Below are positions 1-64,000 of a stretch of 64,000 nt of DNA, in pieces. A model generated the notes under the pieces. That model worked only from the letters and a program-made list of their open reading frames with translations. It was not told the DNA's origin and did no database searches. Position 1 is the stretch's first letter. Each line of letters starts with the position of its first letter. Source of the DNA: Candidatus Sulfopaludibacter sp. SbA3 (GTDB taxonomy: Bacteria > Acidobacteriota > Terriglobia > Bryobacterales > Bryobacteraceae); NCBI GenBank assembly GCA_945893365.1, contig CAMDED010000016.1, positions 1 through 64,000 on the forward strand, read 5' to 3'. The translations under genes were made by a program, and so were the position numbers.

Positions 1-1332
1 CACTAGTGTCCGGTAAAGTACTTTGCAATAACATATAAGTCCTTGTGCATGAGTCGGGTAGCGTGATTTTCAGTCGGGAACGATTTGAATCGGGAATAGA
101 GGGATCGGTCTTCGGCGGCCGCTCAGCACCGCATTGACAACAATGGGGAATGCATACTGGCCGCTTCGTGTTCGCCGAACTGATCGCGCATCTTCCCCAC
201 AAGGAGTTCCAAAAGTGTGTAAAGCGCTACGACGGTGATGACCATGACAGGAGATTCTCTTGTTGGGACCAGTATCTGGCAATGGCCTTTGCTCAATTGA
301 CTTACCGCGAAAGCCTGCGGGATATCGAGGCGTGTCTGGGGGCGATGCAGGGAAAGCTTTATCATCTGGGCTTTCGCGGCAAGGTGGCGCGGTCCACGCT
401 GGCCGATGCGAACGAGGCGCATGACTGGCGCATCTTCGGCGACTTCGCGCAGTATCTGATTGGGGTAGCGCGGCTGCTGCATGCCGAAGATCCACAGAGT
501 TTGGGACTGGATCACGCTCTTTACGCGCTGGATTCCACGACCATCGACCTGTGCCTGTCGCTGTTCCCGTGGGCCAAGTTTCGCAAGCACAAGGCCGCTG
601 TCAAGATGCACACCTTGCTGGATCTGCAAGGGAACATCCCCACGTTTATCCGCATTACCAACGGAAAAGTGCATGACGTCAACATCCTCGACGAGATTGT
701 GCTGGAAGCGGGAGCGTTCTACGTCATGGACCGCGGCTACGTGGATTTCGAGCGGCTCTACGAGTTCACGCTCAGCGCGGCCTTCTTCGTCGTGCGCACC
801 AAAGCCAACGTCTTGCTAAAGCGCCGCTACTCGAATCCGGTGGACAAGACCAGCGGCGTTCGATCCGATCACACCGTCATTCTGACCGCCATCGATTCCG
901 CCAAAGCCTACCCGGAACAGTTGCGGCGCGTGAGTTATCTCGACGTGAAAACGAGGAAGCGATTCAAGTTTCTGACGAACAACTTCACGCTGCCGGCACT
1001 TACCATCGCCTTGATCTACAAGTCGCGGTGGCAGGTGGAATTGTTCTTCAAATGGATTAAGCAGCACCTGCGGATTAAAGCATTCTACGGGACCAGCGAG
1101 AACGCGGTGAAGACGCAAATCTGGATAGCCGCATCCGTTTATGTTCTGGTCGCCATCGTCCGCAAGCGACTCGGGCTGGAGGCGAGACTCTACCAAATTC
1201 TACAGATTTTGAGCGTCACGCTTTTTGAGAAAACGCCCATTTTACAGGCACTTCAAGCATCCGACTCCGACAACAATTTACCCGATACCGGCAAACAATT
1301 GAATCTATTCGACTTCTAGCCGGACACTAGTG
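1..1332 (+). mobile_element. IS4-family insertion sequence, complete
   Basis: The element is bounded by perfect 13-bp inverted repeats: CACTAGTGTCCGG at 1-13 and its reverse complement at 1320-1332. Between them lies one transposase gene that fills almost the whole length, as in simple IS elements of this family. The left repeat coincides with the first base of the window, so the left flank and any target-site duplication cannot be seen. That coincidence may also mean that a contig or scaffold edge lies at this repeated sequence. The right end is inserted in a minus-strand gene (1333-2758), whose reading frame runs on into the element and stops at 1305. Confidence 0.92.
150..1319 (+). CDS. 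IS4-family DDE transposase
   Basis: This 389-residue cut-and-paste transposase carries out transposition of the element that contains it. The catalytic triad is visible: D128 in ALDSTTID, D194 in YVMDRGYVD, and E297 inside YKSRWQVELFFKWIK. That last segment matches the IS4 signature Y-(2)-R-(3)-E-(6)-K exactly (Y290, R293, E297, K304). The N-terminal region (about 1-90, with LTYRESLRDIEACL) resembles the DUF4372 DNA-binding region common in this family. The length is normal and there is no frameshift, so the protein is probably functional. The stop codon overlaps the first base of the right inverted repeat. The ATG at 150 is the first in-frame start; I see no strong ribosome-binding site, which is typical of IS genes. 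Confidence 0.93.
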   Translation: MHTGRFVFAELIAHLPHKEFQKCVKRYDGDDHDRRFSCWDQYLAMAFAQLTYRESLRDIEACLGAMQGKLYHLGFRGKVARSTLADANEAHDWRIFGDFAQYLIGVARLLHAEDPQSLGLDHALYALDSTTIDLCLSLFPWAKFRKHKAAVKMHTLLDLQGNIPTFIRITNGKVHDVNILDEIVLEAGAFYVMDRGYVDFERLYEFTLSAAFFVVRTKANVLLKRRYSNPVDKTSGVRSDHTVILTAIDSAKAYPEQLRRVSYLDVKTRKRFKFLTNNFTLPALTIALIYKSRWQVELFFKWIKQHLRIKAFYGTSENAVKTQIWIAASVYVLVAIVRKRLGLEARLYQILQILSVTLFEKTPILQALQASDSDNNLPDTGKQLNLFDF

Positions 1333-2758
1333 GCCAAAACTAAACGTTGGTCTGTGCACGGTTCAGGTGTATTGCCCGGATCCGCGATCTGCTGCAGGTA
1401 CTTGACCGACGGCTGATGAATCCCAAACTCTCCTATTTCATAGTACGCTTTGAATCGGTTGAAGCCACGATATAGATTTTTGTTTGCTCGAAAGCCAACC
1501 GGATCCGTCATAAACCCGGGTGGCTTGGGATTCCCGCTCCTGCTGTTAAGGAATGCGTTTGCGTAGCGTCGATCAATGTCGGTGTTGACAGCGAAAACCG
1601 CTAGCCCCGGCCGGTCTGCCTCAGCGGCGGCCATCCAAGAACCCACGGTCGCGGCGCACTTGAATTGGTCCGTCAGGTAGTCGATCAACCCCTCTGACGC
1701 CCCGGACGGAATCTGGATCGCCGAGCCGTTCACCCAAGCCACTACCGTGACGTCATCGGTCAGCACGAATGTGAGCGAATCCTGGCTACTGCATTGGGTT
1801 GAGTACGTAACCGTGATCCTCGCCTTTCCGGAACGCAGAACCCTTACGCTGGCGGTTGCGCTGCCGGCCCCCGAGTCGAACGCGATCATCTCGGGAAAAT
1901 CCGTGGTCCAACTGTACGTGCCGCCTTCAGGAGAGCCCGCCGCAGTCAAAGTCGAGAGATAGGGGGAGCCCGTGTCGGGAAAAGCGCCGTCCAGCGTCAT
2001 CGGGCGACTCGTGATAGTAACGCTGGGTGTGACACACACAACCCTGAGCGCCTCTTACCGCTTCGCGAACTCGACTGAGGAGGCGTACCGGGCTGAAATC
2101 CCGTAGCTCCATTTCCGCTGGACTCAACCGCCACATCGTAGTTGCCCGGGTTCGGAGCAGTCAGATACGCTACGAACTGCGTGGGCGTGTTTCCCGCCCC
2201 AATGCGCCACGCCACCCCCGCTGGCGAGATTTCGAGCGCCGGCGGCCGAATTCCGAACCCGATTCCGGTGAACGCGACGGGCACTTCGACGTTGGATTGA
2301 TCGAACGCATTTGGCGTCATGCTGTCGATTCGCGGCGTGGCGTCGTAAACCCTGAAAGCGTTCTGGCGATCTGTGACAAAACCAGGCCAAACGCAGTTTA
2401 GGTTTCGTTGCCCGGGCTGCGCATCGGAGTTGGCGCGAAGCGTTACAGCCCGCGCTTCGCCAGCGTGGATTCCAAGCGTTATCGTGATGTCGGAGGTCGA
2501 AGTGCAGAAACTGGTGAAGCCACTGATGTCGTAGACAAAACCATACTGGTCGGTCCATGTCGCCCTGAGCAAGGCGTCCACGGGAACGTTGTCGCTGTAG
2601 ACGGCAACTTCGTCTCCACCGGGCGTCGAAGCGAGGCGCACAATGTTCTCAAGGTTAGCTACGGCATGCCCAGCCTCGAGCGGCACTTGGGCCCTCAAGA
2701 CAAAAGAGCCGAATGCCCAGATGGCGGTATGGAGGGCGCGCATCGAACGTCTTTTCAT
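1333..2758 (-). pseudogene. Secreted Ig/TIG-like protein gene, frameshifted and cut by the IS
   Basis: The reading frame starts at 2758 with a signal peptide (MKRRSMRALHTAIWAF, cleavage near VLRAQ). It continues through a TIG/IPT-like beta segment (PRIDSMTPNAF, then VPVAFTGIGFG) and leaves frame near 2050-2075, after SSSRSG. A second frame carries on from about 2055 down to the IS. It contains an Ig/Big-like stretch (YSWTTDFPEMIAFDSGAG, then SGKARITVTYSTQCSS) and a more unusual region with DRRYANAFLNSRSGNPK. One extra base near 2060 would join the two frames. The 3' end is replaced by IS sequence: the last residues (ATSVRLEVE) are encoded by the inverted repeat, with the stop at 1305. Function is unknown; it was probably an exported or surface protein. 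Both lesions suggest the gene is dead. Confidence 0.7.
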
Positions 2759-3420
2759 TTGGATCCTTGGTCTGAATCCGATATCGGTTTATCGGTCGAA
2801 AAGCGCTGCCAAGGCGTCATATCGGGCGCTTGGATACTGCCGCTCAAGATCTCAGCTACAGAGTACGCCGAAAGGCAAGAAGCCTGAGCATTCGCCGTTA
2901 AAATTGAGAGAGCGTCCCGGACCAAGCGGGTGCGGCGCTCGCCCAAGCGGGATGCGCACCAGCCTGACCAAATTTGTTGAGCAGTCGTCTGAGGGGCAGG
3001 CGACCGGTTTGCTCTGATCTTTTCGTACTTCCTCTCAAATTTGTCTAAACGGCCCGCAGAGTCGATCAGCCGCCGAATGCCCGCAAAAACGGAGACGGTG
3101 GGACCGGATTTCCACTCGGATGTCGCGTTTGTGCGTCGAGCGCGTTTGGAACTTGTGCCGGCAGGCACAACGCTCAATTCTTTGTATGAGGGATGAATGC
3201 CGACTTCATTGGACTGCGAAATACTTCTAAACCCATAGTGTGCCATAGAAAACAACATTCGTGATTCTGCGCCGCCGCTACGAAAATACCGACCTCGAAG
3301 GCCCGCCATATCAATGAGTTCCCCAGCACCCCTGCCAAACTCAATGATAAAATCCGAGGCGCGGCACCCATTTTCATCCGTCCCGATGACGGCCCCGCAT
3401 GGTCCGTGAAGTTGAGTCAC
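2755..3420 (-). CDS. Doubtful hypothetical protein upstream of the broken secreted gene
   Basis: This open frame of 221 codons has a stop that overlaps the start of the next minus-strand gene by ATGA (2755-2758), which is the main argument for it. I recognise no family, signal peptide or membrane segment. The sequence is rich in Arg and Ser and has no clear secondary-structure pattern. Several other frames are also open over parts of this region, so it may be non-coding DNA or an eroded gene. If it is not a gene, the interval 2759-3822 has no gene and holds only the direct repeat described below. Confidence 0.25.
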   Translation of the reverse strand: MTQLHGPCGAVIGTDENGCRASDFIIEFGRGAGELIDMAGLRGRYFRSGGAESRMLFSMAHYGFRSISQSNEVGIHPSYKELSVVPAGTSSKRARRTNATSEWKSGPTVSVFAGIRRLIDSAGRLDKFERKYEKIRANRSPAPQTTAQQIWSGWCASRLGERRTRLVRDALSILTANAQASCLSAYSVAEILSGSIQAPDMTPWQRFSTDKPISDSDQGSK

Positions 3421-3540
3421 GGACTTTCAACTATTTCTTCTCCTGTCGTGAGCGGCACTTAAGCCTCTGGCCGCCGGTGTCCCGGCTTGATGCGCGGTAT
3501 CCTGTGGCTGACGATGCTCTCGAATTTACCCCCCCAACGC

Positions 3541-3573
3541 GCCAATTACAGAAAGTTTACTCTCTGCGTCACC
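3541..3573. repeat. Direct repeat copy 1
   Basis: The block starts GCCAATTACAGAAAGTTTAC and continues TCTCTGCGTCACC. It recurs with a few substitutions at 3634-3666, 93 bp downstream. It lies outside any gene. Confidence 0.75.
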
Positions 3574-3633
3574 CCCCCTCTCTGTGGGCCCGCGCCGAAG
3601 CCCGCGCTCCTCCCCGCGGCTGGAGGAAATTTC

Positions 3634-3666
3634 GCCAATCACAAAAAGTTTACTCTCTGCGCCACC
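3634..3666. repeat. Direct repeat copy 2
   Basis: The block starts GCCAATCACAAAAAGTTTAC and continues TCTCTGCGCCACC. It differs from copy 1 at only three positions over 33 bases. The conserved core AAAGTTTACTCTCTGCG is identical in both. Confidence 0.75.
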
Positions 3667-3822
3667 CAAGCGTAACATGTTGACAAAAAGGCTCTTGAAG
3701 GTAGCGATGGCAAGCCGGGCGTGTCGGAGGGCTGTCCGATGGCACAAGTTTTCCACAGGCTGGCACACGCCCCCACCGGGGTGGACATGTTAGATTTAGG
3801 TATCCGGTTCTTGTTCTCGACA

Positions 3823-4638
3823 ATGACAAACGGTGACGCAGGCGGGAAGTTTCAGTCGCTCGTGGATCTGATGGCGCGCCTCCGGGCGCCGGATGGTTGC
3901 CCCTGGGACCGGGAGCAGACTTTCGACTCGATCAAGCCCTACCTGCTCGAAGAAACCTACGAAGTAATGGACGCCATCGACGCGCGCGACTGGCCGTCGC
4001 TTGGCGGCGAACTTGGCGACCTCCTGCTGCAATCCGTCTTCTTCGCCCAAATGGCGTCCGAACAGGGACTCTTCGACATCGGAGATTCCATCGACGCCAT
4101 CAACCGGAAGCTGGTGCGCCGCCATCCCCATGTTTTCGGCGGGCAAATTGCCGAGACCGAGGCCGACGTCCGCAAGATCTGGAGCCAGGTGAAGGCCGAG
4201 GAGCGTAGCGGGGACGCAAAAGCCCCAAGCGGCGAACCGAAGAGCTCGTCACTGCTCGCGACCGTCCCCCGCACCCTTCCGGCACTCGTCGAAGCCCAGC
4301 AGATCAGTTCGCGCGCCGCGCTAACCGGATTCGACTGGGATTCACCGGACCAGGTTGTCGAGAAGTTGCACGAGGAACTGGCTGAGTTCAAAGAAGCCGC
4401 TCACAGCGGCTCCAGGGAAGAGGTGGAGGGAGAGTTGGGCGACTTGCTGTTCGTGCTGGTCAACCTTGCGCGGTTCGTGAAGGTGGACCCGGAACAGGCC
4501 CTTCGCAAGAGCAACGCAAAGTTCCGCGCGCGCTTCGGATACATCGAGCGGAAACTCGCGGAAACCGGCCGGGCGCCGGCGGATGCAACGCTCGCTGAAA
4601 TGGAGTCGCTCTGGCAGGAGGCGAAGACGCGGCCGTGA
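3823..4638 (+). CDS. mazG: Nucleoside triphosphate pyrophosphohydrolase MazG
   Basis: MazG hydrolyses (d)NTPs to NMPs and pyrophosphate, acting in the cytoplasm in house-cleaning and stringent-response tuning. The protein of about 271 residues has the two tandem MazG domains of the full-length family. The first (about 8-110) has CPWDREQTF and the metal-binding EExxE...ExxD set (E43, E44, E47, E63, D66, in LLEETYEVMD and GELGDLL). The second (about 165-260) has LHEELAEFKEA and GELGDLLFVLVN. I start it at ATG 3823 because homologues begin shortly before the FxxLVDLMARLRAP segment; in-frame ATGs at 3787 and 3721 would add a leader unlike the family. The stop overlaps the GTG start of the next gene, so translation is probably coupled. 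Confidence 0.93.
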   Translation: MTNGDAGGKFQSLVDLMARLRAPDGCPWDREQTFDSIKPYLLEETYEVMDAIDARDWPSLGGELGDLLLQSVFFAQMASEQGLFDIGDSIDAINRKLVRRHPHVFGGQIAETEADVRKIWSQVKAEERSGDAKAPSGEPKSSSLLATVPRTLPALVEAQQISSRAALTGFDWDSPDQVVEKLHEELAEFKEAAHSGSREEVEGELGDLLFVLVNLARFVKVDPEQALRKSNAKFRARFGYIERKLAETGRAPADATLAEMESLWQEAKTRP

Positions 4639-5402
4639 GCGCGAAACCGGAAATCGAGATACGGGCGCTGACGACGCACCGCGAGTTCGCCGAAGCCGTC
4701 GAGATTCAGCGCGAAATCTGGGGATTCGCGGACCTGGAGTTGTTGCCGGTCCGCCTGTTCGTGGTTGCGGAGAAGGTCGGCGGACACGTCTTCGGGGCCT
4801 ATCACGGCTCCCGCATGGTCGCATTTCTTCTGGCGATCCCGGGCCTCAGGGGCGGCTCGAGGTTCTACCTGCATAGCCACATGCTCGGCGTGCTGAAGGA
4901 GTACAACGATCTCGGCATTGGGCGGCTGCTGAAGCTCAGGCAGCGCGAAGACGCCGTCGCCCGCGGCATTGAGCTCGTCGAATGGACGTTCGATCCGCTC
5001 GAGCTGAAGAACGCGTTCTTCAATCTGGAACGTCTGGGCGCGATCATCCGCCGCTACGTCGAAAACCAGTACGGCGTCTCCACCAGCTTCCTGCACGGCG
5101 GCTTGCCGACCGACCGCTGTACCGCCGAATGGTGGGTGTCGAGCGAGCGCGTAAAGGCGCTCCTCGAAAACCGTCCGTTCCAAAGGCCGCTCATCGAAGA
5201 GCGCATCGCGGTTCCCGTTGGGATCGCCCGCCTCAAGACCGAAGACCCGAAGGAAGCCAAGAGAATTCAGCAGCGCGTCCGCGAAAGTTTCACCGCCGGA
5301 TTCCGCCGCGGCTTGGCGGTGGTGGGCTTCGAGAGATCCGAAGATTTCGGCACATACCTTCTGGGGCCTTGGCATGAGGCTTGGAAACAGCATGAGGCTT
5401 GA
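4635..5402 (+). CDS. GNAT-family acyltransferase (COG3375 type)
   Basis: This 255-residue protein resembles the COG3375 group of GNAT N-acyltransferases. It has the acyl-CoA-fold features FGAYHGSRMVAFLLAIPG (beta strands 2-4), HSHMLGVLKEYNDLGIGRLLK (pyrophosphate-binding loop) and VEWTFDPLELKNAFFNLERLG, which is strongly conserved in this group. It starts with GTG in a GTGA overlap with the mazG stop. The next gene encodes an OSBS/N-succinylamino acid racemase. In Geobacillus, a GNAT enzyme encoded next to such a racemase succinylates D-amino acids so that they can be racemised and hydrolysed to L-amino acids. I infer a similar N-succinyltransferase role here from context; the substrate cannot be read from the sequence. 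Confidence 0.8.
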   Translation: MSAKPEIEIRALTTHREFAEAVEIQREIWGFADLELLPVRLFVVAEKVGGHVFGAYHGSRMVAFLLAIPGLRGGSRFYLHSHMLGVLKEYNDLGIGRLLKLRQREDAVARGIELVEWTFDPLELKNAFFNLERLGAIIRRYVENQYGVSTSFLHGGLPTDRCTAEWWVSSERVKALLENRPFQRPLIEERIAVPVGIARLKTEDPKEAKRIQQRVRESFTAGFRRGLAVVGFERSEDFGTYLLGPWHEAWKQHEA

Positions 5403-6504
5403 ACAAATCGTCCTCCGCCAGATTCGCATGCCTCTCGTGCACTTCTTCGAAACCAGCTTCGGCCGCACATCCTCGCGCGATATCGTGCTCGTCGAAGTGC
5501 GCGCAGGCGGCCTGTCCGGCTGGGGTGAGGTGACGGCCGGCGAGAATCCGTTCTACAACGAGGAATGGACCGAATCCGCGTGGATGATCCTTCGAGATTA
5601 CGCCGCGCCGCGCGTTCTGGGCGGGTATGAACTGAGCGGCGCGGACGCCACCGCGCCTCGCTTTGCGCACATCCGGGGGCACCGCATGGCGACCGGCGGA
5701 CTCGAGGCCGCCGTCTGGGACCTCGAAGCGCGCATGGCGGGAAAGCCGCTCTACCAGCACATCGGCGGCGGCGCGCGGCTCGAAATCCCCTGCGGCGTTT
5801 CGATCGGCATTCAGGAGTCGGTCGCGCAGCTTCTCGAGAAAATCGAGCTTGAGCTCGCCGCCGGCTATCAGCGCATTAAGATGAAGATCAAGCCGGGCTG
5901 GGACGTGGACGTCATCAGGCAGGTGCGCGAGCGCTTTCCTTCCGCGCGCCTCATGGCGGACGCTAACTCAGCCTATACGCTCGCCGACACGGATCATCTG
6001 AAGAAGCTCGATGAGTTCTTTCTGATGATGATCGAGCAACCCCTCGGCCACGACGACATCATCGACCACGCCGTGCTGCAATCGAAGCTCGACACGCCTA
6101 TCTGTCTCGATGAGTGCATCCGTTCCGCGCGTCACGCCGAGCAGGCCATCCTGCTGCGCGCCTGCGGGATCATCAACATCAAACTCGGCCGCGTCGGCGG
6201 CTTTCGGGAAGCCAAGCGCGTGCATGACGCCGCTCTTGCCGCGGGCATTCCCGTGTGGTGCGGCGGGATGCTCGAAGCCGGCATCGGCCGTGCCCACAAC
6301 GTGGCGCTATCCACGCTTCCCGGTTTTACGCTGCCTGGAGACGTGTCGGCGAGCAAACGTTACTGGGCCCGCGACATCATCGTGCCTCCCGTCGAAACCA
6401 CGCCCTGGGGGACGATCAAGGTTCGCGAGGCCGCGGGCTTCGGATACGAGATCGATCACGACTTCCTGCGCTCGATCGCGGTTCGAGAGGAGACCCTCGG
6501 TTGA
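5392..6504 (+). CDS. menC: o-Succinylbenzoate synthase / N-succinylamino acid racemase
   Basis: This enolase-superfamily enzyme of about 370 residues belongs to the OSBS/NSAR branch. Its N-terminal capping domain begins MRLEQIVLRQIRMPL. The barrel carries the family residues: KMK (K163, K165), the metal ligand D190 in MADANSAY, IEQPL, LDECIRS and the C-terminal lysine in INIKLGRVGG. It makes o-succinylbenzoate for menaquinone, racemises N-succinylamino acids, or does both. No other men gene is nearby, and the adjacent GNAT gene argues for the racemase role. I chose ATG 5392, which overlaps the previous gene by 11 bp; ATG 5374 is also in frame and lies within a short tandem repeat (CATGAGGCTTG twice). 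The stop overlaps the TTG of the next gene. Confidence 0.87.
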   Translation: MRLEQIVLRQIRMPLVHFFETSFGRTSSRDIVLVEVRAGGLSGWGEVTAGENPFYNEEWTESAWMILRDYAAPRVLGGYELSGADATAPRFAHIRGHRMATGGLEAAVWDLEARMAGKPLYQHIGGGARLEIPCGVSIGIQESVAQLLEKIELELAAGYQRIKMKIKPGWDVDVIRQVRERFPSARLMADANSAYTLADTDHLKKLDEFFLMMIEQPLGHDDIIDHAVLQSKLDTPICLDECIRSARHAEQAILLRACGIINIKLGRVGGFREAKRVHDAALAAGIPVWCGGMLEAGIGRAHNVALSTLPGFTLPGDVSASKRYWARDIIVPPVETTPWGTIKVREAAGFGYEIDHDFLRSIAVREETLG

Positions 6505-7394
6505 AGTCCGATGCGAAAGCCGGAGCGTTGCTCTACTTCCTGATCGCCGTAATGCTCCTGCTCTGGTCGGCCAATTTCATCATTGGCAAGATCGCGCTCC
6601 GGCAGTTTCCGCCGCTCATCCTGGGAGGCTTGCGCGTGTCGCTCGCGGGGGCTTTCATCCTGCCCCTTTATCTGCGGCAGTCGTGGCGGGAGGGCACGGC
6701 CGGGCACTGGGCGGACGCTCCGCTGCTGCTTCTGCTCGGCGTCGTGGGCGTTGCGATGAATCAGCTTACGTTTGTGCTTGGGCTCAGCCTCACGACGGTC
6801 GCCCACTCCGCCATTATCATCGGCCTTACGCCCATATTCGTCCTCCTGATCGCCGCCGTCATGAAGCAGGAGAAAATGACCGCGCGGCGCGCCGCCGGCA
6901 TGGCAGTTGCCCTCGTGGGCGTCGCGATCCTCAACAGCGCCACGCAAACGGGAGCCGGCGGCGTATCCAGCATAACCGGAGACATCTTCATCAGCTTCGC
7001 GGCGATTTCGTTCGCCTGGTTTACCGTGGTAGGGAAGGGTGTGACCCAGCGGCAGAACTCGATCACCGTCAACACCTTCGCCTACGTGGGCGCCGCGATA
7101 GCGTTCGCCCCTGTGATCCTCTGGCAGTCGCGCGGTTTCGACTTCCGCGCGGTAACCACGATGGGCTGGATCACGGTGGGCTATATGGCGTTGTTTCCGT
7201 CCGTCATCTGTTACCTTATTTACTACTGGGCGCTGACCAAAATTCCGGCATCCAAGCTGTCGGCGTTCACTTACATCCAGCCGCTCCTCACGACGCTGAT
7301 AGGCATGGCCGTGCTGGGCGAGCACATGACTGCGCACCTGGTCGCCGGTGGAACCGTCATTTTCGGCGGCGTGTATCTTACGGAGCGGAGCTAG
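6501..7394 (+). CDS. EamA/DMT-family inner-membrane transporter
   Basis: This protein of about 297 residues has ten predicted hydrophobic helices in two EamA repeats. The first repeat begins LLYFLIAVMLLLWSANFI and the second begins near GDIFISFAAISFAWFT. Members export or import small metabolites such as amino acids, purines or drugs. I start it at TTG 6501, in a TTGA overlap with the menC stop, behind GAGAGGAG at 6485-6492. A much longer upstream extension in this frame only reads the menC coding region antiparallel to sense. The coupling with the GNAT and racemase genes suggests an amino-acid-related substrate, which is inference. Confidence 0.87.
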   Translation: MKSDAKAGALLYFLIAVMLLLWSANFIIGKIALRQFPPLILGGLRVSLAGAFILPLYLRQSWREGTAGHWADAPLLLLLGVVGVAMNQLTFVLGLSLTTVAHSAIIIGLTPIFVLLIAAVMKQEKMTARRAAGMAVALVGVAILNSATQTGAGGVSSITGDIFISFAAISFAWFTVVGKGVTQRQNSITVNTFAYVGAAIAFAPVILWQSRGFDFRAVTTMGWITVGYMALFPSVICYLIYYWALTKIPASKLSAFTYIQPLLTTLIGMAVLGEHMTAHLVAGGTVIFGGVYLTERS

Positions 7395-8690
7395 ATGGCT
7401 TCCTTTGCCCAAGTGCTGCGCACGAACCGGAACTACCGCTTTACGTGGATCGGGCAGGTGGTAAGCGAGATCGGCGACCACTTCAACAATATCGCCGTCT
7501 TCAGCCTCGCGCTCGCCAACACGAAGTCCGGCCTCGTCGTGAGCGGAGTGATGCTGTCGCGGGCTATTCCCGCTGTCCTTGCCAGCCCGCTCGCCGGCGT
7601 GCTTCTGGATCGCCTCGACCGGAAGCGCGTCATGATCTGGAGCGACGTGGTCCGCGCATTCGTCGCCCTCGCCTTTATCTTCACCGTGCACCGCGACGAC
7701 ACCTGGTTGCTTTACCTGCTGAGCGGTCTGCTGATGTCCGCGTCGCCCTTCTTCACAAGCGGCCGTGCGGCGATTCTGCCCGCCATCACGAGCAAGGAAG
7801 AACTGCACACGGCGAACGCCCTGACACAGACCACGCAGTGGACCACGCTCACCCTCGGTACGTTTCTCGCCGGAGCTACTGTGACGCAGTTCGGCTTCCA
7901 GTGGGCATTTTTCCTCAACGCGCTTTCCTTCGCATTCTCCGCGTGGTCCATTTCGAAGCTGCGCGTCGAGGGCGGCAGTTTCCGCGCGAAGTCGGACGCG
8001 CTCACCGAGAATGAAGTTGTGCGCCCTTGGCACGAGTATCGGGAAGGATTGCGATACATGCGGGCGACGCCTCTTGTGTTCGCGATCTCACTCGTCGGAA
8101 TGGGGTGGGCAACCGGCGGCGGAGCGGCGCAAATCCTGTTCAGCGTGTTCGGCGAGCTGGTGTTCCACAAGGGGGCGGCGGGGATCGGCATTATCTGGGG
8201 CTGCGCGGGAATCGGCCTGCTCATCGGCGGCACGTTCGCGCATTGGCTCAGCGGCCGGATCGGATTCGAAGGGTACAAGCGCACGGTGATTTTCTGCTAT
8301 ATCGTCCATGGCGGCGCTTATATCCTGTTCAGCCAGGCCCGGGAGTTTTGGGTCGCCCTGCTTTACATCGCCCTCTCCCGCGCCGCCGTCGCCGTGAGCG
8401 CGGTCATGAACTTTTCACAGTTGCTGCGGCACGTTCCCGACAAGTTTCGGGGTCGCGTATTCTCCACCGTCGAATCGATGGTCTGGTCTACCATGATGGT
8501 TTCGATGGCGGCGGCTGGAATCGCTTCCGAGCACTACAGTCCGAGAACGATCGGCGCAGTTGCGGGCGCCCTCAGTTCCACCACGGCGCTGTTCTGGGGC
8601 TGGGCCTATTGGACGGGGCGGCTTCCCGAGCCGCCGGTCGAGGGCGTGGAAGCGAAAGAGGTTGAGGTCCATGGCGAACCCACGGTCTGA
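7395..8690 (+). CDS. MFS transporter (EntS/MFS_3-like exporter)
   Basis: This 431-residue major facilitator protein has about twelve membrane segments. The loop 2-3 signature is present as GVLLDRLDRKRVM, and MFS_3/EntS-type exporters share the FRTWIGQVVSEIGDHFNN-like N-terminus and the VPDKFRGRVFSTVESM segment seen near residues 345-360. The family pumps siderophores, macrolides or other small molecules outward. The ATG directly follows the stop of the EamA gene, with GGAG 6 nt upstream, so the two permeases are co-translated. The 3' end overlaps the SDR gene by 20 bp. Confidence 0.87.
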   Translation: MASFAQVLRTNRNYRFTWIGQVVSEIGDHFNNIAVFSLALANTKSGLVVSGVMLSRAIPAVLASPLAGVLLDRLDRKRVMIWSDVVRAFVALAFIFTVHRDDTWLLYLLSGLLMSASPFFTSGRAAILPAITSKEELHTANALTQTTQWTTLTLGTFLAGATVTQFGFQWAFFLNALSFAFSAWSISKLRVEGGSFRAKSDALTENEVVRPWHEYREGLRYMRATPLVFAISLVGMGWATGGGAAQILFSVFGELVFHKGAAGIGIIWGCAGIGLLIGGTFAHWLSGRIGFEGYKRTVIFCYIVHGGAYILFSQAREFWVALLYIALSRAAVAVSAVMNFSQLLRHVPDKFRGRVFSTVESMVWSTMMVSMAAAGIASEHYSPRTIGAVAGALSSTTALFWGWAYWTGRLPEPPVEGVEAKEVEVHGEPTV

Positions 8691-9432
8691 GGGAACGGTT
8701 CCACCCGGCCTGGCGGGTAAAGTTGTGCTCGTTACGGGGGGCGGAAAGCGCGTCGGGCGCGGTATCGCCTTGCGTCTTGCCGCCGAGGGCGCGCGCGTCG
8801 CCATTCACTACAACTCTTCGGAAGCGGAGGCGCTGCAGACCGCGGCCGAGTGCGCCTTCGAGGGCCAACCGGCGCCCATATTCCGCGCCGAACTTCAAAG
8901 CGTCGCCGCGATCTCGCGGATGTTCGACGAAATCGGAGAGCGCTGCGGCCGCCTCGATGGGTTGGTCAATAATGCCGCCCGCTTCACGCGATTCGACCCG
9001 CTCGATATCACGGAGGCCGATTGGGACTTCATCCATTCCGTGAACCTGAAGGCGGTGTTCTTCTGCTGCCAGAACGCCGCCCGCCTGATGCGGAAATCGG
9101 GCGGCGGACGGATCGTGAACATCAGCTCGCTCGGCGGCATCCGGCCCTGGGCGGAGCACGCGCACTACTGCGCGTCGAAGGCCGGCGTGATCATGCTCAC
9201 GCGGTCTCTGGCGAAAGCTTTTGCGCCCGATATCACGGTGAATTCGGTTGCGCCGGGCGTGATCCCGTTTGGAGATTTGGATGCGCGGGCCGCGTCGATG
9301 GTCCGCAACACCCCCGCCGCGCGCGCCGGCACGGCGGCGGAGATTGCCGACGCCGTGGTCTACTTCCTTCGGGCTTCGAGCTTCGTCACGGGGCAGATCC
9401 TGGCCGTCGACGGAGGCCTTAGCCAAAGGTAG
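8671..9432 (+). CDS. Short-chain dehydrogenase/reductase
   Basis: This 253-residue classical SDR uses NAD(P)(H). The Rossmann dinucleotide motif is TGGGKRVGRG (after KVVLV), the NNA motif is LVNNAARF, the catalytic serine is in NISSLGG, and the YxxxK pair is in HYCASKAG. The C-terminus has the family end GQILAVDGG. The Arg in GKRVG suggests NADPH preference and resembles pteridine-reductase/FolM-like SDRs, but the substrate is not determinable. ATG 8671 has GAGG a few bases upstream and lies inside the 3' end of the MFS gene. It is the last gene of the mazG run. Confidence 0.88.
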   Translation: MANPRSEGTVPPGLAGKVVLVTGGGKRVGRGIALRLAAEGARVAIHYNSSEAEALQTAAECAFEGQPAPIFRAELQSVAAISRMFDEIGERCGRLDGLVNNAARFTRFDPLDITEADWDFIHSVNLKAVFFCCQNAARLMRKSGGGRIVNISSLGGIRPWAEHAHYCASKAGVIMLTRSLAKAFAPDITVNSVAPGVIPFGDLDARAASMVRNTPAARAGTAAEIADAVVYFLRASSFVTGQILAVDGGLSQR

Positions 9433-9454
9433 CGATCGATGCGAAACACGGGAA

Positions 9455-9535
9455 CGGGTGTTCTTCCGCGCGAAGTGTTTCACGTGCCATGCCGACAAGG
9501 CGGAGCGGCGGGTTCTCGCTTGAATCTCGAGACAA
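9455..9535 (+). pseudogene. Relic of a Planctomycete-type cytochrome (PSCyt1) gene
   Basis: About 80 bases here align closely with the 5' part of the cytochrome/DUF1553 gene at 14899-14980. They encode FRAKCFTCHADKAE (a c-type haem CxxCH), matching FRSKCFTCHSEKAQ there. Relative to that copy, two bases are missing after AAGGCG, which throws the following SLESR segment into another frame. No start or further homologous sequence is visible. I read it as a decayed duplicate fragment lying between the SDR gene and the convergent TPR gene. Confidence 0.72.
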
Positions 9536-9563
9536 TTTGTTCTTCATCTTTCTTGATAACCGC

Positions 9564-10505
9564 CTAGTTCCCGAGCTTGATCTGCCGCTCCAGTGCCGCG
9601 TCGCCTATCAGTTGTTGTTGCTTGAGCGCCGAGTACTTGCGGAAGAGCTCCTGGCCGATCGCCTTGTCGCCATGCTGGGCCTGTAGGCGCGCCAGCTGGT
9701 AGAGCGCCGGCGGGAAATCCGGAAACTCGGCAACCACGTCCGCAAGCAGCTGAATTGCCTGCTGGTGCGACCCTTGTTCGGTCAGACAGCGGGCAAGGAA
9801 GAAGCGGGGCAGGGGGTCGCGCGAAAAGCGTTCGCTGGACCTGCGAAAGGCGGCGGCAGCATCGTCGAAGCGGCGCAATCGGTATAGCGTCAAGCCGTAG
9901 TTGTAGTAGTAGGCGTTCAGCGCTTTGTTGGTCGGGACGTTTCCTTCCCGAATCGCCGCTTCATATTCCGGCAGCGCGGCTTCCAGATCGTTCTCGACAT
10001 ACCGGCAGTTGGCGCGAAAAAAGTGCGCGGGAGGCCGCATGTCCGGGTAGGCGAGAAGGTCTCGAAACGTCTTGTCGGCTTCTCGGATTTGACCGCTGCG
10101 AAACAGGCTGAAGCCTCGGATGAAGAGCCACATGGGCCGGTATGGTTCGCGAGGCGACTTATTTCCCAGTGTGCGAAGTGCGTCAAAGTCTCTGTCGAGG
10201 TTCTGGTAGGCCTGAGCGAGTGCGATCCCGACATCGATGTCACCGGGCGCGGCCCGCAGACTGCGATCGAGCAAGGGCGCAGCCATCCGGGACTGCCCTG
10301 TCGAGAGGTAGATCTGCCCCAGCGCCGCCTGGTAGGCCGGGTTTGCAGGTTCCAGCTTGAGGGCCTGCCGCATCAGGTCGATGGCTTCGCCGGCGCGGCC
10401 TCGCTCGAACGCGTCCGCAGCCGCCGCGGCCAGCTCGCGGCCTGTCTTAGTTTCCGCGGTCGCCGCGACCGCAACCAGAGCAACTGCCAGGACCAACTCC
10501 CTCAT
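9564..10505 (-). CDS. Exported tetratricopeptide-repeat protein
   Basis: This 313-residue protein begins with a signal peptide (MRELVLAVALVAVAATAET, likely cut after ATA or TAE). The rest is a series of TPR units, for example AGEAIDLMRQALKLEPANPAY, QYLSTGQSRM-like turns and LEAALPEYEAAI. It is probably a periplasmic scaffold for protein interactions. The start overlaps the stop of the FadR-type regulator gene by ATGA (10502-10505), so the two are co-translated; a functional link is possible but unclear. It converges on the SDR gene and the cytochrome relic. Confidence 0.85.
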   Translation of the reverse strand: MRELVLAVALVAVAATAETKTGRELAAAAADAFERGRAGEAIDLMRQALKLEPANPAYQAALGQIYLSTGQSRMAAPLLDRSLRAAPGDIDVGIALAQAYQNLDRDFDALRTLGNKSPREPYRPMWLFIRGFSLFRSGQIREADKTFRDLLAYPDMRPPAHFFRANCRYVENDLEAALPEYEAAIREGNVPTNKALNAYYYNYGLTLYRLRRFDDAAAAFRRSSERFSRDPLPRFFLARCLTEQGSHQQAIQLLADVVAEFPDFPPALYQLARLQAQHGDKAIGQELFRKYSALKQQQLIGDAALERQIKLGN

Positions 10506-11359
10506 CTGCCCGGCCCGCGGTTCTGCTTTTGGAATGCAGTGCTGCGTTTGATCGGTGTGATTCTGCCGTCGAGATCCAGGTGGATACCGGTTTCAGCGGC
10601 GGTCAACAGGGCGGCGCGCGCGTCCAGCAAGTGCTCAGTCATCGCCCGGCTGGCTTCCTCGGGCTGGCGGCGGTCGATCGCGGAGAAGATGGCTTTGTGA
10701 AATCGCAGCGTGTGGGAGTAGTCCACCAACGGAGACGTGCGCGCAATTCCAGTCAACAGCAGGCGCTGGATCGCGCCGAACATGAGCTGGAAGACACGGT
10801 TCCCCGAAGCGCGGAAGATCGCCGCATGAAAGCTTACGTCGAGTTCGATAAAACGGCTCATATCACGCGGGTAGCGCTCCATGCCCTTGAGCGCGGAGCG
10901 CAGCGCAGCCACGTCTTCCGCCGTGGCTCTTTCAGCGGCGCGCGCCGCCATCTCCGGCTCCACCACCAAACGCGCTTCATACAACTCGTGATAGGAGATG
11001 CCATCCATCAGAACCAGAAACTCCATCGGCTCGGTCAGAATGGCGGATGCGTTCGGGTTAAGATACGTGCCGTCGCCAACGCGCTGCGAAAGCACGCCCA
11101 TCATGTCGAGCATCTTGAAAGCCTGGCGCAGCGATGACCGGCTCACGCGGAACCGCAGCGCCAATTCCCGCTCGGAAGGCAGCTTCGTCCCCGGAACGAT
11201 GGCGCCGTTCTGGAGCAGCTCCTTGAAACTGGTCAAGAGTTTGGTGGTGAGATCCTGCCGCTTCGTGCCGGCGCGGGCTTGCCCCTTCCCACTGCTGCTT
11301 TCAGGCTCTTGATCGGTATGACCATTGATCGCAGGATATGGGGGCTTTGAGATGGCCAT
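10502..11359 (-). CDS. FadR-subfamily GntR transcriptional regulator
   Basis: This 285-residue regulator has an N-terminal winged helix (about 36-102: LPSERELALRFRVSRSSLRQAF, then GVLSQRVGDGTYL) and a C-terminal all-helical FCD domain. The usual metal ligands are in place: D174 and H178 in ELDVSFHAA, H221 and H243. FCD proteins sense small organic acids or sugar acids and normally repress a divergent catabolic operon. Here it diverges from a TonB receptor and a dehydratase/permease locus. A palindrome of FadR type lies on the receptor promoter, and a second copy lies in this gene's own codons 12-15. The N-terminal 35 residues before the winged helix are low in conservation. Confidence 0.88.
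   Translation of the reverse strand: MAISKPPYPAINGHTDQEPESSSGKGQARAGTKRQDLTTKLLTSFKELLQNGAIVPGTKLPSERELALRFRVSRSSLRQAFKMLDMMGVLSQRVGDGTYLNPNASAILTEPMEFLVLMDGISYHELYEARLVVEPEMAARAAERATAEDVAALRSALKGMERYPRDMSRFIELDVSFHAAIFRASGNRVFQLMFGAIQRLLLTGIARTSPLVDYSHTLRFHKAIFSAIDRRQPEEASRAMTEHLLDARAALLTAAETGIHLDLDGRITPIKRSTAFQKQNRGPGR
11315..11326 (-). promoter_or_regulatory. Second copy of the putative regulator-binding motif
   Basis: GGTATGACCATT on the plus strand is the exact reverse complement of AATGGTCATACC at 11456-11467. It lies within codons 12-15 of the FadR-type gene, a place from which autoregulation would be possible. The second arm is less perfect here than in the other copy. Confidence 0.4.
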
Positions 11360-11440
11360 CGTACGATAAGAATCGCACGTAGCAGACAGTCAGTCAAATC
11401 GTTCTTCAGGTTTTCGCACTTCATGGACTTCAAGTTTCGC

Positions 11441-11472
11441 TTGACAACCGGTCCGAATGGTCATACCATTAT
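11441..11472 (+). promoter_or_regulatory. Candidate promoter and FadR-type operator of the Oar receptor gene
   Basis: TTGACA (11441-11446) is followed after 17 bp by TACCAT (11464-11469), a plausible -35/-10 pair. Overlapping the -10 is the perfect inverted repeat AATGGT-CAT-ACCATT (11456-11470). The TGGT-N3-ACCA core fits the known TNGT-N3-ACNA-like operators of FadR-subfamily GntR proteins. A repressor bound here would block RNA polymerase. The downstream ATG is at 11503. Confidence 0.55.
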
Positions 11473-11502
11473 GCCTATCGACTTCTTGTCAGCGAGGGAA
11501 CT

Positions 11503-14500
11503 ATGTTGCGTTCACGTCTGCGTCGCGAAGCGAACCGCCTCTGTTCAGTGGCTGCGGTTCTAGCCGGCCTGCTCCTCCCGTCCTCGAGTTGGAGGTTGCA
11601 TGCTCAAACCACGGGCTCGATTAACGGCACGGTTCTGGACAGTTCCAGCGCCGTCATCGCAGGGGCCGCTCTCGAATTGACCAACCTCGGAACCGGCGAG
11701 CGGCGCACCATGAATAGTTCCACTGAGGGGTATTTCAATTTCATCGATTTGAATTCGAGCCGGTATGCGCTCCGGATCTCAGCGAGTGGGTTCAAGGAAC
11801 TGCGCTTCGACGCGCTCCAGTTGACCGTAGGCCAGAACCTGACGCTCCGTCCGGCCTTGCAGGTCGGAGCCGTCAGCGAGTCGGTGGAAGTCACCGCCGC
11901 TCCGCCTCCGGTCACCACTTCGTCGTCTTCGGTAACTCAACTAGTGGACTCGCAGCGCATCGATCGGCTTCCCCTGAACGGGCGCAATGCGCTGCAACTC
12001 GTGGCGCTGGTACCGGGGGTGGTCTCGGTGGGCGCCTATGGACAGTTCGGCGCCATGCAGAGCGCATTCCGCATCTCCGGAAGCAGGATCGTCGATTCCA
12101 ACTTCACGCTGGACGGGGGGTTCAACGTGAACCAGTTCTACAACAACGCAGTCGATTATCCGAACCCCGATGCGCTGCAGGAGTTCTCCGTCAACACGCG
12201 CAGCTACTCCGCGTCGTTCGGCCGGGGCTTCAACCAGGTTTCGGCGATCACCAAATCCGGAACCAACGAATTTCATGGCAGCTTGTTCGAATTCCTGCGC
12301 AATACCGAATTGGATGCCAGGCCTTTCTTTGCGGCCAAGCGCTCGGACTTCAAGCGCAACCAGTTCGGCGGCACCTTCGGAGGACCCGTGCGGAAGGACA
12401 AGTTATTTTTCTTCGCCGGATACCAAGGGACGATCGTTCGCGGCACGCCCAGTGAAAACCGTTATCGCACTCTGAACACGGCGGAGCGTAACGGCGATTT
12501 CTCCGGTTCCACCACTCCTCTACGCGATCCGGATAATCCCGGAGCCTTCTTTCCCGGCAACCTCATTCCGGCGAGCCGGCAACGGGCGTTCGCCACGAAG
12601 TTTAACCGCGACTATCTGCCACCGGCGAACTCCGGATCCGACTTCTTCAGCTTCGCACCCACGAACAAACTCGATCAGAAGCAGGTGGTCGCGAAAGTGG
12701 ATTACAGCCTGACCGAGAAGGACCGCGTTTCGTTTCGGTACTTCTTCAACGACGTCCCGCAGCGCGGAAACGGTGTCAGCGCCTTCCTGGACTCCTCGTG
12801 GCTGGCCGATCTGCCGACGCGTAACCAGAGTTGGACCCTGGGCTATACGCGCGTCTTCTCCCCCAGGCTGCTCAACGATTTCCGGCTCACTTACCTGCGA
12901 AACGCATATGGCGTGCGGACGACCAAGGATTTCTCGCTGCGCGATCTCGGTTTGGATGTCAGCGTGGCTAACGCGATCAACGACTTCGGTCTGACGCCGG
13001 ATTCCCGCATCTCGGTAGCCGGCTATTTCGGCGCATCGCCGGGCGTGCCCACCCGCGACATCGTGCCGACCACCCACCTGGCCAACACCACTTCTTATGT
13101 GGCCGGCGTACACAAGCTGGAATTCGGTGTAGAGATCTATCACAACCGCGTAAACCAGCTACAGAACTTCCTCACCGCCGGCCAGATCAATTTCAACGGC
13201 TTTGCCTCGGGAAACCCCGCAGCCGACTTCCTGCTGGGCAAGTTCAGCGACTATCGCCAAATCACGCCGCTCGTCACCAGGCTTCGGCAGACTCTACCCA
13301 GCACGTACGTGCAGGACGACATCCGGCTGAAGCGGAACCTGACCGTCAGTTTGGGCGTCCGGTGGGATCCGTATCTGGCGTGGATTTCGGAGAATGACGT
13401 GCTGAGCGCGTATCGACCGGGCGTCCAGTCGAAGAAGTTCCCCAAGATGGCGCCAGGGCTGCTGTATCCGGGCGACGACGGCCTGCCACGTGGAGTGGTG
13501 GACAACCGCTATAACAACTTCTCGCCGCGCCTGGGAATTGCGTGGGACGTGCGCGGCGACGGCCGGACCTCCATCCGTGCGGGTTTCGGTGTGTACTACA
13601 TCCCGACCGTGCGCGCCATAGCTTTTAACCGCTTCCCCTTAATCCAGCCATTCGCTCTGGATGTGCGCCTGTTCGGCGGCGACACGAACGCCATGTGGGC
13701 GCCGCAGCCGTATAACGGAAGGAATCCATTTCCCCGTCCGGATGTGACCGATATCGAGAGCCTGCGCAATCTCGATTTCATCCCGACGGCGGGCCATACG
13801 ACGTACGCGCTTCCGTTCAAGACGCAGTCCGACCGCCAGTGGAGTTTCTCGATTCAGCAGGCCGTCGGAGCCAATGCCGCGGTGGAAATCAACTACATCG
13901 GCTCGTCCTCGGCGCACATGTTTACTTCGAACGAGTCGAACCCGGCCGTGTACATCCCGGGTCAGTCGACGGTGGCCAACACCCAGCAGAGGCGATTGCT
14001 GCCGCAGTTCGGACCCATTAACGACACGAGGGAATCGCTTAGCGCCAATTACAACGCGCTTCAGTTGGTGTTCAACAAGCGGTACTCGAAGGGCTTCTCC
14101 ATCCTGAGCTCTTATAACTGGGGAAAGGGACTCGGCGTCGTTGGTTCGTTCGGCGAGGGCAGCAACGGACAACGGAACCCGTTTAATAACCGGCTCGACT
14201 ACGGCCGCCAGGACAACGACGTGACGCACAACTTCGTGACTTCGTTCATTTGGGACCTGCCGGGCGCGGGTATCACACAGTCGCGCGTCTTGCGGTCGCT
14301 GGCGGCGGGCTGGCAATTGAACGGCATCAACACGCTACGCAGCGGCTTCCCGTTCACGGTGCGATCCGGACTGGACAACTCATTCACCGGCATCGGCGGC
14401 GACACCGCCGATCAAGTTGCCGACTGGCGGCTTCCGGGCGGACGCAGCCGTGGGGAAAAGGCCGGCGCCTGGTTCAATCCGAACGCCTTCACCACGAACG

Positions 14501-14757
14501 CCATCGGAACTTTCGGAACGACGGGCATCAACGCGATCAACGGCCCCGGGCTTTGGACCTTCGATCTCGGTGTAAACCGGGTGTTCAAGATCGGCGAATC
14601 GAAACGGTTCGAGTTCCGCGGCCTGTTCTACAACGCCTTCAATTACACGAACCTCGGGAATCCGACGAACACCAGGACATCTCCGATTTTCGGCCGCATT
14701 ACCGTCACGGCCGCGGATAGCCGCGTAGTCGAACTGGGCTTGAAGTTCGCGTTTTGA
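11503..14757 (+). CDS. Oar-like TonB-dependent outer-membrane receptor
   Basis: This 1084-residue protein has a signal peptide (about 1-35, ending LHAQ). It is followed by a carboxypeptidase-regulatory/CNA-B-like domain (about 38-125: GSINGTVLDSSSAVIAGA, RYALRISASGFKE), a plug domain (LPLNGRNALQLVALVPGV and FTLDGGFNVNQF) and a long beta barrel ending in the aromatic residues KFAF. This architecture is very common in Acidobacteria and takes up large substrates or acts as a sugar/peptide receptor. GAGGGA precedes the ATG. It is the first gene of the locus under the putative FadR-type operator, and the substrate is probably what the downstream dehydratase and permease handle. Confidence 0.9.
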   Translation: MLRSRLRREANRLCSVAAVLAGLLLPSSSWRLHAQTTGSINGTVLDSSSAVIAGAALELTNLGTGERRTMNSSTEGYFNFIDLNSSRYALRISASGFKELRFDALQLTVGQNLTLRPALQVGAVSESVEVTAAPPPVTTSSSSVTQLVDSQRIDRLPLNGRNALQLVALVPGVVSVGAYGQFGAMQSAFRISGSRIVDSNFTLDGGFNVNQFYNNAVDYPNPDALQEFSVNTRSYSASFGRGFNQVSAITKSGTNEFHGSLFEFLRNTELDARPFFAAKRSDFKRNQFGGTFGGPVRKDKLFFFAGYQGTIVRGTPSENRYRTLNTAERNGDFSGSTTPLRDPDNPGAFFPGNLIPASRQRAFATKFNRDYLPPANSGSDFFSFAPTNKLDQKQVVAKVDYSLTEKDRVSFRYFFNDVPQRGNGVSAFLDSSWLADLPTRNQSWTLGYTRVFSPRLLNDFRLTYLRNAYGVRTTKDFSLRDLGLDVSVANAINDFGLTPDSRISVAGYFGASPGVPTRDIVPTTHLANTTSYVAGVHKLEFGVEIYHNRVNQLQNFLTAGQINFNGFASGNPAADFLLGKFSDYRQITPLVTRLRQTLPSTYVQDDIRLKRNLTVSLGVRWDPYLAWISENDVLSAYRPGVQSKKFPKMAPGLLYPGDDGLPRGVVDNRYNNFSPRLGIAWDVRGDGRTSIRAGFGVYYIPTVRAIAFNRFPLIQPFALDVRLFGGDTNAMWAPQPYNGRNPFPRPDVTDIESLRNLDFIPTAGHTTYALPFKTQSDRQWSFSIQQAVGANAAVEINYIGSSSAHMFTSNESNPAVYIPGQSTVANTQQRRLLPQFGPINDTRESLSANYNALQLVFNKRYSKGFSILSSYNWGKGLGVVGSFGEGSNGQRNPFNNRLDYGRQDNDVTHNFVTSFIWDLPGAGITQSRVLRSLAAGWQLNGINTLRSGFPFTVRSGLDNSFTGIGGDTADQVADWRLPGGRSRGEKAGAWFNPNAFTTNAIGTFGTTGINAINGPGLWTFDLGVNRVFKIGESKRFEFRGLFYNAFNYTNLGNPTNTRTSPIFGRITVTAADSRVVELGLKFAF

Positions 14758-14832
14758 CGCACGAGGCGCGAAGCATGCGGCGGCCAGCCGGACCAATGGC
14801 CAAGGCCTATAATTGGGAAAGGTAGATACTCA

Positions 14833-17538
14833 ATGGCGATGTGGCCTGTGGCGTTTTTCCTCATGGCGGCCGGGACGTTTGAATCCGACGTCCTGCCCCT
14901 TTTCCGCTCGAAGTGTTTCACGTGCCATAGCGAGAAGGCGCAGAGCGGCGGGCTGTCGCTTGAATCGCGGGAGAGTATTCTCCGGGGCGGCAAATCCGGC
15001 GGCGTCATTGTGCCGGGCAAACCAGTGGACAGCCTGCTGATGACTCTCGTCTCAACCGGCAAGATGCCGATGGGCGCGGCAAAGCTCAGCGCGATCGAGA
15101 CGGCCGCGATCCGGACTTGGATCGAGCGCGAGGATCGGAAAGCGCCCGTATCCGAGCGCGACGTCACGGCGATTCTCAGCGCAAAGTGCTGGGTGTGTCA
15201 TGGGCGCCGCGAAAAGATGGCGGGGCTCGATCTGCGGACGCGCGAGTCGATGCTGAAGGGCGGGAAATCGGGTCCGGTGATCGTGGGCGGTAAACCGGAA
15301 GCCAGCCTCCTGATCAAGCGGATCGCGGCGCAGGAGATGCCGCCGCCGAAACTCCAGGAACAGTATTCGGTGCGAGGGCTAACGGATGATGAACTGGCAA
15401 AGGTGCGGCAGTGGATCGTCGATGGGGTTCGTCCGGATAACGAAAAGCCACTCGAAGTGAGCGTCGCGGACGATGCCGCGATCAAGCCGAAAGACAGGGA
15501 GTTCTGGGCCTTCCGCGCGCCTCTAAGACCGCCGGTGTCCGCGCTACGGGCGCCGGCGCGAAACGCGATCGATGTCCTGACGATGGAGCAGAAGCCGCTT
15601 GCGCCGGAGGCGGCCGATCTAACCTTGATGCGGCGAGCCTGGTTCGATTTGACCGGGCTGCCGCCGTCTCCTGAAGAAGTGGAAGCGTTCCGCGCCGATC
15701 GCGATCCGAAGCGCTACGAGAAGCTCTTAGACCGGCTGCTCGAATCGCCGCATTACGGCGAACGCTGGGCGCGGCATTGGCTCGATGCGGTGGGATATAC
15801 GGACAGCGAAGGCGGCAATAGCGGCGACCAACTTCGTCCTCATGCCTGGCGGTATCGCGACTACGTGATTCGCTCGTTCAACGCGAACAAGCCGTATGAC
15901 CGGTTCCTGACCGAGCAACTGGCGGGCGATGAGCTGTTCGACTACCGCTCGGCGAAGTCTCTGACGCCCGGTCGGATCGAGTTGATGGCGGCCACCGGCT
16001 TTTGGCGCACCGCGCCCGATGCCACTTACAGCACCGAACAAAACTTCATCCCCGAGCGCATGGATGTGATCGCGGGACAATTGGAAGTGTTGGGGTCGGC
16101 GGTGATGGGGCTGTCCGTCGGCTGCGCGCGCTGTCACGACCACAAGTACGACCCGATCCCGACGCGCGATTACTACCGGCTGGTGTCGATCCTCACGCCC
16201 GCGTACGACCCCTATCACTGGCTTCCCCCGGTGTTCCCTTGCGGCGGCGTGGGCGCGAAGTGCGATGAGAACGGCACGCGCTACTTCCTCCCGAAGGCGA
16301 CGCCGGAATGGCAGGAGGCCACGGCGTTCAACGACCCTGTGACGCGGCGGATCGAGGAACTGCAGAAGCGGATTGAAGAGAAGGCGGCCCCTTACCGCGA
16401 GAAATACCTGGCGGAGAAGAAGGTTAAGGAAGCCAAGCTCGGTGAGCTCGAAGCGGCGTACGAGCCGTTCAAGAGGGAGAAGGCCGCAATCGACGAGCAG
16501 ATCCGCAAGGAGAGGGCGAATCTCAAGCCTCTGCCGCTCGTGCGCGCGCTGTTCGATCTCGGTCCGGAGCCGCCTCCGACGCGCATTCTGATGCGCGGCG
16601 ATGCGACCAGTCCCGGCGCTTTGGTGACGCCTGGCGCGCCCTCCATTTTGAATGCCAGCGGGCGGGATTATCGCCTGGAGCCGCTCGCGCACTCCTCCGG
16701 ACGGCGGTTGGCGCTCGCGAAGTGGCTGACGCATCCCGAACATCCGCTGACGGCGCGTGTGGCGGTGAACCGCATCTGGCAGCATCATTTCGGCGTAGGC
16801 CTGGTCGCTTCCCCCGGCAACTTCGGCCGCATGGGCTCCGCGCCCGAAAATCAGAAGCTGCTCGATTGGCTGGCTTCGGAGTTTGTCGCGAGCGCGTGGG
16901 ACGTGAAGGGCATGCACCGGCTGGTGATGACCTCGGCGACGTACCGCCAGCAATCGGGCGACAGCGGATTCCCGCTGCGGCGCATCGACGCGGAGTCCGT
17001 GCGGGATTCGATTTTGAAGATCGCGGGGCGCCTCGACACGAAAGCCTTCGGCGCGGCGGATCCGATCAAGCCGCAACCCGATGGCGAAGTGATCACCGAA
17101 AGCCTGCGGCGAAGCGTGTACGTGACGCATCGGCGAACCCAGCCGATTTCGCTGCTCGAGACATTCGACCAGCCGTTCATGAACCCCAACTGCGTAAGGC
17201 GCGGGCTGTCGGTGGTTTCCTCACAGGCGCTGCACCTGATGAATGGAGACCTGGCGCGAGACAACGCGCGCTTCATGGCGGGGAGAATCATCGATGCGGT
17301 AGGTGACGACGCAGCGGCACAGATTGAGAGGGCCTATCTGCTGGCGTTCGCGCGCAAGCCCACTGCGGATGAATTGCAGGCCGCTACGTTTGCGATGGAA
17401 GGGGCGAGTAAGGAATGGGCGAAGGACCTTGAAAAAAACCAGCCCGCCGAGCCGGTGAAGAGCCGCTCCCGGTGGCTCGGCCTCGCCACCGTTTGTCACA
17501 CGCTGATGAACTCGGCTGAGTTTTTATACATTGATTGA
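14833..17538 (+). CDS. Planctomycete-type cytochrome c with PSCyt1, DUF1549 and DUF1553 domains
   Basis: This 901-residue exported protein has a short signal segment (MAMWPVAFFLMAAG). Two consecutive PSCyt1 haem domains follow (C28-F-T-C-H32 and C119-W-V-C-H123), then DUF1549 (about 230-440, with a third CxxCH, C431ARCH, in the conserved GCARCHDHKYDP) and DUF1553 (about 620-880, VNRIWQHHFG). A charged coiled segment (about 500-560) lies between them. The function of these proteins is not established. They always pair with DUF1501 proteins, as here, and are thought to take part in periplasmic polysaccharide breakdown. The carrier of a second haem domain makes it longer than the homologue at 52086. 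Confidence 0.9.
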   Translation: MAMWPVAFFLMAAGTFESDVLPLFRSKCFTCHSEKAQSGGLSLESRESILRGGKSGGVIVPGKPVDSLLMTLVSTGKMPMGAAKLSAIETAAIRTWIEREDRKAPVSERDVTAILSAKCWVCHGRREKMAGLDLRTRESMLKGGKSGPVIVGGKPEASLLIKRIAAQEMPPPKLQEQYSVRGLTDDELAKVRQWIVDGVRPDNEKPLEVSVADDAAIKPKDREFWAFRAPLRPPVSALRAPARNAIDVLTMEQKPLAPEAADLTLMRRAWFDLTGLPPSPEEVEAFRADRDPKRYEKLLDRLLESPHYGERWARHWLDAVGYTDSEGGNSGDQLRPHAWRYRDYVIRSFNANKPYDRFLTEQLAGDELFDYRSAKSLTPGRIELMAATGFWRTAPDATYSTEQNFIPERMDVIAGQLEVLGSAVMGLSVGCARCHDHKYDPIPTRDYYRLVSILTPAYDPYHWLPPVFPCGGVGAKCDENGTRYFLPKATPEWQEATAFNDPVTRRIEELQKRIEEKAAPYREKYLAEKKVKEAKLGELEAAYEPFKREKAAIDEQIRKERANLKPLPLVRALFDLGPEPPPTRILMRGDATSPGALVTPGAPSILNASGRDYRLEPLAHSSGRRLALAKWLTHPEHPLTARVAVNRIWQHHFGVGLVASPGNFGRMGSAPENQKLLDWLASEFVASAWDVKGMHRLVMTSATYRQQSGDSGFPLRRIDAESVRDSILKIAGRLDTKAFGAADPIKPQPDGEVITESLRRSVYVTHRRTQPISLLETFDQPFMNPNCVRRGLSVVSSQALHLMNGDLARDNARFMAGRIIDAVGDDAAAQIERAYLLAFARKPTADELQAATFAMEGASKEWAKDLEKNQPAEPVKSRSRWLGLATVCHTLMNSAEFLYID

Positions 17539-17548
17539 AGGACGGCCT

Positions 17549-18952
17549 ATGCCAACGCGACGCGACTTCTTTTCACGCATGGGGGACGGGCTGACCGGCG
17601 CGGCTCTGGCCTCGCTGTTCGCTGAAGATCTGGGCGCGAAGCAGGCGCTCTATGATTTGACGCCGAAGAAGCCGCACCAGACGCCTCGGGCGAAATCGGT
17701 GATTCAGCTCTTCATGAACGGCGGACCGAGCCAGGTGGATCTGTTCGACTATAAGCCCGCGCTCGCGAAGTACGCCGGGCAACCGCCGAGCCGCGACTTG
17801 GCGGCGGAGGTGCGGGCCGTCCGCGAGACCGGCGGACTCATGCCGTCGCCTTACAAATTTTCGAAGCATGGGAAATCCGGGATTGAGTTGTCGGAGATGT
17901 TGCCGCATCTGGGGAAAGTTGTGGATGACATCGCCATCGTGCGATCCATGTTCACGACGCATCTCGCTCACGAAGCGGCTCTGTTCCTGATGCATGGCGG
18001 GCGGATTCTTCCTACCCGTCCGTCGCTCGGATCGTGGATCGTCTACGGGCTCGGTTCGGAGAATCAGAACCTACCCGCGTATGTCGTGCTGGACGATCCC
18101 AAGGGACCGCCGATCAACTTCATTCAGAATTGGCAGACGGGCTGGCTTCCGGCGGTGTTTCAAGGGACTCGAGTGCGCTCGGAGGGCTCGCCGATCCTGA
18201 ACCTGCACGCGAAGCAGGAGTATCCGGGCGGCATCGTCGATCTGAGCCGCAGCCTGCTGCATCGCATGGATGCGGGGCATCGCGACCGGCATCCCGGCAA
18301 TGTCGAGCTGGAGGCGCGGATCGCGAACTACGAACTTGCGGCCCGCATGCAGATGGAAGCCACGGACGCGCTCGACATCTCAAAGGAGAGCGAGGCGGCG
18401 AAGAACGCCTACGGCCTGAACGACGAGCGCACCGCCTCCTACGGCAAGCGCTGTCTGATGGCGCGGCGGTTGGTGGAGCGCGGCGTCCGCCTGGTGCAGG
18501 TCTACATCGAGGGGCAGATCTGGGACAACCACACGAAGATCCGCCAGGGCCTGGAGTACGCTTGCGGAAAGACGGATCAGCCCGCGGCGGCGCTCATCAG
18601 CGACCTTAAAGAACGTGGGTTGCTCGATTCGACGCTCGTAATCTGGGGCGGCGAGTTCGGACGGCTGCCGATCGCGCAGGACCCGGGACCGAACGCAGGA
18701 CGCGATCATGGCCCGTCCGGCTTCAGCATCTGGATGGCGGGCGGTGGGATCAAGGGCGGCACGACCTACGGTTCGACAGACGAGATCGGCTACCGCGCCG
18801 CCGACAATAAAGTCAGCGTACACGACTTCCACGCGACCGTCCTGCACATGCTGGGCATGAATCACCGCAACCTGGTCTTTGAACGGGAGGGCCGGCAGGA
18901 GCGCATCACTGACGAGTTCCCCGCTCGCGTGCTCACCGAGATCATCGCCTAA
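17549..18952 (+). CDS. DUF1501 (sulfatase-fold) exported protein, Tat substrate
   Basis: This protein of about 467 residues has an N-terminal twin-arginine signal (PTRRDFFSRMGDG) and the DUF1501 core: SVIQLFMNGGPSQVDLFDYK, a SLGSWIVYGLGSEN segment, and the late motif WGGEFGRLPIAQ followed by GRDHGPSGFS. DUF1501 has an alkaline-phosphatase/sulfatase-like fold, and members are encoded next to DUF1553 cytochromes. ATG 17549 has GAAGGA 6 nt upstream; a TTG at 17531 is in frame but overlaps the preceding gene. The activity is unproven; the pairing suggests the two proteins work together in the periplasm. Confidence 0.9.
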   Translation: MPTRRDFFSRMGDGLTGAALASLFAEDLGAKQALYDLTPKKPHQTPRAKSVIQLFMNGGPSQVDLFDYKPALAKYAGQPPSRDLAAEVRAVRETGGLMPSPYKFSKHGKSGIELSEMLPHLGKVVDDIAIVRSMFTTHLAHEAALFLMHGGRILPTRPSLGSWIVYGLGSENQNLPAYVVLDDPKGPPINFIQNWQTGWLPAVFQGTRVRSEGSPILNLHAKQEYPGGIVDLSRSLLHRMDAGHRDRHPGNVELEARIANYELAARMQMEATDALDISKESEAAKNAYGLNDERTASYGKRCLMARRLVERGVRLVQVYIEGQIWDNHTKIRQGLEYACGKTDQPAAALISDLKERGLLDSTLVIWGGEFGRLPIAQDPGPNAGRDHGPSGFSIWMAGGGIKGGTTYGSTDEIGYRAADNKVSVHDFHATVLHMLGMNHRNLVFEREGRQERITDEFPARVLTEIIA

Positions 18953-18960
18953 CACAACCC

Positions 18961-20454
18961 ATGCCGCGAATTCTTGTCTGTGAATGTAAGCAAGAGGTTT
19001 CATCCTTCAATCCCGTCCTGAGCCACTATGAGGACTTCGACGTCTCCTTCGGCGCGGAGATTCTCGCCGCGCACCAAAACGTCACCTCGGAGATGGGAGG
19101 AGCGCTCACCGTTTTCGGCGCCCGCGCCGATGTTGAGATCGTGCCCGGCTACAGCGCGCGCTCCATCACGTCGGGCGGAACGCTATGCGACGCCGACTTC
19201 CAGCGGATCGCTACCGAGTTCCTCGACGCCGTTCGCAACGCCCGCGATGTCGACGCCGTCTACTTTTCGCTCCACGGCGCAATGGGTACCGAAACCGAGC
19301 ACGACGTCGAAGGGTATCTGCTTGCCGAGACGCGCAAGATCGTGGGCGAACGGATGCCGATCGTCATCTCGCTCGATCTGCACGGCATCCTTACCGACCG
19401 GATTCTCGAACACGTCAACGCGCTGACGGTTTATCACACCTATCCGCACGTCGACTTTTACCAGACCGGCGAGCGCGCGGCGCGCCTGCTGCTTCGCATC
19501 ATCGACGGAGCGGTGAAACCCGTTTCGGTCCGCGTCCGCATCCCCGCGCTTGTCCGCGGCTACGAGCTTATTACCGATACCGGCATGTTCGGCCAGTGCG
19601 TCCGTAGAGCCATCGCTCTCGAGAACAGCCCGGGCGGACTCTCGGGAGGCATGTTCATCGGCAATCCGTTCACCGATGTTCCCGAGCTTTGCTCGAACGT
19701 TTACCTTTGCACCGATAACGCCCCCGGCCGCGCCGAGCGCGAGGCAATCGAGATCGCGAAGCAGTTCTGGGAAATGCGCGAGCACCTTCAGCAGCCGCTC
19801 ACGAGTTTGGACGAAAGCGTGCGGCTCGCCGCCTCGGCCAAAGGACGGGTTGTTCTGGTCGATGCCGCCGACGCCACAAGCTCCGGCGCCGCTGGCGACA
19901 GCAACGCGGTCCTTCGCGCGCTGGTCGAGGCGGACTATCGACGGACGGTGCTTGTCCCGATCGTCGACGCGCCGGCGGTTGAAATGGCAATGGCGGCGGG
20001 AGTTGGAGCGGCCATAGAAACCCGCATCGGAGGGAGCCTCGACCACCGCTTCACGCCTCTTCAGGTGCGTCTGCAGGTGAGAATGCTCTCCGACGGCGTT
20101 TTCCGCAACGAATCCCACGGCAGCTATTGGGACGGCGGCCGCACGGCCGTCCTGCAGTCGGGCAACTTCATGCTGATCGCGACCAGCCGTCCGGTGAGCC
20201 TTTACGACCGGTCGCTATTTCTCGCGCACGGCCAGGACCCGGCTCTCTATGACGCGACGGTCGTCAAGTCGCCCCACTGCCAGCCGCGCTTTTTCGCGGA
20301 CGGAGCCGAGATCCTTATTAATATCGATGCGCCCGGCTCGACCAGCGCGAATCTCAAGAGCCTTGGCCACACGCGATGCGCGCGCCCTGTGTTTCCGCTC
20401 GACGACAACGTAACCTTCGCTCCGAGTGCGAAGCATTTCGGGCGTGCCGGATGA
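18961..20454 (+). CDS. M81-family metallopeptidase (MlrC-like)
   Basis: This 497-residue protein has the two-part M81/MlrC architecture: an N-terminal domain with YFSLHGAMGTE, SLDLHGILTDRI and VYHTYPHVDFYQTGERA (the D-x-H and H-x-Y-P-H-x-D zinc-ligand region), and a C-terminal MlrC_C domain starting near VVLVDAADATSSGAAGDS. MlrC takes part in microcystin peptide degradation in sphingomonads. Homologues elsewhere sit in catabolic operons with enolase-superfamily enzymes, as here, with undefined substrates. It follows the DUF1501 gene by 8 bp. Its last codons lie in a 17-bp sequence that recurs 167 bp downstream. Confidence 0.88.
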   Translation: MPRILVCECKQEVSSFNPVLSHYEDFDVSFGAEILAAHQNVTSEMGGALTVFGARADVEIVPGYSARSITSGGTLCDADFQRIATEFLDAVRNARDVDAVYFSLHGAMGTETEHDVEGYLLAETRKIVGERMPIVISLDLHGILTDRILEHVNALTVYHTYPHVDFYQTGERAARLLLRIIDGAVKPVSVRVRIPALVRGYELITDTGMFGQCVRRAIALENSPGGLSGGMFIGNPFTDVPELCSNVYLCTDNAPGRAEREAIEIAKQFWEMREHLQQPLTSLDESVRLAASAKGRVVLVDAADATSSGAAGDSNAVLRALVEADYRRTVLVPIVDAPAVEMAMAAGVGAAIETRIGGSLDHRFTPLQVRLQVRMLSDGVFRNESHGSYWDGGRTAVLQSGNFMLIATSRPVSLYDRSLFLAHGQDPALYDATVVKSPHCQPRFFADGAEILINIDAPGSTSANLKSLGHTRCARPVFPLDDNVTFAPSAKHFGRAG

Positions 20455-20457
20455 TCG
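20441..20457 (+). repeat. 17-bp direct repeat, copy 1
   Basis: GGCGTGCCGGATGATCG spans the stop codon of the M81 gene and is perfectly repeated at 20608-20624. The intervening DNA (20458-20607) has no gene but holds a second, imperfect 26-bp direct repeat (20495-20520 and 20571-20596, about 23 of 26 identical). Confidence 0.8.
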
Positions 20458-20607
20458 GCGACCCGCGGCCGCTGTACTTGCGGCAGCCAGGCGGCATGGA
20501 GATAAGGGAAGAAGGGCGGCGAAACTGCGTTCACTCAGCGACCGGGATGGCGCGATGGATAGTCGAAGACCGTGGAGATATGGGAATGAGGGCGGCTGGG
20601 ACGGGAC

Positions 20608-20624
20608 GGCGTGCCGGATGATCG
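20608..20624 (+). repeat. 17-bp direct repeat, copy 2
   Basis: This is an exact copy of GGCGTGCCGGATGATCG, 167 bp from the first. It lies just upstream of the enolase-superfamily gene. Confidence 0.8.
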
Positions 20625-20644
20625 AAAGCGCAAAGACCAGAGCC

Positions 20645-21793
20645 ATGAAGATACGCGAAGTGAGAGCCTTCGGGCTCCGGGGCCGCACTCCTGAAGGAGG
20701 CTGGTCGAATGAACTACAGCCGGAAGACTGCGTCCATACGCTGATTGCCGTGCTCACGGACACGGGCGAGATCGGATGGGGCAGCGTCTTCACGAGTGAA
20801 GAGCTGGTCCGCGCGGCGCTCTCCATCCTGCGTCCGCTCTATCAGGGCGAGAACGCCCTAGAGCCGGAGCGGGTCAGCGAGAAGCTTCATCAGAACACGT
20901 TCTGGCTGGGCCGCGGCGGCTCCATCACGCATACGATCAGCGGCATCGACATCGCCCTTTGGGATCTGCTTGGCAAAGCCGCGGGCCAACCCGTCGGCCG
21001 GCTTCTGGGCGGGCGCTACCGCGAACGCGTTCTCCCCTATGCATCGTTGCTCATGCGCGAGCCCGAACGAATGTCCGGTGAGCTGCTGCCCGTCAAAGCG
21101 CACGGATACCGCGCATTCAAGATCGGCTGGGGACCTTTTGGCCGCCGCGATAGTGCGACCGACGAGGCGATCGTCAAGGCAGCCCGTGAGGCTGTGGGGC
21201 CCGACTCGCTTCTGATGGTGGACGCCGGGGCGAGCGACGCGTTCTGGCCGCAGGGCTTCAAGTGGGCGCTCCGAACCGCCGAGATGCTCTCGAACTACGA
21301 TGTCTACTGGTTCGAAGAGGCGCTTCCGCCCGACGCCCTCGACGACTACGTGGCTCTCCGCCGCGCAGCAAAGGTCCTCATCGCGGGCGGCGAAGTGCTG
21401 ACGCGGCGGCAGTCCTTTCAGCCGTGGCTCGAAGCCGGCGCTTTCGACATCGTCCAGCCCGACGTCACGAAGGTGGGCGGCATCAGCGAGGAACGCAAGA
21501 TCGCCCAAACGGCCCGCGACCACGGCGTGCGTTTCATTCCGCACGGCTGGAATACCGCCGTCGGACTGGCCGCGGACCTCCACCTCGCCTCGGCCTTCCC
21601 GGACACCAACCTTGTGGAGTATCTGACGGGTTCGCCGTTCATCGACGAGATCGCCGCCGGTGGGTGGACGCTCGACTCCGATGGCATGCTGGCCATTCCG
21701 TCCACGCCTGGGCTGGGTATTGAAATCGATCTGGCCGCGCTGGCCGAATACTCGCGCACGCCGCTCGCGGACCTGAAGGCCATGTGTGGGTAG
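20645..21793 (+). CDS. Enolase-superfamily enzyme (mandelate racemase / sugar-acid dehydratase type)
   Basis: This protein of about 382 residues has the N-terminal capping domain (MKIREVRAFGLRG) and a TIM barrel with the mandelate-racemase-group residues: the lysine in AFKIGWG, the metal ligands in MVDAGASD, WFEEALPP and AGGEVLTRR, and the catalytic histidine in FIPHGWNT. Such enzymes dehydrate or racemise sugar acids. The Lys/His pair fits the racemase or gluconate/galactonate dehydratase subgroups. The exact substrate is not readable. ATG 20645 is the first codon consistent with family N-termini; the frame is open further upstream through repeat DNA. The final GTG overlaps the start of the permease. 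Confidence 0.88.
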   Translation: MKIREVRAFGLRGRTPEGGWSNELQPEDCVHTLIAVLTDTGEIGWGSVFTSEELVRAALSILRPLYQGENALEPERVSEKLHQNTFWLGRGGSITHTISGIDIALWDLLGKAAGQPVGRLLGGRYRERVLPYASLLMREPERMSGELLPVKAHGYRAFKIGWGPFGRRDSATDEAIVKAAREAVGPDSLLMVDAGASDAFWPQGFKWALRTAEMLSNYDVYWFEEALPPDALDDYVALRRAAKVLIAGGEVLTRRQSFQPWLEAGAFDIVQPDVTKVGGISEERKIAQTARDHGVRFIPHGWNTAVGLAADLHLASAFPDTNLVEYLTGSPFIDEIAAGGWTLDSDGMLAIPSTPGLGIEIDLAALAEYSRTPLADLKAMCG

Positions 21794-23024
21794 GGAAGTT
21801 CCCGCCAAGGCCGGGGCATCGCTGGTCGCGTTCCTTTGGATCACGCTCGCGCTAAACTACGTGGACCGGCAGATGGTCTACTCCATCTTCCCGGTGCTGA
21901 AAACCGACGTCGGATTCACGGACGCGCAACTGGGGCTGATCGGCAGCGTCTTCTCGTGGGTCTACACGATCTGCATGCCGGTTGCGGGCCGCCTCGCCGA
22001 CATCTTCCGCCGCGACCGCATGATCGTCGCAAGCCTGGTTCTGTGGAGCGCCGCGACTCTCGGATGCAGTCTTAGCGGGTCGGTAATGGCGTTTCTCGTC
22101 TGGCGTGCGGTCATGGGCGTCACCGAATCGCTCTACTATCCCGCCGCCGTCGGCACGCTGGGGGCGGCTTATCCGGAATCGGCTCGATCGAAAGTTCTCG
22201 GGATTCATCAATCCGCGCAATTCGCGGGAATCGCCGCCGGCGGCTGGTATGGCGGCTGGATGGCGGACCGCTTCAGTTGGCGCGCGGGATTCGCCATCGC
22301 GGCAGGCGTTGGGATCCTCTACTCGCTCGTGCTCGCGCGGCGCGTCCCCTATGTTCCGGCCGCGCCTAGGACGACCGCCAGCACGGGAACCTGGGCCACA
22401 CTCGCGGAAATCCTCGGCTCGCGCTGCTACCTCGCCATCTGCGCCGCGTTCTTCTGTTTCTGCGCCATGCTCTGGGTGTTCTATGCCTGGTATCCCACGT
22501 TTCTTCAGCAGCGGTACGGGCTTTCGATGACGGACAGCGGCTTCAATGCGACCATCTTCGTGCAGGTCAGCTGCGGACTGGGCGTGATCGCCGGAGGCGC
22601 AATCGCCGACCGCCTTTCCCTGCGCACGCCGGCATCGCGGCTCTACGTTGCAGCGGCGGGAATCCTGCTCAGCGCGCCCTTTGGATACCTGACCTTCGCC
22701 GTACACTCGCTCAACCTCGCCCGCGTTTGTTCGTGCCTGTATGGCGTTTTCGCGGGACTCTTGATCGCCAACATCTTCGCCGCCTCCTTCGATGTGATCT
22801 CACCGCGTAATTACGGCTTCGGCGCGGGTTTCCTCAATACGGTAGGAGGAGTGGCGGCATCGATCGTCATTCTGGTGGCGGGTCTGGTAAAAGACACGCT
22901 TGGTTTCGCCGGCCTGCTGACCTGGGTGGGAATTGCGGGTTGCGTGAGCGCGGCCGCTCTGATTGTGACGGCGTTCCGCCGGTTTTCCGTTGAACGGTAC
23001 GCCGCGCCCGCGATGTCACGGTAA
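21786..23024 (+). CDS. MFS transporter (ACS/sugar-acid permease type)
   Basis: This 412-residue permease has twelve predicted membrane helices. Helix 1 carries the ALNYVDRQMVYSIFPVLK pattern seen in hexuronate/galactonate and phthalate permeases of the anion:cation symporter group. The loop 2-3 motif is AGRLADIFRRDR. The GTG start overlaps the stop of the dehydratase by 8 bp, so the two are translationally coupled. This makes import of the dehydratase's acidic substrate the most likely role. It ends the FadR-controlled locus. Confidence 0.87.
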   Translation: MGREVPAKAGASLVAFLWITLALNYVDRQMVYSIFPVLKTDVGFTDAQLGLIGSVFSWVYTICMPVAGRLADIFRRDRMIVASLVLWSAATLGCSLSGSVMAFLVWRAVMGVTESLYYPAAVGTLGAAYPESARSKVLGIHQSAQFAGIAAGGWYGGWMADRFSWRAGFAIAAGVGILYSLVLARRVPYVPAAPRTTASTGTWATLAEILGSRCYLAICAAFFCFCAMLWVFYAWYPTFLQQRYGLSMTDSGFNATIFVQVSCGLGVIAGGAIADRLSLRTPASRLYVAAAGILLSAPFGYLTFAVHSLNLARVCSCLYGVFAGLLIANIFAASFDVISPRNYGFGAGFLNTVGGVAASIVILVAGLVKDTLGFAGLLTWVGIAGCVSAAALIVTAFRRFSVERYAAPAMSR

Positions 23025-23367
23025 TACGGCGCAGCCGCCCGCGCCAGGTTCCGGCGGCAAGGAAACACCGCCTCGGGTTCGCGTCGCGGGGCAATGTCCG
23101 CGCGAGTTACTTCGCCGTATCACTCTCCACAGGCTGCCGGAAACGCCGGCATATGGACATACTCCTCCTGGAGTACATGAAGTTATACCCCGGCCCCGCC
23201 GATAGCTGTCATAGTGCTAATTTGATGGCCCGTGGACGAAGAATCTCCGCTGCGCGCGAGCCGCAGTTAGCGAGGAACCGGTAAAGGATCTGGAATCGAC
23301 GATTATAGACCGCATCGGCCGTGGCGAAGTTATCGGAATACCGGAAAGAAACAAGGAGATCTTACAA
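23025..23367. other. Intergenic region before the chemosensory operon
   Basis: There is no gene in these 343 bases. A small hairpin (TACTCC-TCCT-GGAGTA, 23160-23175) is present but has no T-run, so it is at best a weak terminator for the permease gene. The operon promoter must lie here. A TATAGA (23304-23309) is the only -10-like sequence I find, and no good -35 is spaced to it. A strong ribosome-binding site (AAGGAG, 23353-23358) precedes the ATG at 23368. Confidence 0.5.
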
Positions 23368-24978
23368 ATGACGTTTACAATCGGAAAGAAATTCAGCTTG
23401 GCCTGCGCGGTCCTGGTCTTATTCACCATCGTGCTGGGATCCGTCTCCATTTACAACATTAGCGGCATCAACACGAACTTGCAGGCTATCGTGGTCGACT
23501 CCTTGCCTGGCGTCGCGACGATCGCCGAGGTGCGGGGACGCGTCTTGCAGATTCGGGGCGGCGCCTGGAAGCATATTGCCACTCCGGACACAAGCGCGAT
23601 GGAAAAGGTCGACGTTGAGATTGCCGGTCTGAAGCAGCAGGCCGCGGAGTTCTTGCAGGCGTACGAAAAGACCATTACGCTGGCCGAGGACCGGGCGATA
23701 TACAGCCGGCTGCGGCCGCAGCTCGATGCTTACTTGGCAGCTTGGGAAGGGGTGCAAAAACTGAGCCTGTCAAAACAGAAGCCCGAGGCCTACGCCGGCT
23801 ACATCTCCAGCGTCGACCCGCCTTTTCTCCAACTCCGGGCCTCCATCAACGAACTGGTTGAATGGAACAAGCGAAACGGGGAGGTGAACGGCGTGGCCGC
23901 GACGGAAGCCGGCAGCCGGGCTCAGTTCTGGTGCTGGTCTCTACTGGGCTTCGCAGTCCTGGCGGGAAGCTTGCTCGCCTTCCTTATCACGAAAAGCATC
24001 AACGGCGTTCTAAGACGGGCCATCGGCGAACTCTCCGAAGGCGCCGGGCAGGTGGCGAGCGCGGCCGGACAGGTCGCTTCCTCCAGCCAGTCGTTGGCGC
24101 AGGGCTCCTCCGAGCAGGCGGCATCGCTCGAAGAGACCTCCGCTTCGAGCGAAGAGATCAATTCCATGGCGCGCAAGAACACCGACAACTCGCGCACGGC
24201 GGCCGATCTGGTGACCCAGTCGCAGCAGAAGTACGTTCAAACCAACCAATCGCTCGACCAGATGGTGGTGGCGATGGCCGACATCAACACGCAGAGCGAC
24301 AAGATCGCCAAGATCATCAAGGTAATCGACGAGATCGCCTTCCAGACGAATATTCTGGCTTTGAACGCAGCCGTCGAAGCGGCCCGCGCCGGTGAAGCTG
24401 GAATGGGCTTTGCAGTGGTGGCCGATGAGGTTCGAAATCTGGCGCAACGCTGCGCGCAAGCGGCCAAGGACACGGCGGAGCTGATCGAGGAATCCATCGC
24501 CAAGTCGAAAGACGGCAGGGTGAAGGTGGACCAGGTGGCGACGGCGATCCGGACAATCACGGAAGAATCATCGAAAGTGAAGACGCTGGTGGATGAAGTA
24601 AACCTGGGCAGCGAGGAGCAGGCGCGCGGCATCGAGCAGATCGCCAAAGCGATCACGCAGATGGAACAGGTGACACAGAAAACAGCGGCCAATGCCGAAG
24701 AAAGCGCATCGGCAGCCGAGGAACTGACTGCGCAATCGGAGACCTTGAAAGACGTCGTGGCGCGGTTGACAGCGATGGTGGGCGGCGAGGCTTCTAACGG
24801 CCCGGCTCGTCCCACTCATCGCCGGAGCGCCCAGGCTTCGGCTCCACGCCATCAGAAGGGAACGGCTGCCGTGCGAAGAGCGGCGCCGAAATCGACGGAA
24901 CAGCGGGCGCCGGTTCTCGCCGCGCGCAACGCGAGTGAAGACGCTTTCCCCATGGACCAGGACTTCAAGGAGTTCTGA
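23368..24978 (+). CDS. Methyl-accepting chemotaxis protein with 4-helix-bundle sensor
   Basis: This 536-residue transmembrane chemoreceptor has a first membrane helix at about 10-32, a periplasmic four-helix-bundle sensor (about 33-190), a second helix near 192-212 and a long cytoplasmic coiled-coil signalling domain. The tip motif [20 protein letters not shown] binds CheA and CheW. No full HAMP domain is evident; the helix runs almost directly into the signalling part. The Gln/Glu-rich [17 protein letters not shown] region holds likely methylation sites. The tail is Ala/Arg/Pro-rich and ends in DFKEF, a candidate CheR-docking pentapeptide. The signalling domain is nearly identical in DNA to that of the receptor at 27274. 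Confidence 0.92.
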
Positions 24979-25066
24979 TCCCGGCGGGCGGCGTCGAGCA
25001 CACAGAACCGCGGACTTTCGCCGTAATGCCGGCGGAGAGGTTCAGCAGTTAGGAGAAGAGAATCTT

Positions 25067-26593
25067 ATGAGAAGGCAGCTTACGATTGGAAAGAAACTGG
25101 CGATCGGCGTGACCGCCTTCATAGCGTGCCTGGCGGTGCTCAGCATCACATCGCTAAGGGTGATCTCGACGCTAGGCGGCTCGCTCGACGCGGCGGTAAA
25201 CGGCACGGGGAAGAAACTCGTTCTGATCGGCGGAACGCGGGAAGCGTTCCAGGAAATGAAGGACGCGGCGTTGCGAGCGCAAATCCCATATGCGATTGCC
25301 GAACTGCAGCGGCATTCCGCCGCCACGCAAGGGAGTTGTTCAGGTTGCCATGCGCCCGCCCCCGTCGAGGAGAGCCTCCGCGAGATCGAGGCCGGCGCCG
25401 GCGTGCTTAGACGGCAGAGCGGCGAACTGCGGCGCCTGGTTTCCGATGAAACGGCGCGAAAGGCTCTGGATACCCTGGACAGCGGGGCTACGCAGTTTGT
25501 GGACCACGCTAAAGAGTATCTGAAACTGGCTAGTGGCAATCGTTTCGACGACGCTCATTCCGTTCTCCGGGACAAGATGTTACCCATCCTCGGGGAGACC
25601 GAGAAAGCGGACAAACTTCTGGCCGAGCGGGAGAGGGAGGCGCTGAGCGCCTCGAACGAGCAGGCTCAGACGAAAATCACCGGGGCGCGCTGGGCCGTAG
25701 TCATAGTCATCGGCATCAACCTGCTTGTGGCAGTCGCCGTGCTCTGGGTGGTCTTCAAAATCACTTCCGCGTTGCGCCAGGTGGCGCTCGAAATGGGAAA
25801 CGGGGCCGAGGAAGTCGCGGCCGCGGCCTCACAAGTTTCTTCCTCCAGCCAATCGCTGGCGCAAGGATCCTCCGAGCAGGCGGCGTCGCTTGAGGAAACC
25901 TCGGCGTCGAGCGAGGAGATCAACTCCATGGCGCGCAAGAACAGCGAATCCTCACGCTCGGCGGCCAGCCTGGTGACGCAGTCCCAGCAGAAGTTCGTCC
26001 AGGCCAACCAGTTGCTGGACGAGTCGGTTGTGGCGATGGCCGATATCAACGAGCAGAGCGGCAAGATCTCGAAGATCATCAAGGTCATCGACGAGATCGC
26101 CTTCCAGACCAATATTCTGGCGCTGAACGCAGCCGTCGAAGCGGCCCGCGCGGGTGAAGCGGGGATGGGCTTTGCGGTGGTGGCCGACGAGGTGCGCAAC
26201 CTGGCGCAGCGTTGTGCCCAAGCGGCCAAGGACACGGCCGGGCTGATCGAGGAGTCGATCGCCAAGTCCCACGGCGGCAAGCTGAAAATCGATCAGGTGG
26301 CCGCGGCGATCCGGGCGATCACCGGGGACGAGGCGCAGGTGAAGACGATGGTCGACGAGATAAACCTCGGCAGCCAGGAACAGGCGCGGGGGATCGAGCA
26401 GATCGGCAAAGCGATCGCACAGATGGAGCAGGTCACACAGAAAACGGCGGCCAACGCCGAGGAGACCGCGGCGGCAGCCGAGGAGCTGACCGCGCAGTCG
26501 GAGACCTTGAAGGCCGTCGTCGAGTCGCTGATGTCCATGGTGGGCGGCGGAGAGGCGGCCGAAGAACGCATCGGCACCGGAAGAGCAGATTAA
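25067..26593 (+). CDS. Methyl-accepting chemotaxis protein with a c-type haem motif in its sensor
   Basis: This 508-residue chemoreceptor has membrane helices at about 11-33 and 205-228. Its periplasmic domain contains C91-S-G-C-H95, a covalent haem c attachment site, followed by a helical bundle. Haem-bearing MCP sensors are known to respond to redox state, oxygen or nitric oxide; that role is inferred here. The signalling domain has the standard tip ([17 protein letters not shown]) but ends soon after it, in GTGRAD, without the DFKEF tail of its two sister receptors. I start it at ATG 25067, 6 nt from AGGAGAAGAG; a longer in-frame extension overlaps the previous gene and has no family support. 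Confidence 0.9.
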
Positions 26594-26713
26594 TGAGTTT
26601 TAACCCAAGGGCCGATAGGGTTGGTGAGACATCAACCTGGCGGCTGGTGGGCGAAAGAATCTCACGCTGCGTCGAAAGCCGCGGCCCGAGAGGGAAAGCA
26701 TAAAGGAGCAAAC

Positions 26714-27235
26714 ATGGAATCGACAGTCTTAGAGAGAGAAACGGCCACTGGTCTCAGCAAAGGAGACGATCGTGGCGGCAAGTATCTGGTGTTTCACCTG
26801 GGCGCGGAGGAATTCGGGATTCGGGTTCTGAAGGTCCGGGAAATCATGTGCATTCAGGACATAACGGCGGTTCCGCACACGCCGCCCCATGTCAAGGGAG
26901 TGATCAACCTCCGCGGGAAGGTAATTCCGGTGGTGGATCTGCGCCTCAAATTCGGCATGCAGGAGCAGGAGTACACGCAGCGGACCTGCATCATTGTGGT
27001 CCAGGTGCGGGGCGAGGCGGGTCTCATGATGATGGGCATTGTGGTGGACGGCGTGGCCGAAGTGCTCAACCTGGCGGCGGCGGACATTGAGGACACGCCG
27101 AACTTCGGCGATGGAACGGCGACGCCTTACTTGTTGGGTATGGCCAAGGTCAAGGGGAAGGTGAAAATCCTGCTCGAGATCGAACAGGTGTTGACCAGCC
27201 AGGATATGCACGCGCTCCACGCGTTGGTGCAGTGA
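26714..27235 (+). CDS. cheW: Chemotaxis coupling protein CheW
   Basis: This 173-residue CheW couples chemoreceptors to the kinase CheA. The CheW fold is clear from YLVFHLGAEEFGIRVLKVREI, AVPHTPPHVKGVINLRGKVIPVVDLR and the C-terminal LLGMAKVKGKVKILLEIE. A loosely conserved 20-residue N-terminal leader precedes it. AAAGGAG lies 8 nt upstream of ATG 26714. The gene sits between the second and third MCP genes, as in many dedicated chemosensory operons. Confidence 0.95.
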   Translation: MESTVLERETATGLSKGDDRGGKYLVFHLGAEEFGIRVLKVREIMCIQDITAVPHTPPHVKGVINLRGKVIPVVDLRLKFGMQEQEYTQRTCIIVVQVRGEAGLMMMGIVVDGVAEVLNLAAADIEDTPNFGDGTATPYLLGMAKVKGKVKILLEIEQVLTSQDMHALHALVQ

Positions 27236-27273
27236 GTCTAAGATTTCCAGCATAGAAGGAGAACAAGAAAAAC

Positions 27274-28905
27274 ATGAAACTATCTACAAAACTAAACAGC
27301 ATCGTGGGAACGCTCGCCCTGACGGGGATACTCCTCGCCGGCGCCGGAATCTGGTACCAACGGGCGCTTGGCGAGGAACTGACCACCGCGACGGAGAAGA
27401 TTGCGGTGAGGATCGACCTGGTCGGCGACATTTGGTCAGATTTTTGGGAGGCGGAGGCCGCCCGTCGGGGAACGTTCATCTTCTCAAGCCTCAAGAATCA
27501 GGCTCAGCTTGACGCGAGCGCGCTCCAGGCGAACGCCGCTTTCAAGCGGGTGGTCGAGGGCATCCGCGCGTTACGGCCGCTGCTGATTCTAGAAGAGAGC
27601 AAAAAGGAACTGGCGGCAATCGAATCGGGCATCGGCGACTACGAGAAGGGGTCCGCCGACTACATACGCCTTTGCAGGGAACAGAAGTTTGATCAATTGG
27701 GTCCCGTTATGGCCGCGGCGAATGGGTTCGCACGCGTGGCGGACAAAGGTCTCGGGTTTCTGGCGGAGCAGCAGAAGACGCTTCTGAAGGAGTCGCAGGC
27801 ACGCGCCGAGTCTCTCAAGTCACAAAGCCTGTCCGTCAACATCTTCATGAGCTGCCTGCTCCTGGCGATCGTGGTTGGAGCCATCTTTGTGGTGCGGACT
27901 ATCAACCGGACACTTGTGTCGGCCGTCGGCGAGCTTTATGAAGGCGCCGAGCAGGTGGCCTCCGCAGCCGGCCAAGTCTCATCCTCCAGCCAGTCGCTGG
28001 CGCAGGGTTCCTCCGAGCAGGCGGCATCGCTCGAAGAGACTTCCGCATCGAGCGAAGAGATCAATTCCATGGCTCGCAAGAACACCGACAACTCGCGCAC
28101 GGCGGCGGACCTGGTGACCCAGTCGCAGCAGAAGTACGTTCAAACCAACCAATCGCTCGACCAGATGGTGGTGGCGATGGCGGACATCAACACGCAGAGC
28201 GACAAGATCGCCAAGATCATCAAGGTGATCGACGAGATCGCCTTCCAGACCAATATTCTGGCTTTGAACGCGGCGGTAGAAGCGGCCCGCGCCGGTGAAG
28301 CTGGAATGGGCTTCGCGGTGGTGGCGGATGAGGTTCGAAACCTGGCGCAACGCTGCGCGCAAGCGGCCAAGGACACAGCCGAATTGATCGAAGGATCGAT
28401 TTCCAAGTCCAAAGACGGCAAAACGAAGGTCGACCAGGTGGCGACGGCCATCCGCACCATTACCGAGGAATCGGCGAAGGTGAAGACGCTGGTGGACGAA
28501 GTGAACCTGGGCAGCCAGGAGCAGGCGCGCGGCATCGAGCAGATCGCCAAAGCGATCACGCAGATGGAGCAGGTGACGCAGAAAACGGCAGCCAATGCCG
28601 AGGAAAGCGCATCGGCGGCGGAAGAACTGACCGCTCAATCGGAGACGTTGAAGGACATCGTGGGGCAGTTGACGGCGATGGTGGGCGGCGGAGAGGCTTC
28701 CAGTAGCCATGGACGTCCCGCCCATGGCCGGACCGCCAACGCACCGGCTCCCCGCAAGCAGAAGGAATCCGGCAGAGGTGCGACTGCCACGCGCAGGGCG
28801 GTTTCGCCCCCGGCGAGATCGGCGGAGCACAAAGCGCCGGTTCTCGCCGCGCGCGCCGCAAGTGAAGACTCCTTCCCGATGGATGAGGACTTCAAGGAGT
28901 TTTAG
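27274..28905 (+). CDS. Methyl-accepting chemotaxis protein, third receptor of the operon
   Basis: This 543-residue transmembrane receptor has membrane helices at about 9-30 and 188-210, a periplasmic helical-bundle sensor different in sequence from the other two, and a signalling domain whose DNA is almost the same as that of the receptor at 23368 (for example 28120-28200 against 24220-24300). Such local identity between diverged sensors points to duplication or gene conversion. The C-terminal linker is Ala/Arg/Pro-rich and the protein ends in DFKEF, like the first receptor. AGAAGGAGA lies upstream of the ATG. Confidence 0.92.
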
Positions 28906-28923
28906 CGGATCGGCAAGTATCAC

Positions 28924-28958
28924 CCGGGACAGGCCCGTGCAATCGCGGCCTGTCCCGG
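28924..28958. terminator. Strong hairpin between the third mcp and cheA
   Basis: A perfect 12-bp stem, CCGGGACAGGCC and GGCCTGTCCCGG, encloses an 11-nt loop (28936-28946). It is followed by TTAATCTTCTT rather than a clean T-run. It could attenuate transcription between the receptor genes and cheA or protect an mRNA end. Complete termination is unlikely because cheA needs upstream transcription or its own promoter. Confidence 0.55.
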
Positions 28959-28983
28959 TTAATCTTCTTCACGCAGGTGAATC

Positions 28984-31014
28984 ATGTTAAATGCGGAAAC
29001 AGAATCGCTTTTGCGGGATCGAATCGACGATCTCTCCACTCGACTTTTGATCGAGGGCACGGAAGCCTTTGGCGACGGCCCGGAGCACTTCCAGGCCGCG
29101 CTCGCGGAGCTCGCTTCGAAGGCGGGCGATGCCGGCTATGGCGAAGCGGCCAAAATTGCCGGGGATCTCTGCGCCAACCTCGCAGGGGACGCGGCCGCTC
29201 CACCGGCGATGCATCGCCTCCAAGCGGGACTGGTCCAGCTTCAGCAGGCCCTCTCGAACGCCGCGAGCGATTCCGGGGCCACGCTTGCCGCGGTACCGGA
29301 ACGGCCGGAGACCACCTCATCCCTAGCCGAGGATCCGGAACTCATCGCCGATTTCATTATGGAATCGCGCGAGCATCTGACCTCCGTCGAACAGTGCCTC
29401 CTCACGCTCGAACGGGATCCCACCGACGCGGACGCCATCAACTCGGTCTTTCGCGGATTCCACACTATCAAAGGTCTGGCCGGATTCCTGGAGTTCACTC
29501 CGATCCAGGAAGTGGCTCACGAAGTGGAAACGGCCCTCAACATGGCTCGCGAAGGGCAGCTCACGATCACCCCGCCTGTGATCGACGTCATTCTGGAAAG
29601 CGTCGACTACCTCAGCCGGGAGCTCGCGGCGGTCGAGTCCAAATCCCGCTGCGAACGCCTGCCCGGCCACGACCGCCTGCTCGATCAAGTCCGAGCCCTG
29701 ATGGCGGAGAAATCCGGCGATCGGGAGACAGCGGCGCCGGAGACGGCAGCGCCGCAATGGGAGTTGGATGCCGCAGCTCCACCAGAGCGGGAATTGGAAG
29801 CCGCGTCTCAGCCGGAGCGCGATGTCAAGAAGGCGGCCGCGGCGGCCGAATCTCTGTCGGTGCGGGTGGATACGGCCAAACTGGACCACCTGGTAGACAT
29901 GATGGGCGAGATGGTGATCGCCCAATCGCTGGTCCGGCATAGCCCAACCATCACTGGCGCGAGCGATCCGCGGGTGCAGCGCGATCTGGCGCAGTTGACC
30001 CGCATTACCGGCGAAGTGCAAAGGACCGCCATGGCTATGCGGATGGTCCCGATCGGGCAGCTTTTCCAGCGATCGGCCCGTCAGGTGCGCGACCTCTCGC
30101 GGAAGATCGGCAAGCAGGCGGAACTCGTTACCCGGGGCGAAGATACAGAAGTGGACAAGACTATCGCCGAGAAGCTCGCCGATCCGCTGATGCACATGGT
30201 GCGCAACGCGATCGACCATGGAATCGAAACGCCCGCCGCGCGCGAGGCGGCCGGCAAGGCTCCGCAGGCGAAGGTCACTCTGGCCGCATACCACCAAGGG
30301 GGCCAGATCGTGATCGAGGTCTCCGACGACGGCGGCGGACTGAACTCCGAGAAGATTCTGGCCAAGGCCCGCTCGAAGGGCCTCGCCGTAGACGGCGGGC
30401 ACCTTTCGGAGAACGACATTTTTCGGCTGATTCTCGAACCGGGGTTTTCCACCGCGGACAAGGTGACCGATATCTCGGGGCGCGGCGTGGGCATGGACGT
30501 GGTCCTCAGGCAGGTGGAGAAACTCAGGGGCCGTATCGAGATCCGTTCGAAGGCCGGGCAAGGCACTACATTCCTGATGAAGCTGCCGCTCACTCTGGCC
30601 ATCATCGACGGCCTGGTCGTGACCGTCGGCGGCCATCGATACATCATGCCTCTGTATGCGGTGAGGGAGATGTTCCGTCCCGCGGCTGAGTCGATGTTCA
30701 CCGTCCGGAATCGCCAGGAGATGGTGATGGTGCGTGGGCGGCTGCTGCCGGTCCTGCGGCTATACAAGCGGTTCGGCCTCGTCCCGCGGACCGAAGACCC
30801 GTGCCAGGGTTTGCTGATCGTCGCCGAGAGCGAGGGAGAGTTATTCTGCCTGATGGTGGACGATCTGATCGGCAAACAGGAAGTCATCATTAAGAGTCTT
30901 GGGGAAGGACTGGGGAACGTGCCCGGCGTCGCCGGGGGCGCGATTCTCGGCGATGGCCGCGTCGGACTGATTCTCGACATGGGCGGTCTATGGGGGGCTC
31001 GTGCCAGCTCTTGA
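28984..31014 (+). CDS. cheA: Chemotaxis histidine kinase CheA
   Basis: This 676-residue CheA autophosphorylates under receptor control and passes phosphate to CheY and CheB. From N to C it has a helical segment (1-95) that looks like an Hpt fold without a phosphorylatable His; a true Hpt domain with H160 in FRGFHTIKGLAGF; an acidic/proline linker (about 245-285); the P3 dimerisation helices; the ATPase domain with the N box HMVRNAIDHGIE, DDGGG and GRGVGMDVV; and a C-terminal CheW-like P5 domain. There is no separate P2 domain that I can identify. The extra N-terminal helical segment is unusual. The stop lies 14 bp inside cheR. Confidence 0.95.
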   Translation: MLNAETESLLRDRIDDLSTRLLIEGTEAFGDGPEHFQAALAELASKAGDAGYGEAAKIAGDLCANLAGDAAAPPAMHRLQAGLVQLQQALSNAASDSGATLAAVPERPETTSSLAEDPELIADFIMESREHLTSVEQCLLTLERDPTDADAINSVFRGFHTIKGLAGFLEFTPIQEVAHEVETALNMAREGQLTITPPVIDVILESVDYLSRELAAVESKSRCERLPGHDRLLDQVRALMAEKSGDRETAAPETAAPQWELDAAAPPERELEAASQPERDVKKAAAAAESLSVRVDTAKLDHLVDMMGEMVIAQSLVRHSPTITGASDPRVQRDLAQLTRITGEVQRTAMAMRMVPIGQLFQRSARQVRDLSRKIGKQAELVTRGEDTEVDKTIAEKLADPLMHMVRNAIDHGIETPAAREAAGKAPQAKVTLAAYHQGGQIVIEVSDDGGGLNSEKILAKARSKGLAVDGGHLSENDIFRLILEPGFSTADKVTDISGRGVGMDVVLRQVEKLRGRIEIRSKAGQGTTFLMKLPLTLAIIDGLVVTVGGHRYIMPLYAVREMFRPAAESMFTVRNRQEMVMVRGRLLPVLRLYKRFGLVPRTEDPCQGLLIVAESEGELFCLMVDDLIGKQEVIIKSLGEGLGNVPGVAGGAILGDGRVGLILDMGGLWGARASS

Positions 31015-31858
31015 CGACACCTCCTGCCGCCCGCTGAACGCGAGCGAGTTCGAAAAGATCCGCCGGCTCGCTTATGACACGTTCGGGCTTGACCTGCGGA
31101 CCGGCAAAGAGACCCTCGTGTCCACGCGCCTCGGCAAGCATATGCGCCAGTCCGGATGCAGGTCCTTCGACGAGTACTACCAGTTCGTGGTTGGGGACTC
31201 GACCGGGAAGTCGCTCATCAATCTGATCGATGCGCTCACCACCAATCACACGTCGTTCTTTCGCGAGCCGGCGCATTTCGATTTTATGCGAAAGGTCCTC
31301 CTGCCGGAGTGGAAGAACCGCGGAAAGATCGACATCTGGAGCGCCGCATGCTCGAGCGGCGAAGAGCCGTACACGATCGCCATGTGCCTTTTGGAGGAGC
31401 TCGGCACGATAGCGCCCGGAAAGGTCCGTATCCTGGCGACGGACATTTCCACGAAAGTGCTGGCAAAGGCCGGACAAGGGACCTATCCGGCCGAGCGTCT
31501 CGAGGGCATCCCCGATTCCCAGCTTCGGAAGTATTGGCTGCGCGGCGAGGGCGAATGGGCCGGCTGGTACCGGGCGAAGAAAGACATGCGGGCTCTGATG
31601 GAATTCCGCCGCGTGAACCTGCTTGAGCCCGTGTCTCAGATGGGCCGCTTCGCGCTCATCTTCTGCCGCAACGTCATGATCTACTTCGACAAGCCGACTC
31701 AGCAGCAGGTGGTGAAACGCCTGGGCGACTGCCTGGAGCCGGGCGGCTACCTGCTGACAGGCCACGCCGAGAGCCTCACCGGAATCTCGCATGGACTCGA
31801 ATACGTCCAGCCCGCGGTTTACCGCAAAGGCTCCTCGGGCGGCCGGGAGAAAGGGTGA
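31001..31858 (+). CDS. cheR: Chemoreceptor methyltransferase CheR
   Basis: This 285-residue SAM-dependent enzyme methylates glutamates on the MCPs. The small N-terminal helical domain (about 1-75) is followed by the methyltransferase domain with NHTSFFREPAHFDF, the SAM-binding WSAACSSGEEPYTIAM, ATDISTKVLAKA and the late motif FALIFCRNVMIYF. It starts with GTG 31001 inside the 3' end of cheA and ends overlapping the cheD ATG. Two nearby receptors end in a pentapeptide of the type that some CheR enzymes dock to. Confidence 0.95.
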   Translation: MPALDDTSCRPLNASEFEKIRRLAYDTFGLDLRTGKETLVSTRLGKHMRQSGCRSFDEYYQFVVGDSTGKSLINLIDALTTNHTSFFREPAHFDFMRKVLLPEWKNRGKIDIWSAACSSGEEPYTIAMCLLEELGTIAPGKVRILATDISTKVLAKAGQGTYPAERLEGIPDSQLRKYWLRGEGEWAGWYRAKKDMRALMEFRRVNLLEPVSQMGRFALIFCRNVMIYFDKPTQQQVVKRLGDCLEPGGYLLTGHAESLTGISHGLEYVQPAVYRKGSSGGREKG

Positions 31859-32370
31859 TGGTGACCCTGTTGACAGTCGGAGTGGGGGATTGCAAAGTCA
31901 GCAATACCGCCGAATCGGTGCTCGCGACCTACGCGCTCGGGTCGTGCATCGCGGTGGCGATTTACGATCCGGTGGCCAACGTCGGGGGTCTGCTGCATTT
32001 CATGCTGCCGGAATCTTCGCTGAACCCTAACAAAGCCAGCCAGAACCCGGCCATGTTCGCCGACACCGGAATTCCGATGCTGTTTCACGCCGCGTACGGA
32101 CTAGGCGCCGAGAAGCGCCGTTTGGTGGTGCGGGCGGCGGGCGGGGCGCAGGTGATGGACGAGTACGGCGTGTTCAACATCGGAAAGCGCAATCACCTGG
32201 CGCTGCGAAAGATCATGTGGAAGGCCGGGGTGATGATCCAGGGCGAAGAGGTCGGGGGGACGACGCCCCGCACGGTGCGGCTGGAGGTTTCGACCGGCCG
32301 CTTTTGGATCCGCGAATCCGGGTTGGCGGACCGGGAAATGCTGGCGCCGGCACACGGCAAGGGGCGATGA
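31855..32370 (+). CDS. cheD: Chemoreceptor glutamine deamidase CheD
   Basis: This 171-residue CheD deamidates receptor glutamines and can act as a partner of CheC/CheX-type phosphatases. The catalytic residues match the known Thermotoga arrangement with a constant offset: T25, C31 (in YALGSC) and H48 (in GLLHFMLP). Further family segments are FNIGKRNHLALRKI and GGTTPRTVRLEV. It overlaps cheR by 4 bp and cheY by one base. The start is an ATGATG pair, with the first at 31855. Confidence 0.94.
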   Translation: MMVTLLTVGVGDCKVSNTAESVLATYALGSCIAVAIYDPVANVGGLLHFMLPESSLNPNKASQNPAMFADTGIPMLFHAAYGLGAEKRRLVVRAAGGAQVMDEYGVFNIGKRNHLALRKIMWKAGVMIQGEEVGGTTPRTVRLEVSTGRFWIRESGLADREMLAPAHGKGR

Positions 32371-32762
32371 TGGAACTCCAGGTTTTGATTGTGGACGATT
32401 CTCCGGTCATGCGGGCATTCATCCGCCGCGTGTTGGATCTGTCCGGTTTAGTGGTGAGCCGCTGCCTTGAGGCATCGAACGGCGAAGAGGCATTGCGGTT
32501 GCTCGAAAACAACTGGGTGGATGCGGTGCTCACCGACATCAACATGCCCGAAATGGACGGCGAAGAACTGCTGCGGCGGATGTCCGAACACGACGTGTTT
32601 CGTTTGATCCCGGTTCTCGTAGTGTCCACGGACCGCACCGAGGGGCGCATCCAGAAGATGCTCAGCCTGGGGGCGAAGGGGTATGTCACCAAACCCTTCG
32701 CACCGGAAACCTTGCGGGAAGTACTGGAACAAAGCTTGGGGGTGGTTAATGGAAGCGAATGA
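32370..32762 (+). CDS. cheY: CheY-like single-domain response regulator
   Basis: This 130-residue receiver domain has the acidic pocket D9-D10, the phosphoacceptor D56 (LTDINMPEMDG), S86 at the switch position (VVSTD) and K108 (YVTKPF). It is the diffusible output of the CheA in this operon. The ATG is part of an ATGATG pair (32367 and 32370). I chose the second because GGGG lies 5 nt upstream. The 3' end overlaps the cheX gene by 14 bp. Confidence 0.93.
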   Translation: MELQVLIVDDSPVMRAFIRRVLDLSGLVVSRCLEASNGEEALRLLENNWVDAVLTDINMPEMDGEELLRRMSEHDVFRLIPVLVVSTDRTEGRIQKMLSLGAKGYVTKPFAPETLREVLEQSLGVVNGSE

Positions 32763-33210
32763 AATCAAGACGGCATTGGCCTCGGCGGTCGAGGATGTCC
32801 TCGAAACCATGTGCTTTACCACCGTGCTCTCGAGCGAGCAGGGGACCGTCCCGCGGGGAGTGGACGGTGGCGCGCTCGCGATCACGGCGGCGTTGCGCTT
32901 CCATGGCTGCCCATCGGGCGGGTTTCGCGTGAGCGTCCCACAGACGTTAGCGCGGGTACTGGGCGCCGGATTCTTGGGCGTCGACGAGTCGGAAGTATCC
33001 GATGCCCAAGCCGGGGACGTGGTCTGCGAGCTGGCTAACATGATCTGCGGCTCGGTGTTGAGCCGCCTGGAAAGCGAAACGACGTTCCGGATCACCCACC
33101 CGGAACTGATTCCAGCGGAACCGGGCTTCGAGGGCCCGAGTACGTGCGGCCGGTTCGACCTTGGAGACGGGGTCCTCACCGCTTCTCTGCAACTTCAGCA
33201 GGCCATATGA
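32749..33210 (+). CDS. cheX: CheX-family CheY-P phosphatase
   Basis: This 153-residue protein of the CheC/CheX/FliY phosphatase family dephosphorylates CheY-P to end the signal. The single active-site motif ExxN is E94-L-A-N97 in GDVVCELANMICGSVL, followed by the amphipathic helix and a C-terminal beta hairpin. One motif per chain is the CheX arrangement (CheC has two). Its ATG 32749 lies within the end of cheY. The stop overlaps the ATG of cheB. Confidence 0.85.
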   Translation: MEANEIKTALASAVEDVLETMCFTTVLSSEQGTVPRGVDGGALAITAALRFHGCPSGGFRVSVPQTLARVLGAGFLGVDESEVSDAQAGDVVCELANMICGSVLSRLESETTFRITHPELIPAEPGFEGPSTCGRFDLGDGVLTASLQLQQAI

Positions 33211-34250
33211 CCAAGATCAAAGTCCTGATCGTCGATGATTCCGCGATCGTGCGCAAACTCCTGTCCGAAGCGCTGTCGGATGAGCAGGATATCGAAGTGG
33301 TGGGAACCGCGCCCGACCCGTTTGTGGCTCGCGACAAGATCCTCGCGCTGAAGCCGGACGTGCTGACGCTCGACATCGAGATGCCGCGCATGGACGGGTT
33401 GACGTTTCTCAAGAAGCTGATGCACTACCAGCCGATGCCGGTCGTGGTGATCAGCTCGCTCGGCCAGGCCGGCTGCCAGGCAACGATGGAGGCTCTGCGG
33501 CTTGGGGCGGTTGATGTGCTGGGTAAGCCCGGAGGTCCGTACTCGGTAGGAGAGCTGAAGGTGGACCTGGCGGCCAAGATTCGAGCGGCCGCGGCCGCCC
33601 GCCTGCGGCGCGCGCCGGCGGAGCCTTCCGCGAAGCAAGAGCCGCCTCCGCTACTGGCGGCTTCCGATGGCTCCGCCATCATCGCGATCGGCGCTTCGAC
33701 GGGAGGAACGGAGGCGATCCAGTCGGTTCTCTTGGGGATGCCCGCGAACAGCCCCGGCATGGTGATCACGCAACACATTCCGGCCGTCTTCTCTCTGGCC
33801 TTCGCCAACCGTTTAAACGAAATCTGCCCGATGGAGGTCAAGGAGGCGCGGGACGGAGATACGCTCACGCGCGGCAGGGTCCTGATCGCTCCGGGCAATT
33901 TCCATATGCTCCTGCGGAAATCCAATGGCGGAGGATATCGGGTCACCGTCCAGGACGGACCCCGGATCTGCTACCAGAGGCCGTCCGTGGACGTGATGTT
34001 CAGCTCCGTGGCGGAGGCGGCCGGTTCGAACGCGGTGGGCGTGATCCTCACTGGAATGGGTTCCGACGGCGCACGCGGGTTGCTGAAAATAAAGCAAACC
34101 GGCGCGAGGACGATCGCACAGGACGAGGCAAGCTGCATTGTGTTCGGGATGCCGAAGGAAGCCATCCGGATGGGCGCGGCGGATCAGGTGGCGTCCTTAA
34201 GCAGAATACCCGCGGCGATTCTAGGCCAATTGAGCCGGATCGGGCGATAG
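33207..34250 (+). CDS. cheB: Chemotaxis methylesterase/glutamine amidase CheB
   Basis: This 347-residue CheB demethylates and deamidates receptors when phosphorylated. The N-terminal receiver domain has D10-D11 and the phosphoacceptor D56 (LTLDIEMPRMDG). The C-terminal esterase has the catalytic triad S164 (GASTGG), H190 (VITQHIP) and D287 (GMGSDGARG). The start is an ATGA overlap with cheX. With cheR and cheD this gives a complete receptor-adaptation set. Confidence 0.95.
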   Translation: MTKIKVLIVDDSAIVRKLLSEALSDEQDIEVVGTAPDPFVARDKILALKPDVLTLDIEMPRMDGLTFLKKLMHYQPMPVVVISSLGQAGCQATMEALRLGAVDVLGKPGGPYSVGELKVDLAAKIRAAAAARLRRAPAEPSAKQEPPPLLAASDGSAIIAIGASTGGTEAIQSVLLGMPANSPGMVITQHIPAVFSLAFANRLNEICPMEVKEARDGDTLTRGRVLIAPGNFHMLLRKSNGGGYRVTVQDGPRICYQRPSVDVMFSSVAEAAGSNAVGVILTGMGSDGARGLLKIKQTGARTIAQDEASCIVFGMPKEAIRMGAADQVASLSRIPAAILGQLSRIGR

Positions 34251-34282
34251 GGCTGTATGCACGACAAACCAAAGGTGCCTAT

Positions 34283-35539
34283 ATGGAAGTCTTCCTAGCT
34301 CGACAGCCGATTTTCGATCGCGACCTCAAGGTCTTCGGCTATGAGCTCCTTCACAGATCGTGCCTGATGGACACGTTCAACAGCGTCGACGGCAACCTGG
34401 CCAGCATGCAGGTTCTCGCCAACACACTGCTCGCATTTGGAGCTACAGACGTTCTGGGCGGGAAGCTGGGATTCATCAACTTCACGAGGGACCTGCTGCT
34501 CAGCGACCTCGCTCTGCTGCTGCCGCCGGCGTCCTTCGTCATCGAGATCCTGGAATCCGTCGAGTCGGACGACAGGGTTATCGAGACTTGCCGGGTACTT
34601 AAGAGCAAGGGATATTCGTTGGCGCTCGACGACATCGTTCCGAATCGCCCGTCCCTGCGGCTCGCCGATTTCGTGGACATCATTAAAGTGGATTTCGCGG
34701 CCACTTCCGAGGCGGAGCGCGCAACGCTCTTGAAGGAATATGGAAAGTCCGGAATCCGCATGCTCGCCGAGAAAGTAGAGACCCATGAGCAATTCAAGGC
34801 GGCTCGAAAGCAGGGATTCACTTACTTCCAGGGTTATTTCTTTGCCCGGCCGGTGATTATGGCAAAGCGGGAGATCCCCGCGTTTAAGCTGAACATCCTG
34901 CGCATCCTGGCCGAGGTCTATCGTCCGGAGATAGACTTTGAGGAGGTCGAGCGCGCGATCAAGCAGGAAATGCCGCTTTGCTACCGTCTTCTCCGGTATG
35001 TCAACTCCGCGGCGTTTGCGAGGCGAGTCGAGATCGGATCCGTCAAGCAAGCTCTGCTCCTGCTGGGAGCGGACGATCTACGGAGATGGGTTTCGCTTGC
35101 GGCGGTTCCCGCGCTGGCGTCGGACAAGCCGGAGGAACTGGTGGAGAGCGCGGTTCTGCGTGCGCGTTTCTGTGAGCTGATCGCTCCCTGGATTGGACTC
35201 TCCAGAAGACGCTCGGAGCTCTTCCTGATGGGGATGTTCTCCCTTCTGGACACGATTGTCAGCCGGCCGCTCGACGAGCTTCTCGGCGAGATCTCCCTGG
35301 CCGAGGATGTCCGGGACGTTCTGCTCGGGGGTCTGAACCAGCCGGGAAGATTGGCTCAGGTCTACCAGCTCGTTCGCGCTTGTGAGATCGCCGACTGGGA
35401 TGAGGTGTCGCGATCGGCGGACGATCTCGGAATGCCGGCCGACGTCGTTTCCGATCTTTACCTTGAGGCCCTCAAGTGGTGTTCGCGGGTCTTCCATGCC
35501 GGCGAGCGAGCCGAACCCGGCCGCCTAGTTACCAAATGA
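34283..35539 (+). CDS. EAL-HDOD signalling protein (YuxH-like)
   Basis: This 418-residue two-domain protein has a degenerate EAL domain (about 1-200: MEVFLARQPIFDRDLKVFGY, ELLHR in place of EAL-LR, LALDDIV in place of DDFGTG, and YFQGYFFARP). An HDOD domain follows (about 205-400: MPLCYRLLRYVNSAAF). YuxH-type proteins bind signals rather than hydrolyse c-di-GMP, and HDOD domains are regulatory modules without HD catalytic pairs. It follows cheB by 32 bp with its own ribosome-binding site (AAAGGTG). It is probably an output or regulatory protein of the chemosensory system. Confidence 0.87.
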   Translation: MEVFLARQPIFDRDLKVFGYELLHRSCLMDTFNSVDGNLASMQVLANTLLAFGATDVLGGKLGFINFTRDLLLSDLALLLPPASFVIEILESVESDDRVIETCRVLKSKGYSLALDDIVPNRPSLRLADFVDIIKVDFAATSEAERATLLKEYGKSGIRMLAEKVETHEQFKAARKQGFTYFQGYFFARPVIMAKREIPAFKLNILRILAEVYRPEIDFEEVERAIKQEMPLCYRLLRYVNSAAFARRVEIGSVKQALLLLGADDLRRWVSLAAVPALASDKPEELVESAVLRARFCELIAPWIGLSRRRSELFLMGMFSLLDTIVSRPLDELLGEISLAEDVRDVLLGGLNQPGRLAQVYQLVRACEIADWDEVSRSADDLGMPADVVSDLYLEALKWCSRVFHAGERAEPGRLVTK

Positions 35540-35599
35540 GCGCGCTCCTTTAGGCACGGCCGCGAACGGCGACGGGCCTCCGACGAGGCCTTGAACACG

Positions 35600-35648
35600 G
35601 CCGGGAGGCCAGCCGGGAGGCCTGTCCCCCTTTTAAGGCCTGTCCCCC
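35600..35648 (+). repeat. Short tandem repeats GCCGGGAGGCC and AGGCCTGTCCCCC
   Basis: GCCGGGAGGCC occurs at 35600-35610 and 35612-35622, and AGGCCTGTCCCCC at 35618-35630 and 35636-35648. GGCCTGTCCC is also one arm of the hairpin at 28924-28958. The region separates the EAL-HDOD gene from tmk and has no gene. Confidence 0.6.
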
Positions 35649-35673
35649 CGCCCCTTACCGCCACTGTAGGACA

Positions 35674-36330
35674 ATGGTTGTCTTGCGCATGGCTCATCGG
35701 GGAACGTTCATCACATTTGAAGGTTTGGACGGGTGCGGAAAGAGCACGCAAATGCGCCGCCTGGCCGTCCGGCTGCGGAAGATGGGGCGTACTGTGCTTG
35801 AGACGGCCGAGCCGGGGGGGACGCCGATCGGCTTGAAAGTGAGGCGGATTCTGCTCGATTCCGCAAACCGGGAACTTTCGCCTGCCGCCGAACTGCTGCT
35901 CTATTTCGCCTGCCGGGCGCAGAACGTGGATGAGTGGATCGTGCCCGCGCTCGAACGCGGGGATATCGTCCTCTCGGACCGGTTCACGGATTCCTCGCTT
36001 GTCTACCAGGGCATTGGACGCGGGCTGGGCGTGGAACCGGTGATGGCTCTCGACAGGATCGCCTGCCGCGGACTGGTCCCCGGCCTGACGCTGCTCATCG
36101 ACATCGATCTCGAGACCGGTCTCCAGCGCGCGCATGCGCGGAACCGCCGCGAGAACGAGATCGAGAGCCGCATGGACGAGCAGGCGGTGGAATTCCACAG
36201 GATCGTGAGCGGCGCCTACCAGGATCTTGCGGCGCGCGAGCCGGAACGCATAAAAGTGATCGACGGCGGGCGGACGATGGCCGCCGTGGAGCGCGACATC
36301 TGGGAAATCGTGGCCAGGTATGTTTCCTGA
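35674..36330 (+). CDS. tmk: Thymidylate kinase
   Basis: This 218-residue dTMP kinase makes dTDP for DNA synthesis. It has the P-loop FEGLDGCGKST, the DR motif LSDRFTDSSLVYQG and a LID region RNRRENEIESRMDEQ. The length is normal. Homologues start just before FITFEG, so ATG 35689 (MAHRG) is as likely as ATG 35674; AGGA lies too close to the first and too far from the second to decide. It overlaps holB by 11 bp, a conserved gene pairing. Confidence 0.93.
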   Translation: MVVLRMAHRGTFITFEGLDGCGKSTQMRRLAVRLRKMGRTVLETAEPGGTPIGLKVRRILLDSANRELSPAAELLLYFACRAQNVDEWIVPALERGDIVLSDRFTDSSLVYQGIGRGLGVEPVMALDRIACRGLVPGLTLLIDIDLETGLQRAHARNRRENEIESRMDEQAVEFHRIVSGAYQDLAAREPERIKVIDGGRTMAAVERDIWEIVARYVS

Positions 36331-37342
36331 TTTTTTCGGACACGCGCAGGTGACGCGCGCGCTCACACAGATGATGACGAGCGGACGGCTGCCCCAGACC
36401 ATCCTCTTTTCGGGGCCTGAAGGCGTCGGCAAGGCTACGCTCGCCAGAAGATTCGCGGCTGCATTGTTGGGGCATCCGGAGAAGATTGAACGCGACGACC
36501 TCAGCCTGCCGCACAACCTTGAAATCATCGCCGGGCGCGAGAGTTGGCTCGCGGAGAAACGCAATGAAGATCCGCTGCTGTTTTCCACGCATCCGGACTT
36601 CATCACTTTCCCGCCCGACGGGCCGCTACGCCAGCTATCGATTCCGCAAATGCGTCTGCTGCGCGAGCGCGTTCCGTTCAAGCCGCTGAAGGGACAGCGG
36701 CGGGTCTTTCTGATCGATCATATCGACCGCGCGAACGACCAGGCGGCGAACTCGCTGCTCAAGACGCTCGAAGAACCGCCCGCGCATCTGGTGCTTGTGC
36801 TCACCGCCGAAAACGCCTACGATCTGTTGCCGACCATCCGCTCGCGCTCGGTGCCGTTTCACTTCTCTCCGCTCTCCGGCGGCGACATGGACGCCTTCAT
36901 CGCGGCCCGCGGACTGAGCGATGGCCCGCGCCGCGCGACGCTCGCTTCAGGAAGCCCGGGCCTGGCTGTCTCGATGGATTTGGAAGCCCACGACAAGCGC
37001 AGGTCCGGCATGCTGCTGCTGCTGAAAGTGGCGGCGGGAATCACGCCGTTCGGCGCGTGGGCGCCGGTGTCGGAGACGATTGGCCGCAGCAAGAGCGACC
37101 GCCTCGAATTCCACCTCAAGGCGCTCTACGGATTACTGCGCGACCTGCTCGCGGCGCGCGAAGGCGGGGAGATCCGAAACCGCGACTTGCGCGTTGAGAT
37201 CGACGCCATTGCGCGCGCCGTCTCGTTCGATTGGATTCGCAGAGCCGTGGGGAAAGTGGACGACTTGTCGTCGCTGCTCGCGCGGAGCATTCAGAAGACG
37301 ATCGCGCTCGACTCGTTCATCATGGAGCTGCGGCGGCCCTGA
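36320..37342 (+). CDS. holB: DNA polymerase III delta' subunit
   Basis: This 340-residue clamp-loader subunit has the Walker A region FSGPEGVGKAT, the Walker B region RRVFLIDHIDRANDQAANSLLKTLEEPP and sensor-1 TIRSRS in place of the usual SRC. The four-cysteine zinc module of E. coli delta' is absent; the long insertion about 50-90 (HNLEIIAGRESWL) takes its place. The gene follows tmk directly with overlapping ends, as in many genomes. Confidence 0.9.
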   Translation: MFPDFFGHAQVTRALTQMMTSGRLPQTILFSGPEGVGKATLARRFAAALLGHPEKIERDDLSLPHNLEIIAGRESWLAEKRNEDPLLFSTHPDFITFPPDGPLRQLSIPQMRLLRERVPFKPLKGQRRVFLIDHIDRANDQAANSLLKTLEEPPAHLVLVLTAENAYDLLPTIRSRSVPFHFSPLSGGDMDAFIAARGLSDGPRRATLASGSPGLAVSMDLEAHDKRRSGMLLLLKVAAGITPFGAWAPVSETIGRSKSDRLEFHLKALYGLLRDLLAAREGGEIRNRDLRVEIDAIARAVSFDWIRRAVGKVDDLSSLLARSIQKTIALDSFIMELRRP

Positions 37343-37400
37343 GCTGAGCGGACTGTTGGCCGGGCCGGGGTGCGATACGATTCAGATGGAGCCTCTCGCA

Positions 37401-38750
37401 ATGACTGACTTTTCCCGACGCGACTTCGCCAGGGCCGCAACCGCGGCCTCGGCGCTCAGCTATTCCCGGATCATGGGTGCGAACGAACGCGTGCGCATGG
37501 GCTATGTCGGTCTCGGCAACCGCGGCGACCAGGTGCACGACGCCTTTCTCGAACACGGCGATCAGCAGACCGTGGCCGTTTGCGATCTTCAGGACGGCTA
37601 CATGGACTTTGCGATCGGGAAGTCCCGCTCGACGCCGGCGAAATACACCGACTACCGTAAGCTGCTCGAGGCGAAAGACGTCGACGCAGTCGCGATCTCG
37701 ACGCCGGACCACTGGCACGCCTTGATGTTCGTCGACGCCTGCAAGGCGGGCAAGGACGTCTATGTCGAGAAGCCGCTATCCCTGACGGTCGCCGAAGGCC
37801 GCCGCATGGTGGAGGTGGCGGAACAGACGAAACGCGTTTCGCAAGTCGGCATCCACAGGCGGTCGGCGCAATTCCTGAAAGAGGCGGCGGACTTCGTGCG
37901 CGAAGGCGGCATTGGGCAGGTGACGGTGGCGCGAGCCTATCACATCGCGAACCAATGGCCGACAGGCATCGGCAATCCGCGGGATGGTCCGCCCCCGAGC
38001 GAGGCGGAGTGGGATCGATGGCTCGGACCCGCGCCGAAGGTTCCCTACAATCGCAATCGCGCCTACTACAATTTTCGCTGGTTCTACAACTACTCCGGAG
38101 GGCAGTTGACGAACTTCGGCGTGCACTACATGGACATGATTCGCTGGTGCCTGGGTCAGGACGCGCCGCAATCGGTGACGGCGATGGGCGGCAAGTACGC
38201 GGTGAAGGACAACCGCGAGATTCCGGACACGCTCGAAGTGATGTGGGAGTTCGCCGGCACGCCGATTCTGGGCAAGACGCTGGTGATCTTCTCGCAGATC
38301 AACGCCAACGCCGCGCCCGGCAACGCGCAGAACTCGGAGATCGAACTGCGTGGAACGAAGGGTACGATGTACATCCACGGCACGCGGTGGGAAGTGGTTC
38401 CGGAGAAAGTGACGGAGATGTCCTCGTACGCGCGGACGCCGCTCGACCGGAACAGCGAAAAGGCCTATCGTCCCTCGATGAAGCCGGCGATGGAGCCGAA
38501 GAGCGCGAAGGGCAGCCAGGACACGGCGCACCACGCGCGCAACTTCCTCGATTGCGTGAAGAGCCGCGCGAAATGCACCTGCGATATCGAGATTGGACAC
38601 CGCTCGACTTCGGCGACCCTGCTCGGCAATATCGCCCACCGGAACAGGTGGTTCCTCGAATGGGACGGCAAAGCCGAGCGCTTCGCCAATAACGAGGCGG
38701 CCAACAAATTTCTGTCGTACAAGTACCGCGCGCCGTATAAGCTGGGGTAG
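37401..38750 (+). CDS. Exported Gfo/Idh/MocA-family oxidoreductase
   Basis: This protein of about 449 residues starts with a twin-arginine signal (TDFSRRDFARAATAA) and is therefore probably periplasmic. The Rossmann domain (GYVGLGNRGDQ), the conserved STPDHWHALMFVDACKAGKD and the EKPLS motif are typical. The C-terminal domain has GGQLTNFGVHYMDMIRW. Tat-exported members are common in Acidobacteria and Planctomycetes and carry tightly bound NAD(P) to modify sugars. GGAG precedes ATG 37401; an ATG at 37386 is also in frame. It is probably not functionally related to holB upstream. Confidence 0.88.
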   Translation: MTDFSRRDFARAATAASALSYSRIMGANERVRMGYVGLGNRGDQVHDAFLEHGDQQTVAVCDLQDGYMDFAIGKSRSTPAKYTDYRKLLEAKDVDAVAISTPDHWHALMFVDACKAGKDVYVEKPLSLTVAEGRRMVEVAEQTKRVSQVGIHRRSAQFLKEAADFVREGGIGQVTVARAYHIANQWPTGIGNPRDGPPPSEAEWDRWLGPAPKVPYNRNRAYYNFRWFYNYSGGQLTNFGVHYMDMIRWCLGQDAPQSVTAMGGKYAVKDNREIPDTLEVMWEFAGTPILGKTLVIFSQINANAAPGNAQNSEIELRGTKGTMYIHGTRWEVVPEKVTEMSSYARTPLDRNSEKAYRPSMKPAMEPKSAKGSQDTAHHARNFLDCVKSRAKCTCDIEIGHRSTSATLLGNIAHRNRWFLEWDGKAERFANNEAANKFLSYKYRAPYKLG

Positions 38751-38963
38751 GCCCGCGCCGACGAAATCGAAGACCGCTACATGCCGCCGAGGGTGCGCCC
38801 GGTATGATGGTTCTCTTGGGCAAGTGCTAGGCTAGGGTATGCTTGCGCGTGTACCGCTGCCAAGCGTATTTTACGGGCCTGAGAGAGGCGGCCCCGTGTT
38901 TGGCGATCTCGCCGACGCTTCGCAAGGAGAACCAAGAGACATTCACACAACGTACTGCCGACA

Positions 38964-39551
38964 ATGTCCTCGAACCTGAGTGCGGATAAGGCGCTAATCT
39001 TCCGGATTACCCACCGCGACAATCTACCATGGATCCTCGATCACGGCCTGCACGCACCGAACGGTGGGCTCGTCGACCCGAACTACCGGAACATCGGTAA
39101 CCTGGACTTGATTGGCAAGCGATCACGGCGCACCGTACCGGTACCCCCTGGCGGTACTCTGAGCGACTACGTGGCGTTCTATTTCACGCCGTTCTCGATC
39201 ATGATGTACAACATCAACACCGGATACGGCGTGAAGAAGGTGCCGAATGATGAGATCGTTATCCTAGTGGCGTCACTACATCATCTAGCCGACAAAGGCA
39301 TTCCGTTTGTGTTCACGAATCAACATGCATACCCGGTGATGGCCGGTTATTTCACCGATTTAGCGCGGCTTGATATGGTGGATTGGCCCCTACTGCAAAG
39401 CCGAAGCTTCAAACATGACCCGGACGACCCGGGCAAGAAGGAGCGCTACCAAGCCGAAGCGCTGATATGGAAGCACGTGCCGTTAGATGATCTGCGAGCC
39501 ATAGTTTGCTATACACCAGCAGACCAGGAGCCAACTCGATCAGCGGGGTAG
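38964..39551 (+). CDS. darT: DarT ADP-ribosyltransferase toxin
   Basis: This 195-residue protein of the DarT (DUF4433) family uses NAD+ to ADP-ribosylate thymidine or guanosine bases in single-stranded DNA, blocking replication. Family features are IFRITHRDNLPWILDHGL at the N-terminus (H17 in the NAD site), an arginine-rich loop (KRSRRTV), YVAFYFTPFSIMMYNI, and the catalytic glutamate E165 in RYQAEALIWKHVPL. A darG gene follows after 39 bp. The spacing from the ATG to the nearest purine-rich site (AAGGAGA at 38924) is too long for a normal ribosome-binding site. All catalytic features look intact. The pair is typical of phage-defence DNA acquired by transfer. Confidence 0.9.
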   Translation: MSSNLSADKALIFRITHRDNLPWILDHGLHAPNGGLVDPNYRNIGNLDLIGKRSRRTVPVPPGGTLSDYVAFYFTPFSIMMYNINTGYGVKKVPNDEIVILVASLHHLADKGIPFVFTNQHAYPVMAGYFTDLARLDMVDWPLLQSRSFKHDPDDPGKKERYQAEALIWKHVPLDDLRAIVCYTPADQEPTRSAG

Positions 39552-39590
39552 CACGCTGGAAACCCGCGTCCAAAGGAATTGGTACTTCTA

Positions 39591-40655
39591 ATGATCAATT
39601 TTCTTCAAGGAAATCTGCTCGACGCGCCGGCCGAGGCCGTAGTCAACACGGTGAACACGGTTGGGGTCATGGGCAAGGGTATCGCCTTGATGTTCAAGGA
39701 AGCCTTTCCCGCCAACTTCCGCGCATATGAAGCGGCGTGCAAGCGCAAGGAGGTACGGGTCGGGCACATGTTCGTAACCGAGAACCCAGCTTTCGACGGC
39801 CCACGCTGGCTCGTCAACTTCCCTACCAAACAGCATTGGCGCCAACCGTCGAAGCTGGAATGGATAGTAGAGGGGTTAAAGGACTTGAAAAGGGTAGTGG
39901 AAGAGAAAGGCATTCGGTCCATCGCATTACCACCGCTGGGGTGCGGCAATGGCGGGCTGGAATGGAGTGATGTGCGGCGCGAGATCGAGCGTGCCATGGG
40001 CCTACTGGACGGCGTAGACGTTCTCGTGTTTGAACCGGCGGCGAAGTACCGGAATGTGGCGAAGCGAACTGGCATAATGAAGTTGACGCCGGCCCGAGCG
40101 CTGGTGGCTGAGATGGTACGCCGCTACTGGGTGCTCGGGATTGAATGCACCTATCTGGAAGTTCAGAAACTGTGTTGGTTCCTGGAGCGCACGATCCACG
40201 AGGCTGGGATTGACGATCCTTTGGACTTGAGGTTTGTGGCCGACAGGTACGGACCGTACTCCGATCGCCTCCGCCATTTGCTCAACGGGTTGGATGGCAG
40301 CTATCTTCACTGCGACAAACGTTTGAGCGACGCAGGCCCTTCAGACACGATCTGGTTCGACGAAGAGCGTCGGCCCTATCTCGATGTTTTTCTGAAGCAG
40401 GCCGAGGCCGGTTCCCTTAGAAAGATATTGGACATTACGGCTCAGCTTATCGATGGTTTTGAGTCGCCGTTGGGAATGGAGCTTCTCGCGACCGTGGACT
40501 GGCTGATCGAACGGGAACACTGCGGCCGGAGCGTCTCGGACATCCGGTTTGGATTGAGCCGATGGCCCGCGGGTCCCTCCGCAGCCGAACGTAAGCAGCG
40601 GCTTTTCGATGACCGGCTGATCGGGCTGGCGCTGGAACGATTGGCGCGGGTTTGA
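39591..40655 (+). CDS. darG: DarG macrodomain antitoxin
   Basis: This 354-residue antitoxin removes ADP-ribose from DNA. The N-terminal macrodomain (about 1-155) has LQGNLLDAP, AVVNTVNTVGVMGKGIALMF and LPPLGCGNGGLEW, the features of the DarG/TARG1-like branch. The C-terminal domain (about 165-354, KLTPARALVAEMVRRYW onward) corresponds to the DarG region reported to bind the toxin directly. ATG 39591 matches macrodomain N-termini; a TTG at 39579 is in frame. It converges on the Oar receptor gene at 40927. Confidence 0.9.
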   Translation: MINFLQGNLLDAPAEAVVNTVNTVGVMGKGIALMFKEAFPANFRAYEAACKRKEVRVGHMFVTENPAFDGPRWLVNFPTKQHWRQPSKLEWIVEGLKDLKRVVEEKGIRSIALPPLGCGNGGLEWSDVRREIERAMGLLDGVDVLVFEPAAKYRNVAKRTGIMKLTPARALVAEMVRRYWVLGIECTYLEVQKLCWFLERTIHEAGIDDPLDLRFVADRYGPYSDRLRHLLNGLDGSYLHCDKRLSDAGPSDTIWFDEERRPYLDVFLKQAEAGSLRKILDITAQLIDGFESPLGMELLATVDWLIEREHCGRSVSDIRFGLSRWPAGPSAAERKQRLFDDRLIGLALERLARV

Positions 40656-40926
40656 GCCCCGGACCCGTATCGGAGCGGTGGACTGCGAGTGGAGTATGAA
40701 CGAGACGTCCGGAGTTTTTCGTCCACACTTGGCATGACGGTCCTTACCGCCTCTTCGCCCGATCCGTTCTGAACGGAGGCCGGCAACGCTCCGCGCGCGG
40801 CGGAGCCGCCAAGCAGGCAGCCATGACAACGGAGGAGACGCAGGCGGCACACCGCACGATCAAAGGCCTTCGCGCCTTCGGCCGTTCCTTATAGAACAGA
40901 ACTTCCTTGCAGGAAGGGCTCTCCCT

Positions 40927-43900
40927 TCAGAACGTCAACCGTAGCCCGAATTGAATCACTCGCGCCGGAGCCGCGGAACTGATCACGCCGACCGTGGCAG
41001 GCACCGAGATGTTACTTGCGGGATTGCCGAAATTGGCCCTGTTCATGATGTTGAAGAACTCGCTTCGAAACTGCAGGTTGAGCTTCTCAAGAAAAGTCAG
41101 GTTCTTGTAGAGCGAAAAATCGAAAGTAAGCGCGCCGGGGCCAAGCAGAATGTTCCGGCCCGAATTCCCGAATGTGAACACGGGCGGGACGGCGAAAGCG
41201 CCTGGATTGAACCAGCGCGCAATCGTTGGGTCGGCGAGCTTTGCATCGCCCACCAGATCGGCGCGGCCGCTGGGAGACCCCAGGACAGTCGAGTTGAAAC
41301 TAACGGAAAACGGAGTGCCCGATAACGCGCTGGTGATCCCGGCAATCTGCCATCCACCCAGGATGTGGTTCGCTGCGCCCGCGTAGTTCAGGAACTTCTT
41401 GCCTTTTCCGAAGGGAAGATCGTAAAGGTAGTTCACACGCAGCACGTGCCGGGCGAGACCGCTGAGACTGGCGCGGTCGGCGCGGAAATTTCTCACGTCT
41501 TGCGGGGCGCCATAGGTTTCCTCTCCGATGGCGCGCACGAACTGATACTCGCTCTGAAGAAGCAGCCCGTGTGAGTAGCGTTTGATCACTCCCACCTGAA
41601 GCGAGTTGGAGAACCAGGACCCGCCCGAATCGTAATAAGTGATCGCTCCCCACGGTTGAATCGGGCGCTGCGGCTGGACGGGACCCGCGCTGAAGGTTCG
41701 CGGCTGATTGATGTCATAGCCACGCCAAGTCTGCAGATAGCGGTTGCCGAGGTAGGTAAGCCGCAGCGAAGTGGACCCGATCAACTCGCGTTCGATGGTG
41801 AAGTTCCACTGCTGCGAGTAGCCGTTCTTCAGATTCGGATCGAAGGCCGTGATGGTAGGGTTGGCGGGGATGCTGCCCGCGCCGGGAAAGGCCCGCGCGA
41901 AGGTGAGCGTGGGCACGGTATTCGATTGCGACTCGGTTGTCTCGGTGAGCACGAACGGAGGGTTCTTGTCGGAGGCGAGCACCTGAGCTCCGAACAACGA
42001 ACCGAAATAGACGCCATAACCGCCGCGGACTACGGTCTTGTTGGTGAGCCGGTAGGCGAATCCGAAACGCGGGGAGAAGTTGTTGTGATCGCCGTTAATC
42101 AACTTCGAGGGGAAGTTGGCTTCCTTGTGCGTCGCCACGGGCAGGAGGGTCAGCAAACGCTGAATCGCCAGAGGCGAGACGCGGCCGTCTTTCTCGGGAA
42201 CCACGATGCGGTTGGTCTTCAGGTCGAAATTGGCATATTGGCCATCGCGATCCTCCCATCTTGTGACGATCTCGTATCGCAAGCCGAAATTCAGCGTGAG
42301 GCGCGGGCTTATCTTCCAATCGTCCTGCACGTAGTAGCCGAGCACCGAAGCCCCCGGCTGCGTCGATCCGTTAAACTCCGACGAGCGTTGCGCGGTGAGG
42401 GGCCAGCCGAGCAGGAAATCGGCCAGGGCATTGCGCGTGAAGTTGCCTCGGAAAGTGAAGTACCCGCGCGGATAGGGTCGTATCGCCAGACCGTCGAAGC
42501 TTTTCGCGAAATTCATGTCGAAGCCGGCTTTGACGATGTGCTTGCCCTTTACCCAGGTTATGTTGTCGATGTACTGATGGCTCCACTGGCGGAACATTCC
42601 GCCGGAGAAAGTGCCTGTGTTTTCCGTAAGCGCCGTGAAGCCGAGAATGTCGATCGAGGGCACGCCGCCCGATCCGCGGCTGATGGACGGAAGGCCGGGA
42701 ATCAGGCGCGATAGGTCGAGGTCGGGGTTGGCCGTGTTTCGAAAATTGTCGTTGAAAACATACCCGAACTTGAATTCGTTCGTCAGATTCGGTCTGACGT
42801 TGCGGATGTAGGAAAAATTCGCGTTGCGATCGAGGAATCCGAACAGACCGTTGCCGAATTTCTCGGTGTTCGGTCCCGCCGAAAAATAGGGTCCGTTCGT
42901 AAAGGAGAAATAGCGCCCATAAATGCGATCCCGATCGGTGAGCGTGTGATCGATCCGGAGCGACCAATTGTCCAGCGTGGGCTGATTGGAGAGCGCGGTT
43001 TGAAAGTTGAATCCACCGGTGCGATTCGGGAGCGGAAAATATTCGAGGAGGGCCTTCGAGGTATCCGTGATTCGATTGGCGGGGATCTGATTCCCGGGGA
43101 ACGGGGTTCCGCCGGCGAGTGGATCGATAAGGGGCTGCGCGAGCGCGGAAAAATCGCCGGATCGCTGCTGCGCCGTGGGAACGGTCATCGTATTGACGCG
43201 CGGCGAGCGTTCACGCAGACCTTCGTAGCTGAAAAAGAAGAACGTGCGATTGCGGCCGTTGTAGTAGCGCGGCAACAGGACGGGCCCCCCGATCGAGCCG
43301 CCGAATTCGTTGCGATTGAAAGCCGGGTTGGTTGCCGCGAAGAAGTTGCGCGCGGCGAATTCCCGGTTGCGGTTGTATTCGTAGAGCGAGCCGTGGAACT
43401 GGTTGGTGCCGCTCTTGGTGATCACCTTGATCTGCGCGCCGCCGCGTCCATGTTCCGCGCCCGCGTTGGCGTCGATTACCTCAAACTCAGCCACCGTATC
43501 GAGAGACGGAAACGCTCCTTCAAGGCGGCCGGAAATCACGTCGTTGTTCGTGGTTCCGTCGACGGTGAAATTATTAAACTGATTCCGCGGTCCGCCTCCG
43601 ATGGAGGTGTTGGTGCCCGAACCCTGAACGCCCGGGGCAAGCGCCAGCAGCGAAAACAAGCTTCTGCCATTGAGCGGTACGCCCAGGATCTGCTTCGTAT
43701 CGACGACGGCGCCCACCGAGGACGTTTCCGTTTGGATCACCGGGAGCATGGCCTGTACGTCGACGGATGTGGAGACTTCACCGAGCTTCAATTCGAAGTC
43801 GGCACGGACGGTCTGCCCGATTTGAAGCAACAACCCCGTGCGCTTCTCGGAGTTGAAGCCCCTCGACTCGACCGCGATCGTGTAGCGGCCCACGCCCAGA

Positions 43901-44112
43901 GATGGGATGGCAAAGTAGCCTTCTTCATTGGTTGCGCTCGCGCGGATGGATAGTGTGTCCTCCTGCGTGGCCGTGACTTGGGCTCCGGCGACCACCGCGC
44001 CCGATCCATCGGTGACTCTTCCCACGATGATTGCCCCTTGGGAAAAGGCGGGAAGAGAAAATACCGCCAGCAGCAGGCCGAGTCTCACTGCTTTCCTGGA
44101 CGCACGGCTCAT
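40927..44112 (-). CDS. Oar-like TonB-dependent outer-membrane receptor
   Basis: This protein of about 1061 residues has a signal peptide (MSRASRKAVRLGLLLAVFSL, cut near FSQG), a carboxypeptidase-regulatory domain (GAIIVGRVTDGSGAVVAGA), a plug region (VPLNGRSLFSLLALAPGV and FTVDGTTNNDV) and a large barrel ending GLRLTF. GAGGAG lies 8 nt before ATG 44112, so I prefer it to the in-frame ATG at 44142. The substrate is unknown. It lies downstream of the mutase gene on the same strand, separated by 64 bp with a TATAAT. Confidence 0.9.
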   Translation of the reverse strand: MSRASRKAVRLGLLLAVFSLPAFSQGAIIVGRVTDGSGAVVAGAQVTATQEDTLSIRASATNEEGYFAIPSLGVGRYTIAVESRGFNSEKRTGLLLQIGQTVRADFELKLGEVSTSVDVQAMLPVIQTETSSVGAVVDTKQILGVPLNGRSLFSLLALAPGVQGSGTNTSIGGGPRNQFNNFTVDGTTNNDVISGRLEGAFPSLDTVAEFEVIDANAGAEHGRGGAQIKVITKSGTNQFHGSLYEYNRNREFAARNFFAATNPAFNRNEFGGSIGGPVLLPRYYNGRNRTFFFFSYEGLRERSPRVNTMTVPTAQQRSGDFSALAQPLIDPLAGGTPFPGNQIPANRITDTSKALLEYFPLPNRTGGFNFQTALSNQPTLDNWSLRIDHTLTDRDRIYGRYFSFTNGPYFSAGPNTEKFGNGLFGFLDRNANFSYIRNVRPNLTNEFKFGYVFNDNFRNTANPDLDLSRLIPGLPSISRGSGGVPSIDILGFTALTENTGTFSGGMFRQWSHQYIDNITWVKGKHIVKAGFDMNFAKSFDGLAIRPYPRGYFTFRGNFTRNALADFLLGWPLTAQRSSEFNGSTQPGASVLGYYVQDDWKISPRLTLNFGLRYEIVTRWEDRDGQYANFDLKTNRIVVPEKDGRVSPLAIQRLLTLLPVATHKEANFPSKLINGDHNNFSPRFGFAYRLTNKTVVRGGYGVYFGSLFGAQVLASDKNPPFVLTETTESQSNTVPTLTFARAFPGAGSIPANPTITAFDPNLKNGYSQQWNFTIERELIGSTSLRLTYLGNRYLQTWRGYDINQPRTFSAGPVQPQRPIQPWGAITYYDSGGSWFSNSLQVGVIKRYSHGLLLQSEYQFVRAIGEETYGAPQDVRNFRADRASLSGLARHVLRVNYLYDLPFGKGKKFLNYAGAANHILGGWQIAGITSALSGTPFSVSFNSTVLGSPSGRADLVGDAKLADPTIARWFNPGAFAVPPVFTFGNSGRNILLGPGALTFDFSLYKNLTFLEKLNLQFRSEFFNIMNRANFGNPASNISVPATVGVISSAAPARVIQFGLRLTF

Positions 44113-44169
44113 GTCCGTGCTCCTCAAAACCCCATTTCGCATAGCCGCACCTCTGGATTGATTTATCCG

Positions 44170-44198
44170 ATTATACTCACTCCCGGTATTCGCCGAAA
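44170..44198 (-). promoter_or_regulatory. Candidate promoter of the second Oar receptor gene
   Basis: A consensus TATAAT (44175-44170 on the minus strand) lies about 57 bp before the receptor ATG. The hexamer 17 bp upstream is TTTCGG, a weak -35 that falls inside the end of the mutase gene. This would allow the receptor to be expressed apart from the mutase. Confidence 0.35.
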
Positions 44199-45664
44199 AC
44201 GCGTTTCAAGCGTCCGGCGATTTCGCCCACGGTCGCGTAGCTCTCCGCGGCGCTCATGATGTGCGGCAGCAGGTTCGCGCCGCCTTGGGCCGCTTCCTCC
44301 AGACTCGCGAGCCGCCTGTCCACTTCGGACTGGCTGCGCGAGGCGCGAAGCTCGCGCAGCCGCTCGACCTGAGAGGCTTCGAGACCGGGATCGAGCTTGA
44401 AAGTCGGAATCGCGGCCGTTTCTTCCATGCGGAATCGGTTGACGCCCACGACGACGCGCTCGCCGCTGTCGACGGCTTTCTGGTAGTCGAACGCGGCGTT
44501 GTGAATTTCGCTCTGAAGGAAGCCGGTCTCGATCGCCCTCAGCGCTCCGCCCATCCCGTCGATTCGGGCGAGATACGCCATGACCTCCCGCTCGATGCGG
44601 TCCGTCAATGCCTCGATGTAGTAGCTGCCGCCCACGGGATCGGCTGTGTTCGTCACGCCCGTCTCGGCCGCGATGATCTGCTGCGTCCGCAACGCGAGCC
44701 GCGCCGATTCCTCGGTCGGCAACGCCAGCGCTTCGTCGCGGGAGTTGGTGTGCAGCGATTGCGCGCCGCCGAGCACAGCCGCCATCGCCTGCAGCGCCGT
44801 GCGGATCAGGTTCACGTCGGGCTGCTGCGCCGTAAGGCTCGATCCGGCCGTTTGGGCATGGAAACGCAGCGTCATCGATCGCGGGTTGCGGGCATGAAAG
44901 CGGTCGCGCATCAGCTTCGCATAAAGCCGGCGCGCGGCGCGGAACTTCGCGATCTCCTCCAGGAAATCGCTCTGCGCGTTGAAAAAGAATGAAATGCGAG
45001 GGGCGAACGAATCGACATCGAGACCGGCTGCAATGGCCGCTTCGACATAGGCGACGGTGTTCGCTAAAACAAAGGCCACTTCCTGGACGGCGGTCGAGCC
45101 GGCCTCGCGAATGTGGTAGCCGCTGATCGAAATCGTATTCCACTCCGGAAGTTCTCCGGCCGCCCACGCGAAGGTGTCCGTGATGATACGCATCGCGGAG
45201 CGCGGCGGATAAATATACGTGCCGCGCGCGATGTATTCTTTCAGAATGTCGTTCTGAATCGTTCCCGAAAGCCGCGCGAGATCCGCGCCTTGCCGCCGGG
45301 CGACGAGCGCGTAATAGCAGAGCAGAATCGCGGCGGTGGAGTTGATGGTCATCGACGTCGACACGCCCGCGAGCGAAATGCCTTCGAACAGACGCTCCAT
45401 GTCGGGGAGCGAGGAGATCGCGACGCCGACGCGCCCCACTTCGCCGGCGGCGAGGGGATCGTCCGAGTCCATCCCCATCTGCGTGGGCAGGTCGAAGGCG
45501 ACCGAAAGCCCCGTGGTTCCCTGCGAGATCAGATAACGGTAGCGGCGGTTGCTCTCCTCGGCCGTTCCGAAACCGGCGTACTGGCGCATGGTCCAGGGAC
45601 GGCTTCTGTACATCTCGGGATGGATGCCGCGGGTGTAGGGGAACTCGCCGGGCCGCTCGCTCAT
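44177..45664 (-). CDS. Methylmalonyl-CoA mutase-type acyl-CoA mutase, large subunit
   Basis: This 495-residue protein is the substrate-binding TIM-barrel part of a B12-dependent acyl-CoA mutase. It opens with [21 protein letters not shown] and contains [35 protein letters not shown], and [15 protein letters not shown]. It has no C-terminal B12-binding domain (no DxHxxG), so it must work with a separate small subunit that is not in this window. The usual 30-50 residues before GEFPYTRG are missing. The start overlaps the stop of the small membrane-protein gene by ATGA. Whether it acts on methylmalonyl-, isobutyryl- or another CoA cannot be read. Confidence 0.9.
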
Positions 45665-45939
45665 GACCTCGAAACTTTGCGCGCGCGGCGGAACGAGGTG
45701 ATGCCGAAGTAGAGCATGACGGAGACGAAGACGCCGACAATGACGAGCCGCCCGAGGCTCTTCGGGTCCTCGTCGAGGTCGCGGATGGCAACGTAGACGG
45801 AGCGCGCCGGCAGCAGGGCCAGCGCGATGAACATGAAGCCGATCACCTCATGCCACAGCGTGCGGGCCGGCTTGATCAGGGCCGGAATCACGTGCTCCAG
45901 GAACTGCTTTCCGCGCGCTAGAGCTTGTTCCGTCTTCAC
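45661..45939 (-). CDS. Small membrane protein of unknown function
   Basis: This 92-residue protein has two predicted membrane helices (about 30-50, [14 protein letters not shown], and 66-83, [16 protein letters not shown]), an amphipathic N-terminus and a basic C-terminus ([10 protein letters not shown]). I do not recognise the family. It precedes the mutase gene with overlapping stop/start, so the two are coupled in translation. A link to the mutase is possible only by context. Confidence 0.7.
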
Positions 45940-45964
45940 AGACCTATGGTAACACCACCGGGCA

Positions 45965-46321
45965 TCAAGGCCATGCCGCCAGCAGGGCGTGAAGAGCGTC
46001 CACGCAAAGCGTCGCCGCGTGCTTCGATTCGGGGCTCAAACCTCCCACGCCGGCTTCGATGGACCCGGCGCCGATCTCCGCGATTTCCTGGCGCGTTCTA
46101 CCCGCCATCAACTCCGTCAAAGCGGAGCCGGCGGCGATCGAGGCCGTGCAGCCGCGCGTCTTGTACCGCGCCTCGGCGACTGCGCCATTCTCAAATCGCG
46201 CCGAGAGCCGCAGGATATCGCCGCACGCCGGATTCGTCACTTCCACCGTCACGGCGGGCGGCGGAAGCTCGCCCACGTTTCGCGGATTCTTGAAGTGGCC
46301 GATCAATCGTTCACTGTACAT
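45965..46321 (-). CDS. IscU/NifU-N-like iron-sulfur scaffold protein
   Basis: This protein of about 118 residues carries the IscU-type scaffold signature: MYSERLIGHFKNPRNVGELP, the first cysteine in NPACGDILRL, the second in RGCTASIAAGSAL and the third in AATLCVDAL, all in the family order. It builds Fe-S clusters for transfer to apo-proteins. I chose ATG 46321, which gives the canonical MYSERLIGHF N-terminus; an ATG at 46342 adds seven residues. It diverges from a radical SAM gene (46361), itself an Fe-S enzyme. No isc or suf cysteine desulfurase is in view. Confidence 0.88.
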   Translation of the reverse strand: MYSERLIGHFKNPRNVGELPPPAVTVEVTNPACGDILRLSARFENGAVAEARYKTRGCTASIAAGSALTELMAGRTRQEIAEIGAGSIEAGVGGLSPESKHAATLCVDALHALLAAWP

Positions 46322-46360
46322 GTGCGTTTTTGCGTTCCGCATTGTCCGTTCTGTGTTTCA

Positions 46361-47479
46361 ATGGTTCTCATGCCGGCCGCGCCACCGTATTTTCCCATAC
46401 TGCGCGACCGCGCCCGGGCACGCGCCTTCAATTCGCTGTTTCTCTTCGTCACTTCCCGCTGCAATTCGCTCTGCCGCACCTGTTTCTACTTCGACAAGCT
46501 GAACAGTAAGGACGACCTGACGACGGCCCAAATCCAGCGGATCTCCGAAACCGCGCCGCCCTTCCGCAAGCTCTGGCTCTCGGGCGGCGAGCCGTTTCTG
46601 CGCGAAGAGCTGGCGGAGATCGTCGCCGCGTTCACGCGAAATAACGGCGTCCGCAACGTCAACCTTCCCACCAACGGACTGCTGCCGGAAAGGATCTTCC
46701 GCACCATGGACCGCATGCTCGAACTGTGCCCGGACACTGCCATCGACCTGAATTTTTCGCTCGATGGTTTGGCCAAAACGCACGATTCCATACGCGGCGT
46801 TCCGAACAACTTCATTCGCACGCTCGAAACCATGCGCGAAGCCGAAGCGCGTTACCGCGGCGTGAAACGGCTGCGCCGCAACGTGCTGACCGTGATTACG
46901 AGCGAGAACCGCGAAGAGATCGTGCCGCTTGCCGAGTACCTGCGCGACCACGCCGCAATCGACGGACAGTACTTCGAAGTGGTGCGGGGAGCGGCTCCCG
47001 ATCCAACGCTCAAGGCGCTCAACCGCGACTCGATCGCGCGTCTGCACAAGGGTCTGATGCCGTTTCACCGGTATTACGCGAAAAAGCTTTTCAACCATCT
47101 TCCGGCGCTCATGCGCGGTGTGGCCAACATGTTCTATCTGGGCAACCTGCGCTTTCATTTCGACCTTCACGAACAGTGCCTGCACGGCCCGGAACGCTGG
47201 CCGATGCCTTGCACGGCGGGCGAGACGTCGATCGTGATCGACCACAACGGACGCTTTCGATCCTGCGAAATGCGGGGCATCGTGGGCGATCTGGCCGAGT
47301 TCGGTTACGATGTCCGCGCGGCGCTCGACTCCTCCGCCATGCGCGCCGAAATCGAGGCTATACCCAAGGCGAACTGCTGGTGCACGCACAGCTGTTTCAT
47401 CCAGGACAGCTCAAAATTCTCCGCAAAAGTGCAACTGCTGTACATACCCTGGGCGTGGATCAAACAGAAGGTGGCGTGA
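46361..47479 (+). CDS. Radical SAM protein with a SPASM-like C-terminus
   Basis: This 372-residue radical SAM enzyme has the cluster-binding CxxxCxxC at C34, C38 and C41 (SRCNSLCRTCF), the GGEPF motif (LSGGEPFLREELAEI) and a conserved DLNFSLDGL. The C-terminal part holds further cysteines (PCTAGETS, RSCEMRG, CWCTHSC) as in SPASM auxiliary-cluster domains. Such enzymes often modify peptides or act on small cofactors, but no precursor-peptide gene is evident beside it. The start may be ATG 46361 or 46370. It is followed without gap by mutT, and it diverges from the IscU-like scaffold. Confidence 0.85.
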   Translation: MVLMPAAPPYFPILRDRARARAFNSLFLFVTSRCNSLCRTCFYFDKLNSKDDLTTAQIQRISETAPPFRKLWLSGGEPFLREELAEIVAAFTRNNGVRNVNLPTNGLLPERIFRTMDRMLELCPDTAIDLNFSLDGLAKTHDSIRGVPNNFIRTLETMREAEARYRGVKRLRRNVLTVITSENREEIVPLAEYLRDHAAIDGQYFEVVRGAAPDPTLKALNRDSIARLHKGLMPFHRYYAKKLFNHLPALMRGVANMFYLGNLRFHFDLHEQCLHGPERWPMPCTAGETSIVIDHNGRFRSCEMRGIVGDLAEFGYDVRAALDSSAMRAEIEAIPKANCWCTHSCFIQDSSKFSAKVQLLYIPWAWIKQKVA

Positions 47480-47908
47480 ATGGCGGCGATGAAACCGGTG
47501 ATGGTGGTCGCCGCCGCGGTCATCGAGCGCCAGGGAAAGATTCTGATCTGCCAGCGCAAACGCGGGTCGAAACACGCTTTCAAGTGGGAGTTCGCGGGCG
47601 GGAAGGTTGAAACCGGCGAAACTCCCGCCGAGGCGCTGAAGCGCGAGCTCAAGGAAGAACTCTCGATCGACGCGGCCATCGGCGAAGAGATGGAGCGCTA
47701 CGAGTTCAGCTATCCGGGCCGCCCGCCCATTCAACTCATCTTCTTCCGCGTCCGCGAGTTCGAGGGCGAACCCGAGAACCAGGTCTTCGAATCGATCGAG
47801 TGGACACGGCCCGAGCAGCTGCCTTCGTACGATTTTCTCGATGGCGACATGGAGTTCGTGAAGCGCCTTGTGGGGCAAGCCTCGAGACCGGCCTCGAGAC
47901 ACGTCTAA
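47480..47908 (+). CDS. mutT: MutT-type Nudix hydrolase
   Basis: This 142-residue Nudix protein most resembles 8-oxo-dGTP diphosphatase MutT, which cleans oxidised dGTP from the nucleotide pool. The Nudix box runs from G41 to I63 (GKVETGETPAEALKREL then KEELSI) with E47, R55, E56, E59 and E60. The usual glycine after EE-x is a serine. MutT-like features are VAAAVIERQGKILICQRK and FSYPGRPPIQLIFFRV. The ATG directly follows the radical SAM stop; a second ATG is nine bases on. Confidence 0.88.
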   Translation: MAAMKPVMVVAAAVIERQGKILICQRKRGSKHAFKWEFAGGKVETGETPAEALKRELKEELSIDAAIGEEMERYEFSYPGRPPIQLIFFRVREFEGEPENQVFESIEWTRPEQLPSYDFLDGDMEFVKRLVGQASRPASRHV

Positions 47909-47950
47909 GCCGCCTTGCAAACGCCGCGCCACTCGGCAAAGATATGAACT

Positions 47951-49090
47951 ATGACCCCGAACATGATTGGCGCGTACGGCGACTGGGCTGCACGGACGTT
48001 GCAGGACCCGCCGCGACTATCTTTCCGGCAGCCGATGTTCGGCAGCGTGGATGCGTGGCGCGCCGTGGCACGGGCGCGGTACAGGGAATCGCTCCTCGGC
48101 CCGGGCGGCGCGGCGACGCCGGTCCCCGTGGTGCAGCATCAACTTGAGTTCGACGGATTGTCGATCGAACACCTGCAGTGGCAATTGCCGTTTGGACCGC
48201 CCACGGAGGCGCTGCTGTTGAAGCCATCCGGCGCCAGGGGCAAGTTGCCCGGTATCGTGGGGCTGCACGACCACGGCGGGAACAAATACTTCGGACTGCG
48301 GAAGATCACGCGAATGTCGAAGGATCCTCACCCCCTGATGGTTCGGCATCAGAATCAGTATTACGGGGGCGCGGCTTGGGCCAACGAATTGGCGCGGCGC
48401 GGGTACGTGGTGCTGGTGCACGACACCTTCACGTTTGGAAGCCGGCGCATGCGGCTCGCGGATTTGCCGGGGAGCATCCGCAACAACATGGTAGAGGCCA
48501 ACCCGGAGGCCGAAGACGAGATCCAGCGTTACAACCAGTTCGCCGGCGGTCACGAGCATTTAATCGCCAAAAGCCTCTTCAGCGCCGGCATGACGTGGCC
48601 GGGCGTATTTGTTTTCGACGACCAGCGAGCCGTCGATTACCTGGCGTCGCGGCCCGACGTGGATGCGACCAGGATCGGCTGTAGCGGGCTCTCGGGCGGA
48701 GGGCTGCGAACCGTGATGCTGACAGGGGCCGACGAACGCATTCGCTGCTCGTGCTGCGTGGGGATGATGACGACGTGGCGCGACTATCTGCTCAACAAAT
48801 GCTACACGCACACGTGGATGTGTTACGTGCCCGGGCTGCCGCGGGACCTGGACTATCCCGAGGTGCTGGGACTGGGCGCGCCCAATCCCGTGCTCGTGTT
48901 GAACAACAGGCAGGATGCGCTGTTCACCATGCCGGAGATGGAGCGGGCGGACCGGATACTCACCGAAGTGTACAAGAAGGCCGGCGCCCCGGAGCGTTAC
49001 CGGGCGAGCTTTTACGACGGGCCGCACAAGTTCGACCGGGAGATGCAGAAGGAAGCCTTCGCCTGGTTCGACCGCTGGCTTAAGGCCTGA
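47951..49090 (+). CDS. Alpha/beta hydrolase, acetyl-xylan-esterase/DLH-like
   Basis: This 379-residue alpha/beta hydrolase probably hydrolyses an ester. The nucleophile elbow is GCSGLSGGGLRT (serine in GLSGG), followed by a cysteine-rich stretch (RIRCSCCVGMM). The acid is in VLNNRQDALFT and the histidine in YDGPHKFDRE. The oxyanion-side segment is GIVGLHDHGGNKYFGL. No signal peptide is evident. These large acidobacterial hydrolases are often annotated as acetyl xylan esterases, but the substrate is not established. It stands alone behind mutT by 42 bp. Confidence 0.82.
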   Translation: MTPNMIGAYGDWAARTLQDPPRLSFRQPMFGSVDAWRAVARARYRESLLGPGGAATPVPVVQHQLEFDGLSIEHLQWQLPFGPPTEALLLKPSGARGKLPGIVGLHDHGGNKYFGLRKITRMSKDPHPLMVRHQNQYYGGAAWANELARRGYVVLVHDTFTFGSRRMRLADLPGSIRNNMVEANPEAEDEIQRYNQFAGGHEHLIAKSLFSAGMTWPGVFVFDDQRAVDYLASRPDVDATRIGCSGLSGGGLRTVMLTGADERIRCSCCVGMMTTWRDYLLNKCYTHTWMCYVPGLPRDLDYPEVLGLGAPNPVLVLNNRQDALFTMPEMERADRILTEVYKKAGAPERYRASFYDGPHKFDREMQKEAFAWFDRWLKA

Positions 49091-49193
49091 CGAGCGCTGC
49101 CTCCTTGCGCTCGACGCAGGCTACGCTCCAATGAAGGCGGCCGCGAGGATGCCGCGGACTACGCCCGTCGCCAGTCCGAACAAAGCCCGCGCC

Positions 49194-50480
49194 TCAGCAG
49201 ACCAGATCTTTGCGGCCGATTTTGAAATTCCCGAGATTCCCCAGGATCGTCAACGCAATCTGCTCGCTGCCAAAAAAAGTCCGCGCGATCCGCTGGAGTT
49301 CTTCCGCCGTCACCGCTTCAATCGCCGCCGTCACTTCGTCGAGCGAGATAAACCGGCCGAAATACATCGCCTGCCTCGCCAGATTCGACATGCGGCTGGA
49401 CGTCGATTCCAAACTCAGCATCAGCGAACCTTTGAGGTGATCCTTCGCGCGGCGCAACTCTTCGGCTGGAACTTCTTCGTTCTTGAGCTGGCTGAATTCC
49501 TTGAGAATCGAGTCCACCACCTGGCGCGCCGACTTGAGGGAAGTCCCCGCGTAGATCATCAGGCAGCCGGTATCGCTGTAGGTATTCAGTTCGGAAAACA
49601 CCGCGTACGCCAGCCCCTGGCGCTCGCGGATATTCTGGAAAAGGCGCGAGCTCATCCCGCCGCCGAGCAGCGTGTTAAGGACGTAGCAGGCGAAGCGCGA
49701 CTCGTGCGAAAGGTGGAACGACGGCACGCCAAGGCACAAATGCACCTGTTCCAGTTCCTTTTTCTTTTTTAGCGCGATCGCGGCGTAGGTCCCAGGCGCG
49801 GGGTCGGCCGGCCGCGGACCCGGATCGGGCAGCTTCTCAAAATATTGCCGCGCCAGGTCCACCATGCGCCCGTGAGCGAGATTTCCCGCCGCCGTGATCA
49901 AAGTGTTGGACGATCCGTAAGCGCCGCGATAGAAAGAATCGATCGCCTCGCGGTCGAAACTCTGGATCGTCTTCTTCGTGCCGAGAATCGGCCGCCCCAG
50001 GGCGTGGTCCTTCCAGAAATTCGAGGAAAAAATCTCGTGGACCAGGTAGTCCGGACTGTCGGCGTCCATCTTCAACTCTTCGAGAATGACGCCTTTCTCC
50101 TTTTCGATATCCTCCGGCCGGAAGAGAGGGTGCAGAACCAGGTCTGCAAGAACGTCAAAGGCCTTGGGCAGATGCTCGTCGAGAACCTTGGTGTTGTAAC
50201 AGACCATTTCCTTGGCCGTGAACGCGTCGAGGTTGCCGCCGATCGAGTCGACCGACCGCGCGATCTCCTCGGCCGAGCGATTCGCCGTACCTTTGAAGAG
50301 CATATGCTCGATGAAGTGCGTGAGTCCGTTCTGATCGGGCGTCTCCCGCCGCGAGCCGGAGTTCACCCACACGCCGACGGAGACCGAGCGGACGTGCGGC
50401 ATGACCTCGGTAATGACACGAACCCCGTTCGCCAGCAAAGTGACTTCGATGTCGCGGACGGGCGAAACTGTAGTGGACAA
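49194..50480 (-). CDS. M16-family zinc peptidase (processing-peptidase-like)
   Basis: This protein of about 428 residues is a single-chain M16B peptidase, related to mitochondrial-processing-peptidase beta subunits and YmxG. The inverted zinc motif HxxEH is present as THFIEHMLFKGT, with the downstream glutamate in LEELKMDADSPDYLVHE. The C-terminal inactive-half features are GMSSRLFQNIRERQGLAY. I prefer TTG 50480 because GGGAGG lies upstream (50493-50498) and the protein then begins near STTVSPVRDIEVTLLANG. In-frame ATGs at 50546 and 50591 would add a basic leader without family support. Function in this organism is unknown. Confidence 0.85.
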   Translation of the reverse strand: MSTTVSPVRDIEVTLLANGVRVITEVMPHVRSVSVGVWVNSGSRRETPDQNGLTHFIEHMLFKGTANRSAEEIARSVDSIGGNLDAFTAKEMVCYNTKVLDEHLPKAFDVLADLVLHPLFRPEDIEKEKGVILEELKMDADSPDYLVHEIFSSNFWKDHALGRPILGTKKTIQSFDREAIDSFYRGAYGSSNTLITAAGNLAHGRMVDLARQYFEKLPDPGPRPADPAPGTYAAIALKKKKELEQVHLCLGVPSFHLSHESRFACYVLNTLLGGGMSSRLFQNIRERQGLAYAVFSELNTYSDTGCLMIYAGTSLKSARQVVDSILKEFSQLKNEEVPAEELRRAKDHLKGSLMLSLESTSSRMSNLARQAMYFGRFISLDEVTAAIEAVTAEELQRIARTFFGSEQIALTILGNLGNFKIGRKDLVC

Positions 50481-50665
50481 GTGAAAAATGGGCCTCCCTT
50501 TGTTTTTACCACCTTTTTCCGCTGCCGTGGCGCGGATTTGTCCCATACAAGCTCGGGACCGACTTGAATCGGTCACGCCAGGAAAGAACAACCGGCTTAG
50601 GAAAGCCCCACATCCCGAGCCGGGAGGTTGGTGCCAAACGGTACCGATTCGCCGAAAAACTCCTA

Positions 50666-50695
50666 TTGACGCTCAGGATACAATCTGCTTAGATA
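50666..50695 (+). promoter_or_regulatory. Candidate promoter of the ParB-like gene
   Basis: TTGACG (50666-50671) is followed after 18 bp by TAGATA (50690-50695). The sequence just downstream contains TACCGACCGGTA, a partial palindrome. The pair is close to sigma-70 spacing, but the -10 is poor. Confidence 0.3.
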
Positions 50696-51334
50696 GTACC
50701 GACCGGTAACGGAACGGATGCAGGAACGCCGGAAACGATTGCCATCCAGGGAAGGAGCATCCCCTACAGCCGCAGCGCCGTCTCCGTCGAGGAATGCGTT
50801 CTCGATCCGCTAAACCCGCGTATTCAATTCCTGGTTGGTCAGCGGGCCTGGGCGGTAAGCGAAAACGACCTTGACGAGCTGATCTGGGAGAAGGATTCGG
50901 TCAAGTCGCTAGGCCAATCCATCCTTCAAAACGGAGGAGTCTACGAATCCGTCATCGTCCAGCGCAGGGGACCGAAGTTTCTCGTGCGAGAAGGCAACTG
51001 CCGCACCGTCGCCTGCAGGCGCCTCCTTGACAAGCACCCTAACGATGCGCGCTTCAAGATGATGCCGGCGATGATTTTCGACATCGAGTTGACCGAAGAG
51101 GCCCTTGCCGTCCTGTTGGCGGATATGCACGTGAGCGGCAAGATCCGCTGGGACGCGTACGAACAAGCCAAACATGTGTCGGACCTCTTCAACGCGTATG
51201 GGAAGACGTACGAATGGTTGAGTAACCACTTGCGTTTGAGCAAGGGAAAGATCAGGGAATTGCTAGAGGCGTACCATGCGGCGGCCGAATACTTGGGTCT
51301 CTATCCGGCGCCGGTCAACGTGAAGAAATTCTGA
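50693..51334 (+). CDS. ParB-like nuclease-domain protein, no normal start codon
   Basis: The reading frame is open from 50693 and contains a clear ParB/sulfiredoxin-like N-terminal domain: VLDPLNPRIQFLVGQ, LIWEKDSVKSLGQSILQNGG, YESVIVQRRGPKFLVREG and NCRTVACRRLL. The helical C-terminal half has LRLSKGKIRELLEAYH (HTH-like). ParB-like proteins bind DNA and use CTP or act as nucleases. There is no in-frame ATG, GTG or TTG between the upstream stop (50690) and 50981, where the domain is already half complete. An ATT at 50738 is the only near-cognate start near the expected N-terminus. An ATG at 50718 is in a different frame. It is either unusually initiated or frameshifted. Confidence 0.6.
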   Translation: MVPTGNGTDAGTPETIAIQGRSIPYSRSAVSVEECVLDPLNPRIQFLVGQRAWAVSENDLDELIWEKDSVKSLGQSILQNGGVYESVIVQRRGPKFLVREGNCRTVACRRLLDKHPNDARFKMMPAMIFDIELTEEALAVLLADMHVSGKIRWDAYEQAKHVSDLFNAYGKTYEWLSNHLRLSKGKIRELLEAYHAAAEYLGLYPAPVNVKKF

Positions 51335-51366
51335 AGGACGTCGATTTGAAGATGTGAGGACGGCTT

Positions 51367-51797
51367 ATGGAGCGCTATCTGGCATTGTTCGAACCCGGCC
51401 TGAAGGCTGGCGGCTACACGGTGACGTTTCCGGACTTCGGTTACGGCGTCACGCAAGGTGAAACCGTTGCGGAAGCCATGGAGATGGCGCAAGATCTCCT
51501 GATGTTGACCATTGGCGACTACATCCGGGAAAGCAAACAATTGCCCTTGCCGGTGCGCCGCCGCGGGGCCGAATTCCGTCCGGTACCGCTGCCGGCCTTG
51601 CAGTCTGCCAAGGTCGATCTCTACACGGCGTTTCTGGAATCGGGTCTGAAGAAAGCGGAGTTTGCCGTATTGGAATACCCAGGACGCGCATTGAACGATT
51701 GTTCTCTCTTCGGCATCACTCTCGCCTGGATCAGATCGAAGCGGCGCTCGCCGCGCTCGGCAAACGTCTGCACGTTGAAGCCCGCGACGCGGCGTGA
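51367..51797 (+). pseudogene. HicB-type antitoxin gene with a frameshift
   Basis: The N-terminal half is a HicB partial RNase H-like domain: MERYLALFEPGLKAGGY, FPDFGYGVTQGETVAEAMEMA and the DLLMLTIGDYIRESKQLP helix. After KKAEFA (near 51666) the frame changes. In the adjacent frame the expected C-terminal DNA-binding part continues as RIGIPRTRIERLFSLRHHS then RLDQIEAALAALGKRLHVEA, ending at TGA 51795-51797. Restoring one base at 51666/51667 would rejoin the two. As it stands, the translated product would end in an unrelated tail (stop at 51807). No hicA gene is adjacent, so the antitoxin would be orphan as well as broken. Confidence 0.75.
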
Positions 51798-52085
51798 ATC
51801 GCGGTGAGGACGTGGCACTCGCCCTCACGCGCCGCATGCGCGCAAGGCCGAGGCTCCGGTCCTGCTATCGTCCTGTCCGTCGTAGAATCTTACAATGCGC
51901 GTTGGGGCAGCGTGGGGCGGACGCCCTCGTCCGTGCGCGACCCCCCTGGTCGTGCTCTTATTCCCAAGCCAAGAGATCCTCGCGCGCGAGGCGCCTGCGA
52001 AGCCGCGGATACGGTCCACGCTCGGACTACGATCCCCCGAAAGCATGGTATTCTATTACCATTCCAAGGCAGAGGCTCGACTGAC
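51798..52085. other. Region upstream of the second DUF1553 gene
   Basis: I see no gene here, though the frame of the following gene is open through it. It holds an inverted repeat ATGGTA-N6-TACCAT (52045-52062), close to the start of the DUF1553 gene. This is the likely promoter/operator region of that gene pair. Confidence 0.45.
52045..52062. promoter_or_regulatory. Inverted repeat before the second DUF1553 gene
   Basis: ATGGTA and TACCAT flank a six-base spacer (TTCTAT). The TGGT/ACCA half-sites resemble those of the candidate FadR-type operator at 11456-11470 but with wider spacing. It ends 23 bp before the proposed TTG start. Confidence 0.35.
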
Positions 52086-54110
52086 TTGACCCACAGAAAC
52101 CTCGCAAGAATTTTCATTGCCGGAACGGTCCTGATTGGCGGCGCCGGCTTCTCGGCCTCCACGGAAACCGGCGTTGCGCCGCTCGGCGCCTATACCGCCG
52201 CCGAGCGCAGGCATTGGGCTTTCCAGCCGCGCCGCGATGTCCAACCTCCGGTACTTACGGACGCTGCCGCGAAGGCATTTATCCGCACTCCCATCGACGC
52301 CTTTATTCTTGCCGGGCTTCGAAAAGAAGGATTGCCCCCCGCGCCTGAAGCCGGCCGCCCAACGCTCATCCGCCGCGTCACCTACGACCTTCACGGTCTG
52401 CCTCCTACGCCGGAGGAAATCCAGGCCTTCGTCAACGACAAGTCACCCCGAGCCTATGAGAACCTGATCGATAAGCTCCTCGACTCGCCGCGATACGGCG
52501 AACAATGGGCAAGGCACTGGCTGGATGTCGTGCGATTTGCCGAATCGGACGGATACGAATACGACACGCACCGCCCGGACGCTTTCCGCTATCGCGATTA
52601 CGTCGTCTCGAGTTTTCAGAACGATAAACCTTACGACGAGTTCATCACGGAGCAGATAGCCGGCGACGAGATGGAGCCGAAGACCGACGGGCGTCTCGTT
52701 GCCAGCGGCTTCAACCGCCTTGGACCGCTGCGAAAGAACGCGGGTAACCAGGAAGTCGCCAGTTCCCGGACCGAAGTGCTGACGGAGATGACCAACATCG
52801 CCGGCGCGGCGATCCTCGGCGTCACGGTGGGCTGCGCCCGCTGCCACGACCACAAGTTCGATCCATTCCGCCAATCCGATTACTATCGGCTGCAGGGATA
52901 TTTCGCCCAGACGCAATCGAACGACGTCGTCATCGCGACGCCCGAAGAGCAGGCCGGATACAAGGCCGCCATGGAGCCGATCGAACGCGAGATGCGCAAG
53001 CTACGCTCCTCGATGCGGCGAGCCTCGGAGGAGGAAAAGGGCAAGATTCAGGTCCGTCTGGAAGAACTCGACGAGAAGGTACCTCCGCCGCTCACGGCCT
53101 ACTACGCCGTTTCGAACAACGTCAAGGACATGACGCAGATTCATCTGCTCGGCCGCGGCGACTATCGAAACAAAGGAGCGAAAGTCGGCATGCGTCCTCT
53201 GGGAATCCTGCTGCCGGAGGGCGAGGCGGAGCTGCCGCTGGATACGGCGCGGCCGCGGACGAAGCTCGCGGCGTGGATCGTCGATCCGGCCAACCCGCTC
53301 ACCTCCCGCGTGATGGTGAATCGCATCTGGGGTTATCACTTCGGCCGCGGAATCGTTTCGACGCCTAACGATTTCGGCCGCATGGGCACGCGGCCCACGC
53401 ATCCCGAGCTGCTCGACTGGCTCGCCAACCAGTACGTCAAAGGCGGATGGAAGATGAAGCCGATCCATCGCATGATTCTGCTTTCGAGCGCCTACAGGCA
53501 GGCGAGCGAGGCGCCTGCCGAAACGATCGCAGCCGCGAAGGACGCAGGCAACAAGCTGCTGTGGAAGTGGAATCGCCGCCGGCTCGAAGCCGAGGAGCTG
53601 CGGGACTCGATGCTGGCCGTCTCGGGAAAGCTGAATCTGAAGACCGGCGGGCCGAGCGTGATGGTAAACATCGATCCGGAGCTCATCAAGGACTTGAAGC
53701 GCCCGCAGTATTGGGTTCCCACGCGCGACAAGAGCGAGCACGGCCGGCGCACGATCTACATGATCTACAAGCGAAACCTGATTCTGCCGTTCATGCAGGT
53801 GTTCGACTCGCCGGACACGCTGCTGTCGTGCGCGCGGCGCGAACAGTCGACGCACTCTCCACAGGCGCTCGAGCTGCTGAACGGGGAGCTGTCGAACAGC
53901 CTGGCGCGGGCGCTCGCCGAGCGTCTGCTCAACGATCGCAAGACCGCCTCCGAGCGTATCGACTACGGGTTTCGCCTGGTAGCGGGACGGGCCCCGAACG
54001 CAAAGGAAAAGTCGCTTGCGATGGGTTACCTGGACGATCCGGATCCGGCGGCGATCGCCGAATTCGCGCTGACGCTTCTCAACTCGAACGCCTTCCTCTA
54101 CGTGAACTGA
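52086..54110 (+). CDS. DUF1549/DUF1553 cytochrome-like exported protein
   Basis: This protein of about 674 residues has an N-terminal signal peptide (THRNLARIFIAGTVLIGGAG), DUF1549 (about 40-270, with LIRRVTYDLHGLPPTPEEI and a single CxxCH, C250ARCH, in GCARCHDHKFDP), a charged linker and DUF1553 (about 385-650, VMVNRIWGYHFGRG). Unlike its counterpart at 14833 it has no PSCyt1 haem domains. I chose TTG 52086 because the signal peptide starts there and GAGG lies about 9 nt upstream; the frame continues open to 51804 without coding character. It pairs with the DUF1501 gene one base downstream. Confidence 0.87.
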   Translation: MTHRNLARIFIAGTVLIGGAGFSASTETGVAPLGAYTAAERRHWAFQPRRDVQPPVLTDAAAKAFIRTPIDAFILAGLRKEGLPPAPEAGRPTLIRRVTYDLHGLPPTPEEIQAFVNDKSPRAYENLIDKLLDSPRYGEQWARHWLDVVRFAESDGYEYDTHRPDAFRYRDYVVSSFQNDKPYDEFITEQIAGDEMEPKTDGRLVASGFNRLGPLRKNAGNQEVASSRTEVLTEMTNIAGAAILGVTVGCARCHDHKFDPFRQSDYYRLQGYFAQTQSNDVVIATPEEQAGYKAAMEPIEREMRKLRSSMRRASEEEKGKIQVRLEELDEKVPPPLTAYYAVSNNVKDMTQIHLLGRGDYRNKGAKVGMRPLGILLPEGEAELPLDTARPRTKLAAWIVDPANPLTSRVMVNRIWGYHFGRGIVSTPNDFGRMGTRPTHPELLDWLANQYVKGGWKMKPIHRMILLSSAYRQASEAPAETIAAAKDAGNKLLWKWNRRRLEAEELRDSMLAVSGKLNLKTGGPSVMVNIDPELIKDLKRPQYWVPTRDKSEHGRRTIYMIYKRNLILPFMQVFDSPDTLLSCARREQSTHSPQALELLNGELSNSLARALAERLLNDRKTASERIDYGFRLVAGRAPNAKEKSLAMGYLDDPDPAAIAEFALTLLNSNAFLYVN

Positions 54111-54111
54111 T

Positions 54112-55533
54112 ATGCCTGAACACATTCGATACGCGCGGAATCGCCGCGAGTTCCTGACGGACTGCTTTTGCGGTATCGGTTCGCTGAGCTTCGCGTCGCT
54201 GCTGGCTCAGGACCAGGCGCGCGCGGCGCGGTACAACCCGCTCGCGCCGAAAGAGCCTCACTTCACGGCCAAGGCGAAGGCGATGATCTTCCTGTTCCAG
54301 GCCGGCGGGCCATCGCATCTGGAGACTTTCGATCCCAAGCCGCTGCTGAACAAGCTGCACGGGGAGAAGCGGCCGGCCGAGTTCGGCGACGTCCAATATC
54401 AGAACGTCAATGCGAACTCGCGCCTTCTCGGCACGAAGAGAACTTTCGCGAAGCACGGGAAGTCGGGCCTCGAGGTCTCGGACCTGCTGCCGCATCAGGC
54501 GAAGATCGCCGACGACATCTGCGTGATTCGCTCGATGCACGGCGACATGGTGGTCCACTCGGCGGCCCAGTATCAAATGATGTCCGGGCGCGTGATACCG
54601 GGCTTTCCGGCGATGGGGAGCTGGCTTGCGTACGGACTGGGGACGGTGTCCGAATCGCTGCCCGCCTACGTGGTGATGCCGGACCCGAACGGGGCTCCGG
54701 AAGCCGGTCAGCCCATGTATACGAACGGGTTCCTACCGTCCGTGTATCAGCCCGCTCTGTTTCGCGCGGGCAAGCGGCCCGTGCTGAATCTGGAGTTGCC
54801 CAAGGGCGTCTCGCTCGACCGGCGACGGAAGACCATGGACTTTCTGCGCGCGCTGAACGAGGCCAACATGCGCGGCGAAGATCAGGAATTCGCGGCGCGC
54901 ATTTCCGCCTACGATACGGCGTTCAAGATGCAGACGGAAGCGCCCGAGATCTTCGATGTATCAAACGAGTCCCAGGAGACGCTCGATATGTACGGTGTCG
55001 GCGGCGAGAAGACGGACGATTACGGCCGTCGCTGTTTGCTGGCGCGGCGGCTGATCGAGCGCGGGGTGCGCTTTGTGTGTGTCGTGGCCGGAGGCGGCGG
55101 GGGCGAGACCGAGTGGGACGCGCATAGCGACATCGAGAAAAATCACGCACGGATGGCCGCTTTGACCGATCAGCCGACGGCCGCTCTGGTGCAGGATCTA
55201 AAGCGCCGGGGGCTTCTCGATTCGACTGTGGTGCTGTGGGGCGGCGAGTTTGGCCGGTCGCCGGAATCCGAGCGCGGGGGCGGGCGCGATCACCACAACA
55301 CCGGATTCAGCATGTGGGTGTCCGGCGGCGGCTTCAAGGGCGGTATGGCCTACGGCGCAACCGACGATATCGGTCTCAAGGCAACCGTGGATCCGGTGCA
55401 CTTCCGCGATCTCCATGCGACGTTGATGCATCAGATGGGTCTAAACCAGGACCAATTGAGCTACATGCACCAGGGACGGCGCGAGCGGCTCACGGAAGTG
55501 CACGGGCGAATCATCAAAGAGATTCTGGTTTAG
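54112..55533 (+). CDS. DUF1501 exported protein, second copy
   Basis: This 473-residue sulfatase-fold protein is a partner of the preceding DUF1553 protein. The N-terminus has a Tat-type motif (ARNRREFLTDCFCG). The DUF1501 core is AMIFLFQAGGPSHLETFDPK, GFPAMGSWLAYGLGTVSE, LWGGEFGRSPESE and GRDHHNTGFSMWVSGGGF. A run of glycines (VVAGGGGGETEWDAH) is characteristic. It starts one base after the stop of the DUF1553 gene. It differs clearly from the copy at 17549, so the two pairs are old paralogues. Confidence 0.9.
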   Translation: MPEHIRYARNRREFLTDCFCGIGSLSFASLLAQDQARAARYNPLAPKEPHFTAKAKAMIFLFQAGGPSHLETFDPKPLLNKLHGEKRPAEFGDVQYQNVNANSRLLGTKRTFAKHGKSGLEVSDLLPHQAKIADDICVIRSMHGDMVVHSAAQYQMMSGRVIPGFPAMGSWLAYGLGTVSESLPAYVVMPDPNGAPEAGQPMYTNGFLPSVYQPALFRAGKRPVLNLELPKGVSLDRRRKTMDFLRALNEANMRGEDQEFAARISAYDTAFKMQTEAPEIFDVSNESQETLDMYGVGGEKTDDYGRRCLLARRLIERGVRFVCVVAGGGGGETEWDAHSDIEKNHARMAALTDQPTAALVQDLKRRGLLDSTVVLWGGEFGRSPESERGGGRDHHNTGFSMWVSGGGFKGGMAYGATDDIGLKATVDPVHFRDLHATLMHQMGLNQDQLSYMHQGRRERLTEVHGRIIKEILV

Positions 55534-55558
55534 CGCGGCGCGAGGGCGCACGCGGCTC

Positions 55559-56812
55559 TTACCAGGCGTCGCGATTCGTGATGCTCACGCGGAATACCGG
55601 CTTCGTCCTTTCGGCTTCTTCCATCTCGTAGGTCTGCGCGGATTTCGCGGGATCGTATTCCCGCCATAGCCACGCCAGGGACTCGGGCAGATCCATCGCT
55701 CCCTGCGCGATGGCGTGCAGGCTCGTGCCGAAGCGGAAGTGAAAATCGTAACCGCGCAGCTTGAGCGCATTGGCCAATGCGATGTTGCTGAGAGGCCAAC
55801 TGCCGGCGCGGCTTTCGCCGTCGTCCGCGCCGTCGGACAGCCAAATGCGCAGGTTCTTCCTGGCTTCGCGGCCCACTTTGTGCGAGACGATGTAGCCGCC
55901 GTCCAGCCGCTCCTCCGGACGCCATTGCAGAGCGGTGTAGCTTCCGATGTGCGAGAGAACGCGGCTGAACTGATCGGGATAATACCAGGCAACGTTGAAT
56001 GCGCAGATGGCCCCGGACGACGCTCCGGCGATAGCGCGCGAGTAGGAATCGCCGCGGATCTTGTACGACTTCCCGACATCCGGGAGGATCTCCTCAAGCA
56101 GATACTTGCCGTAAGTGCCCGAGACCGTATCGTATTGAATGCTCCGCATCGGCGACTGCGCCACGCCCGGTTGAATCAGGACGTGGACCATCGGTGGAAT
56201 CAATCCCTTGGCGGCGAGATTGTCGGAAACGATCTGCAGCCGCAATCTGAGGAGATCCGGATTGCCCACGATGGTCTCGCCATCCTGCCAGACCATGAGG
56301 GGAGCGCCGTTGACGATGTCCGCGCCGGGGTTGGTGTAGACCCAGTAATTCGCGGTCATACCGGGGTACACTCTCGAGGTCAGCGTTTTCCGCACGGAGA
56401 GTTTGCCCCGCGGCACGCCTGGCAGGGGATAGGAATCCGGATTGTAGCCGGCCACCTCGTAACTGCCGATGAGCTTTTGAGACGCGTCGTGGTAGTGATA
56501 CTGGTGAGTCGTCCCGAGGCGCAGAGTCTTCACGAGGTAGTAGTATTGCGTGCCTGCGACAGGCTTCATGGCGAGCGGAGGCTGCTTGTCGATCGAGACG
56601 GTGGCGGCGGTGGGGCTCTCGACGGCGAACAGAAAATCCTGGCCCCATACGACTACGCCGTCACGGCCTCGGAGTTCCGGGAGTCCTTTACCGAGGAGCG
56701 TGGCGAGAGCCGGGGAATCGGCGCGGGCGGCCTCGACGAGCTCCTGAATCGGAAGTTTCTGGGCGTTGAGCGCGGACCAGGCGAGGAAGATGATTCGGCT
56801 TAGCTTCAGCAA
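55559..56812 (-). CDS. Secreted esterase D/enterochelin-esterase-like protein
   Basis: This 417-residue protein has a signal peptide (MLKLSRIIFLAWSALNAQ), an N-terminal beta-sandwich of CBM48/esterase type (about 60-135, WGQDFLFAVES) and an alpha/beta hydrolase domain. The nucleophile is in IAGASSGAICAFN, the acid in LSDGADDGES and the histidine in GTSLHAIAQGA. The Fes/feruloyl-esterase-like family hydrolyses siderophore esters or polysaccharide acyl groups. It is convergent with the DUF1501 gene, and the exported DUF1553/DUF1501 pair next to it suggests polysaccharide work, which is inference. Confidence 0.83.
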   Translation of the reverse strand: MLKLSRIIFLAWSALNAQKLPIQELVEAARADSPALATLLGKGLPELRGRDGVVVWGQDFLFAVESPTAATVSIDKQPPLAMKPVAGTQYYYLVKTLRLGTTHQYHYHDASQKLIGSYEVAGYNPDSYPLPGVPRGKLSVRKTLTSRVYPGMTANYWVYTNPGADIVNGAPLMVWQDGETIVGNPDLLRLRLQIVSDNLAAKGLIPPMVHVLIQPGVAQSPMRSIQYDTVSGTYGKYLLEEILPDVGKSYKIRGDSYSRAIAGASSGAICAFNVAWYYPDQFSRVLSHIGSYTALQWRPEERLDGGYIVSHKVGREARKNLRIWLSDGADDGESRAGSWPLSNIALANALKLRGYDFHFRFGTSLHAIAQGAMDLPESLAWLWREYDPAKSAQTYEMEEAERTKPVFRVSITNRDAW

Positions 56813-57134
56813 GGTGTGTCGAGCCTCCTTATTTTCTTGGCGGCTATTCTGCGGGTGCGTGAGGGCATGCGCTGAATTGCCGTCGTTGCGCGGTAGCTGA
56901 CGGTCATGATGCGGGATCGACCGCCCCTGATTATTGTACGTCGTGAAATCGGTGGGCGCGGAGGCCGGGGGCAGTCCGTCGAGAGAGAGAGAGAGCTACT
57001 CCGCTGCGCGGCAGCCACAAGGAATGTTCGCACCGCATCGCCACGGTCCCTAGACGGTCCCGCCATCCGGTAGTGTCTGAAATTTCAGACACTACCCGCC
57101 ATCCCCAGCGATCTCCGAAGCGATATGATAAAGC
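56813..57134. other. Intergenic region with a GA run and a perfect palindrome
   Basis: There is no gene in this 322-bp stretch. It holds a short GA-dinucleotide run (56980-56994) and a perfect 24-bp palindrome (57071-57094) flanked by 10-bp direct repeats. The promoter of the gene at 57135 should lie here, but I find no convincing -35/-10 pair. Confidence 0.5.
57071..57094. repeat. Perfect 24-bp palindrome flanked by 10-bp direct repeats
   Basis: TAGTGTCTGAAA is joined directly to its reverse complement TTTCAGACACTA. CCCGCCATCC stands on both sides (57059-57068 and 57095-57104), two bases away on the left and adjacent on the right. This is the pattern expected if two transposon ends were fused with a target duplication left around them. 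Alternatively it is a regulator-binding site 40 bp before the next gene. Confidence 0.7.
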
Positions 57135-57920
57135 ATGCTCACTACTCAACCTGAGCGCACAGATATCTCGATAACCATCAACGTCCCGGCATATCGAGAT
57201 CAGTTCGTGGCCGAGGTTGCGGCACATGTAGCCGACCTGAATAATGGGGTGAACACATTGGAGGCGGGAACATTCGAGCAGAACGCACGTCGGCGGACGA
57301 ACGCTCAGGGATTCACGATAGAGTACACTGGGACCGACATCGCTGCGGGCGGCGAGCAACGGCAGGTGGAGACGTGCTTCAGGGCGGTGATTGCTGCGTT
57401 TATCACATTTCTTGACCGCATGATTGCGGTACAGCATATGTGGGGCCAGTCTATACCAATCGATCAGGACCTATCCTTGGACGCCGTAGTGCCCTACGCA
57501 ACGGCGTATATTAATCAGAAGGTCCTTGAGGTCGCGCGCAATCGTAACCTGACAAATCCCAAGAAGATCGACTTGTTCAGTGGTCTACCGGATTGGTCCA
57601 ATAAAGCAGTCAAAGGCTACTTTCTGCTACGACGATGCCTCGAACACCACGCGGGTATTCCCGATGCAGATATCAACTTACAGTGGAAGGGCTTTAGGCT
57701 CTTCGTCGGGCCAAAGGAGATTGACCGCCTACCAACGTACTTGCCCAAGGGTGGATCACTATCTGCGGGGCTGCTCGACGGAGGAAAGCTTCTCGCAGCA
57801 GGGACTCGTGCCACACTGTCCGAGCAGGAGTTACGTGACATTATCTTTTCCCTTGAAAACGTTATCTCGTTAGAAGTCGCTCAGCAGGTGATTTCGAGTA
57901 CTGCAGTTAAACAACCCTGA
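57135..57920 (+). CDS. Orphan hypothetical protein with a HEPN-like motif
   Basis: This 261-residue protein has no signal peptide or membrane segment and is mostly helical in its middle part. I do not recognise the family. Residues 160-180 (KGYFLLRRCLEHHAGIPDAD) contain R167-x3-H171 and R167-x4-H172, followed by a G-I-P-D stretch, resembling the R-x4-6-H catalytic motif and following turn of HEPN RNases found in defence and toxin systems. The DNA looks AT-richer than its surroundings and the gene stands alone between unrelated neighbours, with a transposon-like palindrome just upstream. I see no clear partner antitoxin. The HEPN idea is tentative. Confidence 0.6.
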   Translation: MLTTQPERTDISITINVPAYRDQFVAEVAAHVADLNNGVNTLEAGTFEQNARRRTNAQGFTIEYTGTDIAAGGEQRQVETCFRAVIAAFITFLDRMIAVQHMWGQSIPIDQDLSLDAVVPYATAYINQKVLEVARNRNLTNPKKIDLFSGLPDWSNKAVKGYFLLRRCLEHHAGIPDADINLQWKGFRLFVGPKEIDRLPTYLPKGGSLSAGLLDGGKLLAAGTRATLSEQELRDIIFSLENVISLEVAQQVISSTAVKQP

Positions 57921-58080
57921 TCGTTGCTCACCGCCACCTGCCACTAAAGATTCGACTGACCACTTGTGCCGTTACACCTAGCCGTAGGTTGGCTAAACGC
58001 AGAATGCCGACGGTCAGGCACCCACTTCGTGGTGAGGAATGTAGGTTGACGAGCCATGCGACAGCCTAACGCCTATGCCT

Positions 58081-59892
58081 TCACCGGCCTTCTTGGCCGC
58101 GCGTCGCGGATTCCCCGATTGCCTTCCTCGCCCTTATCAAGGCTCCGGCTGCGAAAATGAGAGGATAGAGTTCCTCGAAATACCAAAGCTGGGCGAAGTA
58201 CAAACCTATCGGCGAGACAGGGGTCCGCGTGCCTGTGGCGGAATACTCCATAAGCCATTGCGCGCCGCGCTCGATCGACGAAACCGAACCGTCCTCACCG
58301 GTCCCGTTCGAGACCGCACTCGATAACGCGTGTACCGCTAACGCCGTCTCTTCAATAGAAGAAGGAGCGCCGGGCGCGCCGCCCCATCCGCCATCGGGAT
58401 TCTGCGCCGCTTCGAGCCATCGAAGCGCGCGCGTCAGCATGGGTGTTTCAAACCCGGCCAGCGCTATCGCCGTACGAGCGGTGCCATACACCGGGTTCTC
58501 GTCGCGTGGAGCGTACTCATTGCCGAACCACAGCGGCGTCCATGACCCATCCGGCTTCTGTGTGCTCGCCAGATACGCCATCGCACCCGCGATCGCACGC
58601 CGGGTTTCAGATCTCAACGGCTCCGCCAAGTCCGGTAGCCATGCTTGCCAGGCGGCCAGCGCGTGCGCCGTCAGGTCGGCTCCGCTGCGATCGAATGGGA
58701 GCTTTCCCCAGCCACGGCAGAACGTCGGCATTCCTCCGTTACCATTCCGCAGGCCGAGCAGCCAGCGGATACCGTTGGTCGCCGCGTTCCGCACTTCATC
58801 GTCGATCGCGCCCAGATTCCGTAACGCGAGCAACGCTCCCGCAGTGTCGTCGGCGTCCGGCACGCCACCAGGTAGGGGCGTCCAGGCCCATCCACCCGGC
58901 GCGGCGTGCGTGTAAAGATGCTCCTCGCGGTACTGCTGCGCGAGCAGCCAGTCGCGGAGCGCACGCCTCGCAGCGGAATCGAGAGGATGCGCGTCTACCG
59001 GCATGGCAGCGAGCGCGTTCACCGACAGCGTCGTGACCCACGTGGCGAGATTTGTATCGATGGGCCAACTTCCGTCCTCGCGCATCGAGTTGCGCAGGAA
59101 CCGCACACCCTCCCTTGCGACGGCGTCGTTCTTCAAGCCCGCCGACGCAAGGCTCATCACGACGAAACTCGTGAGCGGCGTCGCTTCGAGGTATCCGCCG
59201 GTCGAGGGCTGAATCCGCCGCAGCAAACCCAGCGTGCCGGGTACCAGACGGTTTCGTAGCGCTCGCAGAAGCAGATTCGCGGAAGGCCTGTGATGATGGC
59301 GCACCTGGCCGATCGCAATCAGCGCGGGCAGCGCGTAGCTCACCACAGGCAGACGCAGCCAGCCGAACAATTGATGCGGAAACGCGGCGAGCTCGAAAGG
59401 CAACTGTGGAATGCAACGCCACCCGTTCGGTCCATCCCCAAGCTTGCCCGCGATGGCCATGACCGTGAGGATCGGCACGGAAAACGTGCGGTCATTGCCG
59501 TAGCGCCGCAGAATCGCCGCCACCAGACGCGCGGGTTCGAGACCGCCTGCCTCGCGGCGCAGCCAGGCTTCGGCGGCACTCCCGGTCGATGCGTACCGCC
59601 AGGTTGCTCCGCAGATCGAGAAACTGCACCAGCAGAGGAGCGTCGTGCTGATGTTACTTCGGTTCAATACGGTGTCGCCCCATCCGCCGTCGGCGTTCTG
59701 GTTGGCGGCAAGCCATCGAAGACCCGGTTCGACGTCGTCACCGGCGGCAAGCTTCAAAGCAGCGACCGCGGTGGCGGTGGATAGCGCACTGCTCGACAGA
59801 CGGCCCTCCCACCAGCCGCCCGGGACGCGGCGATCGAGCAGCCGGGAGACGAGATTGCCGATGGTTTGGTCGAGCGCGCCGTGATCGAACAT
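58081..59892 (-). CDS. Class II terpene cyclase, squalene-hopene-cyclase-like
   Basis: This protein of about 603 residues has the alpha-barrel architecture of squalene-hopene cyclases. The protonation motif DxDD is D346-A-D-D349 in PGGVPDADDTAGALLALR. QW-type repeats include NQNADGGWGD, NPDGGWGGAP and QKPDGSWTPLWFGNEY. It should cyclise a linear polyprenyl substrate by protonating a terminal double bond. It is somewhat shorter than typical SHC proteins (about 630-680). ATG 59892 overlaps the stop of the preceding gene by ATGA; the longer open frame upstream reads that gene in a wrong frame. The cluster has a prenyl diphosphate synthase but no squalene-forming genes, so a diterpene-like or longer prenyl-diphosphate substrate is possible. 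Confidence 0.85.
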   Translation of the reverse strand: MFDHGALDQTIGNLVSRLLDRRVPGGWWEGRLSSSALSTATAVAALKLAAGDDVEPGLRWLAANQNADGGWGDTVLNRSNISTTLLCWCSFSICGATWRYASTGSAAEAWLRREAGGLEPARLVAAILRRYGNDRTFSVPILTVMAIAGKLGDGPNGWRCIPQLPFELAAFPHQLFGWLRLPVVSYALPALIAIGQVRHHHRPSANLLLRALRNRLVPGTLGLLRRIQPSTGGYLEATPLTSFVVMSLASAGLKNDAVAREGVRFLRNSMREDGSWPIDTNLATWVTTLSVNALAAMPVDAHPLDSAARRALRDWLLAQQYREEHLYTHAAPGGWAWTPLPGGVPDADDTAGALLALRNLGAIDDEVRNAATNGIRWLLGLRNGNGGMPTFCRGWGKLPFDRSGADLTAHALAAWQAWLPDLAEPLRSETRRAIAGAMAYLASTQKPDGSWTPLWFGNEYAPRDENPVYGTARTAIALAGFETPMLTRALRWLEAAQNPDGGWGGAPGAPSSIEETALAVHALSSAVSNGTGEDGSVSSIERGAQWLMEYSATGTRTPVSPIGLYFAQLWYFEELYPLIFAAGALIRARKAIGESATRGQEGR

Positions 59893-60773
59893 CACTCGGT
59901 AAGGTGTCCCAGCGACAGCAAAGCGTAGTAGGTGTACTCGGTGTCGATGGCGTCGTCGGACCAGTGGCCGTAGAAGCCGCCGCGGTTGGTCCAGAGCGAA
60001 TCGATGAAATCGAGGCACGGCTCGCGCAGGCCGTTCAGCGGAACGTGCAGGCCGGCGAGCGCGTGGAGAGCGGTAGCGGTAGAAAGAAGGTCCGGGATCG
60101 GCGCGCCCGGCACCGCGAGAAAGCCTCCGGCCGGCAGACTTCGCGCGAGCAGCCAATCCGCTAGCGCCGGATCGGGATCGCGATGCGCTTGCCGCATGAG
60201 CGTCACGGCAGCCGCCGTCGCCGTGGTCACTCCGGCCGCCGCGCCCGGGATGTTGGCGAATCCGCCGTCCCTGGCGCGCAGGGAATCGAGCGATGAGAGC
60301 AGGCGGTCCGATTCGGGAACGGAAAGGCCGAAATCCTGGTGAGCGCCCATGGCAAGGAAGGCCGCGTAGGCCGTCCCATGCGAGGCCTCGAACGACTGGT
60401 TGTAGCCGCCGTCCTGAGTTCGAAACTGTTCGATGCGAGCAAGGATTCTATTAGTGGGCGCATCGCGCAGGTCGCGGGTTACTCCCGCCCAACATCTGGC
60501 GAGACAGGTCAAGTGAACGAAGTCGAGTGATTCGCCATCTCCCAACGTGCGGAGATACCGGGCGACTTCGTCGACGGGAGGCTCGACCTGCAGCGCAATC
60601 AACGACTCGACCCCGAAGACGGTGTAATAGAGATCGCTCTCACCGGCGCGGTTACGGAAGGCTCCATCCGCGTTGACCTGACTTCGCAGAAACCGCTCTA
60701 CCAGTTCGCGGGCTTCACCTAATAACTTCGGCGCGAGCCTCGCTACCTGCAGCATTTCGAGCCTCAAACTCAC
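59892..60773 (-). CDS. Prenyltransferase/terpenoid-cyclase toroid protein
   Basis: This 293-residue protein with an alpha-alpha6 toroid is of the prenyltransferase-beta/terpenoid-cyclase superfamily. Repeats such as RTQDGGYNQSFEASHGTAYAAF, ARDGGFANIPGAA and WTNRGGFYGHWSDDAIDTEYTYY resemble protein geranylgeranyltransferase type II beta. I cannot identify the complete D-C-H zinc set: the position of the usual histidine appears to be a tyrosine in DTEYTYY, so it may not be a protein prenyltransferase. There is no DxDD. It may be an auxiliary cyclase subunit for the next gene. The ATG at 60773 lies 59 bp inside the previous gene; ATG 60755 is also possible. Confidence 0.8.
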   Translation of the reverse strand: MSLRLEMLQVARLAPKLLGEARELVERFLRSQVNADGAFRNRAGESDLYYTVFGVESLIALQVEPPVDEVARYLRTLGDGESLDFVHLTCLARCWAGVTRDLRDAPTNRILARIEQFRTQDGGYNQSFEASHGTAYAAFLAMGAHQDFGLSVPESDRLLSSLDSLRARDGGFANIPGAAAGVTTATAAAVTLMRQAHRDPDPALADWLLARSLPAGGFLAVPGAPIPDLLSTATALHALAGLHVPLNGLREPCLDFIDSLWTNRGGFYGHWSDDAIDTEYTYYALLSLGHLTE

Positions 60774-62454
60774 TGCACCACCCCTGTATTTCCACCCGAA
60801 AGATCTTTCCGATCACGCGGCGAAGCAGGCCTTTCAGACTCGGATTGTGTAAGCCCGGAAGTGTTCGTACGGCGGCTTCCTTGTAAGATTCAAGTAACTT
60901 CCGTCCACGATCCTCCGCTCCGAGCAAGTCGAGCAGCGTGCGCAGGCGGGCGGCGTCCGCGGGCGCCACTTCGGGACTTGTCCAGATGCGTTCGATAAAC
61001 GCCTTTTCGTCGCCTTTGGCCCGCTCGAACGCTTCGGCGAGGGGAAGTGTGGGTTTCAATCTGCCGGTGACGCCCGATTCTTCAGCCAGATCGTCGAGGT
61101 CGTCGCGAATCTGATAGGCGATGCCGAGCGCTTCGCTGTACCGTGTGAGTGCTTCGTGAACGTCTTCGTCCGCTCCTGCAAACGCCGCTCCCAGCCGCAA
61201 CGCCACTTCGAACGCGGGCGCGGTCTTCTGGCGGAAGATGCCGAGCACCTCCTGGACGGGCATCGGACGCTGGCGGCGCGACCAGCAGAGCTCGGCGCCC
61301 TGTCCCAGGCAGAGCGAGCGATGGCCGGCCGACGCAATGCGAATCATCCGCGAGATCACGCGCGGCGGCGCGCCGGATTCCGCCAGCAGCCGGTAGCCTT
61401 CACCGATCAGCAGATCGCCGGCGTTCAGCGCGACCGGCACGCCGTGCTCGGCGTGAACCGCCTGTCGTCCGTAACGCTCCGCATCGTCGTCTTCGATATC
61501 GTCGTGAATCAGCGACGCCTTGTGGAAGCATTCGACGGCCAATGCAACCTTGCGCAGGCCCTCTGGAGCACGCTGATTCGGATCGTCCTGAAACGCCAGG
61601 TAGGCGCAGGCGGTGAGCAGCGGACGCCACCGCTTCCCGTCCCTCGCCACCCACTCGCGTGCGATGGCCTCGGTCTCTCCATCGGCCTCGCCGCCGAAAA
61701 GAGCATTCATCGACTCGGCGGTGAACCATCCACGCACTTCCTCGCGCAGTTTCTCGAGATCGAGACGCCAGGTGCGATCGTCGCTGTGGAGGTGGATGGT
61801 GTCCCACACCCACTCGACGTCGATCGTCGTATCCTTACAATCGTCCTGTAGAAGGGGAATGGCAACGCCGGGGATCGCGGCGGCCTCCATGTAGGGGAAG
61901 GCCCGTTCCAAAACCGAAAGGCAGCTCACGCCGACGATGGCTTCGATCTGGCCCGTCTGAATCATTGCCATCACGAGAGCCGAACCCTCGGCTACAAGCA
62001 CGGCGTAACCAAGGCGCTCAGCTTCTGCCTGCAGATCCTGAATTGTGCAGAGTCCGCACTGCTTACAAAGCAGGCCGAGTTCATCGAAGGGCGCGGGACA
62101 GCGGTCCTCCACGCGCAGGCACTTCGGGAGCAGCAGGAGCCGCCGTTCAAACGGGACCGCCGCCAGGTGCTCGCGCCAGACTTCGTTGTTCAGTAGAACG
62201 CCGACGTAGTCCGTATACATCTTTGGCATTCCGGCGCGCGCGACGATCTTTTCCGCATGGCGGCGGAGTTCGTCCACGACGAGCGGAGGAGTGAGCGTCT
62301 CTCCGTTCGCTTGCACGTAACGGGCGATCACGGTCTTCAGCCCTTCGCGCTCGAGACGAGTTTGCGGAATCGTCTCCTGCGGCCGGCGCTCGGCCTGCAT
62401 GGGAACCGCGCGCGGCAGTTCAATCGGAATCAGTAAAGCAGCAGTCGCCCGCAT
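60715..62454 (-). CDS. DUF116-polyprenyl diphosphate synthase fusion
   Basis: This 579-residue protein has two parts. Residues about 40-220 are a DUF116-type domain with C130-K-Q-C133-G-L-C136 and further cysteines at C178 and C206 (GVSCLSVLERAF, LLQDDCKDT), a likely metal or Fe-S site. Residues about 260-540 are an isoprenyl diphosphate synthase: GKRWRP (273-278), the first aspartate-rich motif DDIEDDD starting at D318, GDLLIGEGYRL, and the second motif DDLDD at 451-455. The synthase condenses isopentenyl units to a prenyl diphosphate chain. The FARM lacks bulky residues just upstream that I can use confidently to predict chain length. The fusion supplies substrate to the cyclase encoded downstream and links the radical SAM partner upstream. 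Confidence 0.87.
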   Translation of the reverse strand: MRATAALLIPIELPRAVPMQAERRPQETIPQTRLEREGLKTVIARYVQANGETLTPPLVVDELRRHAEKIVARAGMPKMYTDYVGVLLNNEVWREHLAAVPFERRLLLLPKCLRVEDRCPAPFDELGLLCKQCGLCTIQDLQAEAERLGYAVLVAEGSALVMAMIQTGQIEAIVGVSCLSVLERAFPYMEAAAIPGVAIPLLQDDCKDTTIDVEWVWDTIHLHSDDRTWRLDLEKLREEVRGWFTAESMNALFGGEADGETEAIAREWVARDGKRWRPLLTACAYLAFQDDPNQRAPEGLRKVALAVECFHKASLIHDDIEDDDAERYGRQAVHAEHGVPVALNAGDLLIGEGYRLLAESGAPPRVISRMIRIASAGHRSLCLGQGAELCWSRRQRPMPVQEVLGIFRQKTAPAFEVALRLGAAFAGADEDVHEALTRYSEALGIAYQIRDDLDDLAEESGVTGRLKPTLPLAEAFERAKGDEKAFIERIWTSPEVAPADAARLRTLLDLLGAEDRGRKLLESYKEAAVRTLPGLHNPSLKGLLRRVIGKIFRVEIQGWCSEFEARNAAGSEARAEVIR

Positions 62455-62460
62455 AGATGT

Positions 62461-63654
62461 CTAAGTGTACGCTCCGAAGCCGAAAAACCAGTGCTTCTTG
62501 GCGAACCGGTAAGCCCAGTGATCCTCGGGAACTTCGTGGCCCGGCTGATGCTGACTGTGACGCGCCTGCATGGCGTCGATCTCGGCAAGCGCGGTGGCGC
62601 GCTGCGTCGTGTCGCGCGCGCCGTGCTTCATGACCAAGCCCTTAACCAGGTCGGGGCGCTCGAGAACGACGCAGCCGCGGGTGGCGTTCGCCGCCGTCTC
62701 GCGGAAATCGCGCAGGAACGCGGAATTGTTCATGATCTCAAAGACGCTTTGGCGATCATGAATGGTTTCCGTCGCGAACTGAATAATCGGACACGGCTCG
62801 ATGTCGCCGTACGGGCTGATATGGTGGCTGACGCCGGTAGCCATGGGGCAGAGAGCTTCGCCCTTATCGTCCCAGTAGGCATCGACGATGGCGAGCGGTA
62901 ACTTCGACCGCATTTCGACGACGAAGCGGCGAACCTGGACAATCTGTTCGCGAGAGAGCGAGAGCTCGGGATTCGCCTTCGGCCCGACGGCGCGGTAGGT
63001 GTGGAACCAGGCGTAATGCACGCCCATATCGATCAGACGGCGCAGCCAGGTTTCCGTCACCAGATCGTCGATATTCGTGCGGCAGACGCTGGTGGCGACC
63101 CCGGTAATCAAACGGTGCTTGCGGCAATTCTGAATGCCAGCGAGCGTCCGGCTGAGCACGTTTAAGCGTCCGCGGCGCTCGTCGCTCACGAACTCGGTGC
63201 CTTCCACGCTGATAAGCGGAGAAACGTTTCCCACGCGGCGCAGTTGAGCGGCGACTTCGTCGGTGATGAGCTGCCCGTTGGTGAAAACCTGGAAGTAGCA
63301 GTCGGGATGCGCTTCGAAGATTTCCATCAGGTCCGGGTGAAGAAACGGTTCGCCGCCGAGGATGCCGAAGTAGCTGTTCCCGTGCTTCTTGGCATCGTTA
63401 ATCAAGCGATTCATATCTTCGAGCGAGATATGCTTTGACGGCGCGGCGACATCCACCCAACAGCCCTGGCATCGCAACTGGCAACCGGAGATGATCGAGA
63501 TGAACAGAAACGGCGGGAAGTGCTCGCCGCGCTTGAGGCGGCGCTTATACTTCTCGACGGAGAGCGCTCCCTTGAATCCGAAGTTATAGGCGAATTTGCC
63601 TAGCAGCCGCAGATCCGGCTCGGTGAGCATGCGCTTAGCGAAGGAGAAAACCAT
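62461..63654 (-). CDS. Radical SAM protein of the terpenoid operon
   Basis: This 397-residue enzyme has the radical SAM triad C58-Q-L-R-C62-Q-G-C65 in SGCQLRCQGCW, the GGEPF motif in YFGILGGEPFLHPDL, and SPASM-like downstream cysteines (EALCPMATGVSHHIS, DIEPCPII, RGCVVLERPDL). Its N-terminus begins MVFSFAKRMLTEPDLRLLGKF, without a signal peptide. It is not the adenosylhopane enzyme HpnH. The stop is 6 bp from the fusion gene's start, so they are co-transcribed and probably act on the same product. The reaction is unknown; modification of the terpenoid or of an isoprenoid precursor fits the context. Confidence 0.87.
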   Translation of the reverse strand: MVFSFAKRMLTEPDLRLLGKFAYNFGFKGALSVEKYKRRLKRGEHFPPFLFISIISGCQLRCQGCWVDVAAPSKHISLEDMNRLINDAKKHGNSYFGILGGEPFLHPDLMEIFEAHPDCYFQVFTNGQLITDEVAAQLRRVGNVSPLISVEGTEFVSDERRGRLNVLSRTLAGIQNCRKHRLITGVATSVCRTNIDDLVTETWLRRLIDMGVHYAWFHTYRAVGPKANPELSLSREQIVQVRRFVVEMRSKLPLAIVDAYWDDKGEALCPMATGVSHHISPYGDIEPCPIIQFATETIHDRQSVFEIMNNSAFLRDFRETAANATRGCVVLERPDLVKGLVMKHGARDTTQRATALAEIDAMQARHSQHQPGHEVPEDHWAYRFAKKHWFFGFGAYT

Positions 63655-63657
63655 GAG

Positions 63658-64000
63658 TCAGTGGACCTCCGGGGAAACTTGCGAGCCGAGAGCTTCGCGG
63701 GCGCGCGCGGCGGCTTGTTCGGCTTTGGCGCGGATCTCGTCCGGCGATGGCAACGAGGCCAGCACCTCCATCGGAATGTCCATTTCTTTTTGCAGTTTGA
63801 GCAGGCAGTTCTGCCGTTCCTTGAGCGCGCGCTCGTCGTCCCGCTCTTTCGAAAATCGGGACTTGGCCTTCACGCTGCGGTCGCGCAACATGGAGTAGAT
63901 ATCGCCACCGAGCAAGGCCGAGATGTCGACCTTCATCGCCTCGCGCCGCATGTCGTCGGAACTGACCTGGTCGCCGTTGATCGGGCTGTGGCGGTACTTT
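63658..64000 (-). CDS. Partial hypothetical protein at the window edge
   Basis: The frame is open to the end of the window and beyond (KYRHSPINGDQVSSDDMRREA precedes the ATG at 63951), so the true start is probably outside. The visible 114 residues are very charged and helical, with a coiled-coil-like segment (FSKERDDERALKERQNCL) and an alanine/arginine-rich C-terminus. I recognise no family. It ends 3 bp before the radical SAM start and is therefore the first visible gene of the terpenoid operon. Confidence 0.6.
   Translation of the reverse strand, partial: KYRHSPINGDQVSSDDMRREAMKVDISALLGGDIYSMLRDRSVKAKSRFSKERDDERALKERQNCLLKLQKEMDIPMEVLASLPSPDEIRAKAEQAAARAREALGSQVSPEVH

Follow-up and report, generated by a model that had tools for sequence, protein, structure and literature searches.

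The closest described counterparts of the receptor analysed here are the periplasmic sensors of the sCache_heme group (DUF3365 or Tll0287-like; PF11845), such as GSU0582 and GSU0935, in which, likewise, a CxxCH motif lies in a short insert of a pre-existing periplasmic sensor fold of a chemoreceptor or kinase (PMC12889525, accessible text). In the same accessible text, NO-sensor-like or redox roles are proposed for these domains, and a signalling-type member is described as binding NO tightly without forming a stable O2 complex. For GSU0582 and GSU0935, the available portion of PMC8396549 reports a redox-linked spin change together with NO and CO binding. DcrA of Desulfovibrio vulgaris also appears there as an MCP with a periplasmic c-type haem involved in redox or oxygen sensing, a likeness that we draw from this description. 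How receptors with a four-helix-bundle (4HB) sensor perceive oxygen-related signals is named as a key gap in a 2026 review of aerotaxis (PMC13401364, accessible text). A full-text literature search, which included the accessible parts of PMC3831638, PMC8396549, PMC3460858, PMC13401364, PMC8846402 and PMC12889525, returned no haem-c four-helix-bundle chemoreceptor; most subscription papers lay outside its scope, and an earlier mention is possible.

Here, we examine a chemoreceptor gene of the acidobacterium Candidatus Sulfopaludibacter sp. SbA3, located in a stretch of 64,000 nucleotides (contig CAMDED010000016.1, positions 1 to 64,000; hereafter, the window). We consider it probable, at roughly 0.72, that its product is a transmembrane chemoreceptor carrying one covalent c-type haem at the tip of a 4HB sensor, with H95 and H164 as iron ligands and with the haem tied to signalling through helix 4. 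The gene, its features and its chemotaxis neighbours are as follows:

23368-24978, forward strand: sister MCP with an ordinary 4HB sensor and a DFKEF tail
25051-25055, forward strand: AGGAG (sequence), which we take, by its consensus, to be a ribosome-binding site
25067-26593, forward strand: MCP of 508 residues with a predicted haem-c type four-helix-bundle sensor (ORF; MCPsignal, 150.9 bits)
25097-25165, forward strand: transmembrane helix 1, residues 11-33 (hydropathy)
25316-25363, forward strand: tip loop joining helices 1 and 2, residues 84-99, which holds the extra residues (model; length compared with non-haem relatives)
25337-25351, forward strand: C91-S-G-C-H95, predicted c-type haem attachment motif (codons; invariant in 29 of 29)
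25556-25558, forward strand: H164, in the opening turn of helix 4, predicted to be the second axial ligand of the haem (29 of 29 conserved; model)
25691-25759, forward strand: transmembrane helix 2, residues 209-231 (hydropathy)
25970-26437, forward strand: MCP signalling domain (PF00015 profile)
26621-27235, forward strand: CheW as the listed ORF; on inspection of the sequence, the ATG at 26714 is the likelier start
27274-28905, forward strand: sister MCP with a DFKEF tail
28984-31014, forward strand: CheA
31001-31858, forward strand: CheR
31855-32370, forward strand: CheD
32683-33210, forward strand: CheX-like phosphatase
33144-34250, forward strand: CheB

The receptor ORF starts with ATG and is open throughout. 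Two hydropathy peaks, near residues 11-33 and 209-231, delimit a periplasmic sensor flanked by two membrane helices, the arrangement of an MCP, and the codons of C91-S-G-C-H95 fall between them, which agrees with the placement of the motif in the preliminary description and puts a CxxCH, as in c-type haem proteins, in an exported domain. The signalling domain was matched by PF00015 at 150.9 bits against a cut-off of 34.6; no HAMP domain was found by Pfam in this receptor. As a background, CxxCH occurs 7 times in 84,062 residues of the six-frame stop-to-stop frames of at least 60 residues in the window, so that a chance occurrence within a 170-residue stretch has a probability of about 1.4%. 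Elsewhere in the window, a 926-residue open frame (14758-17535, forward strand) contains three CxxCH motifs and is possibly a cytochrome-like protein.

The gene is the second in a run of MCP, CxxCH MCP, CheW, MCP, CheA, CheR, CheD, CheX and CheB, and is thus linked to a chemotaxis kinase system encoded downstream; the two ordinary receptors previously noted in the same operon are the sister MCPs on either side. A role as an electron carrier without signalling is ruled out by the full MCP output domain and the che operon. The host genome also encodes a flagellin and machinery for haem attachment: three PF01578 matches score above the cut-off, and a Ccm cluster on contig C35 comprises CcmE, CcmF, CcmB, a CcmC-like protein and an ABC ATPase, with a CcmH match just below the threshold (24.0 against a cut-off of 25).

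To follow the sensor beyond the window, genome profile searches covered this phylum. In a single-sensor search of 61 genomes (the own genome and relatives), matches were obtained in 11, and CxxCH is present at each of the five top-ranked places in other genomes. A profile built from five haem sensors was then run over 237 genomes of the window's family and matched 121 of these at E <= 1e-6. We fetched 30 loci from this profile search and 60 further stretches, two of which were repeats. CxxCH is present in this sensor in at least 30 places and at least 29 of the 237 family genomes, own genome included; these counts are lower bounds because the weaker matches were not all fetched or listed. The two sensors closest to that of the window (53% and 48% identity) come from an Acidobacteriia MAG and the Bryobacterales MAG isolate bog_375. 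Across the phylum (396 genomes, about seven candidates scored per genome), 10 genomes match at E <= 1e-10, and the own genome alone matches strongly (5e-82; next 1e-21); one other CxxCH was found among these matches, at a different place (L136, of the second type described below). The sister family (18 genomes) yielded one weak match, without CxxCH, and the plasmids searched by tblastn gave no match. Two relatives are broken: in L052 (G035:C40), an internal deletion fuses the start of the sensor to the receptor tail, and L027 (G017:C1) stops soon after the second membrane helix.

In one genome (G194; L031, L143:6902-10396), the same haem sensor is fused to a kinase instead of an MCP output, a partner that we take from its sequence to be a PAS-PAS-histidine kinase. 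We compared the proteins encoded around the CxxCH receptors elsewhere (18 stretches of 4.7-15 kb, L142-L156 and L159-L161) with the Che proteins of the window. In 17 of the 18, there is no Che homologue but the receptor; the exception, L150, has CheW and an MCP nearby. A Pfam scan of 18 neighbouring ORFs at 11 loci (17 of the 24 listed ORFs, plus one more) revealed no partner gene common to the haem receptors. The sole recurring domain among these ORFs, at two loci, is DUF2721, encoded directly upstream of the haem MCP on the same strand (L148:1560-2489 and L152:6613-7173).

We aligned 29 haem sensors, namely, the window sensor and those of 28 loci, leaving out L052 with its internal deletion. 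Although these sensors are 18-52% identical to the window sensor, four columns, and only these, are invariant: C91, C94, H95 and H164, the last of which is absent from the preliminary description; the next best are P173 (28/29), Y151 (27/29) and L40 (25/27). That description had named lack of conservation in orthologues as grounds for abandoning the haem site, and the motif proves to be invariant (29/29). With an invariant, periplasmic CxxCH, an equally invariant H164 and a Ccm cluster in the genome, the predicted covalent haem site is strongly supported by inference.

Histidine occupies column 164 in all 29 rows with CxxCH, compared with two of the 66 rows without it (95 rows with a letter there). 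The Fisher value for this co-occurrence, 2e-22, ignores kinship, and, because the profile behind the column derives from five haem members, the alignment and the tree lean towards the haem group. In a FastTree phylogeny of 84 rows, in which the loop 76-104 and columns 72 and 164 were masked, a single branch with support 0.95 splits the 27 full-length haem sensors from 57 non-haem sensors. The 29 members are therefore not 29 independent events, and the haem group, as far as the alignment can tell, probably arose once. The haem clade is neighboured by four non-haem rows, L054, L061, L088 and L096, among which L054 and L096 are the two that have the histidine without CxxCH. Because these two adjoin the clade, the histidine may predate CxxCH; their sequences suggest either this order or a loss of CxxCH. 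Given its occurrence in L054 and L096, H164 may serve an older function, or it may be a ligand to the haem of the partner subunit.

The sensor fold was predicted with AlphaFold2 for residues 1-245, using the haem-sensor alignment. The model (mean pLDDT 90.1) consists of helices at 7-83, 100-124, 128-156 and 160-244, without strands. The top Foldseek rows were chemoreceptor ligand-binding domains, none of them at E 0.001. With VIA-align, the best match was PcaY_PP (Z 15.3, rmsd 2.4, 132 aligned), along with Tsr (Z 14.3, rmsd 2.4, 138 aligned) and Tar (Z 13.1, rmsd 2.6, 142 aligned). Because designed helical bundles reach similar scores (6egc, Z 15.0), the fold assignment leans also on Pfam: 4HB_MCP_1 (PF12729) is matched by 27 of the 29 haem members at E <= 0.1 and by the window sensor domain alone at 31.6 bits (cut-off 27), whereas the whole window protein scores 20.6 bits in two stretches, below the cut-off. 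NCBIfam has no family for the window sensor, although its GlnX is touched by 14 of the 29 haem members, and no haem 4HB sensor was among the matches listed in the PDB profile searches. We therefore regard the sensor, whose model is an up-down four-helix bundle of the 4HB_MCP_1 kind, as a predicted Tar/Tsr-type bundle.

Segment 56-110 comprises 51-75 residues (median 56) in 27 haem members and 38-41 residues (median 38) in 57 non-haem members; the haem members are thus longer by about 18 residues, and this excess falls in the CxxCH-bearing tip loop between helices 1 and 2. The arrangement of an up-down bundle brings that loop to the same membrane-distal end as the beginning of helix 4, where H164 lies, and it is from this topology that the proximity of H95 and H164 is argued. 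The spacing of F160, H164, L167, M171 and I174 would place H164 on the inward face of the helix.

An alternative, which we consider unlikely, is an attached haem c for which H164 does not serve as a ligand. The iron would then be five-coordinate, or have methionine or water as the sixth ligand, with H164 serving elsewhere, for example, at a dimer interface, and the receptor would be an open gas sensor, a mode proposed for sCache_heme domains fused to signalling modules. There are precedents for such coordination, His/water in GSU0582 and, in the GSU0935 dimer, a His/water haem beside a His/Met haem (PMC8396549, available portion), and L054 and L096 keep H164 without CxxCH. However, H164 equals the motif itself in its invariance, no methionine column is invariant, and the other 64 of the 66 rows without CxxCH have a different residue at column 164.

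Far less probable still is that CxxCH, with H95 and H164 contributing further metal ligands, binds a zinc or iron ion, or that it works as a disulfide or thiol redox switch. The composition Cys2-His2 is also that of metal sites, and all four residues, C91, C94, H95 and H164, are invariant. Yet all 29 rows have the exact order and spacing C-x-x-C-H that the cytochrome c attachment machinery recognises, and the exported domain belongs to an organism that has a Ccm cluster. Finally, it is scarcely credible that CxxCH is fortuitous, or in decay, in what is otherwise an ordinary 4HB receptor: the internal deletion of L052 and the early end of L027 fit decay, but invariance in 29 sensors 18-52% identical to that of the window contradicts it, and conservation in at least 30 places rules out a chance motif.

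For the reading with H95 and H164 as iron ligands, the analysis establishes the predicted fold class, the conservation of C91, C94, H95 and H164, the operon, the haem-attachment genes and the flagellin gene. From this point, we infer the haem attachment, the His/His ligation, the identity of the stimulus and the movement of helix 4. The haem would be held by C91 and C94 in the enlarged helix 1/2 loop at the membrane-distal tip, with its iron bound from opposite sides by H95 and by H164, a residue of the first turn of helix 4, and would thereby tie the tip loop to helix 4. In Tar and Tsr, the signal passes through the second membrane helix by slight displacements of helix 4. A redox change, or binding of NO or CO that displaces H164, could alter the restraint on helix 4, and release or re-seating of this helix would alter CheA activity. 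By analogy with GSU0582, GSU0935 and the sCache_heme group, it is plausible that the receptor senses redox or gas ligands; if so, this acidobacterium receptor would steer by redox state or by a gas such as nitric oxide, not by a nutrient. Because the predicted ligand is at the start of helix 4, the signalling helix of Tar and Tsr, the coupling of haem to receptor should be directly measurable.

The adaptation of this receptor had been suggested to differ from that of its sisters, on account of its C-terminus. The sister MCPs (23368-24978 and 27274-28905) end in DFKEF and the CxxCH receptor in GTGRAD, so the tail is indeed absent; however, its absence is not special, as 8 of 14 non-haem family receptors also lack it. 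The tail is present in the other six of these 14 (all from the window's family; a separate phylum-search list was left out of the count) and in two of the six own-genome receptors above the MCPsignal cut-off, the other four lacking it. Among the haem receptors, none of the 24 with a readable C-terminus ends in F/W-x-x-F/W/Y (the end of L051 is doubtful). The three frames read across 26501-26760 contain no DFKEF tail just downstream. At the 3' end of the gene (26540-26600, forward strand), a shifted frame closes with EEQINEF and a stop codon, which faintly resembles the tails of the sisters, so the tail may have been lost by frameshift; when this end is compared with six real tails, 2.7-28% of shuffles reach its score, and the likeness does not clearly exceed them. 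CheR is tethered by such tails, and arrays of mixed receptors usually include untethered ones; no special adaptation follows.

A further type of CxxCH sensor was found in another class of the phylum. L172 (G314:C30:44944-45573) and L173 (G403:C30:26800-27423), both MCPs, have CxxCH (CASCH and CDACH) in the loop between helices 3 and 4, the second of the two membrane-distal tips. These were two of the seven places in the search that returned them, and they look like a second, separate haem 4HB type.

Among other proteins of known structure, the soluble cytochrome b562 entry 2bc5, a weak match (E 0.18), is likewise a four-helix bundle with CxxCH. It is a soluble electron carrier with the motif near the C-terminus, its c-type linkage is engineered, and there is no evidence for common descent with the window sensor. 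The 4HB_MCP_1/TarH sensors (Tar, Tsr, PcaY and MCP2201) share with the window sensor the fold, the membrane topology and the place in an MCP. To our knowledge, and judging from structure titles, they bind small molecules without a covalent cofactor; the window sensor differs from them in the approximately 18 extra tip residues with CxxCH and in H164. The haem domain of DcrA is listed among PAS domains (PMC8396549, available portion), unlike the 4HB of the window sensor. Membership in the sCache_heme group is ruled out, given that 4HB_MCP_1 is the sole family matched by the window sensor at E <= 0.1 and that the model of the sensor lacks strands. PF11845 is absent among the 25 of 27 families listed for the 29 haem members, and it gave no match in the own genome, in a search where no control gave a signal either.

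The sCache_heme fold is the alpha/beta Cache fold, in contrast to the all-helical bundle modelled for the window sensor, and the second haem ligand is reported as Cys, Met or water in sCache_heme but predicted as His here. We give about even odds to the broader proposal that insertion of CxxCH in the helix 1/2 tip, opposite a histidine of helix 4, turned a Tar/Tsr-type sensor into a haem-c sensor, in which ligation clamps helix 4 and redox change or NO drives it, with the L172/L173 type as a second such event, in parallel to sCache_heme. A separate haem case in 4HB, an unrelated and the best understood chemoreceptor fold, would make the acquisition of haem c seen in sCache_heme a recurrent route.
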